NCBI GenBank assembly: GCA_026983775.1
Contig: JALSTK010000063.1
Coordinates: 1 to 64,000 of the forward strand
Length of the DNA: 64,000 nt
Direction: 5' to 3'
Source of the DNA: Calditrichia bacterium
Lineage (GTDB): Bacteria > Calditrichota > Calditrichia > Calditrichales > Calditrichaceae
In this document: positions 1-64,000 of the stretch, piece after piece
Layout of the letters: each line of letters opens with the position of its first letter
Numbering within the stretch: the first letter of the stretch is position 1
Program-made: the position numbers and the translations under genes
The notes under the pieces: model-generated
Databases searched by the model: none
What the model saw: the letters and a program-made list of their open reading frames with translations, nothing else
Told to the model about the DNA's origin: nothing

Positions 1-174
1 AATAAATTTTACTATAGACAAATGAAGAAAACTTTTCTATCTTGTTTAATAATGTCTTGATGAGCATCTTTATCCCCTAATATTTTGGTTGGGATAATCA
101 AAATTTCGGAGATGGATGCTCATCTTTCAAATTTTTTTACCCATAGATTTGCCAAGAGAACCCGAAAATCAATC

Positions 175-930
175 TTAGTGTACGGAAGCTTTCCAGTATT
201 CACGGCGCATTCTGGCAATCGCCAGGATAGAGATATTTTTGGGACAGACGGCTTCACATTCACCGTGATTGGAACAGGCGCCGAAGCCTTCTTCATCCAT
301 CTGAGCTACCATCGCCTCCACCCGTTTGGTTGCTTCGGGTTGGCCCTGAGGCAATAAGGCAAACTGCGAAACTTTTGCGCCCACAAATAAGGAAGCAGAA
401 GCATTCGGGCAGGCGGCAACACAGGCCCCGCATCCGATACAGGCCGCCATATCCATGGCCAGATCGGCGTTTTCTTTAGGGACGAGGACGGTATGCGCAT
501 CCGGAGCACTACCGGTTTTAACATCGATGTAGCCACCGGCTACCATGATCCGGTCAAAAGCACTGCGATCTACCACTAGATCTTTGATAACCGGAAAGGG
601 ACGTGCCCGCCACGGTTCAATCAAAATCGTTTCACCGTCTTTAAATTGACGCATGCGGACTTCGCAGGTGGTGGTTCCACTTTTAGGCCCGTGAGCCGTA
701 CCATTGATGACCATTCCGCACATACCGCAAATACCCTCACGGCAGTCATTATCGAATTCGATAGGAAGGTCGTCTTTTTTGATCAGTTCTTCGTTCAGTT
801 CATCCAGCATTTCCAGAAAAGACATATCCGGATTAACGTCATCTATCGTGTAATCAACAAATTTACCCTTGGCGCCGGCATTTTCCTGTCGCCAGACTTT
901 TAGTTTTATCGTTAAATTATTGTTTTCCAT
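175..930 (-). CDS. sdhB: Succinate dehydrogenase/fumarate reductase iron-sulfur subunit
   Basis: Iron-sulfur subunit that carries electrons between the flavoprotein and the cytochrome b subunit of complex II at the inner face of the cytoplasmic membrane. The N-terminal ferredoxin part has the [2Fe-2S] motif [10 protein letters not shown] near residues 63-71 with a fourth Cys near 89. The C-terminal part has two cluster motifs, [12 protein letters not shown] near 164 and [12 protein letters not shown] near 220. About 251 residues is normal for the family. I start at the ATG at 930, seven bases after an AGGAGG, rather than the GTG at 936. It lies 12 bp downstream of sdhA and is the last gene of the operon. 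Sequence alone does not tell succinate oxidation from fumarate reduction. Confidence 0.95.
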
Positions 931-942
931 TGCCACGCCTCC

Positions 943-2856
943 TTATTTATAACTACGCTGGGTTAGGGTGACATTCTCAAATTCAAGGGGTTCTTTATGT
1001 AATTCCCATTTTTTCCCGAGGCCCTTGAATTCCCAGGCAGCAACATAGGTGAAATTTTCGTCATCACGAAGGGCTTCCCCTTCTTCCGTTTGATGCTCTT
1101 CGCGGAAATGTCCGCCGCAGGATTCTTCACGGTGTAAAGCATCCTGTGCCATCAACTCACCGAATTCGAGATAATCGGCCACCCGGCCGGCAAATTCAAG
1201 ATTTTTATTCAGCGAGTCTTCGCTACCGGCAATCTTAACATTTTGCCAGAACTCTTCACGTAACCTGGGGATCTCTTCCAAGGCTTTTTTCAGCCCTTCT
1301 GCATTACGGGACATACCCACATAATTCCACATGATACTACCGATCTCCTGATGGAATTCCTTGACCGTTTTAGAACCTTTTATTGATAGTAACTTATCAT
1401 ATTTGGCTTTAGCTTCGGCTTCTGCCTCTTTAAAGGCTTCATGATCGGTGCTGACCTTTTCCAGCTTGGTGCCTCCGAGGTAATTACCGATGGTATAAGG
1501 CAGAACAAAATAACCATCGGCAAGGCCTTGCATCAGAGCGCTGGCCCCCAGACGGTTGGCGCCGTGATCGGAAAAGTTGGCTTCGCCAATGACATGCAGC
1601 CCCGGAATAGTACTCATTAAATTGTAATCGACCCATAAACCGCCCATTGTATAATGAGGTGCAGGGTAAATACGCATCGGCACTTGATAGCCGTCTTCAT
1701 CGGTAATCATTTTATACATTTCAAATAGGTTACCATACTTTTCTTCAATAACCTCCCGACCGAATTCTTTGATGGCATCACGGAAATCCAGATAGACGGC
1801 TAATCCTGTTTTACCTACACCGCGGCCTTCATCGCAAACCATCTTGGCGTTTCTGGAAGCCACATCTCTCGGGACCATATTGCCGAAGGTGGGATACTTG
1901 CGTTCCAGATAATAATCTCTCTCGTCTTCCGGAATTTCATTAGGCGGCCGTTTATCGCCTTTCTTCTTAGGAACCCAAACCCGGCCGTCGTTTCGCAGGC
2001 TTTCGCTCATCAGGGTTAGTTTGGATTGGTAGTCACCCGAGCGGGGAATACAAGTCGGGTGGATTTGTACATAACAGGGATTGCCAAAAAGCGCACCCTT
2101 TTTGTGGGCCCGCCAAATGGCAGAAGCATTCGAATTCATAGCATTGGTTGAGAGGAAATAAACCTGAGCATAACCGCCGGTTGCCAGAACAACCGCGTCA
2201 CCGACATATCGTTCGAATTCTCCGTTTATCAGGTTACGGACAATAATACCCCGTGCCTGGTCATTAATCATAACCAGTTCCACCATTTCCCTGCGGGGGA
2301 GGATTTCGACCATACCGGAATGAACCTGGGCCATTAGCGCGCTGTAAGCCCCCAGAAGTAATTGCTGGCCGGTTTGACCCCGGGCATAGAAGGTACGGGA
2401 AACCAGGGCCCCCCCGAAAGAACGATTGGCCAACAAACCGCCATATTCACGCTGATACGGAACGCCCTGGGCAACGGTCTGATCGATGATGTTATTGCTG
2501 ACCTGGGCAAGACGGTAAACGTTTGCTTCGCGGGACCGGTAATCACCGCCTTTTATGGTATCATAAAATAAGCGCCAAATACTATCCCCATCATTCGGAT
2601 AATTTTTAGCAGCATTGATTCCGCCCTGGGCACCAATACTATGGGCCCGGCGAGGTGAATCCTGGATACAAAAACTTTTAACGTGGTAACCGAGTTCTGC
2701 CATACTGGCCGCAGCAGAAGCACCGGCCAACCCGGTTCCAACCACCAAAACAGTAAACTTTCTTTTGTTCTTGGGGTTGACAACTTTCATATCAAATTTA
2801 TGCTTATCCCATTTTTCTGCTAAGGGACCACCCGGAATTTTAGAGTCAAGTTTCAT
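943..2856 (-). CDS. sdhA: Succinate dehydrogenase/fumarate reductase flavoprotein subunit
   Basis: Catalytic subunit with covalently bound FAD that interconverts succinate and fumarate. The N-terminus has the dinucleotide-binding fold [12 protein letters not shown], followed by the FAD region [13 protein letters not shown]. Later come the substrate-site stretch [12 protein letters not shown] and [20 protein letters not shown] place the start at 2856 (MKLDSK), which gives 637 residues. An AGGAGG precedes it, and the ATG overlaps the sdhC stop as ATGA, typical of translational coupling. The longer open frame up to 3000 would read into sdhC and is not supported. The acidic C-terminal domain resembles the Bacteroidetes/Bacillus type that works with menaquinone; that is inference. 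Confidence 0.95.
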
Positions 2857-3545
2857 CGTGCCCCTCCTATTGTCAAATATACCCAAACCGGAATAAATAC
2901 GAATCCGGCGCCAAGGACGATTGCATATAAATAGCCAAAACCACGGATAAACTTCATGAAGCGCGGACCATTCAGACCCAGTGATTGAAAAGCGCTCCAA
3001 AATCCATGGCTGAGATGAAGAGCCAACAAAATCATAACCACATCATAAAAAATCACATTCCAAATATTACTGAAATAGCCAGTAACCGTTGCATATAGAT
3101 CGCGGATGAGCATCCCGTCTTTGGTGGTGTACATCACTTCTTCACCATATTTGAAATTAAGCAGATGAATAACCAGCCAGATGATAATAATCAAGCCGGT
3201 ATAGATCATCGTCGTGGACATAATGGTTTTTTTACTGGCTCCGCCGGCATTCTTCACCTTTTTATAGCCAATAGGACGTGCTTTCCAATTATTCCACTGA
3301 ACTACAAGCGCATAGAGGAAATGAAAGAAGAAAAAGGCAAAGATCAGAATTTCAGCCACAAGGATAATTCCTCCGATATCATGGGTCAGGAAATGCGAAT
3401 ACTTATTGAAGGTATCCTTATCCGGGCTGAGAAGGGCAAGGTTACCGATAAGATGTACAGTGACAAAACTGACTAATAACAGCCCCAGAATTGCCATGTA
3501 GATCTTCTTGCCCAGCGATGAGTAAGAGAATGTAGAAAATCGCAT
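2853..3545 (-). CDS. sdhC: Succinate dehydrogenase cytochrome b558 subunit
   Basis: Membrane anchor of complex II, 230 residues with five hydrophobic segments. It belongs to the single-polypeptide, b558-type family that binds two b haems, with several His residues in or near the helices (TVHLIGN, FFHFLY, VIHLLNF, LHLSHGF). It exchanges electrons with the quinone pool. It is the first gene of sdhCAB and overlaps sdhA by 4 bp. There is no SdhD homologue, as expected for this type. The 175 bp upstream should hold the promoter, but I see no convincing -35/-10 pair. Confidence 0.92.
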
Positions 3546-3689
3546 AGTGCAAGCTCCGAATTGTTAAATAAAAAGTGTATAGTTAGTTGTAAAACTCAAA
3601 AAAGAGACCGAATTTCAAACAAACACGCTCAAATTTAAATTTAAAATAAATATACGACAATTAATGAAATGCAGCAAACGATTTTCGGC

Positions 3690-3708
3690 CTTTTATGGCT
3701 CATAAAAG
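3690..3708. terminator. AT-rich hairpin, possible weak terminator
   Basis: A perfect 8-bp inverted repeat, CTTTTATG-gct-CATAAAAG, lies just beyond the stop codon of the minus-strand gene at 3721. No clear U tract follows on either strand, so this is only a possible terminator. Confidence 0.3.
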
Positions 3709-3720
3709 AGCTATAAGGAT

Positions 3721-4848
3721 TTATTTATAAATGATTTTCCAGGGAAAGGAAACGGCCCGAACGGTTTGTAATTGAAAATCAATCCTTCCCAACAGCTGCC
3801 CCGAATCGTTTTCAACATCGATACGCCATTGTCCCGGTTGGATATGCGTCTTATACGTAAAACCCCGGTAACCTCCATCTCTCCCGCCGCTAATCCGGTA
3901 AGATAGCCGGTCCGAGGTTAGCCACTTGTTCCTGCGGGTATCATAATATTGCCAATGATGGTAAATACGTTCTTCAAGTTTGGTGGGAGCGAAGACCGAA
4001 ACAAAGCAGAAAACGGTATCCCCGGCTTGATAATGAAAAGGATTGTCCGAATCCTTCCAAAAAGCATACCAGTGGGCTCTCTCGAATTTTAAACGATAGG
4101 TATCGCCTTCTTTGCGTACGGAATGATATACACCCCCGGCTTTCATGGAAAGAGGAACGGGTGGGATCCAATTTAATATGTAAAATAGATTCAGGACGAT
4201 ATAGATGGCAATAATAATCAAACTTAACTGGCGAAACGATTTGCCGGATTGGGGCCATCCGGGTCGATGAACTATATAAAGAATGATTCCGATAAAGAGA
4301 AGGCTCAAAAAGCCGCTTAATAGAAAAACCCATAATCCCATTTTTTTCAGAAGCATGGGCAGGGCAAAAATGGAAAAAGAGAAGATAGTCAGATAGTACA
4401 GGGAGAATTGTAATTTCATGTCGCTTAAGCGGTCGCGTACAAATTCGTTGGCAATAAGCAGAACGATGAGTAGTAAAAGAAACAACCAATTCCGTGTGAG
4501 CGCTGCGCTGCGGAAATAGAATACCACATAGGCACTGAATAATCCCCCGAAAAAAAACTGCATAATCGAAGGGTACCAGCTTCTGTATTTTTTTAAAAGC
4601 GGATGGGTAATAATTTCATCATCAATTAAATTAGTGAGAATAATGAGAAAGCCGAGCAGAAGTATGTAGAATAAGATAATCAGATTATCACCCAAACGAT
4701 CAATACGGGTCAGAGTCAGACTGTCCCAGGCGAATCCGGCGACAAAAGAAAGTAGGCCGATATATTGCTCGTATCGTTGATAATAGCGGGTGGACTGCTT
4801 GAATAATTTCGAGTCTTCGAACTTTTTGAATATCTTTGTAGAATTCAT
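3721..4848 (-). CDS. DUF2914-type polytopic membrane protein
   Basis: A 375-residue protein with about seven hydrophobic segments in residues 45-240, then a soluble C-terminal domain of roughly 130 residues. The C-terminal stretch (HWYAFWKDSDNPFHYQ, YHHWQYYD, WRIDVEND) and the early YIGLLSFVAGFAWDSLTLTRID segment match my recollection of the DUF2914 family, whose function is unknown. It is transcribed alone on the minus strand, divergent from the lipoprotein gene at 5097. The function cannot be deduced from context. Confidence 0.75.
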   Translation of the reverse strand: MNSTKIFKKFEDSKLFKQSTRYYQRYEQYIGLLSFVAGFAWDSLTLTRIDRLGDNLIILFYILLLGFLIILTNLIDDEIITHPLLKKYRSWYPSIMQFFFGGLFSAYVVFYFRSAALTRNWLFLLLLIVLLIANEFVRDRLSDMKLQFSLYYLTIFSFSIFALPMLLKKMGLWVFLLSGFLSLLFIGIILYIVHRPGWPQSGKSFRQLSLIIIAIYIVLNLFYILNWIPPVPLSMKAGGVYHSVRKEGDTYRLKFERAHWYAFWKDSDNPFHYQAGDTVFCFVSVFAPTKLEERIYHHWQYYDTRRNKWLTSDRLSYRISGGRDGGYRGFTYKTHIQPGQWRIDVENDSGQLLGRIDFQLQTVRAVSFPWKIIYK

Positions 4849-5096
4849 ATCAATCCATCTATGAAGGATACAATCATCCCTTATCTAAATACGAGACGAA
4901 GAGTCATCCGCGATTCTGTAGCATCATTAACTTTAAATTACATAGAAATCAGTTTCGACAAAAGGTTTATATTGCGCAGCAATCGGTGTGAAAATATAAT
5001 TTTGGGTATAATCCTGCAAATGAAACGGTTTCAGTTGGTTTGAATGGTTTTTGCCTGAAAACTTTTTTATATTACCAAAAAGAGGAATAGGGAAGT

Positions 5097-5840
5097 ATGA
5101 ACAGAAGAAATTATTCTATCGCGCTTTTTTTTATTCTGCTCATTGGCTTAACGAGTTGCAAGCCTCTGGATTCCCCTTTATCGGATTTGATTTTGAGTGA
5201 TCCCTCGGTACTGCGTCCCGAAATTTTAATTAAAAAAGAGACGAATAGCCTGGGACATACGAGTTTCTATGGTTCTGTAAAAATCTATGATAAGAACGGA
5301 GATCTGGTTCGCCTGAAAGACGGTGTTGTTAGTGTCAATTCAGTTAATTTGCCTTTAAGTGGTTCCGAAGGTACGAGGGGCAGGTTTTATGAATTAACAT
5401 CGGATGCGTTGCGCTTTGATAGCGGACAAGTAGTAACGGTGATTATTCAGCTCGGCGACGGAGAAAAATATCTTTCCGATGTAAAAGCACCGGACAAGGA
5501 TCTGAGCAAAATGTACCTTCCGGAATCCGTTTCCAGGAGCAGCAATTTGGTTATCCGCTGGGAACAGATTAGTGTGTCAAATCCCAGGACATTATTCCTT
5601 CGTTATTATTATAAGAAGAGTGATGGAAGAGCGCATTCGGGAGAACAAACGGTTGAAATTAGCAACCCTTCTACGGGGCGCTATATTTTGAATTCCGGGT
5701 TTTTCCAGATAGAACCCAATATCTATGAGATGTTCCTCAGATTGATTTCTTCTTCTACCGGTACAGTGGATACGCATTTTATGAAGGGCGGGTTTATCAA
5801 TTGTCAGCTTGTATTGACCGGGTCGGTTGAAGTCCAATAA
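5097..5840 (+). CDS. Putative lipoprotein, unknown function
   Basis: 247 residues with a lipoprotein signal peptide: positive MNRR, a hydrophobic core, then LTSC with the lipidated Cys near residue 21. The mature part is rich in beta strand and Ser/Thr, with phrases such as GSVKIYDKNGDLVRLKDG and a segment near 145-180 (SNLVIRWEQIS...LFLRYYYKK) that resembles an Ig or fibronectin-like fold. I do not recognise the family. It stands alone, divergent from the DUF2914 gene and convergent with the octaheme cytochrome gene. A purine-rich site (GAGGAATAGGGAAG) precedes the ATG. Confidence 0.7.
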   Translation: MNRRNYSIALFFILLIGLTSCKPLDSPLSDLILSDPSVLRPEILIKKETNSLGHTSFYGSVKIYDKNGDLVRLKDGVVSVNSVNLPLSGSEGTRGRFYELTSDALRFDSGQVVTVIIQLGDGEKYLSDVKAPDKDLSKMYLPESVSRSSNLVIRWEQISVSNPRTLFLRYYYKKSDGRAHSGEQTVEISNPSTGRYILNSGFFQIEPNIYEMFLRLISSSTGTVDTHFMKGGFINCQLVLTGSVEVQ

Positions 5841-5866
5841 AAAAGGCCCCTTTTTAATCGGGGCCT
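5835..5866 (-). terminator. Rho-independent terminator of the octaheme cytochrome operon
   Basis: Stem AGGCCCC (5844-5850) pairs with GGGGCCT (5860-5866). Read on the minus strand, the hairpin is followed by a run of T residues, so it fits the end of the minus-strand operon that stops at 5882. On the plus strand the hairpin is followed by A-rich sequence and would be weak. Confidence 0.8.
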
Positions 5867-5881
5867 GAAAAAGAATAGGCG

Positions 5882-7249
5882 CTATTCACGATATTTTTTA
5901 TACATCTGGTCGCCTTCGAAACCCAGCTTCTGCCAGTCGATCCGTTTGTTTTTACCCCGGCCATGGCAGTCATTACATTGTAAAGCCTGTTCTTTGGGTG
6001 CAACCATGTGATTGATTTTCCAGTACATTTTGGTTTTTACAAAGCCGTAATGCCCGCTGTATTTCATACCGGCCACCGCCATACCTTCGGCCGCTGATTT
6101 GTTCCAGTCAAAGTCCTTCCAGAAACCACCCCAGAGATGGGGGACGATCAGATAATTATATTGTGAATCGTAAATCTGCTTACCGCGCATAACTTTAAAA
6201 GGATATAATTTAGTCTCCGGATCTTTCGCATTGCCGAGAGGTCTGTTCAGGAAAAGAACTTTTTTGGGGTCAAAGGTGTCACCGGCTACATAGCGGTCGA
6301 TTTTTCCATTGTACCAGGCATATTCCGGACGCAGGTTTTTGCCCCACCGGAAGCTGCCTTTTTTCTTGTTGAAGGTATCGAGGCCGTATTGGTCTTTGGG
6401 AGCGGTACTGTCTTTGCCGGCTGTGGACCAATCCCAGTATATTTTGGTGGGACGACCTTTCGCGAAGACCGGAATATGGCAGGTTTGGCAGGCTACTTTT
6501 TTGGTATGATTATTCAGGATTTTTGATTTATGAATCGGCATTTCGTGGCAATCGGTACATTCCACGCGATTAGCGGTATCCGTATCCGTCACGTCTCCCA
6601 GCGATTCGCCCTTGATCCGATGATGTTCGGTCGTATGGCAATCCTGACAAACCATACCCGAACCCATATGTACATCATAATTGCGATCGGGGTTGACCAG
6701 ACCGTGATCCAAATCGCCATGCTTTACATTTTCACCGCCTCCGCCATAAAAATGGCAGGCTCCGCAATCCGCCCGGGTAGGTGCGCCAACGCTCTTGGCT
6801 ACAGAGGTCAGATCCACATTCTTGGCCGGCATACCGGCTCCGGCCGGGGATTTCTTATAGGTGCCGCTGTGGTCATGGCAAACCAGGCAGTCGACATCTT
6901 CCTCTTTGCTGAAGTCGAAATTCTTATCTTTCCACCCATAGCCGGCATGGCAACTGGTACAACGCGGCCAGTTGGATTCCAGATTAATACAGTAGTTATT
7001 GAACACATCCTTTTTACCGAGCTCCAAAGTCCCTTTATGTCCCGGAACATGGGCACTTTTTTCCCATGTCCAATGGATGGTTTTCATCACTTCTTTGGCC
7101 GCATCTTCATGACATTCCAAACAGGCCTTGGTCACTTCCTGAGGAGTCTTAAACGTCCCTTCGATCAGCTCCGCATGATTGGTTTGGGCTGTGGCTGTCG
7201 CAACAAAAAGACCAAAAAGCAAAATACTCAGTAAGGAAAATTTTTTCAT
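5882..7249 (-). CDS. otr: Octaheme c-type cytochrome, tetrathionate reductase family
   Basis: Exported 455-residue cytochrome with a cleavable signal peptide (MKKFSLLSILLFGLFVATATAQ) and eight CXXCH haem sites: CLECH, CTSCH, CLVCH, CGACH, CQDCH, CTDCH, CQTCH and CNDCH. The spacing, the central Trp/Tyr-rich part (IYWDWSTAGKD, SFRWGKNLRPEYAWYNG) and the tail after the last haem (IDWQKLGFEGDQ) match the octaheme tetrathionate reductase (Otr) family. Characterised members reduce tetrathionate, nitrite or hydroxylamine in vitro; the substrate here is unknown. It is the last gene of the operon from 14204, 68 bp after the membrane-anchored regulator. An AGGAGG lies before the ATG. It probably takes electrons from the NrfD/nine-heme module encoded upstream. 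Confidence 0.9.
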   Translation of the reverse strand: MKKFSLLSILLFGLFVATATAQTNHAELIEGTFKTPQEVTKACLECHEDAAKEVMKTIHWTWEKSAHVPGHKGTLELGKKDVFNNYCINLESNWPRCTSCHAGYGWKDKNFDFSKEEDVDCLVCHDHSGTYKKSPAGAGMPAKNVDLTSVAKSVGAPTRADCGACHFYGGGGENVKHGDLDHGLVNPDRNYDVHMGSGMVCQDCHTTEHHRIKGESLGDVTDTDTANRVECTDCHEMPIHKSKILNNHTKKVACQTCHIPVFAKGRPTKIYWDWSTAGKDSTAPKDQYGLDTFNKKKGSFRWGKNLRPEYAWYNGKIDRYVAGDTFDPKKVLFLNRPLGNAKDPETKLYPFKVMRGKQIYDSQYNYLIVPHLWGGFWKDFDWNKSAAEGMAVAGMKYSGHYGFVKTKMYWKINHMVAPKEQALQCNDCHGRGKNKRIDWQKLGFEGDQMYKKYRE

Positions 7250-7261
7250 CGACGCCTCCTA

Positions 7262-7312
7262 TACTTGGTTTATAATGACAAGTACATAAAATGCTCGTGC
7301 TTGAGACAAGTA
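7262..7312. promoter_or_regulatory. Repeated GACAAGTA elements before otr
   Basis: In the 68-bp gap before otr, GACAAGTA occurs twice (7277-7284 and 7305-7312). TACTTG (7262-7267) with CAAGTA (7279-7284) also forms an inverted repeat with an 11-bp spacer. This could be an operator for a separate otr promoter. No clear promoter boxes are visible. Confidence 0.3.
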
Positions 7313-7317
7313 ATGGC

Positions 7318-8502
7318 TCATGGTTTACGTTCAAAGAAATCGGCAATAATGATATTACGATCCTTATCCAGCAATGCCTCCAGTTCACCGATATAAATAT
7401 GTCCGTCAGCCGGGACGCTGCTTCCGTCTTTTGTTTTGGAAACGGATTTTCGTATATATTCGGATAGCTTATTTAGGTCTTCATCGTAAAAATTCACGGC
7501 CGTCTGTCCGATCTTGAGATCGGATAATTCATTATCCAGGTTACTGGCATCGATTTGGCATATCCAGCTCTCTTCATACGGATTGTATTCCAATATTTCC
7601 AAATTGTCCAGTAAAGCCTTATTGACTTTGGTAACCGTGCCGGATACCGGAGACCAGAATGGAATGGAAGTTGCTCCCTGTTTAACGGAAAACAGATTTT
7701 GTCCTTTCTTTACTTCCATACCGATATTGGGTAGATCGATTCCATCAATTTGGCCGATTAATTTACGGGCGAAATCATCAATGCCGACATTCACTTCGCC
7801 ACTTTCATTGATACTGGCCCAAGCGTGGCCGGCTGAAATAAACACACCTCCCGGGATGGAAAACTCGACCGTATTTTTTGCTTCCGGCTCCTCTCCGTGA
7901 TGGGTAATATGGATTTTACTCTTAATTTGCTTGTTAATTCGCTCCTGGCGGCGGATGAGGAATTTCTTAACCATTGCCAATAATTCATCTTCTGTGAACG
8001 GTTTTTGCACATAATCCATGGCACCGTATTTCATGGTTTCCACGGCCGTATCTACCGAGGCATATCCCGTAATAATGATAACATCGATGTCCGGCCGGAG
8101 GTGTTTAACGGCTTTACATACATCAACACCGTCCATTTCCGGCATTTTCAGATCGGTAAATACAAAATCGTAATTATGCCTCTGGATAAGGCTCAGAGCT
8201 TCCTGTCCGGTCTCTACCGTATCCACATTATAACCGTCCAGAACCAAAATCTTACGGAAGCTGTCCAAAATGATTTCTTCATCATCCACGGCCAAGATAC
8301 GTGCTTTAGGATTTTCCACTTCCACTCGTTTCAGGGTCTTGGATTCGTGGCTGAAGTCCAGATTCAGATTGGTGGATAAGGCCTCTTCACGCTCTTTGCG
8401 CCTTTTCTTTTCATTAATGCCTTTCAGGACAAGCCTGATGATATAGTCGGCAATAATGAAAATAATAACGGCTATGATGAGTAGTAATAGTCCCATTTTC
8501 AC
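7318..8502 (-). CDS. Membrane-anchored response regulator with GcvH-like domain
   Basis: 394 residues. One N-terminal transmembrane helix (about 4-26) precedes a basic linker and then a CheY-like receiver domain (about 67-190) with acidic pair DD near 73, phospho-acceptor Asp near 117 in FTDLKMP, and Lys in VQKPF. A domain like glycine-cleavage protein H follows (about 205-350: GHAWASINESGEVNVGIDD, SPVSGTVTKVN). The position that carries lipoyl-Lys in GcvH aligns with Ala in QGATSIPFWSPVSG; a nearby Lys lies four residues earlier. There is no DNA-binding domain, so the output is probably protein-protein. It lies 36 bp after the second regulator and upstream of otr. A receiver held at the membrane is unusual. 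Confidence 0.85.
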   Translation of the reverse strand: MKMGLLLLIIAVIIFIIADYIIRLVLKGINEKKRRKEREEALSTNLNLDFSHESKTLKRVEVENPKARILAVDDEEIILDSFRKILVLDGYNVDTVETGQEALSLIQRHNYDFVFTDLKMPEMDGVDVCKAVKHLRPDIDVIIITGYASVDTAVETMKYGAMDYVQKPFTEDELLAMVKKFLIRRQERINKQIKSKIHITHHGEEPEAKNTVEFSIPGGVFISAGHAWASINESGEVNVGIDDFARKLIGQIDGIDLPNIGMEVKKGQNLFSVKQGATSIPFWSPVSGTVTKVNKALLDNLEILEYNPYEESWICQIDASNLDNELSDLKIGQTAVNFYDEDLNKLSEYIRKSVSKTKDGSSVPADGHIYIGELEALLDKDRNIIIADFFERKP

Positions 8503-8538
8503 TCTCCTTTTATCATCTAATAAAGTTAAAAATTTCTT

Positions 8539-9345
8539 CTAAATAGTTTCCGCCGTACATGGGATTAATCGCTTTGATTCAAAATCAAGATCCGTGGGAA
8601 TAATGGTGTACATCCAGCCCTCAAAATAGGGGTCTTTTTCGATCAGGGAATGATCTTTCAATAAATTCTTATTACGTTTAACGATCCGTCCGCTAATGGG
8701 AGCCAGAAGGTGATGTACCAATTCATCATTCGTGTAAATTTGAGCGCAGGAGTTTCCCTGCACAATTTCTTCTTCTATATTCATAAATTCGATTCGCTCA
8801 ATACCTTCGATAGTACGTAAAAAAAGGTCCGTTAGACCGACTTTTAAACTTCCGTCTTCTTCCAGTAAAGACCAGCTGCCGTAACCAAGGCGATAATACT
8901 TGGCCGGACAAGGTACGAAAAAGATGGTATCATCATCAATAGGTCCCTGGTGGGCCTCAAATGCTTCCTGGATTTCTCTGTAGCGCATTCCGCGGGAGAG
9001 GCAGCTAAGCAGTTCTTCCACGGTAAAGGGTTTGGGTAAAAAATCGATCGCCCCGCTGTAAAGGGATTTTACGGCATTTTCTACCGTAGAGTAGCCGGTA
9101 GTTATGATCACCGGAATATTAATATCTTCCTGACGTAAACGATCCAATAGTTCAAAGCCATCCAGCTGGGGCATCATAATATCGCTTATAATAATTTTAT
9201 ATTTATTTTTGGAAATTTTATCCAGACCGATCAGGGCATCTTGTGCCGTATCAACCTGCCAGTCTCTAAGTGAACACAGGCGAACAATAGAATCCAGAAT
9301 AACCTGTTCGTCATCGATAGCAAGAACATCAAATATTTTACTCAT
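8539..9345 (-). CDS. Response regulator with GcvH-like domain
   Basis: 268 residues: a receiver domain (about 5-125; DD near 11, Asp near 55 in IISDIMMPQ, Lys in LPKPF), then a GcvH-like domain (about 145-260: GYGSWSLLEEDGSLKVGLTD, LLAPISGRIVKRN). By alignment to GcvH the lipoyl-Lys position is Asp (NDELVHHLLAPISG), so lipoylation is unlikely. It lacks the membrane anchor of its neighbour at 7318 and has no DNA-binding domain. It is 15 bp downstream of the sensor kinase gene and is its likely phosphorylation partner. The two regulators look like diverged duplicates. Confidence 0.85.
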   Translation of the reverse strand: MSKIFDVLAIDDEQVILDSIVRLCSLRDWQVDTAQDALIGLDKISKNKYKIIISDIMMPQLDGFELLDRLRQEDINIPVIITTGYSTVENAVKSLYSGAIDFLPKPFTVEELLSCLSRGMRYREIQEAFEAHQGPIDDDTIFFVPCPAKYYRLGYGSWSLLEEDGSLKVGLTDLFLRTIEGIERIEFMNIEEEIVQGNSCAQIYTNDELVHHLLAPISGRIVKRNKNLLKDHSLIEKDPYFEGWMYTIIPTDLDFESKRLIPCTAETI

Positions 9346-9360
9346 AGCACATTTCTTTAT

Positions 9361-11220
9361 TTAAGCAACGGGCAAGCGAACCGTAAAAGTTGTACCAACG
9401 TTTACTTCGCTATCCACGGTAATGGTTCCGTTATGATTGTCAATAATTCCCCAAATGACCGCCAGTCCGAGGCCGGTTCCTTTTTGGCCTTTGGTTGTGT
9501 AAAACGGCTCAAAGATCTTGGGAAGATTTTCTTTTGGAATTCCGCAACCGGTATCACTGATTTTAATTTCGATATAATCTTTAGCCCCTTCATTTTCGAT
9601 TTCCTGCCAAAATTGCCAGTCGCAGCCCTTGGCTGTGCAGCCTTCAAAGCGTCCCTTACCCGGAATTTCAAAGAAATAAACCGGAGAACCGCATTTGGGG
9701 CATTTTTTCTTTTTATCGATTAAGGATACCTGACATTTGGGGCAAAACAGGTCTAACTGGGCGCCTTCTTTCATTTGAATGCCATAGTGGTTCTCGTTTT
9801 TTCCATAAATGGGATCCAGATGTATAAAGCCGCTGTTCCCATCGGCCTTTGCCCCCATTTTAATGGAAGCAAGCCCATGAATTTTCACGACGGGGTCCAT
9901 TAAGTTATGACCTTTGGGACATAAGGCCTGTTTGACTTTTGCATTCCCATATGGTTTAAGACTGAGCACGGAGCTTTTGATACTTACTCTTCCGCCCTTC
10001 TCTCCGATGGCATGACCTGCATTGACCAGCAAATTAGTAAAAACCTGTTGGATCTGATTGGCATCAACAGTTACTTCCGGTAAATTCTCCGGTAGATCCT
10101 TAACGATTTCAATATTGGAAATGGTCAGTTGATTTTCAACCACTTTTAAGGAATGGTTAATAATTTGATTAATATTTGCCTTGTTCTTTTTGGGAACCGA
10201 CTGGCGGGCAAAATCCAATAAACCCTTGACAATTTCCCGGCTCCTTTTCGTTTCACGCACAATGACAGATAGGTCGTTCTGTAATTCCGGCTGATCTTTG
10301 GTTCGTTTAAGCAGGAAGCTGGAATAGGTCAGAATACCGGTAAGCGGATTATTGATTTCGTGGGCCACACCGGCTGCCAGACGACCGAGCGAGGCCAGTT
10401 TATCCGATTGAAAAAGCTGGAGCCGGGCTTCGGCTAATTTTTTAGTCATATTATTGAAGGACCGGGATAAAATACCCAATTCGTCATTACCTAATTCGGG
10501 CAGCGTGTAGTTTAAATTACCGGCAGCCACTTCCTTGGTGGCATCGACCAATTCATTGACCGGTTTAGAAACCCAAATACGCACAAAAAACCATAAAATA
10601 AAGCTGATGGCCAGGATGGAGACAATAGCGAAGATGACCATTTTTAATTTTGCGTCAGCGATTTTCTGGTCTACAAATTTGAGGCAAATCGTCAAATCCA
10701 AAACGCCCAGCACTTTCTTGTTCCTGGGATGGACATGGCAGGGTGCATTATAGCAGGACGGTTCATTATAAATCGGATTAATAATTCCGAAGATACGGGC
10801 CGAATCCGGATAAAGCCGAAAAATGCGCGTTCGATTTTTCATGGGTAGCTTCTCCATGGGAACCCCTGAAGCATGGCAGGTATAACAGGCTTCCGCCTTT
10901 TTATCCAGCATCTTCCCTATGACGGTGGTATCGGAAGAGTAAATAATTTCCCCTTCCTTATTGAGGATACGGACCGTATGTATACATTGCTGTCGGCCAA
11001 TGGTTTTGATAATCTTATGAATTAATTCGCGATTATTATTAAGCATGGCATCTTTAGTGCTGCTTTTAATAATTTCGCTCTCCTGGTCCGCATGGCGTTC
11101 GATTTCGGTGAGCAGAACTTTACTCTGGGCGCGAATATTAAAATACGCATAAGCACTAATAATTATAATAACAGCAAGACTAACGGTGAATATCAGTTTA
11201 AAACTTATTTTATTGAGCAT
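9361..11220 (-). CDS. Haem-motif sensor histidine kinase with zinc-ribbon insertion
   Basis: 619 residues. TM1 (about 8-27), an external sensor domain (30-192), TM2 (about 194-214), HAMP (215-265), a dimerisation domain with phospho-acceptor His 287 in AAGVAHEINNP, and a C-terminal ATPase domain. The sensor part carries CYTCH (112-116) and CYNAPCH (156-162), a CX2CH and a CX4CH c-type haem motif. The ATPase domain is split: after the N box (NLLVNAGHAI) about 125 residues intervene before DTGCGIP. That insertion holds CPKGH (434), CPKC (493), CPKC (507) and two more Cys (528, 533), which look like zinc ribbons. GTGLGLAV follows normally. It sits between the nine-heme cytochrome and the GcvH-type regulators, so it probably senses the redox state of the periplasm. 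Confidence 0.9.
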   Translation of the reverse strand: MLNKISFKLIFTVSLAVIIIISAYAYFNIRAQSKVLLTEIERHADQESEIIKSSTKDAMLNNNRELIHKIIKTIGRQQCIHTVRILNKEGEIIYSSDTTVIGKMLDKKAEACYTCHASGVPMEKLPMKNRTRIFRLYPDSARIFGIINPIYNEPSCYNAPCHVHPRNKKVLGVLDLTICLKFVDQKIADAKLKMVIFAIVSILAISFILWFFVRIWVSKPVNELVDATKEVAAGNLNYTLPELGNDELGILSRSFNNMTKKLAEARLQLFQSDKLASLGRLAAGVAHEINNPLTGILTYSSFLLKRTKDQPELQNDLSVIVRETKRSREIVKGLLDFARQSVPKKNKANINQIINHSLKVVENQLTISNIEIVKDLPENLPEVTVDANQIQQVFTNLLVNAGHAIGEKGGRVSIKSSVLSLKPYGNAKVKQALCPKGHNLMDPVVKIHGLASIKMGAKADGNSGFIHLDPIYGKNENHYGIQMKEGAQLDLFCPKCQVSLIDKKKKCPKCGSPVYFFEIPGKGRFEGCTAKGCDWQFWQEIENEGAKDYIEIKISDTGCGIPKENLPKIFEPFYTTKGQKGTGLGLAVIWGIIDNHNGTITVDSEVNVGTTFTVRLPVA

Positions 11221-11238
11221 TATCCATACTCTTTTTGG

Positions 11239-12057
11239 TTAAGGTTTTTTTTCAAAATGGCATTTTTGACAATTCTCGTCAATATCCTGTTCATGACAGC
11301 TTATACAGGTGTCATGCGAAAGCTCCCGCTTCGGATGGGGGCCATGGCATTGTACACAGCTTTCGTTTGTGTGACAACGGGTACATTTATCGGTGTAATC
11401 CCGGGCATGGGCACGGTGGGGGAAGATGACCCACGGCGCATCCTCATTGTCCGATTTCAGGATAAAGCGATCCGGCACATTAACATTTTCATGCGACGTC
11501 TTTAAAACCTTTATCCTGGCATCTATCATGGCCTTGCTCATTGTTTCGCTTTTTTTCTGGTGACAAGAGATACAGTCCGTTTTCTTAGTCCAATTGGTAT
11601 TCCAGCTTCGATGGCAATTGATACAGAGCTGATGATACGCCCCTTCCAGATCCGGTTTATCGACAGTCTTTCCACGAGAATCCGGAGAATGACAGGTGGA
11701 GCATTTCAGGATTTTACCGGGAGGGTTGTGATGGTGGCAGGATTTACAACCACCGCCCATTTGGGCCATCTCGGCATGCATTTTATGAGAAAAAATAACG
11801 CCGTTAAATTTTTTGCTTAACGTATCCAACAGAACAAAATCCGGAGCTTCTTTTAAGGAATGCTTGGTTTGAAGTCCCTTCCGCTGGAAAGAGGGCATGA
11901 TTTTTAAACAGGGCTTTTCTGCGGTTGGTTTTTTACAAAAATGACATTCCTGGCAGTTAAGAGGAAATTCCGAGTGATGTTTGGTAGTCGTATTTTGCGT
12001 AAGGCCTAATGAGCTAAAGACTAATAATATCCAAAGTGATGTGAGCAACGGTTTCAT
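11239..12057 (-). CDS. Nine-heme periplasmic c-type cytochrome
   Basis: 272 residues with a signal peptide (MKPLLTSLWILLVFSSLGLTQ) and nine CXXCH sites: CQECH, CKSCH, CSTCH, CINCH, CISCH, CTRCH, CVQCH, CISCH and CQKCH. The central HHH and the FSHKMHAEM and FPHRAHA segments supply likely distal His ligands, as in class III-type (cytochrome c3/Hmc-like) proteins. Its start overlaps the NrfD gene stop as ATGA (12054-12057), so the two are translationally coupled. It probably accepts electrons from the HybA-like/NrfD-like pair and passes them on, for example to Otr. I do not recognise a named orthologue. Confidence 0.9.
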   Translation of the reverse strand: MKPLLTSLWILLVFSSLGLTQNTTTKHHSEFPLNCQECHFCKKPTAEKPCLKIMPSFQRKGLQTKHSLKEAPDFVLLDTLSKKFNGVIFSHKMHAEMAQMGGGCKSCHHHNPPGKILKCSTCHSPDSRGKTVDKPDLEGAYHQLCINCHRSWNTNWTKKTDCISCHQKKSETMSKAMIDARIKVLKTSHENVNVPDRFILKSDNEDAPWVIFPHRAHARDYTDKCTRCHTNESCVQCHGPHPKRELSHDTCISCHEQDIDENCQKCHFEKKP

Positions 12058-13298
12058 TTAATCACCCCCCGCAATGCGAATTTTGTTTTAGGCTTAATAG
12101 ATTTAGCCGGCTGAGCAATGACCGGAAAGATTAAAACCAAAACCCGGTAGAGCAATATTTCTATGGCGATCAGCCCTAAAGTAATGGAAATTTCGCCGAG
12201 AGAGGGGAAATAGCTTTTAAAAGAATAAGGGGGTGTATAGGCAATCAAAAATACATTAATTCTGAACATTAACACACCGAACGCGGCCAGATAAGAAGCG
12301 GCTAATAATAAGGTCCGTGAGTGCAACACTTTGTCCCAGAAAAACATACGCATGGGAATAATGACCCCGAACAAGACTTCGATGACCCACATAATGCTTT
12401 CCAAATTGATATCCATAAGATATACATAAGTGCCGCGGATAACCATATCCCCCAGTTTGAATCCCAGATAAACGCCTAAGAGAGGACCTACAAAACGTCC
12501 CAGACGGGCCAATACATCCATTTCCGGCTTTAGTCCGAAGGATTTGGATGCGGTTAAGGACTCAATAATGACCATAGGGTAGCCGACGGAAATGGCGGAC
12601 AGTAAAAAGAGTAAAGGAGTGATCGGTGACTGCCACAAAGGATGAATTTTATGGCCGGCGATCATCATAAGCGTACCCAGGGAAGATTGGTGTAAACAGG
12701 ATAAGACGACACCTAATATAATGAAAAAGAACATGGTTTTCTGCAGAAAGCCGTCTATCCAGCGTAAGGTGAGATCGGTTATTTTATTTAATTTTCTTAG
12801 TAGGCCATGCATATGCACTCTTCCCATAAAACGTTCGGTTACCACAGGGAAAAATTCCACATAAAGGGTACTGACGTACGTCATGACACAAATGCCAACT
12901 TCGAACAAAACGGAGTTGCTATTCCCCATAATCGGAACGTGCCAGATGTTGTAATAACGGCCGAGGTCGAACATGACCCCGAGAGCGACAAAAGTATAGC
13001 CCAGCATGGCAGTCATGATAGCCGGCCGTACGATATGATGAAAATCTTCACGATGAAAGATATGTACCAGGGCCGACGTAGTAAAACCGCCGGCAGCTAA
13101 CGCAACGCCGCTGGCCACATCAATGCCGATCCAAATCCCCCAGGGGTGTTGATTGTCCAGATTGGTGACCGCTCCTAAGCCTAAGTAAAATCTAAGAAAA
13201 GACCAGATGAGGCCATTGGCAGCAATAATAAGAAGAACGATCACACCGGGTGTAAGAAAGGGGCGCTTTACCGGTTGCGCTTCCAAAGGGGTTTCCAT
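12054..13298 (-). CDS. NrfD/HybB-family quinol-oxidoreductase membrane subunit
   Basis: 414-residue polytopic protein with about ten hydrophobic helices. It resembles the HybB/NrfD/PsrC family, whose members exchange electrons between the quinone pool and an external iron-sulfur protein without binding haem. Typical traits are the early NGLIWSFLRFYLGLGAVTNLD and WGIWIGIDVASGVALAAGG segments. The gene lies 9 bp after the HybA-like ferredoxin gene and overlaps the nine-heme cytochrome gene by 4 bp. The three should form one complex that moves electrons between menaquinol and periplasmic cytochromes. The direction of flow is not visible in the sequence. Confidence 0.88.
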   Translation of the reverse strand: METPLEAQPVKRPFLTPGVIVLLIIAANGLIWSFLRFYLGLGAVTNLDNQHPWGIWIGIDVASGVALAAGGFTTSALVHIFHREDFHHIVRPAIMTAMLGYTFVALGVMFDLGRYYNIWHVPIMGNSNSVLFEVGICVMTYVSTLYVEFFPVVTERFMGRVHMHGLLRKLNKITDLTLRWIDGFLQKTMFFFIILGVVLSCLHQSSLGTLMMIAGHKIHPLWQSPITPLLFLLSAISVGYPMVIIESLTASKSFGLKPEMDVLARLGRFVGPLLGVYLGFKLGDMVIRGTYVYLMDINLESIMWVIEVLFGVIIPMRMFFWDKVLHSRTLLLAASYLAAFGVLMFRINVFLIAYTPPYSFKSYFPSLGEISITLGLIAIEILLYRVLVLIFPVIAQPAKSIKPKTKFALRGVIK

Positions 13299-13307
13299 AT
13301 TCGTCTC

Positions 13308-14204
13308 CTATTCCTCTTCTTCATTCTTATTGTTTTTTCCTAACCACATAATACCGCCTAATAAAGCATACAGAGAGACGGGTGGTATAAAAAATTTAAA
13401 CAGAGCATGTTGAATCGGCTCGGTAGCTCCGGGAACCGGTTCCGTTCCCACATCCGGAAAGTCGATTTTTTCGAATTCTACGGGGGAAAGATAGAGCCAG
13501 GCCGTACCCCCCACTTCCTTTTCGCCATAAACATGATTCACATATCTATCCTTATTCTCATCGATACGGCGATGGGCCTCTTCCAATAAATCGTAGCGCT
13601 TACCGAAAGTGAGTGCTTCTACGGGGCAGGCCTCAACACAGGCCGGAAGCTTACCATCCATCTGACGATCATAGCAGAAGTCACATTTCATTATTCTGGG
13701 TTGCAGCGCCTTATCGTATTCGAAAGCAGGCACCTGAAAAGGACAGGCCACCATACAATAACGACAACCGATACAACGGCTTTGATCCCAGATAACGGCC
13801 CCGTTTTCCTGTTTGGAAAAGGCGCCTACGATGCAGGCCGAAACACAGGCCGGATGATCACAGTGCATGCACTGTACTTTTACGTCAAGAGCCTGTTGTA
13901 GTGAATCTTGCTCATATTGATTTATGACCGTTAATGCGTGCGTGTCCGGTCTGCGAAAAACTTCTAAGACAGAGCGGTCATCATACTGTTCCAGCGGACC
14001 CACCGGTAAATCATGAGCTTCCTTGCAGGCAATCTCACAACGCCGGCAACCGATACAGACGGTCGTATCTACCAGGACGCCCTTTCGCTCATCTGTAAGA
14101 ACATTTTTAGGAGTGGCCCTGGCATCTTTCACATCCAGCCCAACCATGGTTCCACCTAATAATCCGGCCGTCTTCAAGAAATCGCGTCTAGATTGCGAAC
14201 CCAT
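13308..14204 (-). CDS. HybA-like Tat-exported 4Fe-4S ferredoxin
   Basis: 298 residues. The N-terminus MGSQSRRDFLKTAGLL is a twin-arginine signal. Four cluster-binding sets follow: CIGCRRCEIACK, CMHCDHPACVSAC, CIGCRYCMVACP and CDFCYDRQ...CVEACP. A single hydrophobic segment near the C-terminus (IPPVSLYALLGGIMWLG) is a tail anchor as in HybA. I use the ATG at 14204, preceded by GGAGG, because it puts the RR motif at the N-terminus; the open frame extends 17 codons further upstream. It is the first gene of the minus-strand operon, and a sigma-54-like promoter lies about 65-80 bp upstream of the start codon. Confidence 0.9.
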   Translation of the reverse strand: MGSQSRRDFLKTAGLLGGTMVGLDVKDARATPKNVLTDERKGVLVDTTVCIGCRRCEIACKEAHDLPVGPLEQYDDRSVLEVFRRPDTHALTVINQYEQDSLQQALDVKVQCMHCDHPACVSACIVGAFSKQENGAVIWDQSRCIGCRYCMVACPFQVPAFEYDKALQPRIMKCDFCYDRQMDGKLPACVEACPVEALTFGKRYDLLEEAHRRIDENKDRYVNHVYGEKEVGGTAWLYLSPVEFEKIDFPDVGTEPVPGATEPIQHALFKFFIPPVSLYALLGGIMWLGKNNKNEEEE

Positions 14205-14268
14205 CTCCGCCTCCACATTTTTAATGTTTGTTAAATTTATTACAAAGTTACACACTCAAATAAATGCA

Positions 14269-14284
14269 AGCAAATAACGTTCCC
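14269..14284 (-). promoter_or_regulatory. Sigma-54-like promoter for the minus-strand redox operon
   Basis: On the minus strand this reads GGGAACGTTATTTGCT. GG and GC are separated by exactly ten bases, and TTGCT matches the -12 box of the sigma-54 consensus TGGCACG-N4-TTGCW. The -24 box matches at five of seven positions. Transcription would start near 14258, about 54 bases before the ATG. Confidence 0.55.
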
Positions 14285-14366
14285 GATAATTTTAAAATAT
14301 TTTGAAGAAAAAGATGTTTTATTTCTGAGAGCTCCCGGACTGTACGATAGTAAACAGGAAAACGTT

Positions 14367-14430
14367 TGTTCCAATGGGTGTTCCAATTCGTTTTAAATGA
14401 AACAAAATGTTTAAAACGGGTTGTTTCAAT
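14367..14430. repeat. TGTTYCAAT direct repeats
   Basis: TGTTCCAAT occurs at 14367-14375 and 14379-14387, and TGTTTCAAT at 14422-14430. Between them TGAAACA-aaa-TGTTTAA (14398-14414) forms an imperfect copy of the palindrome at 14464-14488. They look like extra operator half-sites. Confidence 0.5.
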
Positions 14431-14463
14431 AAGACCCGAAATATTCCGGGTGGAATTCCCATT

Positions 14464-14488
14464 AATCTGAAACAGAATGTTTCAGATT
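14464..14488. promoter_or_regulatory. Perfect 11-bp inverted repeat, likely operator
   Basis: AATCTGAAACA-gaa-TGTTTCAGATT is a perfect palindrome with a 3-bp centre. Its middle is about 109 bases upstream of the predicted plus-strand start and about 218 upstream of the minus-strand start. Both distances suit an enhancer site for a sigma-54 activator. The factor is unknown, and none of the regulators in the window has a DNA-binding domain. Confidence 0.6.
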
Positions 14489-14558
14489 CGGGATATAAAG
14501 GGATAGAATGGTTATTCCTTAGCCCTTTGTATGATTGGATTTACCATGGATTGGATTT

Positions 14559-14574
14559 TGGCATGTCATTTGTA
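14559..14574 (+). promoter_or_regulatory. Sigma-54-like promoter for the conduit cluster
   Basis: TGGCATG-TCAT-TTGTA matches the consensus TGGCACG-N4-TTGCW except at one base of the -24 box and at the C of the -12 GC. Spacing is exact. Transcription would start near 14585, 18 bases before the first ATG of the UGA-containing cytochrome gene. This is weaker than the opposing site because the -12 GC is GT. Confidence 0.4.
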
Positions 14575-14602
14575 AATAATTAAAAGGTAAAAAATTCACA
14601 AG

Positions 14603-16030
14603 ATGGGGTGTTCCGTGAAAATTAGAAACTTGCTTTATCTTTGTATCTTAATAGCAGCGTGCTTCAGCTGTACCCGAGTTATTGAAGAGCAGGATGCAGG
14701 TAAAAACACGATTGCCAGCAATGATGGTTGCGTTTATTGCCATACCAATCAGAATCGTTTAAAAGTTCTGGCGCCTCCCGTAAAGGAAGAGGGCGGCGCA
14801 GGCGGTGGCTGAGGCGGTGCAGTCGCTCCGTTGGAGCCATGGCAAAAAGTTTTTATAAATCTGGGCAAAAAATCTTCTCCGGCAGAGCTGGATTATCATA
14901 TGCAGGCTTTAAGCTGCGTTGATTGTCACAATGGAGATAATACCAAACCCAACAGTAAGGAAGACGCGCACAAGGGATTGATTGTTGATCCGTCGGAATA
15001 TGATGCAAACGGCCGGAATGTCTGTGCTAAGTCGGGATGCCATGATGCCGTTGCAGGGTCATTTAAAAACGGTCTTCATCAGAAACTTTGGGGCGAACAA
15101 CACTGGGTGGCTTTACGTGCCGGGAAGGAGTCGCTTTCACAGTGTCCGCAGTCGACTCAGGATGGTTTTCAGGAATGTACCAGTTGTCATGCTACCTGCG
15201 GCCAATGCCATGTTTCGATACCCAATAGTGCCGGAAAAGGCTTTGTTAATTCCCACAAATTTTTAAAGGTGCCCGATCAGACCAATAATTGTATGGCCTG
15301 TCATGGGTCCCGAGTTGCCCATGATTTTCTGGGGGACTATGAATTTTATCCCGTTCGCTATAAAGACGTTCATTCCAATTCTATGACTTGTATGGACTGC
15401 CATAAAAAAGAAGAAATGCATAATTCTGTGGCGGAAGGCACAGATCGTTATCATTATGATCAATTACCCTCTTGTGAAGAAAGCGGGTGTCATGCGGACA
15501 CATTAGCCACGGCAAATGTTTACCATCGAACCCATTTCAACGATCTGTCCTGCTATGTCTGCCACTCCCAGCGCTATAATAACTGTACGGCGTGTCATGT
15601 AAAGAATGAGTGGAAAACGGATGCCGATTATCAAAACAATAATCCGGCAGAGGACTTTCGCATCGGCTACAATTATCAAAAAACGGATGAAGGGCATTTC
15701 CGCTTCAAGTTTATAGTAGTAAGGCATATTCCTGTGGCTAAAGATACTTATTCCAATTGGGGTGCCGCTTCGGCCGATCTGCCCGATTACGATCAATATC
15801 CGACCTGGAAATATGCTTCGCCACACAATATCCGTCGTTTCACGGCACGTACCGATACGAGCGGAGGCAAGCTGTGTTGGGAAAGCTGTCATACCAAACA
15901 AGGCTTTGGTAATCCGGATAACAAGAAATATTTTCTGTTTGACAGCTATATTCAGACCAACTGGCCGGAGGAAGAAAATGCCAATAAATCGGTTGTTGTA
16001 GATGGTCACTTACCCAGCGGGTGGGAATAA
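14603..16030 (+). CDS. Multiheme cytochrome lipoprotein with in-frame UGA (candidate selenoprotein)
   Basis: One frame runs from 14603 to 16030 with a single TGA at 14810-14812 (codon 70). Read through, it gives 475 residues. The first part has a lipoprotein signal (LIAAC) and haem site CVYCH. The second part has CVDCH, CTSCH, CGQCH, CMACH, CMDCH, CYVCH and CTACH, two CX4CH (CAKSGCH, CEESGCH) and one CX3CH (CWESCH). The UGA lies in a Gly-rich stretch, GGAGGG-U-GGAVAPLEPW. Downstream codons before the next ATG (14831) keep sensible coding. Neither half works alone: the first has one haem and a secretion signal, the second has ten sites and no signal. Selenocysteine is the simplest reading. Start may instead be the GTG at 14615. 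It heads the conduit cluster and is probably outer-membrane anchored. Confidence 0.75.
14813..14844 (+). promoter_or_regulatory. Candidate bacterial SECIS hairpin after the in-frame UGA
   Basis: GCTCC (14825-14829) pairs with GGAGC (14833-14837) around loop GTT. The stem extends downward with T-A (23/39), a G-U pair (22/40) and TGC-GCA (18-20/42-44), broken by A-G and C-C mismatches. The loop begins 17 bases after the UGA and its first base is G. Both match the general rules for bacterial selenocysteine insertion elements. A bulged U as in E. coli fdhF is not evident. Confidence 0.55.
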
Positions 16031-16071
16031 AACGATAAATAACGGTTAATATATTAGTTAAGGAGGTCATG

Positions 16072-16995
16072 ATGAAGAAGTTTTTTGTATTATTTTTAAG
16101 TGGTTTAGTGCTGCTTGCTTTTTTCGGTTGTAGTGAGAAGAAAAAGGTCAATGAGTTTGATACATTGGTCAACTATCTGGAAAGTCAGCCGGCCGAGTCC
16201 GGACAGTGGGTAAATAATATGTCGGGCTGGATTCTAAATTATTCGGGATTAACCCTGAGTGACTACTTTATTGTAGATTTACGCTCTTCGGCGGATTATA
16301 ATAAAATGCATCTGGAAGGAGCTGTAAATACTACATTGCCGGGAATTTTCGATGCAGTTGCCAATGCAACCAAACCGGTACTTTGTGTTTGCTATAGCGG
16401 CCAAACGGCTTCCTATGCGCATACGATTCTACGCTTAAAGGGTGTAGAGGCCTATGTATTGAAATTCGGGATGAGTATTGTGGATGCCAGTCTGGACAAA
16501 TGGACCGGTAACTGTTCTAATCAGTTTGCTAATGACCCTAACTGGACAAAGACGGCTTCGGCTGCACTGCCTAAATTTGATCCCCCCAAATTGGATACCG
16601 GTAAAGATAAAGCGGAAGATATTCTTGATGCCCGTATAAATGAAGCTCTCGGTGCCTGGGGAACGCGTTTGGTTTCAGCCTCAACGGTTGTTGGCAATCC
16701 GGATAATTATAATATCATGTGTTATTGGCCTAAAAGTGAATATGATAAATACGGCCATATTAAAGGTGCTTACCAATTAACTCCCCAAACGTTGACCAAA
16801 GATAAGAACCTTTATGTGTTTGATCCTGCCGGCAACAATGTACTTTATTGCTATACCGGTCAGACCGCTGCGGCCACGATTGCCTATCTGTATGTGCTCG
16901 GTTATGATGTACAGTCCATAAAATTCGGTACTAATGCCATGATCTGGGATGAACTGGAAGGACATAAATGGCCCAAACCGTGGGCATCCAAATAA
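16072..16995 (+). CDS. Two-domain rhodanese-like lipoprotein
   Basis: 307 residues with a lipoprotein signal (MKKFFVLFLSGLVLLAFFGC). Two rhodanese-like domains follow. The first has DLRSSADYNKMHLEGA and active-loop CYSGQTAS; the second has SEYDKYGHIKGAYQL and CYTGQTAA. In rhodaneses this loop Cys carries sulfur (or selenium) as a persulfide. Both Cys are present, so both domains may be active. AGGAGG lies five bases before the ATG at 16072, which is better placed than the ATG at 16069. It is 38 bp after the UGA-containing cytochrome. Rhodanese lipoproteins next to porin and cytochrome genes recall ExtH of the Geobacter ext clusters; that assignment rests on memory of synteny. Confidence 0.88.
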   Translation: MKKFFVLFLSGLVLLAFFGCSEKKKVNEFDTLVNYLESQPAESGQWVNNMSGWILNYSGLTLSDYFIVDLRSSADYNKMHLEGAVNTTLPGIFDAVANATKPVLCVCYSGQTASYAHTILRLKGVEAYVLKFGMSIVDASLDKWTGNCSNQFANDPNWTKTASAALPKFDPPKLDTGKDKAEDILDARINEALGAWGTRLVSASTVVGNPDNYNIMCYWPKSEYDKYGHIKGAYQLTPQTLTKDKNLYVFDPAGNNVLYCYTGQTAAATIAYLYVLGYDVQSIKFGTNAMIWDELEGHKWPKPWASK

Positions 16996-17014
16996 CAAAT
17001 TAGCCTGGCACTAA

Positions 17015-17055
17015 ACAAGAGAGATGGGATAACCCGTCTCTCCTGTTCTTTTTCC
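17015..17055 (+). terminator. Hairpin with T-rich tail between rhodanese and porin genes
   Basis: GAGAGATGGG (17019-17028) pairs with CCCGTCTCTC (17033-17042) through one G-T pair, loop ATAA, then a T-rich stretch. It lies inside a co-directional cluster, so it may be a partial terminator that lowers porin expression, or mark separate units. Confidence 0.6.
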
Positions 17056-17086
17056 AACAGACAAATTATCTTTTGGAAGTAATCTT

Positions 17087-18277
17087 ATGAAACGTATACT
17101 ATTAGCAATATTCATATGTACGACTCTGCTCAGGGCTCAACAGGTGAGGGGAACTCTGTCCACAGGAGTCTATATGGGAACCCCATTCTGGAATCGGGCG
17201 AATTTTTCGGAAGGAAATGTGATCGATGCCGAAGATTCCTTTTACCGTACGGTTAATCAGTTAAAATTGCAGGGGAAATTCGGAGAACATTTTCGGGTCG
17301 TTCTCAATACCATGCGTAATGACGGTTTCCAGAGTGAGAATCATCTGGCCGAAACGAAAATCTTCCGTTTCAATGTCCAATATCGTTTTAATCGGGGCAA
17401 GGTAATGTTAGGACGAATGGCACCTTTCCAAAGGTGGATTCGCGGCTCAATAGACGGTTTGGATATCCGTCTGAAAACTACAGCCCAACTTTCTTTTCAT
17501 GTTATCGGTGGCCAGTACATTCCTTACGGTAAATTATATGACAGCGAGCGTGGCAGAAGACTGGCGTATGCCGATGTCCGCTATCGGTTGAGCTCGAGCG
17601 CTTATAAAATTAAAGTATATAATGATGAAGGTGTTACCAAAGCAGGTGGAGATCTGTTCGGTCGTTTCGGTAAACTGCGTTTTAATGCGAATTATGGCTA
17701 TGATCTGACCCATAAAAAACTGGCAGATGGCAGTTTTAACCTATTTTATCCCCTCTCTTCCAAATGGTTTTTAACGGGTGACTACCGTTTATTCCGGGCC
17801 CAATCCTGGATGTTGGGCAAAGAGATTAAATTTAATGGCTATAGGATAGAGCGTTTTTTAATGAGCAGCCGTTATGGTCTGTCCGCAAATTATATGCTGA
17901 ATTTTACGCAAATGGTCACTCTTACAGAGACCAACGAAGACTATCTGACTATGCTTACGGTGGCCGGGCGTTTTTTCCAACTGGGATTTAACTATTTAGG
18001 CAGTAATCAGAATATGCAACGTATGGGAATGGTGTTGGGCGGTCAGTATCGATTCTTTAACCGCCTGCAGGTGTATGGAGGCGTGACACCGGTTGATTAT
18101 CTTTTCCTCAATGAAGAAGAGCATCAGCAAACGATTGCCTATTATTTCAGGATGCATTATCAAATATTTAAAAGCCTGTCGGTCAATGCCAATCTGAATT
18201 ATTATCAAAAAAATGAGACCCTGCATTCAAATCTTCGCGGCGGAGTCCGGATAATGTATTATTTTGGGAGCAATTAG
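17087..18277 (+). CDS. Outer-membrane beta-barrel, porin-like conduit protein
   Basis: 396 residues with a signal peptide (MKRILLAIFICTTLLRAQ). The mature chain alternates short amphipathic strands rich in Tyr, Phe, Arg and Gly (FRVVLNTMRNDGF, FRFNVQYRFNRGKVMLGRMAPF, VNANLNYYQKNET) and ends in GVRIMYYFGSN, as in outer-membrane barrels. It is flanked by cytochrome and rhodanese genes, which suggests that it is the channel of a porin-cytochrome conduit (ExtI-like by position). It has no haem motifs. The next gene begins 2 bp after its stop. Strand number and pore size cannot be read from sequence by eye. Confidence 0.78.
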   Translation: MKRILLAIFICTTLLRAQQVRGTLSTGVYMGTPFWNRANFSEGNVIDAEDSFYRTVNQLKLQGKFGEHFRVVLNTMRNDGFQSENHLAETKIFRFNVQYRFNRGKVMLGRMAPFQRWIRGSIDGLDIRLKTTAQLSFHVIGGQYIPYGKLYDSERGRRLAYADVRYRLSSSAYKIKVYNDEGVTKAGGDLFGRFGKLRFNANYGYDLTHKKLADGSFNLFYPLSSKWFLTGDYRLFRAQSWMLGKEIKFNGYRIERFLMSSRYGLSANYMLNFTQMVTLTETNEDYLTMLTVAGRFFQLGFNYLGSNQNMQRMGMVLGGQYRFFNRLQVYGGVTPVDYLFLNEEEHQQTIAYYFRMHYQIFKSLSVNANLNYYQKNETLHSNLRGGVRIMYYFGSN

Positions 18278-18279
18278 CA

Positions 18280-19149
18280 ATGAAGAAATTGATCTTTGGC
18301 GTTTTTCTATTGTTCGGTGTTATATGGGCATCCCAACAGATTCAATGGAAGTCGGATCTGATTTTCTCCCATAAATTTCATCATGATGAAGTAGAAGCGG
18401 ATTGTGCGGTATGCCATAAATCGGCCTTGACCAGTGAGCAGGGTACGGATGACCTTTTACCGGCAATGGAAACCTGCTATAGTTGTCATGACCAGGACGA
18501 TACGGAATGTAGCGTCTGCCATAAAACACCGGATGAACCGCTTGTTTTGCCGCGTATCACCGATTATTCAAAGAAATTTAATCATAAGTTGCACACAGAA
18601 AAAGGGATTGCCTGTCTAACCTGTCACGTTGGAATTAATGGAGCCCGGGGAGTAGAAGGCTCGCTCCATTTGCCGAAAATGGCTCGATGCATGGATTGCC
18701 ATAAAACCCCGCAAGATAGAGAGGGCTGTTACCTCTGTCATGAAAGAAACGAATCATTACTTCCTACAAGCCATCTGACGGACTGGCAACATCGCCACGG
18801 AGCGGTGAGCGAAGCCGAGGGACGTCAAAACTGTCGCTCCTGCCATCAGGAGGACGATTGTGTACAATGTCATCAGGGGGAGAATCTGGATAATCAGACG
18901 CACCCGGCTCAGTTTATCGCTACTCATTCCTTAAGCTATTTGACCCGTGAGAGTAATTGTTTTGCCTGCCACGAAGGAAAAACCTACTGCCGGGAGTGTC
19001 ATATGGATGTGGAGCATGTGGTACCGATGAATCATACCCTGGCCAACTGGCCGGCAGAGGGCCATGCTCAGGCTGCCCGTACGGATTATGATAATTGTAC
19101 GGTTTGCCATCAGTCCGACGATCCGATTTGCAGCCAGTGCCATAATTAA
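18280..19149 (+). CDS. Twelve-heme periplasmic c-type cytochrome
   Basis: 289 residues with a signal peptide (MKKLIFGVFLLFGVIWASQQ) and twelve CXXCH sites: CAVCH, CYSCH, CSVCH, CLTCH, CMDCH, CYLCH, CRSCH, CVQCH, CFACH, CRECH, CTVCH and CSQCH. FSHKFHHDE and FNHKLHTEKG supply distal His ligands of the c3/c7 type. Haem density is about one per 24 residues, so the protein is nearly all cofactor. It is tightly coupled to the barrel gene and probably fills or docks to the conduit on the periplasmic side. The final CXXCH is one residue from the C-terminus. Confidence 0.9.
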   Translation: MKKLIFGVFLLFGVIWASQQIQWKSDLIFSHKFHHDEVEADCAVCHKSALTSEQGTDDLLPAMETCYSCHDQDDTECSVCHKTPDEPLVLPRITDYSKKFNHKLHTEKGIACLTCHVGINGARGVEGSLHLPKMARCMDCHKTPQDREGCYLCHERNESLLPTSHLTDWQHRHGAVSEAEGRQNCRSCHQEDDCVQCHQGENLDNQTHPAQFIATHSLSYLTRESNCFACHEGKTYCRECHMDVEHVVPMNHTLANWPAEGHAQAARTDYDNCTVCHQSDDPICSQCHN

Positions 19150-19263
19150 TGGGAATGAAAAGGAAAGAAAGATAGAGTGTCTTTAGATCCAAACAATTCG
19201 TTATGTGGTAAAATAACAAAATGAAGGAGGGGAGAAAAAAAGAATACTTTTTAAATCCATTAT

Positions 19264-19279
19264 TGTGAATATATTCACT
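19264..19279. promoter_or_regulatory. CRP/FNR-family operator
   Basis: TGTGA-ATATAT-TCACT contains the perfect palindrome GTGAATATATTCAC (19265-19278) and fits the CRP consensus TGTGA-N6-TCACA with one mismatch. It lies about 107 bases upstream of the second rhodanese gene, in a 228-bp gap that suggests an independent promoter. Confidence 0.55.
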
Positions 19280-19377
19280 CAACTTGAAGGCCCTTTAAAA
19301 TTTGCTGTGACGGATCATAAACCCTATTTGCAGATATTTTGAAGGACTTTAACCCATTTTAAGAAAGGAGCATCGTT

Positions 19378-20367
19378 ATGTTCAAATCAGTAAGTGTATT
19401 TTTATTGATTTTCTCTTTGAGCTTTTTCATGGCTTGTTCCAGCAGCACCGAACCTAAAAAGGTATCGGAGTTCGATGTGGTTCGGAAAGCCCTGGATACC
19501 TATGTATCCGGAACCCAGGCTCCGGTTATTAGCGCTCAGGCTTTGCATGATAATTTAAACAGCTATTTTGTAGTCAGTGTCCGGGCTGCAGGCGATTATG
19601 CCAAAGGGCATGTCCCGGGAGCCATCAATATTCCCTGGCGGACCATTGCTCAGAAGGAAAGCATTGACAAGTTACCCGCGGATGGGAAAAAAATTGCTGT
19701 ATATTGCTATACCGGCCATACCGGTCAGGTCTCTTGCACGGTTTTAAATGCGCTTGGCTTCGAGGCGTACAATATGAAGTTTGGAATGATGGCCTGGACA
19801 ACAGATCCAACCGTACGCGTGCAAACCGCTTTTAGCGAAGAAACCGATGCCCATGACTATGCCGTTGAAACTAAAGCTAACACCCCATCCAAGACCTATG
19901 ATTTACCTTCCTTCGACAATACGGATTCGGATAAGGATGAAGATATCATCCTGGCTGCGGCCAATGCATATGTTTCTGTAAAAGCACCGGTAACTTCAGC
20001 CGCCGCCTTGCATGCTTTGATAACGGATAATGATACATCCAATGATCCTCAGATTGTCAGCGTGCGAAAGGCGGAGCACTATGCCATTGGGCATATTCCG
20101 GGCGCGATTAATATTTATTGGAAAGATATCGCCAAGACGGAAAATCTTAAAAAGTTAGACCCCAATCGTCCCATTGTCGTGTATTGTTATACGGGACACA
20201 CCGGCCAGATCGGGGCAACGGTTTTAAACATGCTCGGTTACGATGCTTTGAATCTGAAATTCGGGATTATGAGTTGGACCAAGGATCCCAACGTTCGTGT
20301 TCAGGCTGCTTTTAGTAACGAAGGGGATGCACATAATTATACCGTTACGACGGGTTCCAATCCTTAA
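19378..20367 (+). CDS. Second two-domain rhodanese-like lipoprotein
   Basis: 329 residues with a lipoprotein signal (FFMAC, Cys near 21). It has two very similar rhodanese domains, each with a VSVR...GHxPGAINI core and active loop CYTGHTGQ (near 119 and 269), each followed by a MKFG/LKFG-type segment and a VRVQ-A-F-E/N-E-DAH-Y repeat. The near-identity shows internal duplication. The loop differs from the first rhodanese protein (CYSGQTA/CYTGQTA). It has its own upstream gap with a CRP-like site and its own terminator, so it is probably a single-gene unit within the conduit region. A role in sulfur or selenium handling at the cell surface is possible but unproven. Confidence 0.88.
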   Translation: MFKSVSVFLLIFSLSFFMACSSSTEPKKVSEFDVVRKALDTYVSGTQAPVISAQALHDNLNSYFVVSVRAAGDYAKGHVPGAINIPWRTIAQKESIDKLPADGKKIAVYCYTGHTGQVSCTVLNALGFEAYNMKFGMMAWTTDPTVRVQTAFSEETDAHDYAVETKANTPSKTYDLPSFDNTDSDKDEDIILAAANAYVSVKAPVTSAAALHALITDNDTSNDPQIVSVRKAEHYAIGHIPGAINIYWKDIAKTENLKKLDPNRPIVVYCYTGHTGQIGATVLNMLGYDALNLKFGIMSWTKDPNVRVQAAFSNEGDAHNYTVTTGSNP

Positions 20368-20395
20368 AATAGGACTTAAAGAGAGGTGAATTTCG

Positions 20396-20426
20396 AAGGG
20401 CTGCCTTGGTGCAGCCCTTTCCCTTT
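20396..20426 (+). terminator. Rho-independent terminator
   Basis: AAGGGCTGC (20396-20404) pairs perfectly with GCAGCCCTT (20411-20419), followed by a T- and C-rich tail. It closes the rhodanese gene that stops at 20367. Confidence 0.75.
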
Positions 20427-20574
20427 CAGCCCATCCTCCTTTTTTCCTTTCAAACATGTTATGCTTTCCGACGATTTTTTGTACAATTTCTATTGAAAAT
20501 TGATGATTTTTCTTCCCATCTTAAGCTACGGAAAACATTTTGCATTCAATGAGTCGAACATGTAAATTAAGTGA

Positions 20575-20595
20575 AAACTGTAACTACTACAGTTT
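20575..20595. promoter_or_regulatory. Inverted repeat AAACTGTA-N5-TACAGTTT
   Basis: Perfect 8-bp arms with a 5-bp spacer, about 85 bases upstream of the start codon at 20681. It looks like an operator for a dimeric repressor or activator. The regulator is not identifiable. Confidence 0.45.
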
Positions 20596-20680
20596 AAATA
20601 AAATGAAAAATATCCATTAAACCCATAGTGAGAATGAATCGATTTATATAAAGGCAATTTACTAATCAAACGAGGTGTTC

Positions 20681-22591
20681 ATGCGAAAATTTTACATTCT
20701 GTTATTCTTCCTGCTTTCCTCCTATTCATTTTCCACTTTATTCGCTCAGGATTTAACCTGTCTCGATTGTCATCAGGAACATTCCTTAACGAAGAGTATC
20801 AATGATTCCACGGAAGTATCCGTTTATGTGGATACGACTCAATTGGCCCAGTCGGTACATGCCGATCTGGAATGCACGGATTGTCATGCGGTGGGCGCCG
20901 ATCATCCCAATGGCGGCCCGGTTCCGGACCCCACCTGTTCGAATTGCCATGATGACGAGCAGGAAGATTACGCAAAGAGTATACACGGTAAGGCGTATTC
21001 TAACGGTAATAAAACAGCTGCCAATTGCTGGAGTTGCCATGGCGCACATAACATCAGGGCACAAGATGACAGCACCTCCATGGTCAATAATAGAAACTTG
21101 CTTACAACCTGCGGTTCCTGTCATTCAAGGCCGGATATAATGAAACAATTTGGTGGCCATGCAGTGGACCCTGTTGCCGCCTTTAAAGAATCCATCCACG
21201 GAAAAATCTTTACCGAAGACCCGGAAGCGCCGGTTGCCAATTGCGTGGCCTGCCATGGTAGTCATGCCATTTTACCGGTTATCGAACCGGAGGCCAAATT
21301 AAATAAACTCAATATTCCCAAAACTTGTGGCGCTTGTCATGTGGAGGAGGAAAAAGAATATTACCAGAGCATTCACTGGGATGCGCTCAGGAGAGGCCAT
21401 TACGAAGCACCGGTTTGTACCGATTGCCACGGGGAACATAATATTCATTTAGCGGAAGGAGCAAAATCGGTTACGAATCCCAAACTTCAGGCCACCAAGC
21501 TTTGTGCTTCTTGCCACTCGTCTCCATCATTGATGGGAAAATTCGGACTGGACCCTCACCGACTTGATTCGTATATGAAAACATACCATGGTCTGGCTGT
21601 GCTGAAGGGATCACCCAGGGCGGCTACTTGTACCAGCTGCCATGAAGTCCATGCCATTCGCAGCAGTACGGACTCACTCTCCACGGTTTTTGTCGGCAAT
21701 CGTCAGAAAACCTGCGGTCAGTGTCATCAAAATGTTAGCAAAGATTTTGCTAATATCGATGTTCATCCCGTTACACTCAAGGGGCGAAATCCGGTTGCCT
21801 ATTTCTTTAAGATTATGTATACCTGGATGATTATTCTTGTGATCGGTGGAATGTTTCTACATAATTTTATTATTCTGTTTTACTATATACGCCAAAAGTG
21901 GAATACGGAGAAAAACGAACCGCGCTATCAAAGGTTCCAACGGGGGGAGGTCTATGAGCATTTTCTGCTATTTTTGGCTTTTTTCTTTTTGGCGGTTACG
22001 GGCTTTGCCTTAAAATTCCCAAATGCCGGTTGGGTGAAATTGCTGGTAAGTATCGGTATGGATGAAACCGTACGCTCTGTGGTGCACCGTATTGCGGCCG
22101 TTACCTTAGCGATCCTTTCCTTGATTCAACTTTATCGGTTTGTTATGACGCATAAAGGAAGGAAAGATTTCTTGTCCTTAATCCCAACCCGCGATGATTT
22201 GACCCAAATTTATCAGAATTTGCGCTTTTATCTGGGACTTTCCAAAACGCGACCTAAATTCGGCCGCTATGATTATGCTGCCAAGGCTGAATATCTGGCT
22301 TTGATGTGGGGTAATATGGTAATGGGATTAACCGGTTTTACGCTCTGGTTCCCGGAAATAGTGATGAGATATTCACCTACCTGGGTGTTTGAAACATTTC
22401 AGGTGATTCATTATTTCGAAGCCTGGCTGGCTGTTTTGGCTATTCTGGTTTGGCATATGTTCTTTGTAATCTTTCATCCGGAAAAATATCCAATGGATTT
22501 TACCTGGATAGACGGTAAGATAGCCGAAGAGGAATTTAAGCATGAACATCCTTTAGAGTATAAGGAGTTGATCGAAAATAAAGAAAAATGA
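20681..22591 (+). CDS. CbcL-like multiheme cytochrome c / cytochrome b fusion
   Basis: 636 residues. A signal peptide (MRKFYILLFFLLSSYSFSTLFAQ) leads to about 340 external residues with eleven CXXCH sites: CLDCH, CTDCH, CSNCH, CWSCH, CGSCH, CVACH, CGACH, CTDCH, CASCH, CTSCH and CGQCH. Then come about five hydrophobic helices (WMIILVIGGMFLHNFIILFYY, HFLLFLAFFFLAVTGFAL, VHRIAAVTLAILSLIQLYRF, YLALMWGNMVMGLTGFTLWF, FEAWLAVLAILVWHMFFVIFH) with paired His, like the di-haem b subunits of hydrogenase and formate dehydrogenase. Geobacter CbcL has this fusion and oxidises menaquinol for extracellular respiration. The same role is inferred here: quinol electrons to the periplasmic cytochromes of the conduit. 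The start follows GAGGTG. Confidence 0.9.
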   Translation: MRKFYILLFFLLSSYSFSTLFAQDLTCLDCHQEHSLTKSINDSTEVSVYVDTTQLAQSVHADLECTDCHAVGADHPNGGPVPDPTCSNCHDDEQEDYAKSIHGKAYSNGNKTAANCWSCHGAHNIRAQDDSTSMVNNRNLLTTCGSCHSRPDIMKQFGGHAVDPVAAFKESIHGKIFTEDPEAPVANCVACHGSHAILPVIEPEAKLNKLNIPKTCGACHVEEEKEYYQSIHWDALRRGHYEAPVCTDCHGEHNIHLAEGAKSVTNPKLQATKLCASCHSSPSLMGKFGLDPHRLDSYMKTYHGLAVLKGSPRAATCTSCHEVHAIRSSTDSLSTVFVGNRQKTCGQCHQNVSKDFANIDVHPVTLKGRNPVAYFFKIMYTWMIILVIGGMFLHNFIILFYYIRQKWNTEKNEPRYQRFQRGEVYEHFLLFLAFFFLAVTGFALKFPNAGWVKLLVSIGMDETVRSVVHRIAAVTLAILSLIQLYRFVMTHKGRKDFLSLIPTRDDLTQIYQNLRFYLGLSKTRPKFGRYDYAAKAEYLALMWGNMVMGLTGFTLWFPEIVMRYSPTWVFETFQVIHYFEAWLAVLAILVWHMFFVIFHPEKYPMDFTWIDGKIAEEEFKHEHPLEYKELIENKEK

Positions 22592-22592
22592 T

Positions 22593-22624
22593 AAAAAAAG
22601 GCTGCCCGGGGCAGCCTTTTTTGT
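22593..22624. terminator. Bidirectional rho-independent terminator
   Basis: GGCTGCC (22600-22606) pairs with GGCAGCC (22610-22616). An A run precedes and a T run follows, so it works in both directions and separates the CbcL-like gene from the convergent ferritin-like gene. Confidence 0.88.
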
Positions 22625-22644
22625 GTACTAAATGTAAAATACTA

Positions 22645-23115
22645 TTAAAATTCTTCGCCCATCAGACCTCTTTTGCTTTTATATTCCCGGTCGATGAGTT
22701 GACGGTGCTCTTCATCTTCCTCTGCCATGTGTTCCAGAAGAGTAGCCATTTCTGGGACTTTACAAATTTTGGCAAGGGCCTCATACTGTTTCTGGGCGTG
22801 AAATTCACGCTTCAGAGCGATATTCAGGATCTCTTCAACCGTGGAATCTTCGCAACACTCCCGTTCGATTATACCATAGGCTTCTAAGGCTTCCTTAAAA
22901 ACTTTATTATTGGGGATTTCACAATCCAAATCATAGAGCTCATTTTCCAGAATACCCTGAAGAATCTCAATGTGGCGGTCTTCGTCTTTCAGCAAAAATC
23001 CCAGGCATTTTTTGGTTGTCTTTAATTTGGTTATTTCCCGGCCCTGTTCATAAAGCTGTCTTATCTTCTTTTCATTTTCAATGGAGGCTTCTAAAAAATC
23101 CCGTAAGGTATGCAT
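22645..23115 (-). CDS. Ferritin-like (rubrerythrin-family) di-iron protein
   Basis: 156 residues predicted to be almost all helix. Glu and His residues recur at the spacing of a ferritin-like four-helix bundle: ASIENEKKI in helix 1, KDEDRHIEIL in helix 2, LKREFHAQKQYEAL in helix 3 and EEDEEHRQLID in helix 4. There is no rubredoxin domain. Such proteins bind a di-iron centre and serve in peroxide or oxygen defence or in iron handling. It is a single minus-strand gene, and a 556-bp gap without an obvious gene lies upstream. The exact subfamily is uncertain. Confidence 0.75.
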   Translation of the reverse strand: MHTLRDFLEASIENEKKIRQLYEQGREITKLKTTKKCLGFLLKDEDRHIEILQGILENELYDLDCEIPNNKVFKEALEAYGIIERECCEDSTVEEILNIALKREFHAQKQYEALAKICKVPEMATLLEHMAEEDEEHRQLIDREYKSKRGLMGEEF

Positions 23116-23671
23116 GATCGGTCCTTTGAGTTCAATAAAAGGTCTTTTGATTTTACGCCAATTTACAGAACATATTCTGTTATTTGCAAGAGAATTAATT
23201 CATTAGGCAGGGCCGACTTTTTATAAAAAACAGGAATGATCCGTAAGAAAGTTAAAAATACGGTGTTAAAGCCAATCCCTTCTGATATTTTCTTCTCCTG
23301 TTAACATCACGAGCGGATCATGAATGATGGAGTTACCCATTAAACGGCCTTCTGGCTCTCCTTTTCATTATAGTTTGTATGAAAACGTGAACGTAAGCTA
23401 CGAAAGGGATGCAGCCCAGTCCTGTTTCCCTGTCATTCACAGGCACAGTATCCTGTCGTGCCTGCCTGCTCATTGGCAGGCCCAATGGGTTGGGATTTCA
23501 TAGCAACCGGTTCTTAATCACCGCCGGCGTCGAGGAAACCATGTAAATGTCGGGTGTGGGGGAAGAACATGGGACCTTCTTCATATAGCCGTTGTGGATA
23601 CAACCAAAAAAAGGCACAGGAGCGGGCAGAGTTCTAAATAAGGAAAGGTTACAAATCAAACCAAACGAAGT
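23116..23671. other. Non-coding gap, possibly structured RNA
   Basis: 556 bp with no convincing gene on either strand. It contains GC-rich self-complementary stretches in a more AT-rich setting, for instance GCCTGC (23464-23469) with GCAGGC (23476-23481), and purine-rich motifs such as GTGAACGTAAGCTACGAAAG near 23384-23403. The style resembles part of a group II intron or another folded RNA. No reverse transcriptase, domain V or intron ends are visible, so I give no name. Confidence 0.3.
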
Positions 23672-24616
23672 TCAGGAACCCAGCAAATTATTGGCTTTCA
23701 GAAAAATATGTCGGGCCCTTAGGCCATAGCGGTCCAGTAATTGATCCGGGGTGCCGGATTCCGCATAGTCTTCCAGTCCGATGAAATCCATTTTTACCGG
23801 AAAAGATTTGGCAACAGCCCTGGCCAGAATACTGCCTAAACCGCCATCCAACAGGTGTTCTTCCACCACCAGTATGGCTTCGGTCTCCCTGGCGCATTGT
23901 TCGGCCATCACCTGATCGATAGGTTTAACGGTATGGAAATCCACGACTCGTGCGGAAACACCTTCCTTTTGCAAAAGATCGGCTGCTTTTAAGGCTTCGG
24001 CAACCATAAGTCCCATAGCAGCGATGGTTATATCCGTGCCCTGACGCATGATGTGAGCTTTGCCCAGGGTAATGGTAGTCCGCTCATCATAAATGATAGC
24101 AGCTTTCGGCCGACTGGTACGGATGTAAACCGGGCCCTTGTGTTCGGCAATTTGAGGTAACAATTGACGCATGGCTATTTCGTCGGCAGGAACGACAACC
24201 GTAAACCCGGGTAAGGCACAGGCCAGGGCTACATCTTCTATACCCATCTGCGAGGGACCGTCTTCGCCGATACTGATTCCGGAATGAGAGCCGCACAATT
24301 TCACATTCAGGCCGGGATAGGCCACGGATTGGCGCATCTGATCGAACCCTTTACTCATCAGAAAAGTGGCAAAACTACTGGCGAAAGGAATTTTCCCGCT
24401 GGCGGCCAGCCCGGCTGCAATGGAAACCATATTTGCTTCGGCAATTCCGATATTAAAAAAACGATCCGGAAAGGCAGCCTGAAAACGATTGGCCATGGTG
24501 GATTTGGAAAGATCGGCATCCAGTACGATAATATTCGGATTCCTCTTACCCAATTCGACCAATGTCTCTCCATAAGCCAACCGGGTTGCTTTTCCTATTT
24601 TAAAATCAGTTGCCAT
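23672..24616 (-). CDS. tktB: Transketolase C-terminal half (pyrimidine and C-terminal domains)
   Basis: 314 residues that match the second half of transketolase: the pyrimidine-binding domain with DADLSKSTMANRF, GIAEANMVSIAAGLA (the Glu that activates thiamine diphosphate) and SHSGISIGEDGPSQMGIED, then the C-terminal domain with VDFHTVKPID and VVEEHLLDGGLG. With the upstream gene it would form a two-subunit transketolase of the non-oxidative pentose phosphate pathway. Split enzymes of this kind are common in archaea and many bacteria. The gene follows the N-terminal half by 32 bp. Confidence 0.93.
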   Translation of the reverse strand: MATDFKIGKATRLAYGETLVELGKRNPNIIVLDADLSKSTMANRFQAAFPDRFFNIGIAEANMVSIAAGLAASGKIPFASSFATFLMSKGFDQMRQSVAYPGLNVKLCGSHSGISIGEDGPSQMGIEDVALACALPGFTVVVPADEIAMRQLLPQIAEHKGPVYIRTSRPKAAIIYDERTTITLGKAHIMRQGTDITIAAMGLMVAEALKAADLLQKEGVSARVVDFHTVKPIDQVMAEQCARETEAILVVEEHLLDGGLGSILARAVAKSFPVKMDFIGLEDYAESGTPDQLLDRYGLRARHIFLKANNLLGS

Positions 24617-24648
24617 TATTCATTTATCCTGTTTTAGATTGAAAAAAA

Positions 24649-25494
24649 TCAGTTCTCTTTTTCGAGTTTAGTACGTTGTAGCTGTAACTCAGCCAGCGCC
24701 TGTTGCAATTCCTCTTCGTTTGGAGCGGAACCGTGGAACTTATTATTATTTTCCATAAAAGAAATACCTTTGCCCTTAACCGTATGGGCGATAATGATCG
24801 AAGGACTGCCGCGGTGAACTTTGGCCTCGTTGAGAGCATAAAGAGCGGCTCTCATATCATGGCCGTCAATTTCGATAACATGCCATTTGGCAGCCAACCA
24901 TTTTTCCTTGATGGGATTTAAATCCAAAATGTGTTTTGTAGAATCATCCAGCTGAAAACCGTTAAAATCCAGGATAACGTTCAGGTTGTCCAACTGGTGG
25001 TGTCCGGCGAAGAAGGCACTTTCCCAAATCTGGCCCTCATCGGATTCCCCGTCACCGATCAATGCGAATACCTGCCATGGTTTACGGTCCATTTTTGCAG
25101 CCAAGGCCATACCGATACCGATTGAAATCCCCTGGCCCAGGGAACCGGTAGAGGCTTCCAAAACAGACAGTTTGCGTTTATCCGGATGGCCCTGCAAAGG
25201 GCTACCCAGTTGACGGAGGCTATTAAGCAATTTTTTCTCAATATAACCCGCTTCGGCCAGGGCGGCATAGAGTACCGGTGCAGCGTGCCCCTTGCTGAGG
25301 ATGAAACGATCACGGTCTTCCCATCCGGTATTCTGTGGATCATGCTTCAATATACCGCCAAAATAAAGGGCTGTAATCATTTCTACAGCAGATAAAGAAC
25401 CCCCGGGATGGCCGGATTTAGCCTTGGCGATCATCTGAACAATATCCTGACGGATCGTGTTGGCAATCAATTTTAGATGAGTCAGTTCTGTCAT
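24649..25494 (-). CDS. tktA: Transketolase N-terminal half (thiamine diphosphate domain)
   Basis: 281 residues that match the pyrophosphate-binding half of transketolase: KSGHPGGSLSAVEMITALYF, DRFILSKGHAAPVLYA, GSLGQGISIGIGMALA and the thiamine-binding motif GDGESDEGQIWE...LDFNGFQLDD. The start at 25494 (MTELTH) has a TAGGA seven bases upstream; the open frame extends 13 codons further without support. It forms an operon with the C-terminal half. It is divergent from the glucosylglycerate genes. Confidence 0.93.
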   Translation of the reverse strand: MTELTHLKLIANTIRQDIVQMIAKAKSGHPGGSLSAVEMITALYFGGILKHDPQNTGWEDRDRFILSKGHAAPVLYAALAEAGYIEKKLLNSLRQLGSPLQGHPDKRKLSVLEASTGSLGQGISIGIGMALAAKMDRKPWQVFALIGDGESDEGQIWESAFFAGHHQLDNLNVILDFNGFQLDDSTKHILDLNPIKEKWLAAKWHVIEIDGHDMRAALYALNEAKVHRGSPSIIIAHTVKGKGISFMENNNKFHGSAPNEEELQQALAELQLQRTKLEKEN

Positions 25495-25673
25495 AAAATT
25501 CCTATGGATTCTGGTTTGGATATTAACCGACAACTGTGTATTTTTCAGAAGAGTAAGTTAATTGGTTGTAGAAATTTTTGCAAACATTTTTAGTTTTATA
25601 TTTGGTAAAACAATTCTTGACTTTTCGCTAAATTAGTGGCATTTTTAAATACAGGACTATTTAGAGCGTACTC

Positions 25674-26480
25674 ATGGGCCAATGGCTGATTTTTACCGAT
25701 TTGGACGGTACTTTGCTGGATGCGCAAACCTACCGCTGGGAACCGGCAACGGAAGGGCTTACTATAATCCATGAAAGAAATATTCCGCTCATTCCCAGTA
25801 CCAGTAAAACGCATCTGGAAGTAGAGGATGTACTTCAAAAGCTCGATTTGAAATGTCCTTTTATCACCGAGAATGGCAGTGCGGTCTTCATTCCGCAATA
25901 TGAATGCCTTTCTGCGGACGATACGGATGAACGGATCGGTCCGTATCGGGTTAAGATTTTAGGTCAGCGTCGTGAGCAGGTTCTTGGTTTTTTACGGAAA
26001 CTTAAATCGGAATTTAATCTCTCTATCCGTTCTTTTTCTGAAATGACACTGAAAGAGATCAGCCGGTTAACCGGTTTGTCGCAAGATGAGGCTATAAAGG
26101 CTAAAGAACGTTTATTCAGTGAACCGTTTATTTTAACTCAAAAGACGGATATGGCTTCCATTCGGGATTATTGTGAAAAACACGGTTTTCGACTGCTGCG
26201 CGGGAACCGTTTTTATCACCTCCTGGGGGATTCGAATAAGGGAAAAGCTGCCCGATACGTTAAAAAAATTTATCAAGCTGATCAACAAAAAGGGATAAAA
26301 ACGATGGCCCTGGGAGATAGTCCCAACGATTTTGAGATGCTCCTGGAAGTGGATCAGCCGGTCCTGGTTCGAAAATATGACGGCAGCTATGCCAAAGGGT
26401 TGAATATCGATAAGGTATATCAAACCAAAGCCTACGGACCTGCGGGATGGAATGAAGCGATACTGAAATTTTTAATTTAA
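25674..26480 (+). CDS. gpgP: Glucosyl-/mannosyl-3-phosphoglycerate phosphatase
   Basis: 268-residue HAD-superfamily phosphatase. Motif I is FTDLDGTLLD near residues 6-15, with nucleophile Asp first and acid/base Asp third. STSKTHLEVEDVLQKL and CPFITENGSAVFIP are typical of the mannosyl-3-phosphoglycerate phosphatase family. Motif IV is GDSPNDFEML near 222. It removes phosphate from glycosyl-3-phosphoglycerate to give glucosyl- or mannosylglycerate, a compatible solute. The next gene is the synthase, 15 bp downstream, so the pair should make the solute in two steps. A possible -35 TTGACT lies at 25617-25622. Confidence 0.85.
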   Translation: MGQWLIFTDLDGTLLDAQTYRWEPATEGLTIIHERNIPLIPSTSKTHLEVEDVLQKLDLKCPFITENGSAVFIPQYECLSADDTDERIGPYRVKILGQRREQVLGFLRKLKSEFNLSIRSFSEMTLKEISRLTGLSQDEAIKAKERLFSEPFILTQKTDMASIRDYCEKHGFRLLRGNRFYHLLGDSNKGKAARYVKKIYQADQQKGIKTMALGDSPNDFEMLLEVDQPVLVRKYDGSYAKGLNIDKVYQTKAYGPAGWNEAILKFLI

Positions 26481-26495
26481 GATGGGTGGGTGAGT

Positions 26496-27704
26496 ATGTC
26501 TGATTTTTTTCAAAACGGAGTGATTACGACCCTGCATAATTTACGCGATTACCCTGTAGAGGAATTGGAAGAACGGATTAATAACTTCCATGACCGAAGA
26601 CCGATCTCCCTGGTATTACCCTCTTTATTCAGTGAGTTGGAGGGAACAGCTCTACCCAAAATTGTAAACGATCTGAAACAGGTACCCTATTTGGCCGAAA
26701 TTATCATTGGGCTGGACGGGGCTAATGAAGAACAATTTAAGCAAGCCCGGAAATTTTTCGATCAGCTTCCTCAACGTCATCGTATTATCTGGCACCGTAG
26801 TCCGCGAATTCAGAAACTGTACAAATTGTTAAAAGAAAAAAATCTGTTCATCGGCACGGAAGGCAAAGGACGTAATGTCTGGCTATGTTTCGGGTATATT
26901 CTGGCCTCCGGCAAAGCACGGGTTATTGCCACGCATGATTGTGATATTACCACCTATGACCGAAAGCTCTTATCCCGTCTGGTTTACCCTTTGGCTGATC
27001 CAACCATGAATTTCCGCTTTTGCAAAGGCTATTACAGCCGTGTCTCCGATCAGCTTAACGGCCGGGTAGCCCGTCTGTTTATTACCCCCTTAATTCGTTC
27101 TTTAAAACGGATTCTCGGCTCGGTTGATTATCTTGAATATCTCGATTCTTTTCGTTATCCGCTATCCGGTGAAATTGCTTTACTGACCGGGGTAGCCTGG
27201 CGATTACGTTTGCCAACCGATTGGGGGCTGGAAATCGGTACGCTGAATGAAATCTATCGTAATTATGCCAAAAATCAGATGTGTCAGGTGGATATTCTGG
27301 ACCAGTATGATCATAAACATCAGAGGCTTTCCGAAGATGACCCCAATGCCGGTCTGGCTAAAATGTCCATTGATATCGCCAAGTCGTTCTATCGGGTTCT
27401 GGCCAGTATGGGCGTTGTATTTACCGACCAGTTTTTCCGGACCATTAAGGCTACCTATTTGCGAACCGCACTTGATTTCGTCGAAAAATATAATGTGGAT
27501 GCCACCATCAACGGTTTAAAATACGAACGCCATGCGGAGGAAAAGGCAATCGAAGTTTTTCTGCGCAGTATTATTATTGCCGGCGACCAGTTTCTGGCTA
27601 ACCCCATGGAATTGCCCATGATTCCCAGTTGGAACCGGGTTAGTTCGGCATTACCCGGTTTCTTGAATGATCTTTATGCCATTGTTGAAGACGAGAACAA
27701 ATAG
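26496..27704 (+). CDS. gpgS: Glucosyl-3-phosphoglycerate synthase
   Basis: 402-residue glycosyltransferase that resembles GpgS (family GT81). An early PISLVLPSLFSELEG...LPKIVNDL segment is followed by the metal and nucleotide site THDCDITTYDR, then RFCKGYYSR and LTGVAWRLRLPTDWGLEIGTL, with a final AEEKAIEVFLRSI helix. It transfers glucose from a nucleotide sugar to 3-phosphoglycerate. I choose the ATG at 26496; a GTG at 26490 is also in frame. With gpgP it forms a solute operon seen in thermophiles and halotolerant or nitrogen-limited bacteria. Confidence 0.82.
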   Translation: MSDFFQNGVITTLHNLRDYPVEELEERINNFHDRRPISLVLPSLFSELEGTALPKIVNDLKQVPYLAEIIIGLDGANEEQFKQARKFFDQLPQRHRIIWHRSPRIQKLYKLLKEKNLFIGTEGKGRNVWLCFGYILASGKARVIATHDCDITTYDRKLLSRLVYPLADPTMNFRFCKGYYSRVSDQLNGRVARLFITPLIRSLKRILGSVDYLEYLDSFRYPLSGEIALLTGVAWRLRLPTDWGLEIGTLNEIYRNYAKNQMCQVDILDQYDHKHQRLSEDDPNAGLAKMSIDIAKSFYRVLASMGVVFTDQFFRTIKATYLRTALDFVEKYNVDATINGLKYERHAEEKAIEVFLRSIIIAGDQFLANPMELPMIPSWNRVSSALPGFLNDLYAIVEDENK

Positions 27705-27737
27705 CGCCCGATCCGATCTTTTTCTTAAAATGAGCTT

Positions 27738-29726
27738 ATGCAAAAAAATAATGCCCTTGCTGTTCTTAAGAAGTATTTTCATTTTAATGCTTTTCGCAGT
27801 GGTCAACAGGAAATAATTCAGTCCCTCCTGGATGGTCGTGATACGCTGGGCATTATGCCCACGGGTAGTGGGAAATCCATTTGTTATCAAGTTCCGGCTT
27901 TAATACTACCGGGCCTTACCCTCATTATATCACCGCTGATTGCCCTGATGAAAGATCAGGTAGATGCGCTACAAAAATTAAAAATTCCGGCTACCTTTCT
28001 CAATAGTACACTCAACAGGAATGAAACGGAAACCCGTATTCAGGAATTGCGGGAAGGGCAGTATAAGATGCTCTATGTAGCACCGGAACGCTTCCGGGTA
28101 GGTTCATTCCGGAAACTGATTCATCAGTTGGAAATCTCTTTGCTGGCTGTGGATGAGGCCCATTGCATTTCCCAATGGGGACATGATTTTCGCCCTTCCT
28201 ACTTGCGGATCAAAGATATCATCCAGGAGACCGGGCATCCCACGGTTGTGGCCTTAACGGCCACGGCAACCCGTCATGTACAACAGGATATTGTTAAACA
28301 ACTGGAGTTAAAAAGTCCGAAAGTAGTGGTGCGAGGGTTCGATCGTCCTAATTTAAAACTATTCGCCGTTGAGTTTGAAGACGAACAGCAAAAGCAGAAG
28401 GAGATGCTGCGTATAATTCAGTCGGTTCCCGGATCCGGGATTGTATATGTAGCCACCCAAAAAACGGTGGAAGAAATTACGAGTACCTTAAATAGTCATG
28501 ATATTCCGGCCATCGGCTATCACGGAGGCATGAACAAAATAGAGCGCAATTCGGCCCAGAATCGATGGTTGGCCAATCAGGTGCGCATGGTCGTGGCCAC
28601 CAACGCTTTCGGTATGGGCATTGATAAGGCCGATGTCCGTCTCGTGCTGCATTACAACATTCCCGGTTCGGTGGAAGCATATTATCAGGAAGCGGGCCGG
28701 GCCGGACGGGACGGCAAGACATCTTTTTGTGTGCTGTTTTTTAGTCACCGGGATCATATCATTCAGCAATATCTGATCGAAGCTTCTTTTCCTCCCGAAG
28801 ATATTTTAAAAGATATTTACGATTTTCTGTTCAGTCTGGGACGTAAACAAATTCTTCTTACATACAGGGAAATCGCCTCGATGGTGGATTGCGGGGAAAT
28901 GCAGGTGGCTTCGGCCGTAAAACTTTTTGAACGCTATAAAATTGTAAAGCGATTGGAGCGTAAAGTACTGACTTATGAGGTCGATTTTTTAATGCCGCTT
29001 AGCCAGGCCAGAAAAAAGGTGGCACGAGCTGCTCTGCAAAAAAAAGTACTGGATTTTCTGAGCAATGATATTGCAAAACGCTTTACTATTAGAGAAACCT
29101 TAAAAAAAACGGGACTATCCGAAGATCAATTAAACCGGGTTATGAGAGAGCTGGTTGGTAAAGGTATTCTGGCCTACACTCCGCCTTTCCGGGGCCGGGG
29201 CATCGAGCTAACTTCCGTAAGAGTAGAATGGGATAAAATTCCCATTGATTTTGATGAGTATGAAAAACAGATGCAGATTCAATTCGCCCATTTGGAAGAA
29301 ATGGAACTATATGTTACTAAAAGAATCTGCCGAAGAAAATATATTCTCGATTATTTTGGTGAAAAATATTCGAAGGAAAATTGCGGTGCCTGCGACATCT
29401 GTTTGAACTGGCATTCTCCCCTGGCCGAAGAAAAGAGTGCCAAGCGGAATGATATGCAAACCCTGCTGGAATGTGTATTGGAATTTGACGGGACATTCGG
29501 TGTAACCACTATCGCCTCTATTCTGAAGGGCATGTATGAAAAGCGTTTCGAATACTGGAATGCCGATAGCTCTCCCTATTTCGGAGCCATGATGGAAAAG
29601 GATAAAAACAAGATCATGCGCATGATTTTTGCAGCGATCAAAAAAGGATATCTGAAACGAAAGAGCGGACAATATCCGACCCTCGAAATTACCCGTGACG
29701 GTTTGGAATATCTTAGAAAAAAATAA
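27738..29726 (+). CDS. recQ: RecQ-family ATP-dependent DNA helicase
   Basis: 662 residues. An SF2 helicase core has Walker A PTGSGKSICYQVP near 43, DEAH box VDEAHCISQWGHDF near 139, and late motif YYQEAGRAGRDG near 315. It is followed by the RecQ zinc-binding region (CRRKYILDYFGEKY...CGACDIC) and a winged-helix RQC domain. No HRDC domain is evident at the C-terminus. It unwinds DNA 3' to 5' in recombination and fork repair. It is followed after 6 bp by the EndoQ-UvrD gene, so the two are likely co-transcribed. Confidence 0.93.
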   Translation: MQKNNALAVLKKYFHFNAFRSGQQEIIQSLLDGRDTLGIMPTGSGKSICYQVPALILPGLTLIISPLIALMKDQVDALQKLKIPATFLNSTLNRNETETRIQELREGQYKMLYVAPERFRVGSFRKLIHQLEISLLAVDEAHCISQWGHDFRPSYLRIKDIIQETGHPTVVALTATATRHVQQDIVKQLELKSPKVVVRGFDRPNLKLFAVEFEDEQQKQKEMLRIIQSVPGSGIVYVATQKTVEEITSTLNSHDIPAIGYHGGMNKIERNSAQNRWLANQVRMVVATNAFGMGIDKADVRLVLHYNIPGSVEAYYQEAGRAGRDGKTSFCVLFFSHRDHIIQQYLIEASFPPEDILKDIYDFLFSLGRKQILLTYREIASMVDCGEMQVASAVKLFERYKIVKRLERKVLTYEVDFLMPLSQARKKVARAALQKKVLDFLSNDIAKRFTIRETLKKTGLSEDQLNRVMRELVGKGILAYTPPFRGRGIELTSVRVEWDKIPIDFDEYEKQMQIQFAHLEEMELYVTKRICRRKYILDYFGEKYSKENCGACDICLNWHSPLAEEKSAKRNDMQTLLECVLEFDGTFGVTTIASILKGMYEKRFEYWNADSSPYFGAMMEKDKNKIMRMIFAAIKKGYLKRKSGQYPTLEITRDGLEYLRKK

Positions 29727-29735
29727 GGACGAATG

Positions 29736-32700
29736 ATGGCCTTTTTAGCCGATTTACATATTCATTCTCACTATTCCATTGCCACCAGTAAAGATCTGGT
29801 GCCGGAGTACTTGGATTATTGGGCACGAATCAAAGGTATCAAAGTGGTGGGAACGGGTGATTTTACACATCCCGGCTGGCTGGCCGAACTAAAGGAAAAA
29901 CTGGAACCGGCCGAAACAGGACTCTTTAAGCTGAAAGACGAATATCGAAACAAGCTGGATTTGGACGCTTCTTTTGCAGCCGATCAAACCGTACGTTTCA
30001 TGCTGACTTCGGAGATAAGCAATATTTACAAAAAAGGGGACAGAGTCCGTAAAGTTCATAATGTGATCTTTGCCCCTGACTTTGAAATCGTGGAAAAGAT
30101 TCAACAAGAGCTAACCAGGATCGGCAACATTACCTCCGACGGACGACCTATTTTAGGTCTGGATTCCCGTGATCTGCTTGAAATCGCTTTACAGGCCAGT
30201 GAACACATCTTTTTTGTGCCGGCGCATATCTGGACACCCTGGTTTTCGGCCCTGGGCTCCAAATCCGGATTCGATTCCATTGAAGAAGCTTACGGTGATC
30301 TGGCCGGGCACATCTCTGCCGTGGAAACCGGTCTGTCCACGGATGCTCCCATGAATTGGATGTGCGGTTTCCTGGATCCCTATACATTGCTGTCCAATTC
30401 GGATGCCCACTCCCCTGAAAAATTGGGAAGGAATGCCAATCTTTTCGACTGTGAGCTTTCCTTTCCGGCCATGATGGAAGCTATTAAGTCTGCTGACGGG
30501 CAACATTTTTTAGGAACCGTTGACCTCTATCCGCAGGAAGGTAAATATCACTATGACGGACATCGTAAATGCGGCATTCGCTGGAATCCGGTACAAACTC
30601 TGGAACACGACGGAATCTGTCCGGTTTGCGGTAAAAAGGTAACCGTGGGTGTAATGAACCGCATCGTACAACTTTCCGACCGGGAGGATTTAAGCCAGCG
30701 CCCGAACCGCTTACCGTTTCATTCCATCATCCCCTTTAAAGAAATTTTAAGCGAGGTTTTGGGCAGCGGTCCGATGAGTAAACGGATTACCCGTCACTAC
30801 CGGCAACTGGTACAAAAAGCAGGATCGGAATTCAATATTTTGCTTCATTATTCATTGGAAGATTTACGGGCAATAATGGATGAAGTTTTGGTAGAAGCCA
30901 TTGGCCGGATGCGGGCCGGAAGGGTTATTATTGAAGAAGGTTTCGACGGTCAGTACGGCAAAATTAAAGTCTTTGCCGAAGAAGAAAAAAAAGAACTGGG
31001 TCTGCAAAACTCCCTGTTTTTTAGTGGAGTCGAAGAAAAAAAGCAAATCTATCAGAGCCGTAAATTACTCGATTTTGATTTACATGCCTATCGTCGTTTG
31101 CGGGCAGAAAAGGAATCGCAGGATAAGGAAGCGATCAAGCCGGCAGGGTTGGCGTTTAAAGCGGACTTAAATCCGGAACAGGTGCAGGCCGTGAATCATT
31201 TTCGGGGTCCGGGATTGGTCATGGCCGGACCGGGAACAGGCAAAACCCGTGTTTTGGTATCGCGCATTATCCAACTGATTCGCGAAAAACATGTGGCTCC
31301 GGAAAATATTTTAGCCGTCACCTTTACCAATCAGGCGGCCGATGAGATGCGCAGGCGGCTTGCCGGGTTGTGTAAAAACAGGAAAGAAGCGCAAAAAATT
31401 ACGGTACATACGTTCCACGGTCTGGGCTACTCTATTTTGCAAAGAGCCGGTCTGTTGACTTCACAAACCCTGCTGTTCGATGATGCGGATAAAACAAAGC
31501 TTCTGAAAAACGAGTTGGGAATTGAGGCGGAGTCTGTTAAAGAATGGAGCGCTTCGATTACTGCGGTGAAACAGAGATGTCTGCAAGCCGCAGAGATAGA
31601 GGATGCACAACAGGCCGTTTTGTTTGAGAAGTATCAGAAGGCCCTCCGCGCCGTTTCGGCCCTGGATCTGGATGATTTGCTTTACCAACCTGTTCTACTG
31701 TTGAGAAGCGACTCTTCCCTGGTCTCCGAGTTACATCATATCTACCAGTGGATTTTAGTGGACGAGTACCAGGATATCAATTTTGTCCAATACCGATTAT
31801 TACGTTTGCTAAGCCCCGGTGATGAGCCCAATCTGTTTGTAATCGGTGATCCGAACCAGGCTATTTACGGATTTCGCGGGGCGGATGTACGTTTTATAAA
31901 ACGCTTTCTAAAAGACTATCCCCTGGCCCGTATCTATCGCCTGAAAAACAGTTACCGCTGTTCACAAAATATTTTAAGTGCTTCCGGTGGCCTTGTTGCA
32001 GAAAGAGATACCTGGCTAAAGGGTTTACAGCAAGGGTTAAAGGTGCAGCTCGCCGTCCAGCCGACGGATAAGAGTGAAGCGGAGTTCGTAGCCCGCACCG
32101 TTGAAAAGATGATCGGCGGGGTCCACTTCTTTTCCATGGATAGCGGAATTACAGTCGGACAGAAAGAAAAAAGCATCGAAAGTTTATCGGATTTTGCCAT
32201 TCTTTGCCGCATCGCCAAACAGATGCCGCTTATTGAAAAGGCCTTAAATGACCATCGCCTTCCTTACCAGAAAATAGGGGAGCAATCCGTTTTCCAAATG
32301 CGTTTGAACCGTAAAATCCTGCATGTACTACGCTGGCTTGGCAACAGTAAGAATCCGTTTCTAACAGAGCAAATCAGAAGCGAAGGCTTGTTACAGCCGC
32401 CGGATATGAATTGGATTCGGGAGCGCCTGGTTAAAGAAAAAACCATTGTCAATATGTTGTCGGTTATCCTGAATCGAATTCCCGAAAAAGAGCGAAAAGC
32501 ATCGGATTCCGACTTAAAGGTACTCTTTGATGTAGCCGCCCGTTTCGACGACGATCTGTCTGCGTTTCTGAAATTTACAACCCTTGGCAGTAGTGTGGAT
32601 CTCTATGATCGAAATGTGGAAAAAGTTTCCTTAATGACGCTGCATGCAGCAAAAGGGTTGGAATTCAAGTGCGTATTTATTGTCGGTTGTGAAGACGGCC

Positions 32701-32954
32701 TCTTGCCTTACCATCTTTTTGAGCAACAGCAAACGGATGTGGAAGAAGAACGGCGTTTACTCTATGTGGGTATGACCCGGGCCAGCGATTTTTTGTTTTT
32801 GAGCCATGCCCGGCAGCGTTTTTTAATGGGCCGGCAGCGCTCACCCGCCCGCAGTCCCTTTTTAGATCGAATCGAGCAGGACCTGTTGCAGAACGTACGC
32901 AGCGATCATCCAAAAAAGAAAAAGCCTGACAATCAACAATTGAGTTTATTTTAG
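29736..32954 (+). CDS. EndoQ-like PHP nuclease fused to UvrD-type helicase
   Basis: 1072 residues. Residues 1 to about 430 form a PHP-type nuclease domain (ADLHIHSHYS at the N-terminus; GTGDFTHPGW; NSDAHSPEKLGRN) with a Cys cluster (CGIRWN...CPVCGKK), matching endonuclease Q, which cuts 5' of deaminated bases. Residues from about 470 form an SF1 helicase: Walker A AGPGTGKTRVLVSRI, DEYQDINFVQ, GDPNQAIYGFRGAD, LMTLHAAKGLEF, and EERRLLYVGMTRA. The chain ends in QQLSLF, a consensus sliding-clamp-binding peptide. The fusion suggests incision at damaged bases coupled to strand removal at the clamp. It follows recQ by a few bases. Confidence 0.88.
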   Translation: MAFLADLHIHSHYSIATSKDLVPEYLDYWARIKGIKVVGTGDFTHPGWLAELKEKLEPAETGLFKLKDEYRNKLDLDASFAADQTVRFMLTSEISNIYKKGDRVRKVHNVIFAPDFEIVEKIQQELTRIGNITSDGRPILGLDSRDLLEIALQASEHIFFVPAHIWTPWFSALGSKSGFDSIEEAYGDLAGHISAVETGLSTDAPMNWMCGFLDPYTLLSNSDAHSPEKLGRNANLFDCELSFPAMMEAIKSADGQHFLGTVDLYPQEGKYHYDGHRKCGIRWNPVQTLEHDGICPVCGKKVTVGVMNRIVQLSDREDLSQRPNRLPFHSIIPFKEILSEVLGSGPMSKRITRHYRQLVQKAGSEFNILLHYSLEDLRAIMDEVLVEAIGRMRAGRVIIEEGFDGQYGKIKVFAEEEKKELGLQNSLFFSGVEEKKQIYQSRKLLDFDLHAYRRLRAEKESQDKEAIKPAGLAFKADLNPEQVQAVNHFRGPGLVMAGPGTGKTRVLVSRIIQLIREKHVAPENILAVTFTNQAADEMRRRLAGLCKNRKEAQKITVHTFHGLGYSILQRAGLLTSQTLLFDDADKTKLLKNELGIEAESVKEWSASITAVKQRCLQAAEIEDAQQAVLFEKYQKALRAVSALDLDDLLYQPVLLLRSDSSLVSELHHIYQWILVDEYQDINFVQYRLLRLLSPGDEPNLFVIGDPNQAIYGFRGADVRFIKRFLKDYPLARIYRLKNSYRCSQNILSASGGLVAERDTWLKGLQQGLKVQLAVQPTDKSEAEFVARTVEKMIGGVHFFSMDSGITVGQKEKSIESLSDFAILCRIAKQMPLIEKALNDHRLPYQKIGEQSVFQMRLNRKILHVLRWLGNSKNPFLTEQIRSEGLLQPPDMNWIRERLVKEKTIVNMLSVILNRIPEKERKASDSDLKVLFDVAARFDDDLSAFLKFTTLGSSVDLYDRNVEKVSLMTLHAAKGLEFKCVFIVGCEDGLLPYHLFEQQQTDVEEERRLLYVGMTRASDFLFLSHARQRFLMGRQRSPARSPFLDRIEQDLLQNVRSDHPKKKKPDNQQLSLF

Positions 32955-35900
32955 ATAAATCATTTTACGGGTATGGCTGTACAGGGTTTGCCCCCCGGAA
33001 GTAAGGGTTAAGCGGTAAAAATAAACTCCACTATGTACGTTGAATCCTCTGTCATTTCGCCCCTGCCATGTAACGGTATATTGGCCTGCCGGTCGTTGTC
33101 CCGATATCAAAGTGGCCACTTTTTGGCCGAGGATGTCGTAAATGCTCAGGTTTACCCGGCCTTTATCGGATAGCTGAAAATTAATTTCCGTCAACGGATT
33201 GAAGGGATTGGGATAGTTCTGCTTCAGGTAAAACTGTTTCGGCACAGCGCTTAAAGACCCGGCATCCATCCCGCTAACTACCTCGATATGCGTGGTGTCC
33301 AATTCACCCGTATGCCGAATATTGGCCTGTACCTGATTCCAGTACAATTGCGTGGCTAAATTGTATTTATGGGGCGTGTCCCAGGCATAGAGCATCCCTT
33401 CGTGATTAATAAACAGGACATCCAGATCGCCGTCGCGGTCGATATCGTCCACTAAAGGCGACTGCCCCTGAACCTGATCATTGCCTGTATCATAAGGGAA
33501 TCCGCTGATATCGCGACCGGTTTTGCAGTTCAAAGCATGAAGCACACCGTAAGAGGTGACAAAAATGATTTCCGGAGAACCATCCTGATCGAGATCAGCC
33601 AACACCGGACTGTTAAAGGGGCTCAGTTTTTCCCAATAAGGATCGTTACTACTTTCACCGTTTTTCACGGCCACCGGCCAGTGAGGTAAAAGGGTGCTGT
33701 CTGCATTAAATAGATAAACATGTTGTCGGCCCACATAAGCGATTTCCAGTTCCGGATCTTCATCCAGATTTCCGATCACAGCCGGAGAGGAGTGACCGTA
33801 AGGATCGGTGATGTCAACCGGCTGGCCGTTTTCCCAGCCGGGCATAGGCTGTCCCAGGTGATTTAAGACATACAACTTATTGCTATTCACGGCTCCCACT
33901 ACAATTTCCAGATTACGGTCTTTATTCAGATCGGCCAGACTGATCGGCATATTTAGATTGCCCTTCAGAGTGCGAATCCATATCGGCTCGGCGGATTGAG
34001 TCGGATGGAAGCAGTAGAGCTTATTGCCGGCTCCTGTTAAAACACTGATCCGGCCGGAGTGATCCAAATCGGCAGCAGCCGGAGCGCCCAAGGCATAGCC
34101 GGTGCTGAAAGCATAGCCTCCTTCCGGCCATCCCGGAAAGGTTTCCCAGCCCGATCCGCTGCTTCTGAAAATAAACAAATTACTGGTCTTGGGCGGTTGG
34201 GGCGCATTGCCGGCGTGGGCCAATACGATAATGTCGTCATAGCCATCTCCATTCAGGTCCTTCAAAACAACCGAGGTGGGGCAATGGTAACCCAGGTCGA
34301 TCTTACCTATCCGTTGCCCATTCTCCGAGGAAATGATAGAAATTGAATTTCCCAATTTTCCTTCATTATACCCGCTGACAACGATCTCTTTATGCGAATC
34401 TCCGTAAACATTGCCCAGGGCCGGTACGGTAAGGTTGGCGTCATCAAGACCCGGCGTATCGAATTGACGTACGCCTCTATCGGAGTAAACACTAAGCAGA
34501 CCGTGAGAGCCGCTGACAATCAGTTCCGGCAAGTGATCCCCGTTTATATCAGCCGTAATAACCCCATTAATTCCAGAACCGATCCCTCTGGCGCCGATAA
34601 AAATAGGGAAACCCGCGAGAGCCGGTACGGCAGGCCAGGCCGTCAGGGTATCTGTTGTAGTATGGCTTAGATTCCCGGAAGAATCGATAGCTACCACATA
34701 ATAATCATAAAAACTATTCGGTTCTACGTTATCGTCCACAAAATAGCCGGCCATGGTCATTGGTTGGTAAGTAATCTGTTCGAATGATCCGGTGTTATGA
34801 GGGCGGCGGAAAATATGATAACCGTAGATGTCCGGGGTTGGCGACGGCGGCCAGTTTAATTCGATGTCATGATCATCGGCAGGCTTAAAACCAAGTGTCC
34901 GCTCGATTTGCGGGGGGACTAAATCGAGGGTTTTGGTTTGTGTATGGTCGTAATAGTCTTTGATCGTTAATCTGAATTTTGAGGACGAATCCATTTTTGT
35001 GTATTGTATTGTAAAATTGTTGCTGCCGCTAACGATTTGCTCGCTTGCCATCGATCCGAAGCTTGCCGAGGAATCAAGGACCTGTATCGAGCTATCCTGA
35101 GCCCGAAGGGAAGCACGGATATTCCGGGCCATACCCTGTCCGCGGTTAATAAGTTTTAATTGGAAGGTAGAAATATTTTCCGATCCGTCTGTTGTGGTAG
35201 CAAAACAACAAAGCTCATAAATTCCAATATCCGGCAGGGTTACGGGGAAACGACGTTGCCGCTCGTCCAAAATCCGCTCATTTTCTTCAAACGAGATCGT
35301 TGTTAATATCGTTGTATCCGCCGGCATGCCGGTAGCAATAAACATCTGTACCGGGCCAAGCTGCAAGCTGTCCTGCGGCGCAAGAGATTGTTGCAGTTCC
35401 AGAGAGTCCGGAGAAAAAGAGATATAAGGATTTGCGGTATTAAGATTGATTTTCAATCCGGCCCCGAGATTCCGGTCCAAGCCATTATGAATGGTCAGGT
35501 TTACATCAAAGGTTTCGCCGGGCTGGCATAAATCGTCTCCGTTTCCGTCTTCTTCATTCAAAGAGAAGCGGGTAAGCTGAATACCCGGATTCCGACCGTT
35601 ATGAAGGGAAATGAATTTCTGGAAAGGTATATAATTATGTTTAGTGACCGTTAAATAAAGGGAATCCGTGTGGACGTCCTCAATGGGGATGGAAACAATG
35701 CCTTCAGGGTTACTGCGCAAAATTTTATAGGTCGACCCTCTCTTATAAAGGACAATAGTAGCATCATTGAGGGCATGGTCGGAAGAATCGGAAACAGAAA
35801 CCCACAGATGGGGCTGGTTGTCAAAGACGTATTCGGAATAACTTACCTTTAATTTCCGCGGTTTTTCGGTCCACACCGGCATCTCCGGGTCACCGAGCAC

Positions 35901-37607
35901 GGTAGTGGAAAAGACAATAATGCGGGTCGGCCCTTCCCAGTTTAAATAGCCGAGGTAGGGATAACGGGAGAGAAAATGCGCCTGGGCCAGGTGATAATTC
36001 CCCTTATTGAAAACCTGATTAAAAAATTCCTTCTCCAGATAGATACCGCTGAAGGGGTACTCCCAACTGCTGTTGCCAATATAAGCGACGCCGCCATGTT
36101 GACTGAGCAGGTACATCTCGGAGAAGGACCGCTTTAAAATATCGTTGGTGTAACAACTGGCAATGTACCAGATGGGGGGCAGACTGTTGTGCAGATTGTA
36201 GAGCTGGTAGCTGTAAATATTGGAGCCGTTTGCCCCGGGACGAATGGTAAAGTATGCCCCGTGGCTTTCACTGAAGATGATACCATAGTTTTTGTTTAAT
36301 TCAGCCATGGGCACATCGGGACTATGGCCTATTTCCCCGCTTTCGGTGATCATTCTGCGCGGAAAATCCGGATTGATCTGGGGATCGATGTGTTTGTTGA
36401 TCATATCCCGACCGTCATTTTCCCGGCTCAGGTTGCTGGCCATATACAGAACATTAGCCGGGTAGTCGGAATCGGCGGGAAGGGAACTTAATTTTTCATA
36501 TTGAAATAATTTTTTGATAAAGCCCTGCGCATCCTCCTCGGTTTCAATCGGGATACGGGCCACATAGACTTCGGGATAAGCGTCCAATTGGTCTTCCACC
36601 TCGCCGAAAACATCGTTGCCATTGGCATTCCAATCACCGTCGAGATCGGAAAAATAGTAATCTGCGGCAAAAGTGAAATCACCCGTATGGATCACCCGCG
36701 TCGGGATGATGTCCGTATCTCCGGCTAAGAGTACATATTTTAATCCCCGTTTCTCATAAGCCCAGCGAATGAAATTACGCATGCGTTCGGCATCATCCAC
36801 TCCATCGGGAAAGTTCTGCCGAATCCAGCTCAGGGTTCGGATTAGGGTTGGAACTCCTTTGGATGTTTTCCACTCTGCCAGCGGTTGCAGGGCTTCCTGC
36901 AACGCTTCCGTTGTAATGATGATATAGCGATCGATCAGGCCCGAGCTAAGGTCCTGGGGGGATGGTTGATGGTCGACGGAGTTCACTTTGTTTAACTGAA
37001 AGCGTGTCTGCTGCGTCCCGGTTTCGATTAATTGCCTGGCCTGGTCCTGGTCGAAGGTTAAAAATGGCTGAACCCCTGTCTGTTCCGAAGGCTTGGTAAT
37101 AACCGATAATTGAAATTGATCCACAAATGACAGGCGTCTCTTTCCCGCAATATAACGGATCGGGAAAACGGCAAACTGGGCAACGGTTAAACCGTTAAAA
37201 TGACCGATTCCCAGGTATTTTACGATCTGTTGCGGAAAAGGGTGCTTGGAAGCATAGAGGTGCGGATCAGGAGGAATCCATTGGGATGTGCCATATTCCG
37301 ACCAGAGTTTTTGCTGGGGTTGGACGAAAAAACTTCCCTCTAAAGTATGTTCGCGCACCCCAGAGATGAAGAAGGTATCGACGGTCGCAGAGCCGGGTAA
37401 GATGATGCGATAGGTGTAAAGGGGAAGATCGGGTGCGCCATCCTGAGGTATTAGAGTAGAAAGATTTACCGTACCCTGATAGCGGACGATGGTGTATGAG
37501 TCCTGATCAGATAGTTGCAGGCGGTTGGGGTCGTTGGAAATGAAATAATCCCGGGCCGAAATCAACTGAAAGCTGATCAGTAAAAATGCCATATAGGTCT
37601 TTAACAT
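32946..37607 (-). CDS. Secreted C25 (gingipain-like) cysteine protease with type IX sorting domain
   Basis: 1553 residues. After a signal peptide (MLKTYMAFLLISFQLISA) comes a propeptide-like region. The C25 catalytic domain follows (about 230-590), with YIIITTEAL, YVLLAGDTDIIPTR, catalytic His in FSESHGAYF (about 455) and catalytic Cys in WYIASCYTNDI (about 484). Ig-like and fibronectin segments come next, then FG-GAP/VCBS-like repeats (ADINGDHLPELIVSG, ADLNKDRNLEIVVG, ADLDQDGSPEIIFV, DDIDRDGDLDVLFI). The C-terminus has YLKQNYPNPFNP and a Tyr- and Gly-rich sorting domain ending RKMIYLK. It would be exported by type IX secretion and attached or released at the surface. It overlaps the convergent EndoQ-UvrD gene by 9 bp. 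Confidence 0.92.
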   Translation of the reverse strand: MLKTYMAFLLISFQLISARDYFISNDPNRLQLSDQDSYTIVRYQGTVNLSTLIPQDGAPDLPLYTYRIILPGSATVDTFFISGVREHTLEGSFFVQPQQKLWSEYGTSQWIPPDPHLYASKHPFPQQIVKYLGIGHFNGLTVAQFAVFPIRYIAGKRRLSFVDQFQLSVITKPSEQTGVQPFLTFDQDQARQLIETGTQQTRFQLNKVNSVDHQPSPQDLSSGLIDRYIIITTEALQEALQPLAEWKTSKGVPTLIRTLSWIRQNFPDGVDDAERMRNFIRWAYEKRGLKYVLLAGDTDIIPTRVIHTGDFTFAADYYFSDLDGDWNANGNDVFGEVEDQLDAYPEVYVARIPIETEEDAQGFIKKLFQYEKLSSLPADSDYPANVLYMASNLSRENDGRDMINKHIDPQINPDFPRRMITESGEIGHSPDVPMAELNKNYGIIFSESHGAYFTIRPGANGSNIYSYQLYNLHNSLPPIWYIASCYTNDILKRSFSEMYLLSQHGGVAYIGNSSWEYPFSGIYLEKEFFNQVFNKGNYHLAQAHFLSRYPYLGYLNWEGPTRIIVFSTTVLGDPEMPVWTEKPRKLKVSYSEYVFDNQPHLWVSVSDSSDHALNDATIVLYKRGSTYKILRSNPEGIVSIPIEDVHTDSLYLTVTKHNYIPFQKFISLHNGRNPGIQLTRFSLNEEDGNGDDLCQPGETFDVNLTIHNGLDRNLGAGLKINLNTANPYISFSPDSLELQQSLAPQDSLQLGPVQMFIATGMPADTTILTTISFEENERILDERQRRFPVTLPDIGIYELCCFATTTDGSENISTFQLKLINRGQGMARNIRASLRAQDSSIQVLDSSASFGSMASEQIVSGSNNFTIQYTKMDSSSKFRLTIKDYYDHTQTKTLDLVPPQIERTLGFKPADDHDIELNWPPSPTPDIYGYHIFRRPHNTGSFEQITYQPMTMAGYFVDDNVEPNSFYDYYVVAIDSSGNLSHTTTDTLTAWPAVPALAGFPIFIGARGIGSGINGVITADINGDHLPELIVSGSHGLLSVYSDRGVRQFDTPGLDDANLTVPALGNVYGDSHKEIVVSGYNEGKLGNSISIISSENGQRIGKIDLGYHCPTSVVLKDLNGDGYDDIIVLAHAGNAPQPPKTSNLFIFRSSGSGWETFPGWPEGGYAFSTGYALGAPAAADLDHSGRISVLTGAGNKLYCFHPTQSAEPIWIRTLKGNLNMPISLADLNKDRNLEIVVGAVNSNKLYVLNHLGQPMPGWENGQPVDITDPYGHSSPAVIGNLDEDPELEIAYVGRQHVYLFNADSTLLPHWPVAVKNGESSNDPYWEKLSPFNSPVLADLDQDGSPEIIFVTSYGVLHALNCKTGRDISGFPYDTGNDQVQGQSPLVDDIDRDGDLDVLFINHEGMLYAWDTPHKYNLATQLYWNQVQANIRHTGELDTTHIEVVSGMDAGSLSAVPKQFYLKQNYPNPFNPLTEINFQLSDKGRVNLSIYDILGQKVATLISGQRPAGQYTVTWQGRNDRGFNVHSGVYFYRLTLTSGGQTLYSHTRKMIYLK

Positions 37608-37633
37608 AGAAATTTTCTCCGTTCAGATCATTA

Positions 37634-37648
37634 AAATAATGATTATCA
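37634..37648. promoter_or_regulatory. Possible Fur box
   Basis: AAATAAT-G-ATTATCA matches the 7-1-7 Fur consensus TGATAAT-N-ATTATCA at 12 of 14 positions. It lies 26-41 bases upstream of the C25 protease start and between two divergent genes. A longer inverted repeat, AAATAATGA (37634-37642) with TCATTATTT (37670-37678), overlaps it. The region is AT-rich, so chance is possible. Confidence 0.35.
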
Positions 37649-37828
37649 AATAAAACAAATTGATCAAGGTCATTATTTCCATAAAATGTACTCAATGAAA
37701 TTGCTTTTGCGTCTCCCGTTTTAATAACTTTAAACATTAGTCAGGCAGAATGCAACACGTAAGCGAAAATTATTTTTTTGAAATCCTTTCCGAAAGTCTT
37801 ATTTTTAACAGGTTATGAGAGGAGCTTG

Positions 37829-39064
37829 ATGAAGAAATCTTTCTTTTCCCTGCTGTTTATTTTATGCTTTTGTTTTGTTTTTATAACTGATTCGAATGTG
37901 CTGTATGCACAGGTGGATCAAAACGGGCGTTGGTTTTTACTGCACCCGGCAACAGGTGAAATAATGGGTACGATTGCTCCATCCTATCGGGATGCCGCTT
38001 CCTTTGTATTTAATCCTGCCTATACGGCGCTCACCGAAGATTCGATCGAAGTAAAGAGCAGTTATGGAAGGATACGATGGCCTTTTGATTTTGTCCGGGG
38101 GAAGTGGGATCAACCCTCATATGCCGTGACTCTGGCCGGATATTTACCAAAGCGGTGGAGCCACGTACCTGTCAGCATCGGAGCAGGAGCCTTATCGACG
38201 CGTATCGACCTCGGAGAAAATACGTGGGCGGATGGCAGCGGAGGCCCGCCCGTTGTTACCAAAGCCAGTGAATCCGTTAATGGGTATGCCCTGGCCCTGG
38301 CCATGCGTTCGGTGGTGGACCTTTCCCTTGGTCTTAATCTGAAGCGTTTTCGTTCCGTATTGGGGCCTGCTGCCTTGGGCGGCCGGGCTAATACGAATCA
38401 GTGGGAAGCGGGCTGTTTGCTCCATATTCCGTTGGCACGGTTCTTTCCAAAGGAAAAGAACCATGCGAATCATTTTATTCGTTGGCAAGCGGACTTTGAT
38501 TTGGGTGCCGTTTACCCTTTAAAAGAGGCCCAGCTTAAGTATGCCAATAGTGATGCCGTGGATTATCTACCCCGGAGCTTCAACAGCGGATGGCAAATCA
38601 AGGCCGTTATGCTGTCCTCATTTCGGAAAAAATATCTGCCGTTTCTTGCGGTCGGTTATGGCGGTGAAATGAATATTTTACGGGATTTTAAAGATACGGG
38701 CAGCAGGGAACGGGAGTGGAAGACAGGAAAGTTCAATTTTATGAATAACTTTATTTTCAACAAGCCGGTTCAAGGTATCGATACCAGAAGTATTTTCCAT
38801 ATCGGTTTTATGAATCTGTTTCAATACCAAAACGGCACCTGGCAACGAAAGGATCGTAAAACACAAAGATTTTATAGCTATGTTTTTTATAGCAGGGGAT
38901 TATTTGATCTGTTGAAACTATCTCATCTACCGGATTTACCGCGGAAAATCATTGATTATTTTGATATCCTGATCGCTCAGACTACCTATAGAAGTCCTGA
39001 GTCTGACAAAGGATCGGAAATTACCAAAACGGGTTTTAGTTTTATGATTCATTTAACCTATTGA
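37829..39064 (+). CDS. Putative outer-membrane protein, unknown function
   Basis: 411 residues from the ATG at 37829, which follows GAGAGGAG and begins a clear signal peptide (MKKSFFSLLFILCFCFVFITDSNVLYAQ). The open frame starts 17 codons earlier without support. The chain is rich in aromatic, Gly and Arg residues in alternating strands (WQADFDLGAVYPLKEAQLKY, FLAVGYGGEMNIL, FYSYVFYSRGLFDLL) and ends in TGFSFMIHLTY, with the terminal aromatic typical of outer-membrane barrels. It resembles the PorV/PorP style of membrane proteins only in general. Its stop overlaps the next gene region, so the two are probably co-expressed. Confidence 0.6.
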   Translation: MKKSFFSLLFILCFCFVFITDSNVLYAQVDQNGRWFLLHPATGEIMGTIAPSYRDAASFVFNPAYTALTEDSIEVKSSYGRIRWPFDFVRGKWDQPSYAVTLAGYLPKRWSHVPVSIGAGALSTRIDLGENTWADGSGGPPVVTKASESVNGYALALAMRSVVDLSLGLNLKRFRSVLGPAALGGRANTNQWEAGCLLHIPLARFFPKEKNHANHFIRWQADFDLGAVYPLKEAQLKYANSDAVDYLPRSFNSGWQIKAVMLSSFRKKYLPFLAVGYGGEMNILRDFKDTGSREREWKTGKFNFMNNFIFNKPVQGIDTRSIFHIGFMNLFQYQNGTWQRKDRKTQRFYSYVFYSRGLFDLLKLSHLPDLPRKIIDYFDILIAQTTYRSPESDKGSEITKTGFSFMIHLTY

Positions 39065-39069
39065 AATTT

Positions 39070-40212
39070 ATGTTTAAACCTTTTTTTATAGTACTTTTGT
39101 TTTTTGGATCTGTAACCTGGGCTGCGCAGGGAGCCGAAGTGGCTATATACACGGACAACGGCGTCGGCACCTGGCCGGACGGAATTACAGCCTTTGAACA
39201 GTTTTTAAACTGGAAGGGAATTAGCTACCAGGAGATTACCGCTCTGGATGTAAATAATGTCAGCTTGAAGGACGATTATCAGGTCATTTATTTCCCCGGA
39301 GGCTTTGCCTGGTATTATAAAGCAGCGATCGATTCCGCTGGAATCGAACATATCCGGGAGTTGGTGTCTTCCGGTGGCGGTTATATCGGTATGTGCGCCG
39401 GTGCTTATTTTGCCAGCGATTCCGTTGAATGGGAAGAAGACGGGAAGATTGATTATCCGCTTGATCTGTTTGACGGTGTGGCCAAAGGGGCGATCGACGC
39501 CATCGCTCCCTGGGACGACTATACAATGACCGGTTTACGCATGGACACTACGAACGTCATCAACCGCTACGAGCCGCCGGAGGAAACCATGCTGTATTAC
39601 GGTGGCCCGGTATTCAAACCTCACTCCGGAGTTCAGGTCGATACGGTTGCTACCTGGTCATCTTATTTTGACAGCCTGGCAATCATTAATTTTACTTACG
39701 GTGCCGGACGGGTTTTACTAATCGCTCCCCATCCTGAGATTGAAGAAGATAGTGACCGGGATAGTACGACCTTCGCTCAGGAACTGGACGACCGGGGTTC
39801 GGATTGGCCCTTCTTATGGTCTGCCATGGATTGGCTTTTGGGGCGACCGATTACCTACCCTTCGGTATCCGCTCTTCATTCATGGCCACAAAAGGCAACG
39901 GTTCCTGATGATATTGAGATTGAGGGAAACTATCCTAATCCTTTTGGCCTGGGTTCACCGTTCCGACAAAATCAGGCTACCACCAGCATCCGCTTTCGTG
40001 TGTATAGAGGATCCCAAATGGATTTGAGAATTTACAATATAAACGGTCAGGAGGTTTATCAAACCACTCCGGGATTTTTACAACCGGGCCGTTATGAGTG
40101 GTCCTGGTCGGGAATAAACAATAAAGGATTTCCGTTACCATCGGGAACGTATCTATTAACCATTCAAAACCACCGGCAGAGATTTGTGCACAAAGTAATG
40201 TTAATTAAATAA
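39070..40212 (+). CDS. Secreted amidotransferase-fold (BPL_N-like) protein with type IX sorting domain
   Basis: 380 residues. A signal peptide (MFKPFFIVLLFFGSVTWAAQ) is followed by a class I glutamine-amidotransferase-like domain (about 20-260) similar to the N-terminal domain of fungal biotin-protein ligase. It has VIYFPGGFAWYYKAAI, the nucleophile elbow GGGYIGMCAGAYFAS (Cys near 112) and His in LLIAPHPEIEED. The C-terminus (about 295-380) holds EGNYPNPFGLGS and a beta sorting domain ending VHKVMLIK, as in type IX cargo. A TTG at 39061 overlaps the previous stop and could be the true start. The substrate is unknown. The active Cys suggests a hydrolase or peptidase working outside the cell. 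Confidence 0.8.
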   Translation: MFKPFFIVLLFFGSVTWAAQGAEVAIYTDNGVGTWPDGITAFEQFLNWKGISYQEITALDVNNVSLKDDYQVIYFPGGFAWYYKAAIDSAGIEHIRELVSSGGGYIGMCAGAYFASDSVEWEEDGKIDYPLDLFDGVAKGAIDAIAPWDDYTMTGLRMDTTNVINRYEPPEETMLYYGGPVFKPHSGVQVDTVATWSSYFDSLAIINFTYGAGRVLLIAPHPEIEEDSDRDSTTFAQELDDRGSDWPFLWSAMDWLLGRPITYPSVSALHSWPQKATVPDDIEIEGNYPNPFGLGSPFRQNQATTSIRFRVYRGSQMDLRIYNINGQEVYQTTPGFLQPGRYEWSWSGINNKGFPLPSGTYLLTIQNHRQRFVHKVMLIK

Positions 40213-40263
40213 AGTGCAGCAAATTCTGTTTAATAAATCGTATTTTCAATTAGGAGAAAGACA

Positions 40264-40749
40264 ATGGCTTTTCAAACAAATCAGGTAGTTAACTTTCATT
40301 ACACCCTTAAAAATGAAGATGGAGCCGTTCTGGAGTCTACCGTCGATAATGAACCCATGGGTTTTCTGGCCGGCCAGGGACAGATTTTACCCAAGCTGGA
40401 ACAGGCTTTGAGTGAAATGAAAGTGAACGAAAAACGGACCATTACTCTGGCACCTGCCGATGCTTACGGCGAATTTCGTCCGGATGCCATTCAGACGGCA
40501 CAGCGCAGCAATTTCCCGCCGGATACCCAATTGGAATCGGGCATGCAGTTCTGGGCCAGTATGGAAGACGGGCAGCAAATGCCGTTTGTCATCAAAGAGG
40601 TAAAAGGCGATGATATCACAATTGATTTTAATCATCCCCTGGCAGGAATGACTCTAACCTTCGACGTTGAATTTATGGGTACCCGTGAGGCCTCGGAAGA
40701 AGAGATCGCTCACGGCCATGTTCACGGTCCGGCTGGACATCATCATTAG
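40264..40749 (+). CDS. slyD: FKBP-type peptidyl-prolyl isomerase, SlyD-like
   Basis: 161 residues. The FKBP half domain near the N-terminus (VVNFHYTLKNEDGAVLEST, PMGFLAGQGQILPKLEQAL) is interrupted by an insert-in-flap domain (LAPADAYGEF...FVIKEVKGDDITIDFNHPLAGMTLTFDVEF), the SlyD arrangement. The C-terminus is short and His-rich (HGHVHGPAGHHH), which could bind nickel or other metals. It acts as a cytoplasmic folding catalyst and chaperone. AGGAG lies nine bases before the ATG. Confidence 0.92.
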   Translation: MAFQTNQVVNFHYTLKNEDGAVLESTVDNEPMGFLAGQGQILPKLEQALSEMKVNEKRTITLAPADAYGEFRPDAIQTAQRSNFPPDTQLESGMQFWASMEDGQQMPFVIKEVKGDDITIDFNHPLAGMTLTFDVEFMGTREASEEEIAHGHVHGPAGHHH

Positions 40750-40768
40750 ACAGCTTATAAACATGAAT

Positions 40769-40795
40769 AAAGGGCGTCCTAAGAGGCCCTTTGTT
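40769..40795 (+). terminator. Rho-independent terminator after slyD
   Basis: AAAGGGC (40769-40775) pairs with GCCCTTT (40786-40792) around a 10-base loop, then a short T-containing tail. It closes the slyD transcript. Confidence 0.65.
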
Positions 40796-40921
40796 CATCT
40801 GCATGGTATTACCTTTATGGCATCCGTTTTGTAAGTACTCCGACATTTTATTATATTACTACCGACCTAAGTGAACTCCATTTATTCCGAAGCCATTTGG
40901 AAAATTTACCGGGGAGGTTTC

Positions 40922-42643
40922 ATGGACCCGTTGGATAAGTATACATTTGACCATCTTTTAGAACGTATGGCAAGCCGTTATGCAACGTATCCGGCCGTAG
41001 CCAGAGTGAATGAGGAGCCCATAACCTACGCTGTATTTTATAATCGTGTTCAGGCAATCTCACGGTTTCTTGAAAAGGAAGGAATTAAAAAAGGGGACCG
41101 GGTGGCGATCGTCAGTGAAAATATGCCCAACTGGGATATTGCCTATTTTGCAATTGTCGGTATGGGCGCAGTGGCTGTGCCGGTGTTGCCGGATTTCCAT
41201 ATCAACGAGATACGTCATATTATACGCCATGCGGAATGTAAGGCGGTTTTTACTTCCAACAGGTTCATCGATGAAATTGATGAAAACGAAATACGAAATG
41301 TACACACCATTATCCGTATCAATGATTTTAAGGTCATGCCCAGGATATCAAAAAAAGATCTGTGGCAGGACATTCTGGATATGGGCGATCAGGAATTTAA
41401 CAAATTGAAAAAGACGGTCAGGCAACTGGCCGGTAAGGAAGTAAAGCCGGAAGAGGCGGAAATCAGGGAAGATGATCTGGCGGTTATTATTTACACTTCG
41501 GGCACAACCGGCAATTCCAAGGGAGTTATGCTGACGCATAAAAATATCTTGTTTGACGCCGTATCAGCCACCAGTATTATCGAGCCGAATACGCAGGATC
41601 GTTTTCTTTCCATATTGCCCCTGGCCCATACTTATGAATGTACGATTGGGATGATTATTCCGCTTATGTTCGGTAGTTGCATTTATTATCTGGACAGACC
41701 GCCCACTCCAACCATTTTGACGGCGGCTCTTGCCAGGGTGAAACCGACCATCATGCTCAGTGTGCCTCTGGTGATCGAGAAAATTTATAAGATGCGTATT
41801 TTACCGGAGTTTCAAAAAAACAGGATTATCAGCGGTTTATATAAATGGCCTTTTATACGTCGTAAATTAAACCAAATTGCCGGGAAAAAATTATTGGCCA
41901 CTTTCGGCGGTCAGATTCGTTTCTTCGGAATCGGTGGGGCGGCGTTGGCTCCCGAAGCGGAACGTTTTTTAATGGAAGCGAATTTTCCTTATGCCATCGG
42001 TTATGGTCTGACCGAAACATCACCTTTAATTGCCGGAATGGGGCCGCATCAAAAAAAACTGCGCTCTACGGGTCCGGTTTTGCCCGGTATAGAAATAAAG
42101 ATCGAAAATCAGGATGCGGATAACGGCGAAGGGGAAATCCGGGTACGGGGTGCGAATGTGATGAAGGGTTATTATAAAGATCCCGATCAGACCCGGGAAG
42201 TGTTAAGCGAAGACGGCTGGTTCCGTACGGGCGATTTGGGTGTTCTGGATCAGGATGGATATTTGTATATTAAAGGACGATCAAAAAATATGATTGTCGG
42301 GCCCAGCGGTGAAAATATTTATCCGGAACAAATAGAAGCGTTACTCAATGAATTTGATTGTATCCTGGAATCTTTAGTATATCAGGATGGCGGTAAATTA
42401 ACGGCCCGCGTTTATCTCGATTATGAAAAATTGGATCAGAAATTCGGTGTTCAGAAGATGACGGAAAAAGAAGTTAGAACTAAAATTGCTGAACTGTTAA
42501 AAGATATCAGAATACGTCTCAATGAACGGGTTTCCGCTTTTTCCCGTCTCCAGAATATCATTGAGCAAACCCAACCCTTCGAAAAGACACCGACTCAAAA
42601 GATTAAACGCTTTTTATACATAGAGCCCGGGACAAAAGGATAA
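40922..42643 (+). CDS. AMP-forming long-chain acyl-CoA synthetase
   Basis: 573 residues of the ANL superfamily. The P-loop IYTSGTTGNSKGVMLTHKN lies near 197, IGYGLTETSP near 360, the adenosine-site GWFRTGDLGVLDQDGYLYIKGR near 435, and the C-terminal Lys region FEKTPTQKIKRF near 555. It activates a carboxylic acid, probably a fatty acid, to its CoA ester. Its form (ALAPEAERF, RSTGPVLPGIEIKI) matches FAA1/FadD15-like enzymes. The start at 40922 has GGGGAGG four bases upstream; the open frame extends 17 codons further. It stands alone. Confidence 0.92.
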   Translation: MDPLDKYTFDHLLERMASRYATYPAVARVNEEPITYAVFYNRVQAISRFLEKEGIKKGDRVAIVSENMPNWDIAYFAIVGMGAVAVPVLPDFHINEIRHIIRHAECKAVFTSNRFIDEIDENEIRNVHTIIRINDFKVMPRISKKDLWQDILDMGDQEFNKLKKTVRQLAGKEVKPEEAEIREDDLAVIIYTSGTTGNSKGVMLTHKNILFDAVSATSIIEPNTQDRFLSILPLAHTYECTIGMIIPLMFGSCIYYLDRPPTPTILTAALARVKPTIMLSVPLVIEKIYKMRILPEFQKNRIISGLYKWPFIRRKLNQIAGKKLLATFGGQIRFFGIGGAALAPEAERFLMEANFPYAIGYGLTETSPLIAGMGPHQKKLRSTGPVLPGIEIKIENQDADNGEGEIRVRGANVMKGYYKDPDQTREVLSEDGWFRTGDLGVLDQDGYLYIKGRSKNMIVGPSGENIYPEQIEALLNEFDCILESLVYQDGGKLTARVYLDYEKLDQKFGVQKMTEKEVRTKIAELLKDIRIRLNERVSAFSRLQNIIEQTQPFEKTPTQKIKRFLYIEPGTKG

Positions 42644-43387
42644 ACTTCATTCGCATCCGAAATTTGGAAAATCGGCGGCAGATTGTTTTTTTGTTGTAAA
42701 CCCGCATACAAAACCAATATCATTGCCTATCTTATGGATAGTAACGATTCGATTATCGTCCGTTTGACCCCATCCCTGTTGTTTGACCAGATATTTTTTT
42801 GACTTCTATCCCATTCATGTTCTTGAACATATTTCTCAAGATTCTTTCATTTCCGTCGAAACTTACAGCGGGAAATTATAAGATTAAAGAAGAAAAACCG
42901 ATTCGTATGGTTCACCTATTGTCGGCCGATGTGGCCGTTATACTTTATTTTTCCTTCCCGGTTTTACAGAACTTCTTCTGCTTCTTTTACCGGAGGCAAG
43001 AAGGGAATTTTTTTGTGAAAAGGTCATTACGATTTGACGGCGATCATTTTTTTATAAAAGCATCGGTTATAAAATTAAATCAATTTTATTGTTTTTATTT
43101 TGAAAATGTGCATTCTGTTTGACAATGTTTTCGGTAGTAACGGTTATAACCGAGATAAAAGCCGTATGTTATATTCCGGCGGTTTAAGCTTTTTTGTTTA
43201 TGTATCTTATTCCCGGCTACAAAATACGGTCTTGGTCGGCCAGGATTTATTTTTATATGGATGGTCTCGGTACGGATAACCATGGCATTGTAGCAAAGGG
43301 TAATTGAGGCTTGAGGTCTTTCCAATTTTTCATTTTGATCGTAATGGTTGCAAGCATAATCAAAAGATAAAATGAGGTGTTTGAAAA
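42644..43387. other. Non-coding gap before the giant gene
   Basis: 744 AT-rich bases. A 107-codon open frame at 42799-43122 is rich in Phe, Ile and Lys, lacks a ribosome site, and shows no family; I take it as chance. No clean terminator follows the acyl-CoA synthetase. The region probably holds the promoter and leader of the giant gene; TGAGGTG lies shortly before its ATG. I see no RNA gene. Confidence 0.5.
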
Positions 43388-46300
43388 ATGAGACGCATAC
43401 TTTTTTTGCTGTTTTTTTTAACCGGCTTCTTATTCTCACAAAACATGGAAGTGAATGTTCAAACACAATTCCCCTCGCCTTATTTAAGCGACTGGATGAC
43501 TACACCGAATGTAATTAAGGTAACGGTTCTCAATACCCTGCCCGAGACGCAAACCTTCCATATTAAAATCAAATTGGAATCGGACCGTGATGGTACGGTT
43601 TTCGAAGGTGTCAGTTCAAATTTTACCGTGCTGTCCGGGGCAACCTACACCATCGACAACAGTAATCTCATTCATTTCGATACGGGAAGCATCAACAACG
43701 ACCTGGTCGACAAGGTTAAAACCACCAATATGATTCCCGAGGGTATTTATACCCTTACTCTGGAGTTGTATAGCGAAGGGGATGAAAACCCGGTGGACGG
43801 ACCGGTTGTGGAAAATTTCTATGTCCTGTCATTCGATCGTCCCGAATTGCTGGCTCCGGCAGATCAGGAAGTCATTGAGGATGAAAGCAGTCTCATTTTT
43901 CAATGGGCTCCGGTAGTCGAAGGGATTAGCGGATTTAGCGTACGATATCACCTTAGTCTGTTTGAAATCAAGCCCGGACAAATTCCTTTTCAGGTCATAT
44001 CTTCCTCCTATCCGGTTTTCGAAACGGATGTAATTGACAATACACAATTGAATTATCCTGTATCGGCTTACGGGCGATTGGAAAAAGGTAAACAATATAT
44101 ATGGTATATACAGGCGTACAACAATAATCCCGGACCCAATTACGGAGCGACGCTCGGCGAAAATGAAGGCAGGTCCGAAATCATTTCTTTCTTTTATCAG
44201 CAAAAGACAACCCAGGCCGTGGAACTCAGTGATCTGAAACGCCTGGAATTGGTACCGGGTGTAGCCTATTTGAAAGATTTAAGCGGTGTAAGTAAAAACC
44301 AGACTTCAACGGAATACATTTTAGACGGGGCGGGCAGCCTTGTTTATTATGTCCAGGGTGATTCGGTTACAGTACCGGTTACCATTTCCCATCTTACTTT
44401 TTTACAGGGATCACTATTTCCGCCAACCTTTGTGGACGGTGAAGTAATGGCCATGCTGAGTGGAACGGGAAGCCACTTACCCGGGCTGGATAACCTGCCC
44501 ATAGAAGCAACCGATTTACGTTTTTCTGCCAGTACCGGTCTGACTTTCGGTGCCAATTTTAAAATTCCGGGAAGTACAATCAGTAATCCGGTCGGTCTAA
44601 ACGGCCGTATCACTCTCAATTCGGCCGGATTTTCCGGACAACTCGCGTATCATGGTGACTGGGATAATCCCTTGCTGCAATTCGATCATGAGTTGGTCAA
44701 GGTACATTTTACCGGAGTGGATATTGATTTGGCCGCGCTTTCGGCCCGTGCCGATGTGGATTTTCGTTTCTTTAATTCGGATAGTACCTGGTCTATTCCC
44801 AACATGCGACTGGATCTGCCGCAGATCAATTTTCCCATTAATTTTAGCAGCCATCAAACCATTGCTCTTATTCCCCGGAGTGATTTTCTGAAATTAGGCC
44901 TTAAAACATTGAACGGCACCATTTCTTTAAACACCAGTACCGGATCCTTTGATTTTGATCTTGCTCTTGGTGCCGATATCATTTTTCCCTTTACGAATAC
45001 TCCATCCCAATATCCGGAAATTAACCTATCGATGAGCAAAGCGTCGGGTCTGACTTTAAACGGTTTTAATCCCCATTTAACCCAGAACCTTGGGGTGGAT
45101 TTTCAATGGATGAAATTAAATGTCCGCAATTTGATTCTTTCTACCTTCCAATATCAGGCCGGTCATTTTAATTTTGATCTGAAAATGGATGCGGATTTTA
45201 ATCTCCCGGCTATTCCCGGACTGGGGTCACCGATTATTCATGATATTCATTTCACTTCAAACGGTATAACCATCGGGCAACAGACGTTCAGTAATCCCTC
45301 TCTCGCCCCTTTCGATTTAGCCGGATTGCGTCTGGAAATGAAGCAGTTTCGGGTAGGGGAGATGAATTTCAACTGGTCCACAGGATCAATGCCTGACTGG
45401 GATTTTGCAGTTGATGTGGACGTTACCCTGCCCAATTTGCCCACGCAGTTTGCTTCTGCAGTGCGCCAAAAGGTCTTTCATCTGCAGAATATTGCTTTAG
45501 GCGGCCAGCATATTCAGGCTGTTTTCCCGGACCTCTCTTTTACCGGAACCGAAGGAGAAATACCTCTTGGAGGGGGAGCCGCCTATTATGTTAAAACACT
45601 CGGTGGAAAATTGGATGTGGATTGGAACAATGGATCACCGTTGAACCATTCCACGCTGAATATGAGCGGCGATTTAAAATTACCGGATGTTTTTTCCTGC
45701 AGCAGTGTTCAAAATTTAACATCGACTACGATACATATGGACGGGTTCGGCCATATCAGCGGAACCATTTCGAATTTTGTACCTACCTGTCCGATTAAAC
45801 TGGGCTTTCTTTCTTTGACCGTAAATTCCAGTTCATTAAATTTTGATTTCTCGGATAATCGGCAAAAAGCATTATTGAGTGCCGCAGTCAGTGCTACTTT
45901 ACCCGGCCTTAGCGAGAGCAGCCAATCCACTTCTACTGGTAATATTACCGTGGATTTGATAAACGGCGCCCTGGTAGATGGCAGTTTAAACCTGACTAAT
46001 TTCGCGTTAAAAATTCCCCAGGATCAGCCGGTTCTTACCTTCCACATCAGTCAGGCTACTCTTTCTACAAATGGATTGGAGCTCAACGGTACCCAGCAAC
46101 TGGCCCTGGGGGGTAGTTCGGTCGGGGTGGTTTTCGATCATCTGCTATTGGATATGAAGGAATTCCGGGTCATTTCGGGGAATGCATATTTTAACAGTAG
46201 TTTTGCTTTCCAGTTGGGTATTTCGGATGGGGGATTGCAATGGAAGGCGATTCAGGCCGGCCAGTCGCTTACGCAGCAAAATACCATGATGTTTAATTTG

Positions 46301-49300
46301 CCGGCCAATATCGGTATCAGTAAAAACGGCTTGAAAATCAACGGGCAATCGGATATCCAGCTAAACTACGGAGGCAATCAACTGGATAGTCTGAGAGCGG
46401 TGTTTTCTTCCGATTTTGCTTTGCAATTTAAGCCGTTTAAAGTAAAAACAGGGAATGTTGATTTCTTTTACGGATCAAACAGGATCGCCTATCTGGATGG
46501 GGGCGGAATTCACTTCGACCTGAGTTATTTCGGAGCCAAGGCCTTACCGGAAAAATTGCCGTTGCCCAATGAATCAATTGCCTATCTGGTGCTTAAATCC
46601 GGCGGCACATCACTGGTAGATGTCACTACCGTAAGCGACGGAGTGCGTATTGCTACCAAACCCGGGTCACCGGTGCGTCTTGTAATCCCTGCTCTTCAAT
46701 TTAGCAGCGCTACACCGCCGGAAGTAGGGGTTCAATTCTCGGTAACGGTAGACCCGCTGCATTTTCAGCTTAAGGGCGGAAAGATCGCCGCTGTTATTCC
46801 CCAGGAGACGGCCGGATTCGATCTTTCCAAAGTAGGGCTTCCCATCAAAATCAGCAATCTGGATTACCGCGATGTAAGCGGGGTTAAGACCTTTACCTTC
46901 AAGGGCCTTCCGGCTCTGTTCGGGGCAAACCTTTCGGAAACGGATTCAGTGAGTCTGACTCTGACCGGCACCGGCCAGTTTTCTTCTACTTTTAATCTCA
47001 ATCTCGATAAACTGATTCCTCTGGTCGGCGGGAACGATCTTATTCAATTACATTTGAATCGTCTCAACGGCAGCATCAATTGCAGCTTATCTTCATTCAA
47101 CTTTGATGTGACCGCTTCCGGTGGTCTGAAAATGAAAATGGATGATGAACTCAAAGATGTACTGACCATGGATGTGCATATCGCTCCCAGCGGATTTTCG
47201 GTGCAAAATGTGACCATGGACCCGAATCTGAGTGCGATGAATTTCAACCTCGGTGTCGTGGATATGGGATTTTCCGATTTCACCATTCCCAATTTTTCCT
47301 ATAGTTCCTCCGAAGGCTGGAATTTTGTTTTTGATTTTTCGGCTAAGCTGGGGTTCCCGCAGTTAGGTAATTTTCAACTTCCTAAGATCGAACATGTACG
47401 CATTTCGCGCCAAGGAATTCATTTCCCGGAAACCTCCCTGCCGGATCTTAACTTAACGCCGTTTAATATGGGCGGCTTTGCTTTAAAAATGACTTCCCTG
47501 CGTATTCCGGAAGTGACGGTGAATTTCTTTAACGGATCGGTGGATTTCGGATCCGCTTCAGGTATCCGCTTCGATCTGGAACTAAACCTGAATAATTTGT
47601 CGCAAGGGATGCCGCCCCAACTGGCGAATTTAGGTTTGCAAGTGAGTGACTGCGGATATGAGCACGGTATTATTACCGGAACGATTCAAAACAAGCAGAT
47701 TGCCGCTCCGGGCTTGGATATGCCCATCGGCGGAGGCGCGCACTTTTATGCTAAGAAATTCCGCGGCAGTCTGTCCGGCGACAGCACCGGTTCGGGTTGG
47801 AACCAGAAATTTGACGTGATGGTAGAAGGGGCTTTTCAGTTGCCTTCAAATCTCTTCCCATGCGCGGAACCGGCCGATATTTCCGCTGCTTTGCGCATAA
47901 ATTCCGATGGTCACCTTTCGGGAAACATTTCCGGTTTTGTCCCCTCCTGTCCGCTTTCCTTCGGTCCGGTTAAGTTGCAGGTTCATTCCTCTTCTTTGGC
48001 GTTTGATTTTTCCGGCAGCGAACAATCCGCCGTACTGGCCATGGACGCATCAATGAAATTACCGGCTCCCACCTCCGGCGATTCGGTTACGGCTTCGGGC
48101 AATATCTCGCTGGATTTGGTAAAAGCTAAGTTTATCGACGGACAAATTGCCATCAACACCCCCTTCCGTCTGGATTTGCCCTCGGAAGGAAAAATTTTGT
48201 CTTTCACCATCAGCTCGGCCGTTCTCAATCGAGACGGTCTGAGTATTTCCGGCAGTAACTCCCTTAATCTCGGGGGCAGCAATGTAACGGCAAATTTCCA
48301 AAATTTTGTTATCGGATTGCATCCCTTTAAAATCAAATCGGGCAGTGTAAGCTTCAGCTCCAGCTTCGCCTTTAAGGTCACTCTGGAAAACGGAGACCTG
48401 AAATGGCGGGCCAGCGCACCTAACCCGACGATTAGCGAGGATTTCGGTGTGGCTATGAATTTACCATCCACTCTCGGGATCAGCGACGGGAAATTTTTTG
48501 CCGACGGTAATGCTCAGGTAGATCTAAAATTTCAGGGTAAATCCTATGAAGGTCTGACTGTGAATTTCAAGGATAATTTCCGAATGAATCTTTGGCCGAC
48601 CCGTGTTGTTAGCGGAAAAGCTGAGTTTATTCGTGATTCGGAAGTGCTGGCCTATATCGATAGTACGGGATTTGTACCGGGAAATGTATTGGGCATCATT
48701 CCCATGCCGGATAGCATCGGTCTGCCTTCCGCAGATGTGGCTTATATGAAACTAAAGGATGATCAGGGCCATTTGCTGGTGGAAACCACGGACAACGGCA
48801 GTGCTTATATGCTGCAGATTAAACCGGGGAAAACGCTGAAGATTAAGATCCCGGCTTTAAAATACGGTTCGGATGTACCGGAATTGAATGTGACTTCGCT
48901 CAGTATCGGTTTGAATAAGACCACCCACCATCTGGTCAGCGGCGGCATTCAGGTGGAAGCTCCGACGGACGGTACCCTCCTGGATCTGACGAGTCGCGGT
49001 ATTCCGCTGGATCTTACCCGATTCGCCTTTAAAAAGGTAAACGGTTCCTACCAGGTGGTTTTGGGAGCCAAGGTAAAATTGCCGCAAGCTCTGGCCGACC
49101 TGGAAATCGATGTGGATAGCCTGCTTCTCTCTTCAAGCGGTATCTCAGGCGCTGCTCATGTGGGAAATTACCACGAACATTACACAGAGGGTACTACTTA
49201 TATTAAAGAAATCACATTAGGCAGTGACGCCCCGGTACAGTTGAAAGTGGAAGGTGTCCAGACCTCGTTTTCATCCTCTTCTTTTCAGATCGGTTTCAGC

Positions 49301-52300
49301 GGTGACATGTTTGTGGATATGTTCAAGGAGTCCAATACTCCCGCACCCATCCATTTCGCGGCTAATGTAGGTACGGATTCTACCACTTTTACGACCGATA
49401 TATCCCATCTGTCCGGTGGTATTCCTCTTAAGATTGCGCGTTTAATGCCTTTGGCCAATAACTCCGATTTGCCGCCGATTAAGATTTCTACCTCAGGCAA
49501 CGATTTTGCCGTAGAAGTCAACACCCTTCTTAAGATTCCGTCTTTCGGTGAAAATTTTGCCGTGGAGGTTCGCGGCTTAAAAATTTCGAAAAACAACGGT
49601 CTTCATATGCCGGAAATAACGTTCAACAATCCTTCCGACTTCTTGCATTTCAATTTATTCACGATGCAATTTGATGTATCTCAATTAGGCTTCTTTTACG
49701 ACACGGCAAGCGGCAAAAAAGTATTCGGAGTGGAGCTGGGTGGAAATATTCATTTTATGGATAATGTGAGCAGTTTTACCGGCTTAAAAATCGGCACCGA
49801 CGGCAGTTTCTCCATCGCCGGAGCCAGTTTGCTCTCCAGCCCGATCGATATTATTCCGCAACGGTTGTCTTTAAAGACCTTAGATTTTAAGGATGATTCT
49901 TTAAAAGCGAGCTTTTTGGTTACCCCGCCCGAACCGCTCAATTCGACTCCCAGCCAGGTTGACTTTTTCATCGCACCCAACGGTCAGGTCGGCGGAGGCG
50001 GTACAATTGTATTACTCGACGAACAGCACGGTAAAGGCAACGGAGATGCAACGGAATGGACCTTCTGGAAGGGTACTCTGGACCTGGTGTATTTAAACCT
50101 GGATTTACAACTGAACCACCTGGCGGATTCAAAGGTGCAAATTAACGGGGACCTCTGGCTTAACAACGATCGGTTGGAGCTCGGTTATAAAGAGGGCGGC
50201 GTGGTCCATCCCGGGATTCAGATGACTTTTGACGGCCATGTCAACTTTAGCAATTATCGTCTGGTCGGAACCCCTAAGTTCGATCTGGAAGTATTAAAAT
50301 TCAATTTAACCAATTTAACATCTCTTCCGGGAGACCATTTCGGTTTAAGTCTTTCCGGCGACGTTGCTCTGGATATTTCATCGGCAACCAGCACTTTGGC
50401 CTTTAACAATTTAGAGGTGTCGGCAACCGGGGGTATGCCCAATTTTGCCTCTTCGATCACCAGCGGTTCCATTACCATCGGCGGTGTTTTCTCTTTTGCC
50501 GTAACCAACTTCGAATACAAGCCGAACGGCGGTGATGTACAGATCAGCTCCGGGACCATGCCAACCGCATCCAGCAACGGTACACAAACCCCTAAGACGA
50601 TTCATGCCGACTCTTATCTGCAGCTTGGGGTGAGCATGTCCATGGGCAGCAGTTTTTCCGGGGGGGTAGACCGTTTCCTGCTCTTTAAAAAAGACGGTTC
50701 ACCGAATATTATCATTGATAATCTTCACCTCAGTATTCAGGATGTGGTAAGCGGTTCACTGGATATGCAATATATGTCCTATGGCTCCAACTTTAAATTT
50801 TTAGCTGCCGGACAGATCAGCATACCGCCCAGCATCAGTTTAACTACGATCGGTCTGTTCGAAAAAGAGAACGGGAAATTACGTTTCGGTATTTTTGCCA
50901 CTGCCGAATTACCCGGCCCGGGTATTGTCCTCTTCCCGGGTATTTCATTAGCCAAGGTAGGCGGCGGATTTTTCTATAATCCAAAGCAGGAATATCTGGA
51001 TATGGTGGTCCATAAAACCGATTTAGCCAGCGATCCTATCCTTTCGGAGCTGCCGAAATTAAACGGGGAAGCCAAATTTGCCGTAATGCTTTACGCCGGT
51101 GTGGTGATCATGGATAAGAGCGTGGTAAGCGGTACGACTTTAATTACCATCACAGATCAGTATATCAATTTTGCCGGTCGTGTTTCCATGATGAATCTGA
51201 AAGACAAGGTACAGGGAGGTTTCAAATTAACGGCCCGTTTCGACCAGTTTTATATTGACGGGATTATCTTTGCCAAGGTTAAAATAGGGGTGGTGAAAGG
51301 CAACGGGCAAATGCAATTTAAGATTGCCGAGGATCAATGGTATGTAAAAGGTAAATTCGAAGCTACCGTTATCAATCCTAAATTTCTAAAAGCGGAAAGT
51401 AAATTCTTTATCGGTAATCCGGGTTTTATGTTCCAGGCTTCTTCTCATAGCGGATTCGATTTCTGGATTGTATCGGTTAACACGACCGTTTCCGGTATGG
51501 TTTGGATGAAATGGCAGGAACCGCGGGAATTCGGTGCTTATTTTACCTATGGGGCGAAAGCGGAAGTTTTGATGGGTTTGGCTTCCATCAGTGCCGAAGT
51601 GAAAGCGATTTTGATAGTCACCGATCATTATGTGCTATACGGAGAGGCGGATGGCTCGGTATGTGTTTGTTGGGGGCTTAAGTGCTGGGACGGATCTATT
51701 TGGGTGAAAGTGAGCAATGTGGATCCGAAATTTGACGGAGGGTTCGGTTCCGATCCGGAAATGAGTGAAAAAATAAATGACGCGGAAAACATGGCGGATG
51801 ATATGGAGAATGCCGCCAAAGAAGCCGAATCGGATATGCAAAATGAATTGATCGAAAAAACACAATTGACTCAGGATCAGGTGGAACGGGCCGGTTTGAA
51901 TCTCTATGCCAATAATCCTAAACAAATCGGGACTGGCTGGAGAGCCATGGAGAACAACAACGGCGGCTTACAGAGCAGTGAAAATAACAGTTTGTACAAT
52001 TACATTAATAACTATATGCAATATCCGTCTAATCTAAGTTCCACACCCAATATATTAGTCCAACTTCTCGCAGTGGAAAAGAGTGCTCTGCAGGATGCGG
52101 AAAATATTGCTCAACAGGTAAGCCAGGTGATCGATGTGGCCATGGAATCCATGCCGCCGGTTGACCAGATGCTGAATCAATATGAGATGGATTCACCGGT
52201 AGAACAATTTTCGGATTCGGTCAATGTGGTGACCTATACGGACGCCGAAGGGCATCCGCATCAGAGCTTCAGTGTTCAGCCGGCTTTGGCTATTGATCAG

Positions 52301-55300
52301 CAAAAAGTGAATGAACATAAAAATCGGGCCGCAGAAATGGAACAGACCCGACAGCATATTCTGGCCCAGATTTATGCTCGTATTCTCGTGCTCAACCGAT
52401 ATCTGAATAAAATTGATGCTATCCTCAATGCCAAGGGCAATAATTCGATTAATGCCATGAGCGAAAAATACCAATTAGCCCGAGAGAAACTGGAGCGTTA
52501 CTTTTATGTGAATCACCAGTTTATCTATAGTTTACATAGCTGGGCACAGGGCAAAATGAGTGGAATAAATGGAGAAGGGATGTTTATCAGAAATTTCCTT
52601 AACAATAAAAACAACCGTCTTTCTACTGTGGAAGCTCTGAAACAACTGGCTAAAGCCCGGGCCCGAAGTCTGGCCGATGTAATCTATCCCGGAGCGCCTT
52701 CCAAGGCGGACGGTGTGTATCAAAATTTAGAGGCTAATATCGATCAAATCGAGGATGCTACCGGTTTGCGTACCATTTGTTTTAACCTCGGTAACAATCT
52801 GTGGTACGATGTTCCTAAATCAGGGTTAACCATGTTGGCCACTCAATTCGATTCTGCCGTTGTAGCCAACGTTCATAATCAGAATGATCAGGTGGGCGCC
52901 CTGGAAGCCCGACAGGTACAAATTACCCAGGTCTTAGATCATATTTATGATATGCGGATTAGCTACGCCCAGGCGCTCTATGATTTAACGGATCGGTATT
53001 TGTACTGGCAATTGGGTGGTGTTCCGGATAATGAAATATCTGTGGTTAGCAGTTCGGGAGTGACCAGTAAGCTGCATTCCTATATCGATCAGAATCTCTT
53101 GAGCGGATATTCTCAAAGTCTGGGCGGGTTGCAGTTCAGTGCAGGAGTGAATTCCTCGGCTCTGAGCGGAATTCAATTGGGCAATGCCGGAAGCGGTACT
53201 TCCAACTCGTATAGCAGTACCTTTACCCAAAGTTCGGGAGTCATGGACCTCGGAAAGTTTACTACCCCCAAAACAGCCGTAATCGTTAAGGTAGGTCCGA
53301 ATTTTATGAGCCAGATCTTTCCGGATGTTAAAGTGATTCATGACCGTTTGGCCCTGCAATTAGTCGCACCTAAAATTAAATATATCAACGTTAATAATTA
53401 TAAGGCTCCGCATACTGCGCAGATATACGCCGCGTTTAAGGCTACCCATCCTGCCGGTATCGCCAATTACAGTTATACTATTTCCAATGGCCAGGTGACC
53501 AATCCCAATACTACAAGCGGAACATCGGGTACATCGAACAGCGGATTTGTGCAGATCGGTTCGGGCAATAGCATAGGTCTTATTAATTTTTCGGGGGTAC
53601 TATACCAAAGCATGCTGCCGGAAAACGGTATCTATTCTACTTCTTACAAAATGATCGGTAAAAACAGACACCTGCATTCCTACTTTATTCCTCAGAATAT
53701 GAACGAAACCTCTCGTTACCTTGCGCTGAAAGTCCGGGCCCGCTCGACCAGTGGGTATGTGAATCGTCGTTTGACGAATTTTACCGTTCATTTTGATGGC
53801 ACCACACCGGGAGTTCACTATGTGGAGCAGTCCTCGATGAGCGATGACAGTACACCCCCCATTGTCCAAAAAGTTTCGGTCCCTGCCTATCAGTACAATC
53901 GGGACCGGATTATGAAGGTCCATGTGGATGCCGCGGATTACGAATCCGATGTTATGGAGCTAGCTTATGCCGTTGGGGATCGGCCCACGGTTTCGGGACA
54001 GCATCGCTTGAACTGGCACAATGTAGGACCGCGGGTCGATTTTAATATTTTAGGACTCTCGCTGCAGCATAATCATTCTTACTATGTCTATGTGAAGGCG
54101 AAAAACAGTGTAGATCTGTGGAGTTCGGTCAAAGTCTCCAATCCGGTGAAAGTGGATACCACTTCGCCCGGAAGAGTCACGGTTACCTATACAAGTCCGT
54201 ATCCATCGGATCAGCAGTCCTCATTAAATTTACAGGATGCAGTGACCGGCTATGACCTGGGCACTCAAATAAATTATCAGGCGAAGGGCAAGCAATACGG
54301 ATTTATCGTACCGAATACAGGGTCCGGCCAGAGTTCATCAACCCAGAGTAGCGGAGACAGCTGGTCCGTCTTATTTTCATCTTTTAATTATATGGGAGGC
54401 TTTAATTTCTTCTCCGGGGATACCATTCCTCCCGGCCTGCGGGTGCGCTTTAGCCCTGCCAGTGATGCAGAATCAGGAATCCAGCAATATGTATTCAAGG
54501 TAACGCGTCAGGCCAATGATCCCAATCCGAATACAGGATGGCATCTATTGGGTCAGGATGAAAGCGGACGACCGCTACGGGAAATTAAGCTGATTGGTCA
54601 GCCTCTGGCCTATTTGGATTCATTTTATGTACATATCCGGGCCATGAACCGGGCCGGGATACTGGGTGCATCGGTTAGTGCCGGACCCATTCGTCCCCTG
54701 GATCGCACCAAACCGGTTAAACCGGAATTCAGCTATGGTGTGAATCCGGCCGATGAACCTTACTATATCAGCGCACCGGATCAGATCGTCGTCGGTATTA
54801 AACCGGCGGTTGATCACGAAACAGGTATCCGGAACTATGAATATAAAATCGGCACAAGCCCCGGGGGCAGCCAGATTACCGGGTGGACGAGCCAGAATAT
54901 TACAGCCTTTAGTTCTAATAAGAACTTAGGTACCAGAAATTTTCCGTGCGATATGAGTGGTCAGGGTCTGCCTTGTTATACGGGTTTTATAGGGGTGGTT
55001 ATACCGGGGATGGAATCACAGGGAGAACATCTAAAAATAACGAATCTCAATTTAAGCAACGGACAAACCATTTATCTCAGTTTACGGGCGGTGAATGGGG
55101 ACGGACTACGTAGTCCCGTGGTGACTTCCAAAAAGATGCTGGTCGATTTCACACCACCGCCGGCCCCGCTGGTAAGCCTGTCGTACGACTATTCGACCCA
55201 TAAAATGGCCGTTTCTTTATTGAATTATAAGGATGCGGAATCAAAGATTTACGGTTTAAAAGTCGGTATCTGGGGGGCCTCCGGATCCTCCGAGTTTAAG

Positions 55301-55588
55301 CAGGTGATCCTGCCCTACGGGAATGAGGCTGCCGTTACAACATTTCAAATGGACCATGTCTACGATACCCATGCTTCCTATACGGTTCGCTCCGTGGTTG
55401 TTAATCGGGCTAATTTGAAGTCGGCTATTCAGACCATGATAGTAACTCCCGCCAATCTGGTCCATGTATATACCGCTCCGGCAACAGGAAGTATGTTTGG
55501 GCCTGATTTGAGCGGGCAGGGGGTAACTAATCCTCCGCCTCCGCCTCCACCTCCCACGCCGCATTTGCCGCTACCGGGGAAACACTAA
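43388..55588 (+). CDS. Giant exported protein (4066 residues), unknown function
   Basis: A signal peptide (MRRILFLLFFLTGFLFSQ) starts the chain. Residues about 19-290 resemble the N-terminal module of Bacteroidetes proteins with TANFOR/fibronectin domains (NVQTQFPSPYLSDWMTTPN; PELLAPADQEVI...LIFQWAPV). Residues about 300-2600 are long runs of Asn-, Ser- and Gly-rich beta strands. They include an evident duplication of roughly 620-660 residues (about 575-1235 and 1294-1915), marked by matching segments such as NFVPTCPIKLGFLSL and GFVPSCPLSFGPVKL. A Trp/Cys patch (CVCWGLKCWDG) near 2758 precedes an alpha-helical, coiled-coil-like part (about 2790-3200). Fibronectin-like repeats (about 3310-4035) and a Pro-rich end (PPPPPPPTPH) follow. 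I see no type IX sorting signal. It heads a four-gene exported cluster and could be an adhesin, a surface fibre or a lipid-transfer-like scaffold. Confidence 0.8.
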   Translation: MRRILFLLFFLTGFLFSQNMEVNVQTQFPSPYLSDWMTTPNVIKVTVLNTLPETQTFHIKIKLESDRDGTVFEGVSSNFTVLSGATYTIDNSNLIHFDTGSINNDLVDKVKTTNMIPEGIYTLTLELYSEGDENPVDGPVVENFYVLSFDRPELLAPADQEVIEDESSLIFQWAPVVEGISGFSVRYHLSLFEIKPGQIPFQVISSSYPVFETDVIDNTQLNYPVSAYGRLEKGKQYIWYIQAYNNNPGPNYGATLGENEGRSEIISFFYQQKTTQAVELSDLKRLELVPGVAYLKDLSGVSKNQTSTEYILDGAGSLVYYVQGDSVTVPVTISHLTFLQGSLFPPTFVDGEVMAMLSGTGSHLPGLDNLPIEATDLRFSASTGLTFGANFKIPGSTISNPVGLNGRITLNSAGFSGQLAYHGDWDNPLLQFDHELVKVHFTGVDIDLAALSARADVDFRFFNSDSTWSIPNMRLDLPQINFPINFSSHQTIALIPRSDFLKLGLKTLNGTISLNTSTGSFDFDLALGADIIFPFTNTPSQYPEINLSMSKASGLTLNGFNPHLTQNLGVDFQWMKLNVRNLILSTFQYQAGHFNFDLKMDADFNLPAIPGLGSPIIHDIHFTSNGITIGQQTFSNPSLAPFDLAGLRLEMKQFRVGEMNFNWSTGSMPDWDFAVDVDVTLPNLPTQFASAVRQKVFHLQNIALGGQHIQAVFPDLSFTGTEGEIPLGGGAAYYVKTLGGKLDVDWNNGSPLNHSTLNMSGDLKLPDVFSCSSVQNLTSTTIHMDGFGHISGTISNFVPTCPIKLGFLSLTVNSSSLNFDFSDNRQKALLSAAVSATLPGLSESSQSTSTGNITVDLINGALVDGSLNLTNFALKIPQDQPVLTFHISQATLSTNGLELNGTQQLALGGSSVGVVFDHLLLDMKEFRVISGNAYFNSSFAFQLGISDGGLQWKAIQAGQSLTQQNTMMFNLPANIGISKNGLKINGQSDIQLNYGGNQLDSLRAVFSSDFALQFKPFKVKTGNVDFFYGSNRIAYLDGGGIHFDLSYFGAKALPEKLPLPNESIAYLVLKSGGTSLVDVTTVSDGVRIATKPGSPVRLVIPALQFSSATPPEVGVQFSVTVDPLHFQLKGGKIAAVIPQETAGFDLSKVGLPIKISNLDYRDVSGVKTFTFKGLPALFGANLSETDSVSLTLTGTGQFSSTFNLNLDKLIPLVGGNDLIQLHLNRLNGSINCSLSSFNFDVTASGGLKMKMDDELKDVLTMDVHIAPSGFSVQNVTMDPNLSAMNFNLGVVDMGFSDFTIPNFSYSSSEGWNFVFDFSAKLGFPQLGNFQLPKIEHVRISRQGIHFPETSLPDLNLTPFNMGGFALKMTSLRIPEVTVNFFNGSVDFGSASGIRFDLELNLNNLSQGMPPQLANLGLQVSDCGYEHGIITGTIQNKQIAAPGLDMPIGGGAHFYAKKFRGSLSGDSTGSGWNQKFDVMVEGAFQLPSNLFPCAEPADISAALRINSDGHLSGNISGFVPSCPLSFGPVKLQVHSSSLAFDFSGSEQSAVLAMDASMKLPAPTSGDSVTASGNISLDLVKAKFIDGQIAINTPFRLDLPSEGKILSFTISSAVLNRDGLSISGSNSLNLGGSNVTANFQNFVIGLHPFKIKSGSVSFSSSFAFKVTLENGDLKWRASAPNPTISEDFGVAMNLPSTLGISDGKFFADGNAQVDLKFQGKSYEGLTVNFKDNFRMNLWPTRVVSGKAEFIRDSEVLAYIDSTGFVPGNVLGIIPMPDSIGLPSADVAYMKLKDDQGHLLVETTDNGSAYMLQIKPGKTLKIKIPALKYGSDVPELNVTSLSIGLNKTTHHLVSGGIQVEAPTDGTLLDLTSRGIPLDLTRFAFKKVNGSYQVVLGAKVKLPQALADLEIDVDSLLLSSSGISGAAHVGNYHEHYTEGTTYIKEITLGSDAPVQLKVEGVQTSFSSSSFQIGFSGDMFVDMFKESNTPAPIHFAANVGTDSTTFTTDISHLSGGIPLKIARLMPLANNSDLPPIKISTSGNDFAVEVNTLLKIPSFGENFAVEVRGLKISKNNGLHMPEITFNNPSDFLHFNLFTMQFDVSQLGFFYDTASGKKVFGVELGGNIHFMDNVSSFTGLKIGTDGSFSIAGASLLSSPIDIIPQRLSLKTLDFKDDSLKASFLVTPPEPLNSTPSQVDFFIAPNGQVGGGGTIVLLDEQHGKGNGDATEWTFWKGTLDLVYLNLDLQLNHLADSKVQINGDLWLNNDRLELGYKEGGVVHPGIQMTFDGHVNFSNYRLVGTPKFDLEVLKFNLTNLTSLPGDHFGLSLSGDVALDISSATSTLAFNNLEVSATGGMPNFASSITSGSITIGGVFSFAVTNFEYKPNGGDVQISSGTMPTASSNGTQTPKTIHADSYLQLGVSMSMGSSFSGGVDRFLLFKKDGSPNIIIDNLHLSIQDVVSGSLDMQYMSYGSNFKFLAAGQISIPPSISLTTIGLFEKENGKLRFGIFATAELPGPGIVLFPGISLAKVGGGFFYNPKQEYLDMVVHKTDLASDPILSELPKLNGEAKFAVMLYAGVVIMDKSVVSGTTLITITDQYINFAGRVSMMNLKDKVQGGFKLTARFDQFYIDGIIFAKVKIGVVKGNGQMQFKIAEDQWYVKGKFEATVINPKFLKAESKFFIGNPGFMFQASSHSGFDFWIVSVNTTVSGMVWMKWQEPREFGAYFTYGAKAEVLMGLASISAEVKAILIVTDHYVLYGEADGSVCVCWGLKCWDGSIWVKVSNVDPKFDGGFGSDPEMSEKINDAENMADDMENAAKEAESDMQNELIEKTQLTQDQVERAGLNLYANNPKQIGTGWRAMENNNGGLQSSENNSLYNYINNYMQYPSNLSSTPNILVQLLAVEKSALQDAENIAQQVSQVIDVAMESMPPVDQMLNQYEMDSPVEQFSDSVNVVTYTDAEGHPHQSFSVQPALAIDQQKVNEHKNRAAEMEQTRQHILAQIYARILVLNRYLNKIDAILNAKGNNSINAMSEKYQLAREKLERYFYVNHQFIYSLHSWAQGKMSGINGEGMFIRNFLNNKNNRLSTVEALKQLAKARARSLADVIYPGAPSKADGVYQNLEANIDQIEDATGLRTICFNLGNNLWYDVPKSGLTMLATQFDSAVVANVHNQNDQVGALEARQVQITQVLDHIYDMRISYAQALYDLTDRYLYWQLGGVPDNEISVVSSSGVTSKLHSYIDQNLLSGYSQSLGGLQFSAGVNSSALSGIQLGNAGSGTSNSYSSTFTQSSGVMDLGKFTTPKTAVIVKVGPNFMSQIFPDVKVIHDRLALQLVAPKIKYINVNNYKAPHTAQIYAAFKATHPAGIANYSYTISNGQVTNPNTTSGTSGTSNSGFVQIGSGNSIGLINFSGVLYQSMLPENGIYSTSYKMIGKNRHLHSYFIPQNMNETSRYLALKVRARSTSGYVNRRLTNFTVHFDGTTPGVHYVEQSSMSDDSTPPIVQKVSVPAYQYNRDRIMKVHVDAADYESDVMELAYAVGDRPTVSGQHRLNWHNVGPRVDFNILGLSLQHNHSYYVYVKAKNSVDLWSSVKVSNPVKVDTTSPGRVTVTYTSPYPSDQQSSLNLQDAVTGYDLGTQINYQAKGKQYGFIVPNTGSGQSSSTQSSGDSWSVLFSSFNYMGGFNFFSGDTIPPGLRVRFSPASDAESGIQQYVFKVTRQANDPNPNTGWHLLGQDESGRPLREIKLIGQPLAYLDSFYVHIRAMNRAGILGASVSAGPIRPLDRTKPVKPEFSYGVNPADEPYYISAPDQIVVGIKPAVDHETGIRNYEYKIGTSPGGSQITGWTSQNITAFSSNKNLGTRNFPCDMSGQGLPCYTGFIGVVIPGMESQGEHLKITNLNLSNGQTIYLSLRAVNGDGLRSPVVTSKKMLVDFTPPPAPLVSLSYDYSTHKMAVSLLNYKDAESKIYGLKVGIWGASGSSEFKQVILPYGNEAAVTTFQMDHVYDTHASYTVRSVVVNRANLKSAIQTMIVTPANLVHVYTAPATGSMFGPDLSGQGVTNPPPPPPPPTPHLPLPGKH
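45110..49140 (+). repeat. Large internal duplication in the giant gene
   Basis: Two diverged copies, about 45110-47090 and 47268-49130. They share the order of segments: LPxLxLxPF, a GGGA-Y-K-GG block, a VPxCP block, SSSLxFDFS, GNIxxDL, LxLGGSxV, and a long AYLxLK...PGxPxxLxIPAL block. Boundaries are approximate because I compared the translations by eye. Confidence 0.65.
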
Positions 55589-55622
55589 AATGGAAGAAAT
55601 GAATAAATTCGAAGAGGTTTTT

Positions 55623-57617
55623 ATGAAATATGCACGCATTTTTTTCGGCCTTCTGATAATACTAAATTTTGCAGCGGCCAAAAATATGCCGGAAGTCATC
55701 GGCTTTAGTGACGGACAGGCCGCCTATATTTTCTTAAGCCGCCCCGTGCCCATGGGTAACGGCGTGGTTTTATGGAAAAAGGTACCCGGAGGGAAATGGC
55801 AAAAAGCCCTGCCGGTAACCGTCCGTCCTGTACAAGACCCCTACAGGATGCAGAAAATGTTGGGCCCCGACTATGAATCGCTGGCCGGTACCATGAAAGA
55901 TGCCGATCCGACCCGTTTACTAACCAAGTTGCGAACTGATCCCGTCTATTCTCTGATGCTTAGTTTCAAGATGCCCAGGTTGGCGGTTATACTGGGACGG
56001 CTACTGATTGATAAAACGGTCCCGGCCGGACAAAGCGTTCGGTACAGGGTGAGCTTTGTGGATGCCAATGATAAAGAAGTCTCTCACAGTAAAACCATTA
56101 AAGTGTTGATCAGAAAGCCCGTGGTGCGGGAAGTGAAGAATCTGAAAGTAAAAGTGAAGAATCGTCTGGCGGATATCCGCTTCAGCTATCCCAAATTCGA
56201 CTGGAACCATCCCGATTGGGTGGTTGGCTTCCGCGTTTATCGTAGCGAGGATGGAGCTAAATATACAAGGGTGGGAAAGGATTTCATTTTCCGTCTCGAC
56301 ACTCCCAAGGTTGAACTGCAGGACGGTTTGCTGACTTACGGTAAAACCTATTGGTACAAGGTGACCACTCTATCTTATTTCGGTTATGAAAGTCACGGTT
56401 CGACGCCGGTAAAAGTCTATGCAAAAGATTTGGAAGCGCCCCTTATGGTAAAGAATGTTCGGGCCGGGTTCAATGATAATGGCATATTGGTTAGCTGGGA
56501 CATGAGTTCCGAACAGGATGTGGTTGGGTATGATGTACTGAGAGGTACGAATCCCGATCGGGTGAATAAACATTTGAATAAAAGTATCATTCCTGCCTTA
56601 CAGACTTTTTTTCTGGATTCAACGGGAGTGGAAGGAGAAAAATATTTTTATGGGATTATTGCTATAGATCAGGCCGGGAATCGCAGCCATATTTCGGCAC
56701 GACCTTATGCCGTTTGGCCGGATAGTACGCCTCCAGCACCGCCGAAAATAGTTAAGGCAAAATATTGGCACGGCAGAATTCATATTAGTTGGACACCCGT
56801 CAAAGGAGAAAAATTAAGAGGTTACTTCGTTTACCGCGGGCAGGATAAAAAGAATCTGAACCAGTTAACTCAGAAGCCGGTCGGGCAAAAACGAACGGTT
56901 TACGCCGATTCCGGCAACGGACTTAAAAAGTTTAAATATGGTGAGCAATACTGGATAGCGGTTCGGGCTGTGGATATGTCCTGGAATCTTTCGGATTTTA
57001 GTTATACCCAAATAATAATTCCGGATACCATTCCTCCCCGGCCCTCTACAGGCGCTATTGTGGAAGTCCGACAAAACGGTGATGTGCATGTTAACTGGAA
57101 TCCCTCCCCTTCTGCCGATGTGGTACGCTATTTGGTTATTCTGAATGAAGCGGGTAAGAAGAAGCCCGTGCTGCAACAATCGTTTGCAACCGATACACTA
57201 CGAACAATATTCCACCGCCTGCCTAAAGGGAAGACCTTTATGCTGAATATTATTTCTGTAGATCGTGCCGGAAATAAGAGTACAAAAGCATTGCAGAAAA
57301 AAATAGTTGTGCGCGATTATGTTCCGCCTCCTCACCCCAGAAATGTGTTTTTAGAACAAACAAAAACAGGATATAAATTTTCCTGGAATAAGGTAGTGGA
57401 TTTCGATTTGGCCGGATACCTGATTTACCGTTCCAAATCACCCATGGGAACTTATGAGGCGGTTATAAAGAAACCGGTCAACACAGTACAATATGTATTG
57501 CCTTTGAACGCCAAAGACGGGTACTACCAGGTGCGCGCGGTCGATACTTCAGGAAATGAGAGTAAGGGGAATGAAGTGGTACAGATCTTTAGAGCCAAAG
57601 GGAATGAGAAGAAGTAG
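55623..57617 (+). CDS. Exported protein with five fibronectin type III domains
   Basis: 664 residues from the ATG at 55623, which has GAAGAGG five bases upstream and begins a signal peptide (MKYARIFFGLLIILNFAAA). Residues up to about 155 form a domain I do not recognise (IGFSDGQAAYIFLSRPVPM, RLLTKLRTDPVYSLML). Five fibronectin III-type modules follow, each with a W/Y core and a VVGF-VYRS or similar strand pair (for example GYDVLRGTNP, GYFVYRGQDK, GYLIYRSKSP). There are no Cys-rich or catalytic motifs. It begins about 35 bp after the giant gene ends and overlaps the TPR gene's open frame. It is probably a structural or adaptor part of the same surface system. Confidence 0.78.
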   Translation: MKYARIFFGLLIILNFAAAKNMPEVIGFSDGQAAYIFLSRPVPMGNGVVLWKKVPGGKWQKALPVTVRPVQDPYRMQKMLGPDYESLAGTMKDADPTRLLTKLRTDPVYSLMLSFKMPRLAVILGRLLIDKTVPAGQSVRYRVSFVDANDKEVSHSKTIKVLIRKPVVREVKNLKVKVKNRLADIRFSYPKFDWNHPDWVVGFRVYRSEDGAKYTRVGKDFIFRLDTPKVELQDGLLTYGKTYWYKVTTLSYFGYESHGSTPVKVYAKDLEAPLMVKNVRAGFNDNGILVSWDMSSEQDVVGYDVLRGTNPDRVNKHLNKSIIPALQTFFLDSTGVEGEKYFYGIIAIDQAGNRSHISARPYAVWPDSTPPAPPKIVKAKYWHGRIHISWTPVKGEKLRGYFVYRGQDKKNLNQLTQKPVGQKRTVYADSGNGLKKFKYGEQYWIAVRAVDMSWNLSDFSYTQIIIPDTIPPRPSTGAIVEVRQNGDVHVNWNPSPSADVVRYLVILNEAGKKKPVLQQSFATDTLRTIFHRLPKGKTFMLNIISVDRAGNKSTKALQKKIVVRDYVPPPHPRNVFLEQTKTGYKFSWNKVVDFDLAGYLIYRSKSPMGTYEAVIKKPVNTVQYVLPLNAKDGYYQVRAVDTSGNESKGNEVVQIFRAKGNEKK

Positions 57618-57657
57618 GTCTCTTTTTACAGAGTATCGGATTTCTCTAAGAACGGAA

Positions 57658-59724
57658 ATGAAAGTATCCTCAATGTTACGCAACGTTTTTTTTATGATAA
57701 TGATATGCTCATTTTTTGTATCGGCGCAGACAGGAAGCACACAATACTGGTTGAACGGCGTCGATTTCTATCAAAAGGGAAATTTTGAAGAGGCCTACCG
57801 CAATTTCAGTCTCTATGAAAAACAGGGTGGAACCAATAAGGATTTTTATGTCTACTTTGCCATGAGCGCAGCCAGAGCCGGGTATGGGGATCAGATCGCA
57901 ATCCTCGAACGGGGTCTGCTCCGCTATCCGGGCGACGCGGATTTAACCCTGATTCTGGTTCAGTTTCTGTCCCGGGAGAAGCGTTTTTCTGAGGCGATAC
58001 ATTTCTTAACAAAAGCCAAAGCCCATGTGTTACCGGATGAGTATAAACGTATTATGGGTATTTTAGTCTTTAACCAGGGGGTACTGCTCTATCAGCAGAA
58101 TAAAAAGAAAAAGAGTGTTCCTTATTTTCGCAAAGCGTTATCATACCAGCCCGGAGAGGCACGTTTTGTGCGTAACCTGGCCATTGTGCTCTGGGAAACG
58201 GAACGCAAGAAGGAGGCGGTGAAACTGTTGGAAAATTCCGTGCGTCTTTTCCCGGATGACCGAAATATGAATCGTCTGCTGATTGAATTCTACCGGAAAA
58301 GCAACCGCTTGGGTAAGCTTCAAACTAAGTTAGAAGAATTAGCACATAAGAGTGGGAAATTGGAAGATTATCTCGTACTGGGGCAATTTTATCTGCAAAC
58401 CGGTAATTCTGAAAAAAGTAAGGCCTTATTTAAAATGCTCGAGAAGAAATACCCCCGGCAAAGAAAAATCTATCTGATTCGGACCAAATTCTATGGTGCA
58501 CTTTTGCAGTATAAGAGGGTCGATCGGGTTTTAAGCGATATGGAAGATCATTTTCCGCAGGACACGCTTGTTTTCCGGCTAAAAGCGGAAAACTACGAGA
58601 AGATGGACAGTTTGCAGGCCGCTATCCGTTATTGGGAAAAAAGTGTACAAAAGATTCCTACGAAAGCGGAATGGCATTTTCGATTATTGAAGGATTTATT
58701 TAAGACAGACAGCACCGCTTATTATCGCCATCTGCAAGAGATGGAAGCTTTGTTGACAGACCCGGCCAGCCGCTTAAAAATGGCAATGGAATGGTATCGA
58801 CACAAGCGTTGGCCCAAAGCGCTTTCCCTTTTTAAGAATATTTTGCAATCGGATGCGCATAATCCGCTCGCTCTTGCTTATGCCGGTTTATGTAACCGCC
58901 AACTGGGCCGAGACTCTCTTTCGGTACACTATTTTCGTCAAGCTATTGAACAACCCTCGGCTTTGCCGGAAGCTTATTTTGGCCTGGCTCGAATGGAATT
59001 TATGAAAGCCGGTCCCCGGCAAAGTGATTTTTATTTCGCGATCGGGTTGGAGGTTTTACTGGATCATATCCGCCAGTCCCAGATGACAGCCCTGAAGGAA
59101 CTCAATAAGGATAACGGCCTTATGGACCGTAAAAAAATGACGGTTATTGCTGATGAATATGAGGACTATGAAGGGCTTCTTAAAAATGAATTAAACTGGT
59201 TTTTAAAACATCATAGCCGGGATAAGGCGCAACGGTTTCTTAAAAAGTTGTTGCGGCGTTTTCCGAAAAACAGATTCATTCGGCTGGCGCTGTCCGATAT
59301 TCTTTCCGAAGAAGGAAATTACAGACAGGCGGAGAATTATTTGGACGATGTGCTGTTCATGCATCCCGGAGATCCCCAAGCGTTGAGGCGCAAGATACAT
59401 CTGGCCCAGGAGCAGGGGAAGGACGAGGGTTTGTACCGGATCTATCTTAATTTGTTATATCACGATAAAACAAATTTTACAAACAATGATTTTCGCCACT
59501 TAATCGAGTTGGCAAAAAAGGATGGACAGATTAAGAATCTGGCCCGGCAGTTACTCATTCTTTATGAACATAACGGGTCGAATAGTTTGTTGAAAACTTA
59601 TGTGGTGGAAGCTCTGCATCTGGCCGGGGAACATCGCAAAGCGCGGAAGATTGCCGCTAAAAAGGCGAAAAAAATTAAGAATAAGGAAACCCGTTTGATC
59701 CCATTGATGAAAAGCTATAATTAA
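57658..59724 (+). CDS. Exported TPR-repeat protein
   Basis: 688 residues from the ATG at 57658, with a signal peptide core (MLRNVFFMIMICSFFVSAQ) starting a few residues in. Alternatives are ATGs at 57604 (overlaps the previous gene, with AAAGGGA upstream) and 57673. The rest is a run of tetratricopeptide-like helix pairs with the usual small and aromatic positions (YQKGNFEEAYRNFSLYEKQG, FRKALSYQPGEARFVRNLA, YFRQAIEQPSALPEAYFGLARMEF, YLDDVLFMHPGDPQALRRKI). Such arrays bind partner proteins. Its place between fibronectin and barrel genes suggests a periplasmic assembly or secretion factor. Confidence 0.8.
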   Translation: MKVSSMLRNVFFMIMICSFFVSAQTGSTQYWLNGVDFYQKGNFEEAYRNFSLYEKQGGTNKDFYVYFAMSAARAGYGDQIAILERGLLRYPGDADLTLILVQFLSREKRFSEAIHFLTKAKAHVLPDEYKRIMGILVFNQGVLLYQQNKKKKSVPYFRKALSYQPGEARFVRNLAIVLWETERKKEAVKLLENSVRLFPDDRNMNRLLIEFYRKSNRLGKLQTKLEELAHKSGKLEDYLVLGQFYLQTGNSEKSKALFKMLEKKYPRQRKIYLIRTKFYGALLQYKRVDRVLSDMEDHFPQDTLVFRLKAENYEKMDSLQAAIRYWEKSVQKIPTKAEWHFRLLKDLFKTDSTAYYRHLQEMEALLTDPASRLKMAMEWYRHKRWPKALSLFKNILQSDAHNPLALAYAGLCNRQLGRDSLSVHYFRQAIEQPSALPEAYFGLARMEFMKAGPRQSDFYFAIGLEVLLDHIRQSQMTALKELNKDNGLMDRKKMTVIADEYEDYEGLLKNELNWFLKHHSRDKAQRFLKKLLRRFPKNRFIRLALSDILSEEGNYRQAENYLDDVLFMHPGDPQALRRKIHLAQEQGKDEGLYRIYLNLLYHDKTNFTNNDFRHLIELAKKDGQIKNLARQLLILYEHNGSNSLLKTYVVEALHLAGEHRKARKIAAKKAKKIKNKETRLIPLMKSYN

Positions 59725-59736
59725 AAGGAGTTTACT

Positions 59737-61446
59737 GTGTATTCCTTAACGCGAAAATTTTATGTAACGGTGTGGATGAGCGTGCTTTTTGTGTCTTGGC
59801 TGATGGCACAGTCCGTAGATACAACATCCGTTGAAAGCAAAAGCGGCAACTGGGCTAAGAATATGGTTAAAAAATACTATAGCTTCAGTGGTAATTTCGG
59901 AGCTTATGGAGAAGTATTCCATACCACGGCCAGGTACAAACGCCGACCGGCTTCTACGGCACGCAGCTCACTCAACATGACTTTTGGATTCTGGAAAATA
60001 CAGATGCCTGTGGAAATGGTTCTTTCCACGGAGGAAGTAACTTTCCGGCAAAGTTTTAACCGACTCGGATTAAATCCCAGGATAGGTTTTGTGACTTTTC
60101 ATGTCGGGGATTTTGCCGGTAAAATTTCGCAGTTCACGGTTTCCGGTATCAGTATCCGGGGAGGGGGAATTGAGGTTGATCCGAAATGGGTCCATTTTAT
60201 AGCCTTATACGGAAGAACACAGAGAGCCGTGAATGATCCTCGTGCCATGACCTATGCTTATAAAAGAATGTTAATGGCGGCCAAGCTGGGTTTTGGTCTG
60301 CGTAATAAATCTTTTTTGGAGATCAATTTCGTTAAGGCTGCCGATGATAAAAATTCACTCGATATTCCTGTAGATTCAAGTAAAGTTTTTCCTCAGGAAA
60401 ATTTAGCCCTTGGACTCAACGGCCAAATTGCTTTGTTCCAAAATCGCCTGCGTTTTCGCGGCGAAGGAGCGGCCAGTGTGCATACGCTAAATACATTCGG
60501 CGAAAAATATCGTCCCGAAGGAATGCCGGCCTGGATCGATAAATATTATTCTATCCGAATCACTTCCCGGATTGATTATGCGTACCGGGGTGATTTGACG
60601 GTTAACACAAACAGGGTGCGGGCCAGGGCCGGTTACCAGTATATCGGACCGGGTTATATCTCACTGGGGCTACCCTATTCTTTAAACGACCGGGAAAAAT
60701 ATAATGGCTATCTGAATGCCCAGATCGTTCCCAGACGCGTGTCATTTCGCGGAAACTTCAATTACAGCCATGATAATCTGAATAATCAGAAGGTAAAGAC
60801 GCTCAAGCATTTGAATTACATGGCCGGTCTTATGCTGAAACCGGTTCAGTCCCTGATGCTGAATTTCACATACAGTAAGAACAAGCTGGTTAATGAAACC
60901 AATCTGGATTCACTCATCTACTGGGAAAATAATGTGGAAAAAAAACGTCTGCTTTTTGATACCTATAACGGGCGCTACATGATAAATGCCGCTTACAGTT
61001 TTAAAACACTGGGAGTGGGACATAATATACGTGCTGCTTATTCCCTGCAAAAATCCGAACGACAAAACGAAGCTTCGAAGGAAAACAATTTCGATGCACA
61101 AATGATTAACGGAGGGTATAGTGTTTTGTTCTCTCCCAAATTGAATATGGGGCTGAATTTTACCAATACAACCAACAAACTGATCCATCGAAAGATTCAG
61201 ACTCAAACCTATGGTTTCAGCATGAGCTACACCCCTTTTATGCGCTGGCGCAATAATTTTGCCATAAATATGCAGGTGCATGATAAGCAGAAATCGGTCA
61301 ACTACACTCTGAGATCACAATTTCGGGTAACCTTACGAAGCAGCCTGAACCTGAACCTCTTGAAAATTGATTTTTTCGACCCGGTCAACAAAGATCGCGA
61401 ATACAAAGAATATACCGGTACCTTAACCTATAATTATTCGTTTTAA
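59737..61446 (+). CDS. Outer-membrane beta-barrel protein
   Basis: 569 residues starting at GTG 59737, six bases after AAAAGGAG. A signal peptide (VYSLTRKFYVTVWMSVLFVSWLMAQ) leads to a chain of amphipathic strands with frequent Tyr, Phe, Arg and Asn (FRGNFNYSHDNLNNQKV, HNIRAAYSLQKSERQ, FRVTLRSSLNLNLLKID) ending in GTLTYNYSF, with the terminal Phe expected of a barrel assembled by BamA. It is last in the giant-protein cluster and is the most likely outer-membrane anchor or channel for it. I cannot assign a known family. Confidence 0.78.
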   Translation: MYSLTRKFYVTVWMSVLFVSWLMAQSVDTTSVESKSGNWAKNMVKKYYSFSGNFGAYGEVFHTTARYKRRPASTARSSLNMTFGFWKIQMPVEMVLSTEEVTFRQSFNRLGLNPRIGFVTFHVGDFAGKISQFTVSGISIRGGGIEVDPKWVHFIALYGRTQRAVNDPRAMTYAYKRMLMAAKLGFGLRNKSFLEINFVKAADDKNSLDIPVDSSKVFPQENLALGLNGQIALFQNRLRFRGEGAASVHTLNTFGEKYRPEGMPAWIDKYYSIRITSRIDYAYRGDLTVNTNRVRARAGYQYIGPGYISLGLPYSLNDREKYNGYLNAQIVPRRVSFRGNFNYSHDNLNNQKVKTLKHLNYMAGLMLKPVQSLMLNFTYSKNKLVNETNLDSLIYWENNVEKKRLLFDTYNGRYMINAAYSFKTLGVGHNIRAAYSLQKSERQNEASKENNFDAQMINGGYSVLFSPKLNMGLNFTNTTNKLIHRKIQTQTYGFSMSYTPFMRWRNNFAINMQVHDKQKSVNYTLRSQFRVTLRSSLNLNLLKIDFFDPVNKDREYKEYTGTLTYNYSF

Positions 61447-61685
61447 GGAAAGGAAAGCGGTACAAACAAATTTTTTACCTGGGGGGATGGAGACCTTCTG
61501 TTCCGCTTCCCGTTTCCATTTTATTTCGTAGTAAGAACGGCTGTTAGGTTCACTTCATTTTTAAAGTAAAGCATCTCTAAAATTATTCTTTGAATAAACT
61601 TCCATTTGAAATGTACCATAAGTAGATTTATGAGTCAAAGTTCGGATTTGTTTTTAACTGAAAGTAGACTTACGAGGAATTTAAA

Positions 61686-62150
61686 ATGGAATGGCAGACC
61701 TTATTTTCCAGGCCCGAAATCATCTGGTTTCTCATCGGCCTGGTGTTGATTGTTATGGAGTTTGTATTGCCCGGCCTGATCATCATTTTCTTCGGCATCG
61801 GAGCCTGGTTAACGGCCCTGGGTTGTATGCTGTACGGTTTCGGCCTCAATGCTCAGTTAGCTATTTTTATCTTCACCTCTCTTTTTGCCCTTGTTTTGTT
61901 GCGTAATTATTTACGAAGACGCTTCTTTAACGAAGATGATACCGGAGAGGAAACTTTGACGGATGAATTCATAGGTAAAATAGTTACCGTAGAGCAGGCC
62001 ATAGCTCCCGGTAAGATGGGTAAGGTTATGTTGAAAGGCACCTTATGGGAAGCCAAATCCGATTTTGCCCTGAAAAAGGGACAGATCGTAAGAATCATAG
62101 GGAAAGAAAGTATTGTCCTGATTGTAGAACCGCCGGAAATAACAGGGTGA
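61686..62150 (+). CDS. nfeD: NfeD-like membrane protein
   Basis: 154 residues. Two to three transmembrane helices (IIWFLIGLVLIVMEFVLPGLIIIFFGIGAWLTALG; LAIFIFTSLFALVLL) come first, then a small beta-barrel OB-like domain (FIGKIVTVEQAIAPGKMGKVML...GTLWEAKSD...GQIVRIIG). This is the short NfeD1b form that partners a stomatin-like protein; the next gene is exactly that. The pair is thought to organise membrane microdomains or protein quality control. GAGG precedes the ATG. Confidence 0.9.
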   Translation: MEWQTLFSRPEIIWFLIGLVLIVMEFVLPGLIIIFFGIGAWLTALGCMLYGFGLNAQLAIFIFTSLFALVLLRNYLRRRFFNEDDTGEETLTDEFIGKIVTVEQAIAPGKMGKVMLKGTLWEAKSDFALKKGQIVRIIGKESIVLIVEPPEITG

Positions 62151-62230
62151 ATCCCCTGGCTATAGCAATAGTAAAAAAACATGCATGTTAAATTATAACA
62201 AGCCATCACTTAAAAATTGGAGAACGACTT

Positions 62231-63163
62231 ATGAATCCGGGAAGCGTATTTTTTATAGGAATCATCATTTTAATGATCATTCTCTTCTTTTCAATGATCA
62301 TAATTGTTCCGCAACGGTCGGCATTTATCGTGGAACGATTGGGGAAGTACAAAACAACTATGCAGGCGGGATTTCATCTAATTTTTCCGTTTATTGATAA
62401 GGTACACTATAAACACACCCTCAAAGAGCAGGCGATCGATGTGGCCTCCCAGATATGTATTACCAAAGATAATATTGCCGTCGAGGTGGATGGTATTCTT
62501 TATCTGCAGGTTGTGGATCCGCGTAAAGCTTCGTATGGAATAGATAACTACCGCTTTGCTTCCATTCAGATTGCTCAAACCACCATGCGTAGCGTCATAG
62601 GAAAGCTGGAACTGGACAAGACCTTTGAAGAGCGCGATCTCATTAATACCTCCATTGTCAATGCCGTGGACAAGGCCAGTGACCCCTGGGGGGTGAAAAT
62701 TACTCGTTATGAAGTTAAAAATATTACACCACCGCAAAGCATTAAAGACGCCATGGAAAAACAGATGCGGGCCGAGCGCGAAAAGCGGGCCGTTATTGCC
62801 GAATCCGAAGGACAAAAACAGGCTAAAATCAATGTGGCTGAAGGGGAAAAACAGGAATTGATTAAACGCTCCGAAGGGGAGAAGCAGAAACGGATTAATG
62901 AAGCGGAAGGTCGGGCCGTGGAAATTCAACGCCTTGCCGAAGCAACGGCCCTGGGAATCCGGGAGATTGCAAAGTCAATAAATGAACAGGGCGGTTTGGA
63001 AGCGGTAAATCTTCGTGTGGCCGAGCAATATTTAAAAGAATTCGGTAACCTTGCCAGGACCAATAATTCCATGATCATTCCCTCGAATTTATCCGATGTG
63101 GCCAGTATCGTGGCGGCAGCAACCGCGGTTATCAAACAAAGTGGTCCGGAAACCAAAGTCTGA
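62231..63163 (+). CDS. SPFH-domain stomatin-like protein (paraslipin type)
   Basis: 310 residues. One N-terminal membrane helix (residues 4-25) is followed by an SPFH/band 7 domain (VPQRSAFIVERLGKYKTTMQAGFHLIFPFIDKV; ITKDNIAVEVDGILYLQVVDP; MRSVIGKLELDKTFEERDLIN), then a long charged coiled coil (about 180-250) and a hydrophobic tail. It forms oligomers at the membrane. It follows nfeD by 80 bp, the usual pairing. Confidence 0.93.
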   Translation: MNPGSVFFIGIIILMIILFFSMIIIVPQRSAFIVERLGKYKTTMQAGFHLIFPFIDKVHYKHTLKEQAIDVASQICITKDNIAVEVDGILYLQVVDPRKASYGIDNYRFASIQIAQTTMRSVIGKLELDKTFEERDLINTSIVNAVDKASDPWGVKITRYEVKNITPPQSIKDAMEKQMRAEREKRAVIAESEGQKQAKINVAEGEKQELIKRSEGEKQKRINEAEGRAVEIQRLAEATALGIREIAKSINEQGGLEAVNLRVAEQYLKEFGNLARTNNSMIIPSNLSDVASIVAAATAVIKQSGPETKV

Positions 63164-63188
63164 TTATTCATCTTTACACATTTACTTC

Positions 63189-63235
63189 AAACCGTACTTC
63201 ACCTGTCGGATCGGAAAGAAGTGCGGTTTTTTTTA
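63189..63235 (+). terminator. Rho-independent terminator after the stomatin-like gene
   Basis: AACCGTACTTC (63190-63200) pairs with GAAGTGCGGTT (63218-63228), one G-T pair, then an eight-base run of T. Strong by eye. Confidence 0.85.
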
Positions 63236-63280
63236 TGAACGCATTCTTTTGTTTTTAATTCTACCGCTTTTTCCTTAATT

Positions 63281-63313
63281 TCCCCAATTCGATCGGATTG
63301 GGGACGTTTTTTA
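63281..63313 (+). terminator. Hairpin with T run just before the PAP2 gene
   Basis: TCCCCAAT (63281-63288) pairs with ATTGGGGA (63297-63304), then CG and six T. It is 24 bases upstream of the next start codon. It could be a second terminator, or an attenuator in the leader of the PAP2 gene. Confidence 0.5.
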
Positions 63314-63327
63314 TATATGGAGTCGCT

Positions 63328-64000
63328 ATGACTGTAAGGTATCGCCTGCTGAAACCTTTTTCGGATTTACGCCTGGAAGAAGTGCTGGGTCTTCTGTTTT
63401 ATATTCCGTCTTTATTAATTACAATTAAAGCGAATCTCTGGTTCTACGGAGCCGGTATGCATATACCGCGTCGTTTCTATGGGGGGATTACCCGTCTGGC
63501 CGTGACCTTACTTTTAATGGCGGCCTATTTTTACCTGATTAAAAAACGGCCGGAGCTGAAATTTACCTTTTACACCCGGGCTCTGATGCCTTTTCTTTTT
63601 TGCATTGCCATTTATACCAATATGCACGATACCATCGGTTTTGTCAATTCACATGACGTCCATAATACATTAATTCACTGGGATAAAGTCTTGTTCGGAG
63701 TGGAACCGACCCTCTGGGCCCAGCGTTTTTATCATCCCTGGCTTACGGATTACTTCAGTATCAGTTATATGAATTATTTTTTCATTGCCGTAGCCGTCGT
63801 TGTTTTTCTGTTGGTAAAAAAACGTTTTGTTGAAATGCGCACGGTTTTATTGGGTACTATTTTAACTTTCTATTTCGGATACTTTTTGTATATCCTTTTC
63901 CCGGCCGCGCCTCCGCGCCTGACCCTGGCCCATGAATTTATCCGCAATTTCTCCGGTGGATGGATCACTGCGGCACAGACCAAACTGGCTAATTTAAATC
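63328..64000 (+). CDS. PAP2-superfamily membrane protein (partial, cut by window end)
   Basis: Starts at ATG 63328, six bases after GGAG, and runs open to the window end (224 codons). The translated chain has several hydrophobic helices. SHDVHNTLIHWDKVLFG, DYFSISYMNYFF and LFPAAPPRLTL match the form of PAP2 proteins related to inositol-phosphorylceramide synthase (PAP2_3). The catalytic His/Asp part would lie beyond the end. It probably acts on lipid phosphates or phospholipid head groups. Because of truncation the assignment is moderate. Confidence 0.7.
   Translation, partial: MTVRYRLLKPFSDLRLEEVLGLLFYIPSLLITIKANLWFYGAGMHIPRRFYGGITRLAVTLLLMAAYFYLIKKRPELKFTFYTRALMPFLFCIAIYTNMHDTIGFVNSHDVHNTLIHWDKVLFGVEPTLWAQRFYHPWLTDYFSISYMNYFFIAVAVVVFLLVKKRFVEMRTVLLGTILTFYFGYFLYILFPAAPPRLTLAHEFIRNFSGGWITAAQTKLANLN

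Follow-up and report, generated by a model that had tools for sequence, protein, structure and literature searches.

We analysed a window of 64,000 nucleotides, the whole stretch of DNA examined here, from the Calditrichia bacterium contig JALSTK010000063.1, in which 14603-16030 on the plus strand forms a single open frame save for one in-frame TGA at 14810-14812. Six sense codons (GGC GGT GCA GTC GCT CCG) separate this TGA from a TTG at 14831, the mechanical start of the second ORF of the gene. The residue context is EEGGAGGG-U-GGAVAPLEPW, the peptide spanning the site reads ...GGG-U-GGAVAPLEPWQK, and in the mechanical ORF the UGA is residue 70 of 475. The encoded protein qualifies as a multihaem c-type cytochrome, since it has a signal peptide followed by 11 CXXCH-type motifs (8 CXXCH, 2 CX4CH and 1 CX3CH), one upstream and ten downstream of the UGA. 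The initial annotation had described two same-frame ORFs split by the TGA with six codons between them, one haem site before and ten after it, and the Gly-rich context GGAGGG-UGA-GGAVAPLEPW, all of which we confirmed in the sequence.

The ATG at 14603 lacks a ribosome-binding-like sequence; a GTG at 14615 has GGGG 8-11 bases upstream and opens a signal peptide, MKIRNLLYLCILIAACFSC, that matches those of relatives. On this reading of the sequence alone, GTG 14615 is more likely than ATG 14603 to be the translation start, and the putative Sec undecahaem cytochrome lipoprotein gene, with its one in-frame TGA, 11 haem motifs and full-length homologues spanning the UGA, is placed at 14615..16030 (+). 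Within it, on the same strand, the codon for Cys23 (14669..14671), the presumed lipid-anchored cysteine closing the signal peptide, is invariant where the N-terminus is present, and we infer that it sits in a lipobox-like context. The first haem-binding motif, CVYCH (14729..14743), lies 5' of the UGA and is invariant. It is followed by the codons of a Gly-rich arm, AGGG-U-GGA (14798..14821), the UGA itself, a SECIS-like hairpin (14825..14837), and ten more haem-binding motifs, CVDCH to CWESCH (14915..15892), which are invariant or nearly so among 60 aligned members.

Directly downstream of the gene, on the plus strand, lies a tandem rhodanese-domain lipoprotein (16069..16995; two stretches matching PF00581), the constant neighbour of the family, followed by a porin-like beta-barrel candidate (17087..18277) that has no Pfam or NCBIfam match and has a homologue in the same place in Calditrichota loci. 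Then come a c7/c3-type multihaem cytochrome kept in many loci (18280..19149; PF14522, PF14537), a second tandem rhodanese lipoprotein (19378..20367; two PF00581 stretches, CYTGHT loops), and a multihaem cytochrome with a b-type membrane domain (20675..22591; formate-dehydrogenase-gamma-like and NrfB/DmsE-like stretches). Divergent from these, on the minus strand, 11239..14255 encodes an HmcA-like cytochrome, an NrfD-type membrane subunit and a 4Fe-4S subunit, which are kept next to the Sec cytochrome in three other loci (L030, L032 and L033). This unit is possibly a quinone-linked partner complex of the Sec cytochrome, and we infer that the neighbouring modules would link its haems to quinone and possibly to the outside of the cell. 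Further along, two minus-strand genes (7318-8502 and 8539-9345) encode response regulators, each fused to a GCV_H (glycine cleavage H, lipoyl-type) domain, and the histidine kinase beside them (9361-11220) has a haem-like CXXCH motif in its sensor part.

When 60 relatives were searched for homologues of the cytochrome, almost all of the family members found had exactly one in-frame TGA, each at the same codon. In the phylum of the window's genome, a member was found in 17 of 40 genomes (16 with TGA, 1 with Cys); the seventeenth is reached only if G023, a weak partial match, is counted. Taken strictly, there are 16 members of full or nearly full length, in TGA or Cys form, and the partial G023. 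Because all full-length homologues in the phylum but one share the TGA codon, and the exception has Cys, the UGA is more than chance. We then scanned 84,980 genomes, which gave 466 relatives, of which 80 were retained. At the UGA column, 38 of these have TGA, 37 have Cys (TGT or TGC) and 5 have neither; with the window included, the counts are 39, 37 and 5 of 81. In most Sec/Cys members, the motif around the column is GG(U/C)GG. One further gene, L127, has its UGA in another arm context (GST-U-GDAG), and a rhodanese still follows it. The family occurs in Calditrichota, Marinimicrobia, KSB1, Gemmatimonadota, Ignavibacteria, Bacteroidota and Desulfobacterota; no homologue was found in the phage collection. 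Cys-form relatives include the named strains Stygiobacter electus and Desulfatitalea alkaliphila, so the function is open to study without selenium. The locus of the isolate S. electus has the same kinds of genes as the window: next to the GGCGG cytochrome it encodes a tandem rhodanese, a porin-like barrel, a c7-type cytochrome and one more multihaem lipoprotein.

Homologous sequence is continuous across the UGA site with no gap in conservation, and no homologue was found in which the two halves are independent genes. Since the TGA recurs in independent assemblies, a sequencing error is excluded; two genes or a frameshift are likewise ruled out by conservation.

We also compared the RNA downstream of the codon. 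In the window, bases +13 to +17 after the UGA pair with +21 to +25, forming five pairs around a GTT loop at +18 to +20 (14830-14832). The family hairpin, counted from the base after the UGA, pairs positions 12-17 with 21-26 around a GUU loop. When five core pairs (+12 to +16 with +26 to +22) were scored, at least four of the five were kept in 36 of 39 UGA genes, the window included, but in only 1 of 37 Cys genes (Mann-Whitney p 3e-12). The Cys gene that keeps the whole hairpin, L048, is from a genome without SelA and groups with L052 inside a Sec clade; it probably changed from Sec to Cys recently, with the hairpin remaining as a relic. Five of the six hairpin pairs show double-sided change, and covariation was 0.29 versus 0.095 in shuffles (none of 500 shuffles reached the observed value), a signal that drops in slid registers. 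In a second set, made up of Marinimicrobia genes from which the stem had not been defined, 19 of 22 retained the hairpin, and new stems appeared among them, for example GGAGCC-GUU-GGCUCC, GGUACC-GUU-GGUACU and GAGUC-GUU-GACUC; the three exceptions (L123, L124 and L125) have a shifted stem with the loop AGUU. Of 34 Leu codons lying over the loop, 30 are TTG, as against 20% elsewhere in the same genes. Global folding-energy z-scores were no lower for Sec-form than for Cys-form segments, and Rfam gave no match at gathering scores in the window. Because only the fixed-register stem separates the two forms, our claim for the hairpin rests on pairing and covariation.

These results bear on whether the UGA might be a true stop, with either two proteins made or a broken gene. 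Such a reading can point to the TTG six codons past the stop, but it has to account for a UGA conserved across phyla, for full-length Cys relatives with both flanks conserved, for a hairpin that covaries, and for a second part on which no signal peptide was found. We regard it as refuted at the level of sequence and, overall, as highly improbable.

The genome of the window (99.5% complete, 179 contigs) contains SelA, a tRNA-Sec above the gathering score, SelB above the cut-off and two SelD genes. One of the SelD genes (L110; G000:C63:66230-67153) begins 2.2 kb past the end of the window and lies inside a 740-residue open frame, so that it is probably fused to another domain. The other (L111; G000:C153:27419-28351) has an in-frame TGA of its own and is a second selenoprotein candidate. 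Among 17 UGA-bearing genomes checked with SelB and tRNA-Sec models, SelB was found in 16 and tRNA-Sec in 12, and the genomes missing one or the other are incomplete assemblies (72-89%); the same models found neither in the Cys-form genome G016. SelA is present in 30 of 33 UGA-form genomes versus 6 of 37 Cys-form genomes (Fisher p 1e-10). This association follows clades with few switches (2 independent pairs), so the p value should not be taken at face value, and its direction is as expected.

Decoding of the UGA as some other amino acid, through a recoded genetic code or a suppressor tRNA, has the open frame in its favour and nothing else. Neighbouring genes stop at TGA, with genuine stops at 12054-12056 and 2853-2855 (both minus strand) as the initial annotation had held when it set aside a recoded code; relatives have Cys, not Trp or Gly, at the UGA column; and SelA, SelB and tRNA-Sec are all present. 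We find this reading scarcely credible. The UGA at 14810-14812 is instead, by prediction and with no protein-level evidence, almost certainly a selenocysteine codon at which Sec is inserted. It would be read by SelB and tRNA-Sec, guided by the hairpin of 5-6 bp that begins 12 bases after the codon. The selenoprotein reading put forward in the initial annotation, which had judged the hairpin with its G-first GTT loop to suit the rules for bacterial SECIS elements, is thus upheld by the conserved UGA, by an alignment column shared by 38 TGA and 37 Cys among the 80 relatives, by a hairpin that is conserved and covarying in UGA genes and absent from Cys genes, and by the finding of selA, selB, tRNA-Sec (selC) and selD in the genome. 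Neither a sequencing error nor homologues with the halves as separate genes, either of which would have refuted it, was encountered: the TGA recurs, and there are no split homologues.

We next asked what family the cytochrome belongs to. Among the NCBIfam matches listed for the window protein and the members, none was over a curated cut-off, and Pfam gave only general multihaem models for the family. ExtKL, ExtM, Otr and other NCBIfam families found no support as its identity in profile scores. The initial annotation had mentioned a UGA-bearing or split ExtK/ExtL-type cytochrome in Geobacter. This case is borne out by the literature, in which ExtKL has already been proposed as a Sec cytochrome (PMC5877670, PMC6148476), and a Sec multihaem cytochrome is therefore not new as a kind; the window protein, however, is from a separate family. 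The Geobacter sulfurreducens protein ExtKL (GSU2937-2936; NF040886) is likewise a multihaem c-type cytochrome with a predicted UGA-Sec, and ExtH, a rhodanese lipoprotein, and ExtI, which is porin-like, are encoded in its cluster (PMC5877670, PMC6148476). But ExtKL has five haems, and its UGA separates the cytochrome part from a small part that follows, whereas the window cytochrome has eleven haems, with the UGA between haem 1 and haem 2. NF040886 misses the window protein and reaches 1 of 60 members (E 0.004).

Other known systems resemble it in part. Among solved proteins its best relative by sequence, over part of the length only (about 190 positions, E 1.8e-8), is Otr, the octahaem tetrathionate reductase (1sp3, TIGR04315), but Otr has eight haems, and TIGR04315 does not match the window protein and only weakly reaches 1 of 60 members (E 3e-4). 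An inventory from 2026 (PMC13188914), which covers 119 selenoprotein families of prokaryotes, lists a Sec protein that belongs to TIGR04315. We did not find our family in that inventory, although the TIGR04315 Sec member was not compared. The inventory's GSU2204 family and other haem selenoproteins (Table 1) are also CXXCH-containing candidates; GSU2204 is filed as an outer-membrane barrel family, and its model is not among the 25 of 30 families listed for the members. Nor is NF049953 among those listed; it is the model of hypothetical protein DG, which comes from deep-Sep and has the motif GUxG (PMC13188914, PMC12013277), and which was rejected as a candidate. TsoB (NF045694), a rhodanese/DsbD fusion-like selenoprotein, brings rhodanese and Sec into one pathway context, but there the Sec is in the rhodanese-containing protein and here it is in the cytochrome.

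The neighbouring rhodanese was compared across the loci. Among members of the first set with at least 1.5 kb of sequence downstream, a rhodanese gene lies directly downstream on the same strand in 68 of 68 with Sec or Cys, versus 0 of 4 without (p 1e-6). Of 72 adjoining rhodaneses, 54 have two CY(S/T)G(Q/H)T-type active loops and 50 have a lipobox by a simple pattern. In the second, Marinimicrobia set, all 24 Sec/Cys members have an adjacent rhodanese, 21 of them downstream and 3 (L123, L124 and L125, all Sec members) directly upstream, while none of the 5 members without Sec/Cys has one directly downstream. This set contains L113, which is near-identical to L054, and excludes L119, whose gene is cut before the arm; in L116, and likewise in the second copy of both L117 and L118, the C motif is a haem motif and was not counted as an arm. 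L117 and L118 have the order Sec cytochrome, rhodanese, and second cytochrome copy, the last having kept its haem motifs without Sec/Cys (in L117 the arm reads ISDASGQLTPL and the Sec is lost). The rhodanese partner thus belongs with the Sec copy, although these two loci also provide a counter-point, in that a copy without Sec/Cys lies just behind the Sec copy and its rhodanese. Sec/Cys was lost 4 times on the best tree, 2 of them on well-supported branches, and all in the same direction. With so few loss lineages, the p values overstate independence; the link of Sec/Cys to rhodanese is a consistent pattern based on few events.

These neighbours could also be explained by a Sec cytochrome that works with rhodanese and porin in the reduction of selenite or tellurite, a role proposed for Geobacter ExtH/ExtI/ExtKL; the rhodanese would then handle selenium instead of sulfur. 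The Geobacter cluster has the same parts, a rhodanese lipoprotein, a porin and a Sec multihaem cytochrome; an extI mutant was defective in selenite and tellurite reduction, which ties the ext cluster to selenite and tellurite and not to sulfur (PMC5877670); and many members of our family are weakly and locally similar to ExtM. But the window protein and four other scored members fall far below the ext model cut-offs, and ExtKL is absent from the window's genome. Furthermore, about half of the family is of the Cys form, mostly in genomes without SelA, so the role needs no selenium. We consider this explanation rather unlikely.

Together with the rhodanese, the arm suggests another role for Sec/Cys. 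The arm lies between haem 1 and haem 2, and in an AlphaFold model of the cytochrome (mean pLDDT 81) its residues 64-72 are below 50. A fold search of the PDB with this model returned nothing useful, which is no surprise when the protein is packed with haems and the model has none. GGCGG is established in SoxY, of the SoxYZ carrier, as a sulfur-binding and sulfur-carrying motif, in which the Cys bears sulfur intermediates for partner enzymes (PMC6067878, PMC5336275). Unlike the window protein, SoxY is no cytochrome, and its motif is C-terminal with Cys, whereas that of the window cytochrome is internal; neither the window protein nor the family has a Pfam match to SoxY, so the likeness is at most convergent.

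We propose that the tandem rhodanese lipoprotein would load sulfane sulfur, in the form of persulfide sulfur from thiosulfate, polysulfide or sulfur, onto the Sec/Cys, much as the GGCGG of SoxY carries sulfur in Sox. A mobile GG(U/C)GG arm might then swing the sulfur to the haem chain, where the haems would exchange electrons with the cargo, and the electrons may pass onward through products of the nearby genes, namely the c7 cytochrome and the porin or quinone modules. Whether sulfur would be reduced or oxidised is not settled. Alternatively, the Sec/Cys could, without being a mobile carrier, ligate a haem on its distal side or help to form a haem site within the cytochrome that binds substrate. 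Eight invariant or nearly invariant non-motif histidines were counted for eleven haem motifs, which leaves room for some haems to be open or to have a different ligand. However, the arm is Gly-rich and predicted to be disordered, and members that lose Sec/Cys lose the rhodanese as well but keep their haem motifs, which better fits a site for a partner than a structural ligand; we hold a role in haem ligation to be unlikely. In our estimate, the idea of an arm that ferries sulfane sulfur between rhodanese and haems has about an even chance of being right, its cargo, motion and electron route being inferred from the motif and the neighbourhood alone. What the analysis shows directly is that the UGA is conserved, that Sec alternates with Cys at its column, that the SECIS hairpin covaries, that the sel genes are present and that the link to rhodanese is strict. 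As a whole, a Sec cytochrome with a rhodanese-loaded sulfur arm is the best explanation we have, and we lean modestly toward it.

The novelty lies in the family itself, in the SoxY-like arm that it carries and in how strictly it is tied to rhodanese. This Sec/Cys family is absent from NCBIfam models and, as far as checked, from the inventory of PMC13188914, and automated annotation would tend to split the cytochrome gene in every Sec genome, so that the cytochrome is then lost. We suggest, tentatively and at slightly less than even confidence, that a widespread and hitherto undescribed respiratory module passes sulfane sulfur from rhodanese to a SoxY-like swinging Sec/Cys arm in an eleven-haem cytochrome, so that one protein of the envelope combines covalent sulfur carriage with haem electron transfer. 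The constant rhodanese partner leads to a proposal, open to test, on how anaerobes living in sulfidic waters and sediments may couple sulfane sulfur to multihaem chains, one that also bears on the presence of rhodaneses in outer-membrane electron-conduit clusters such as the ext cluster of Geobacter.
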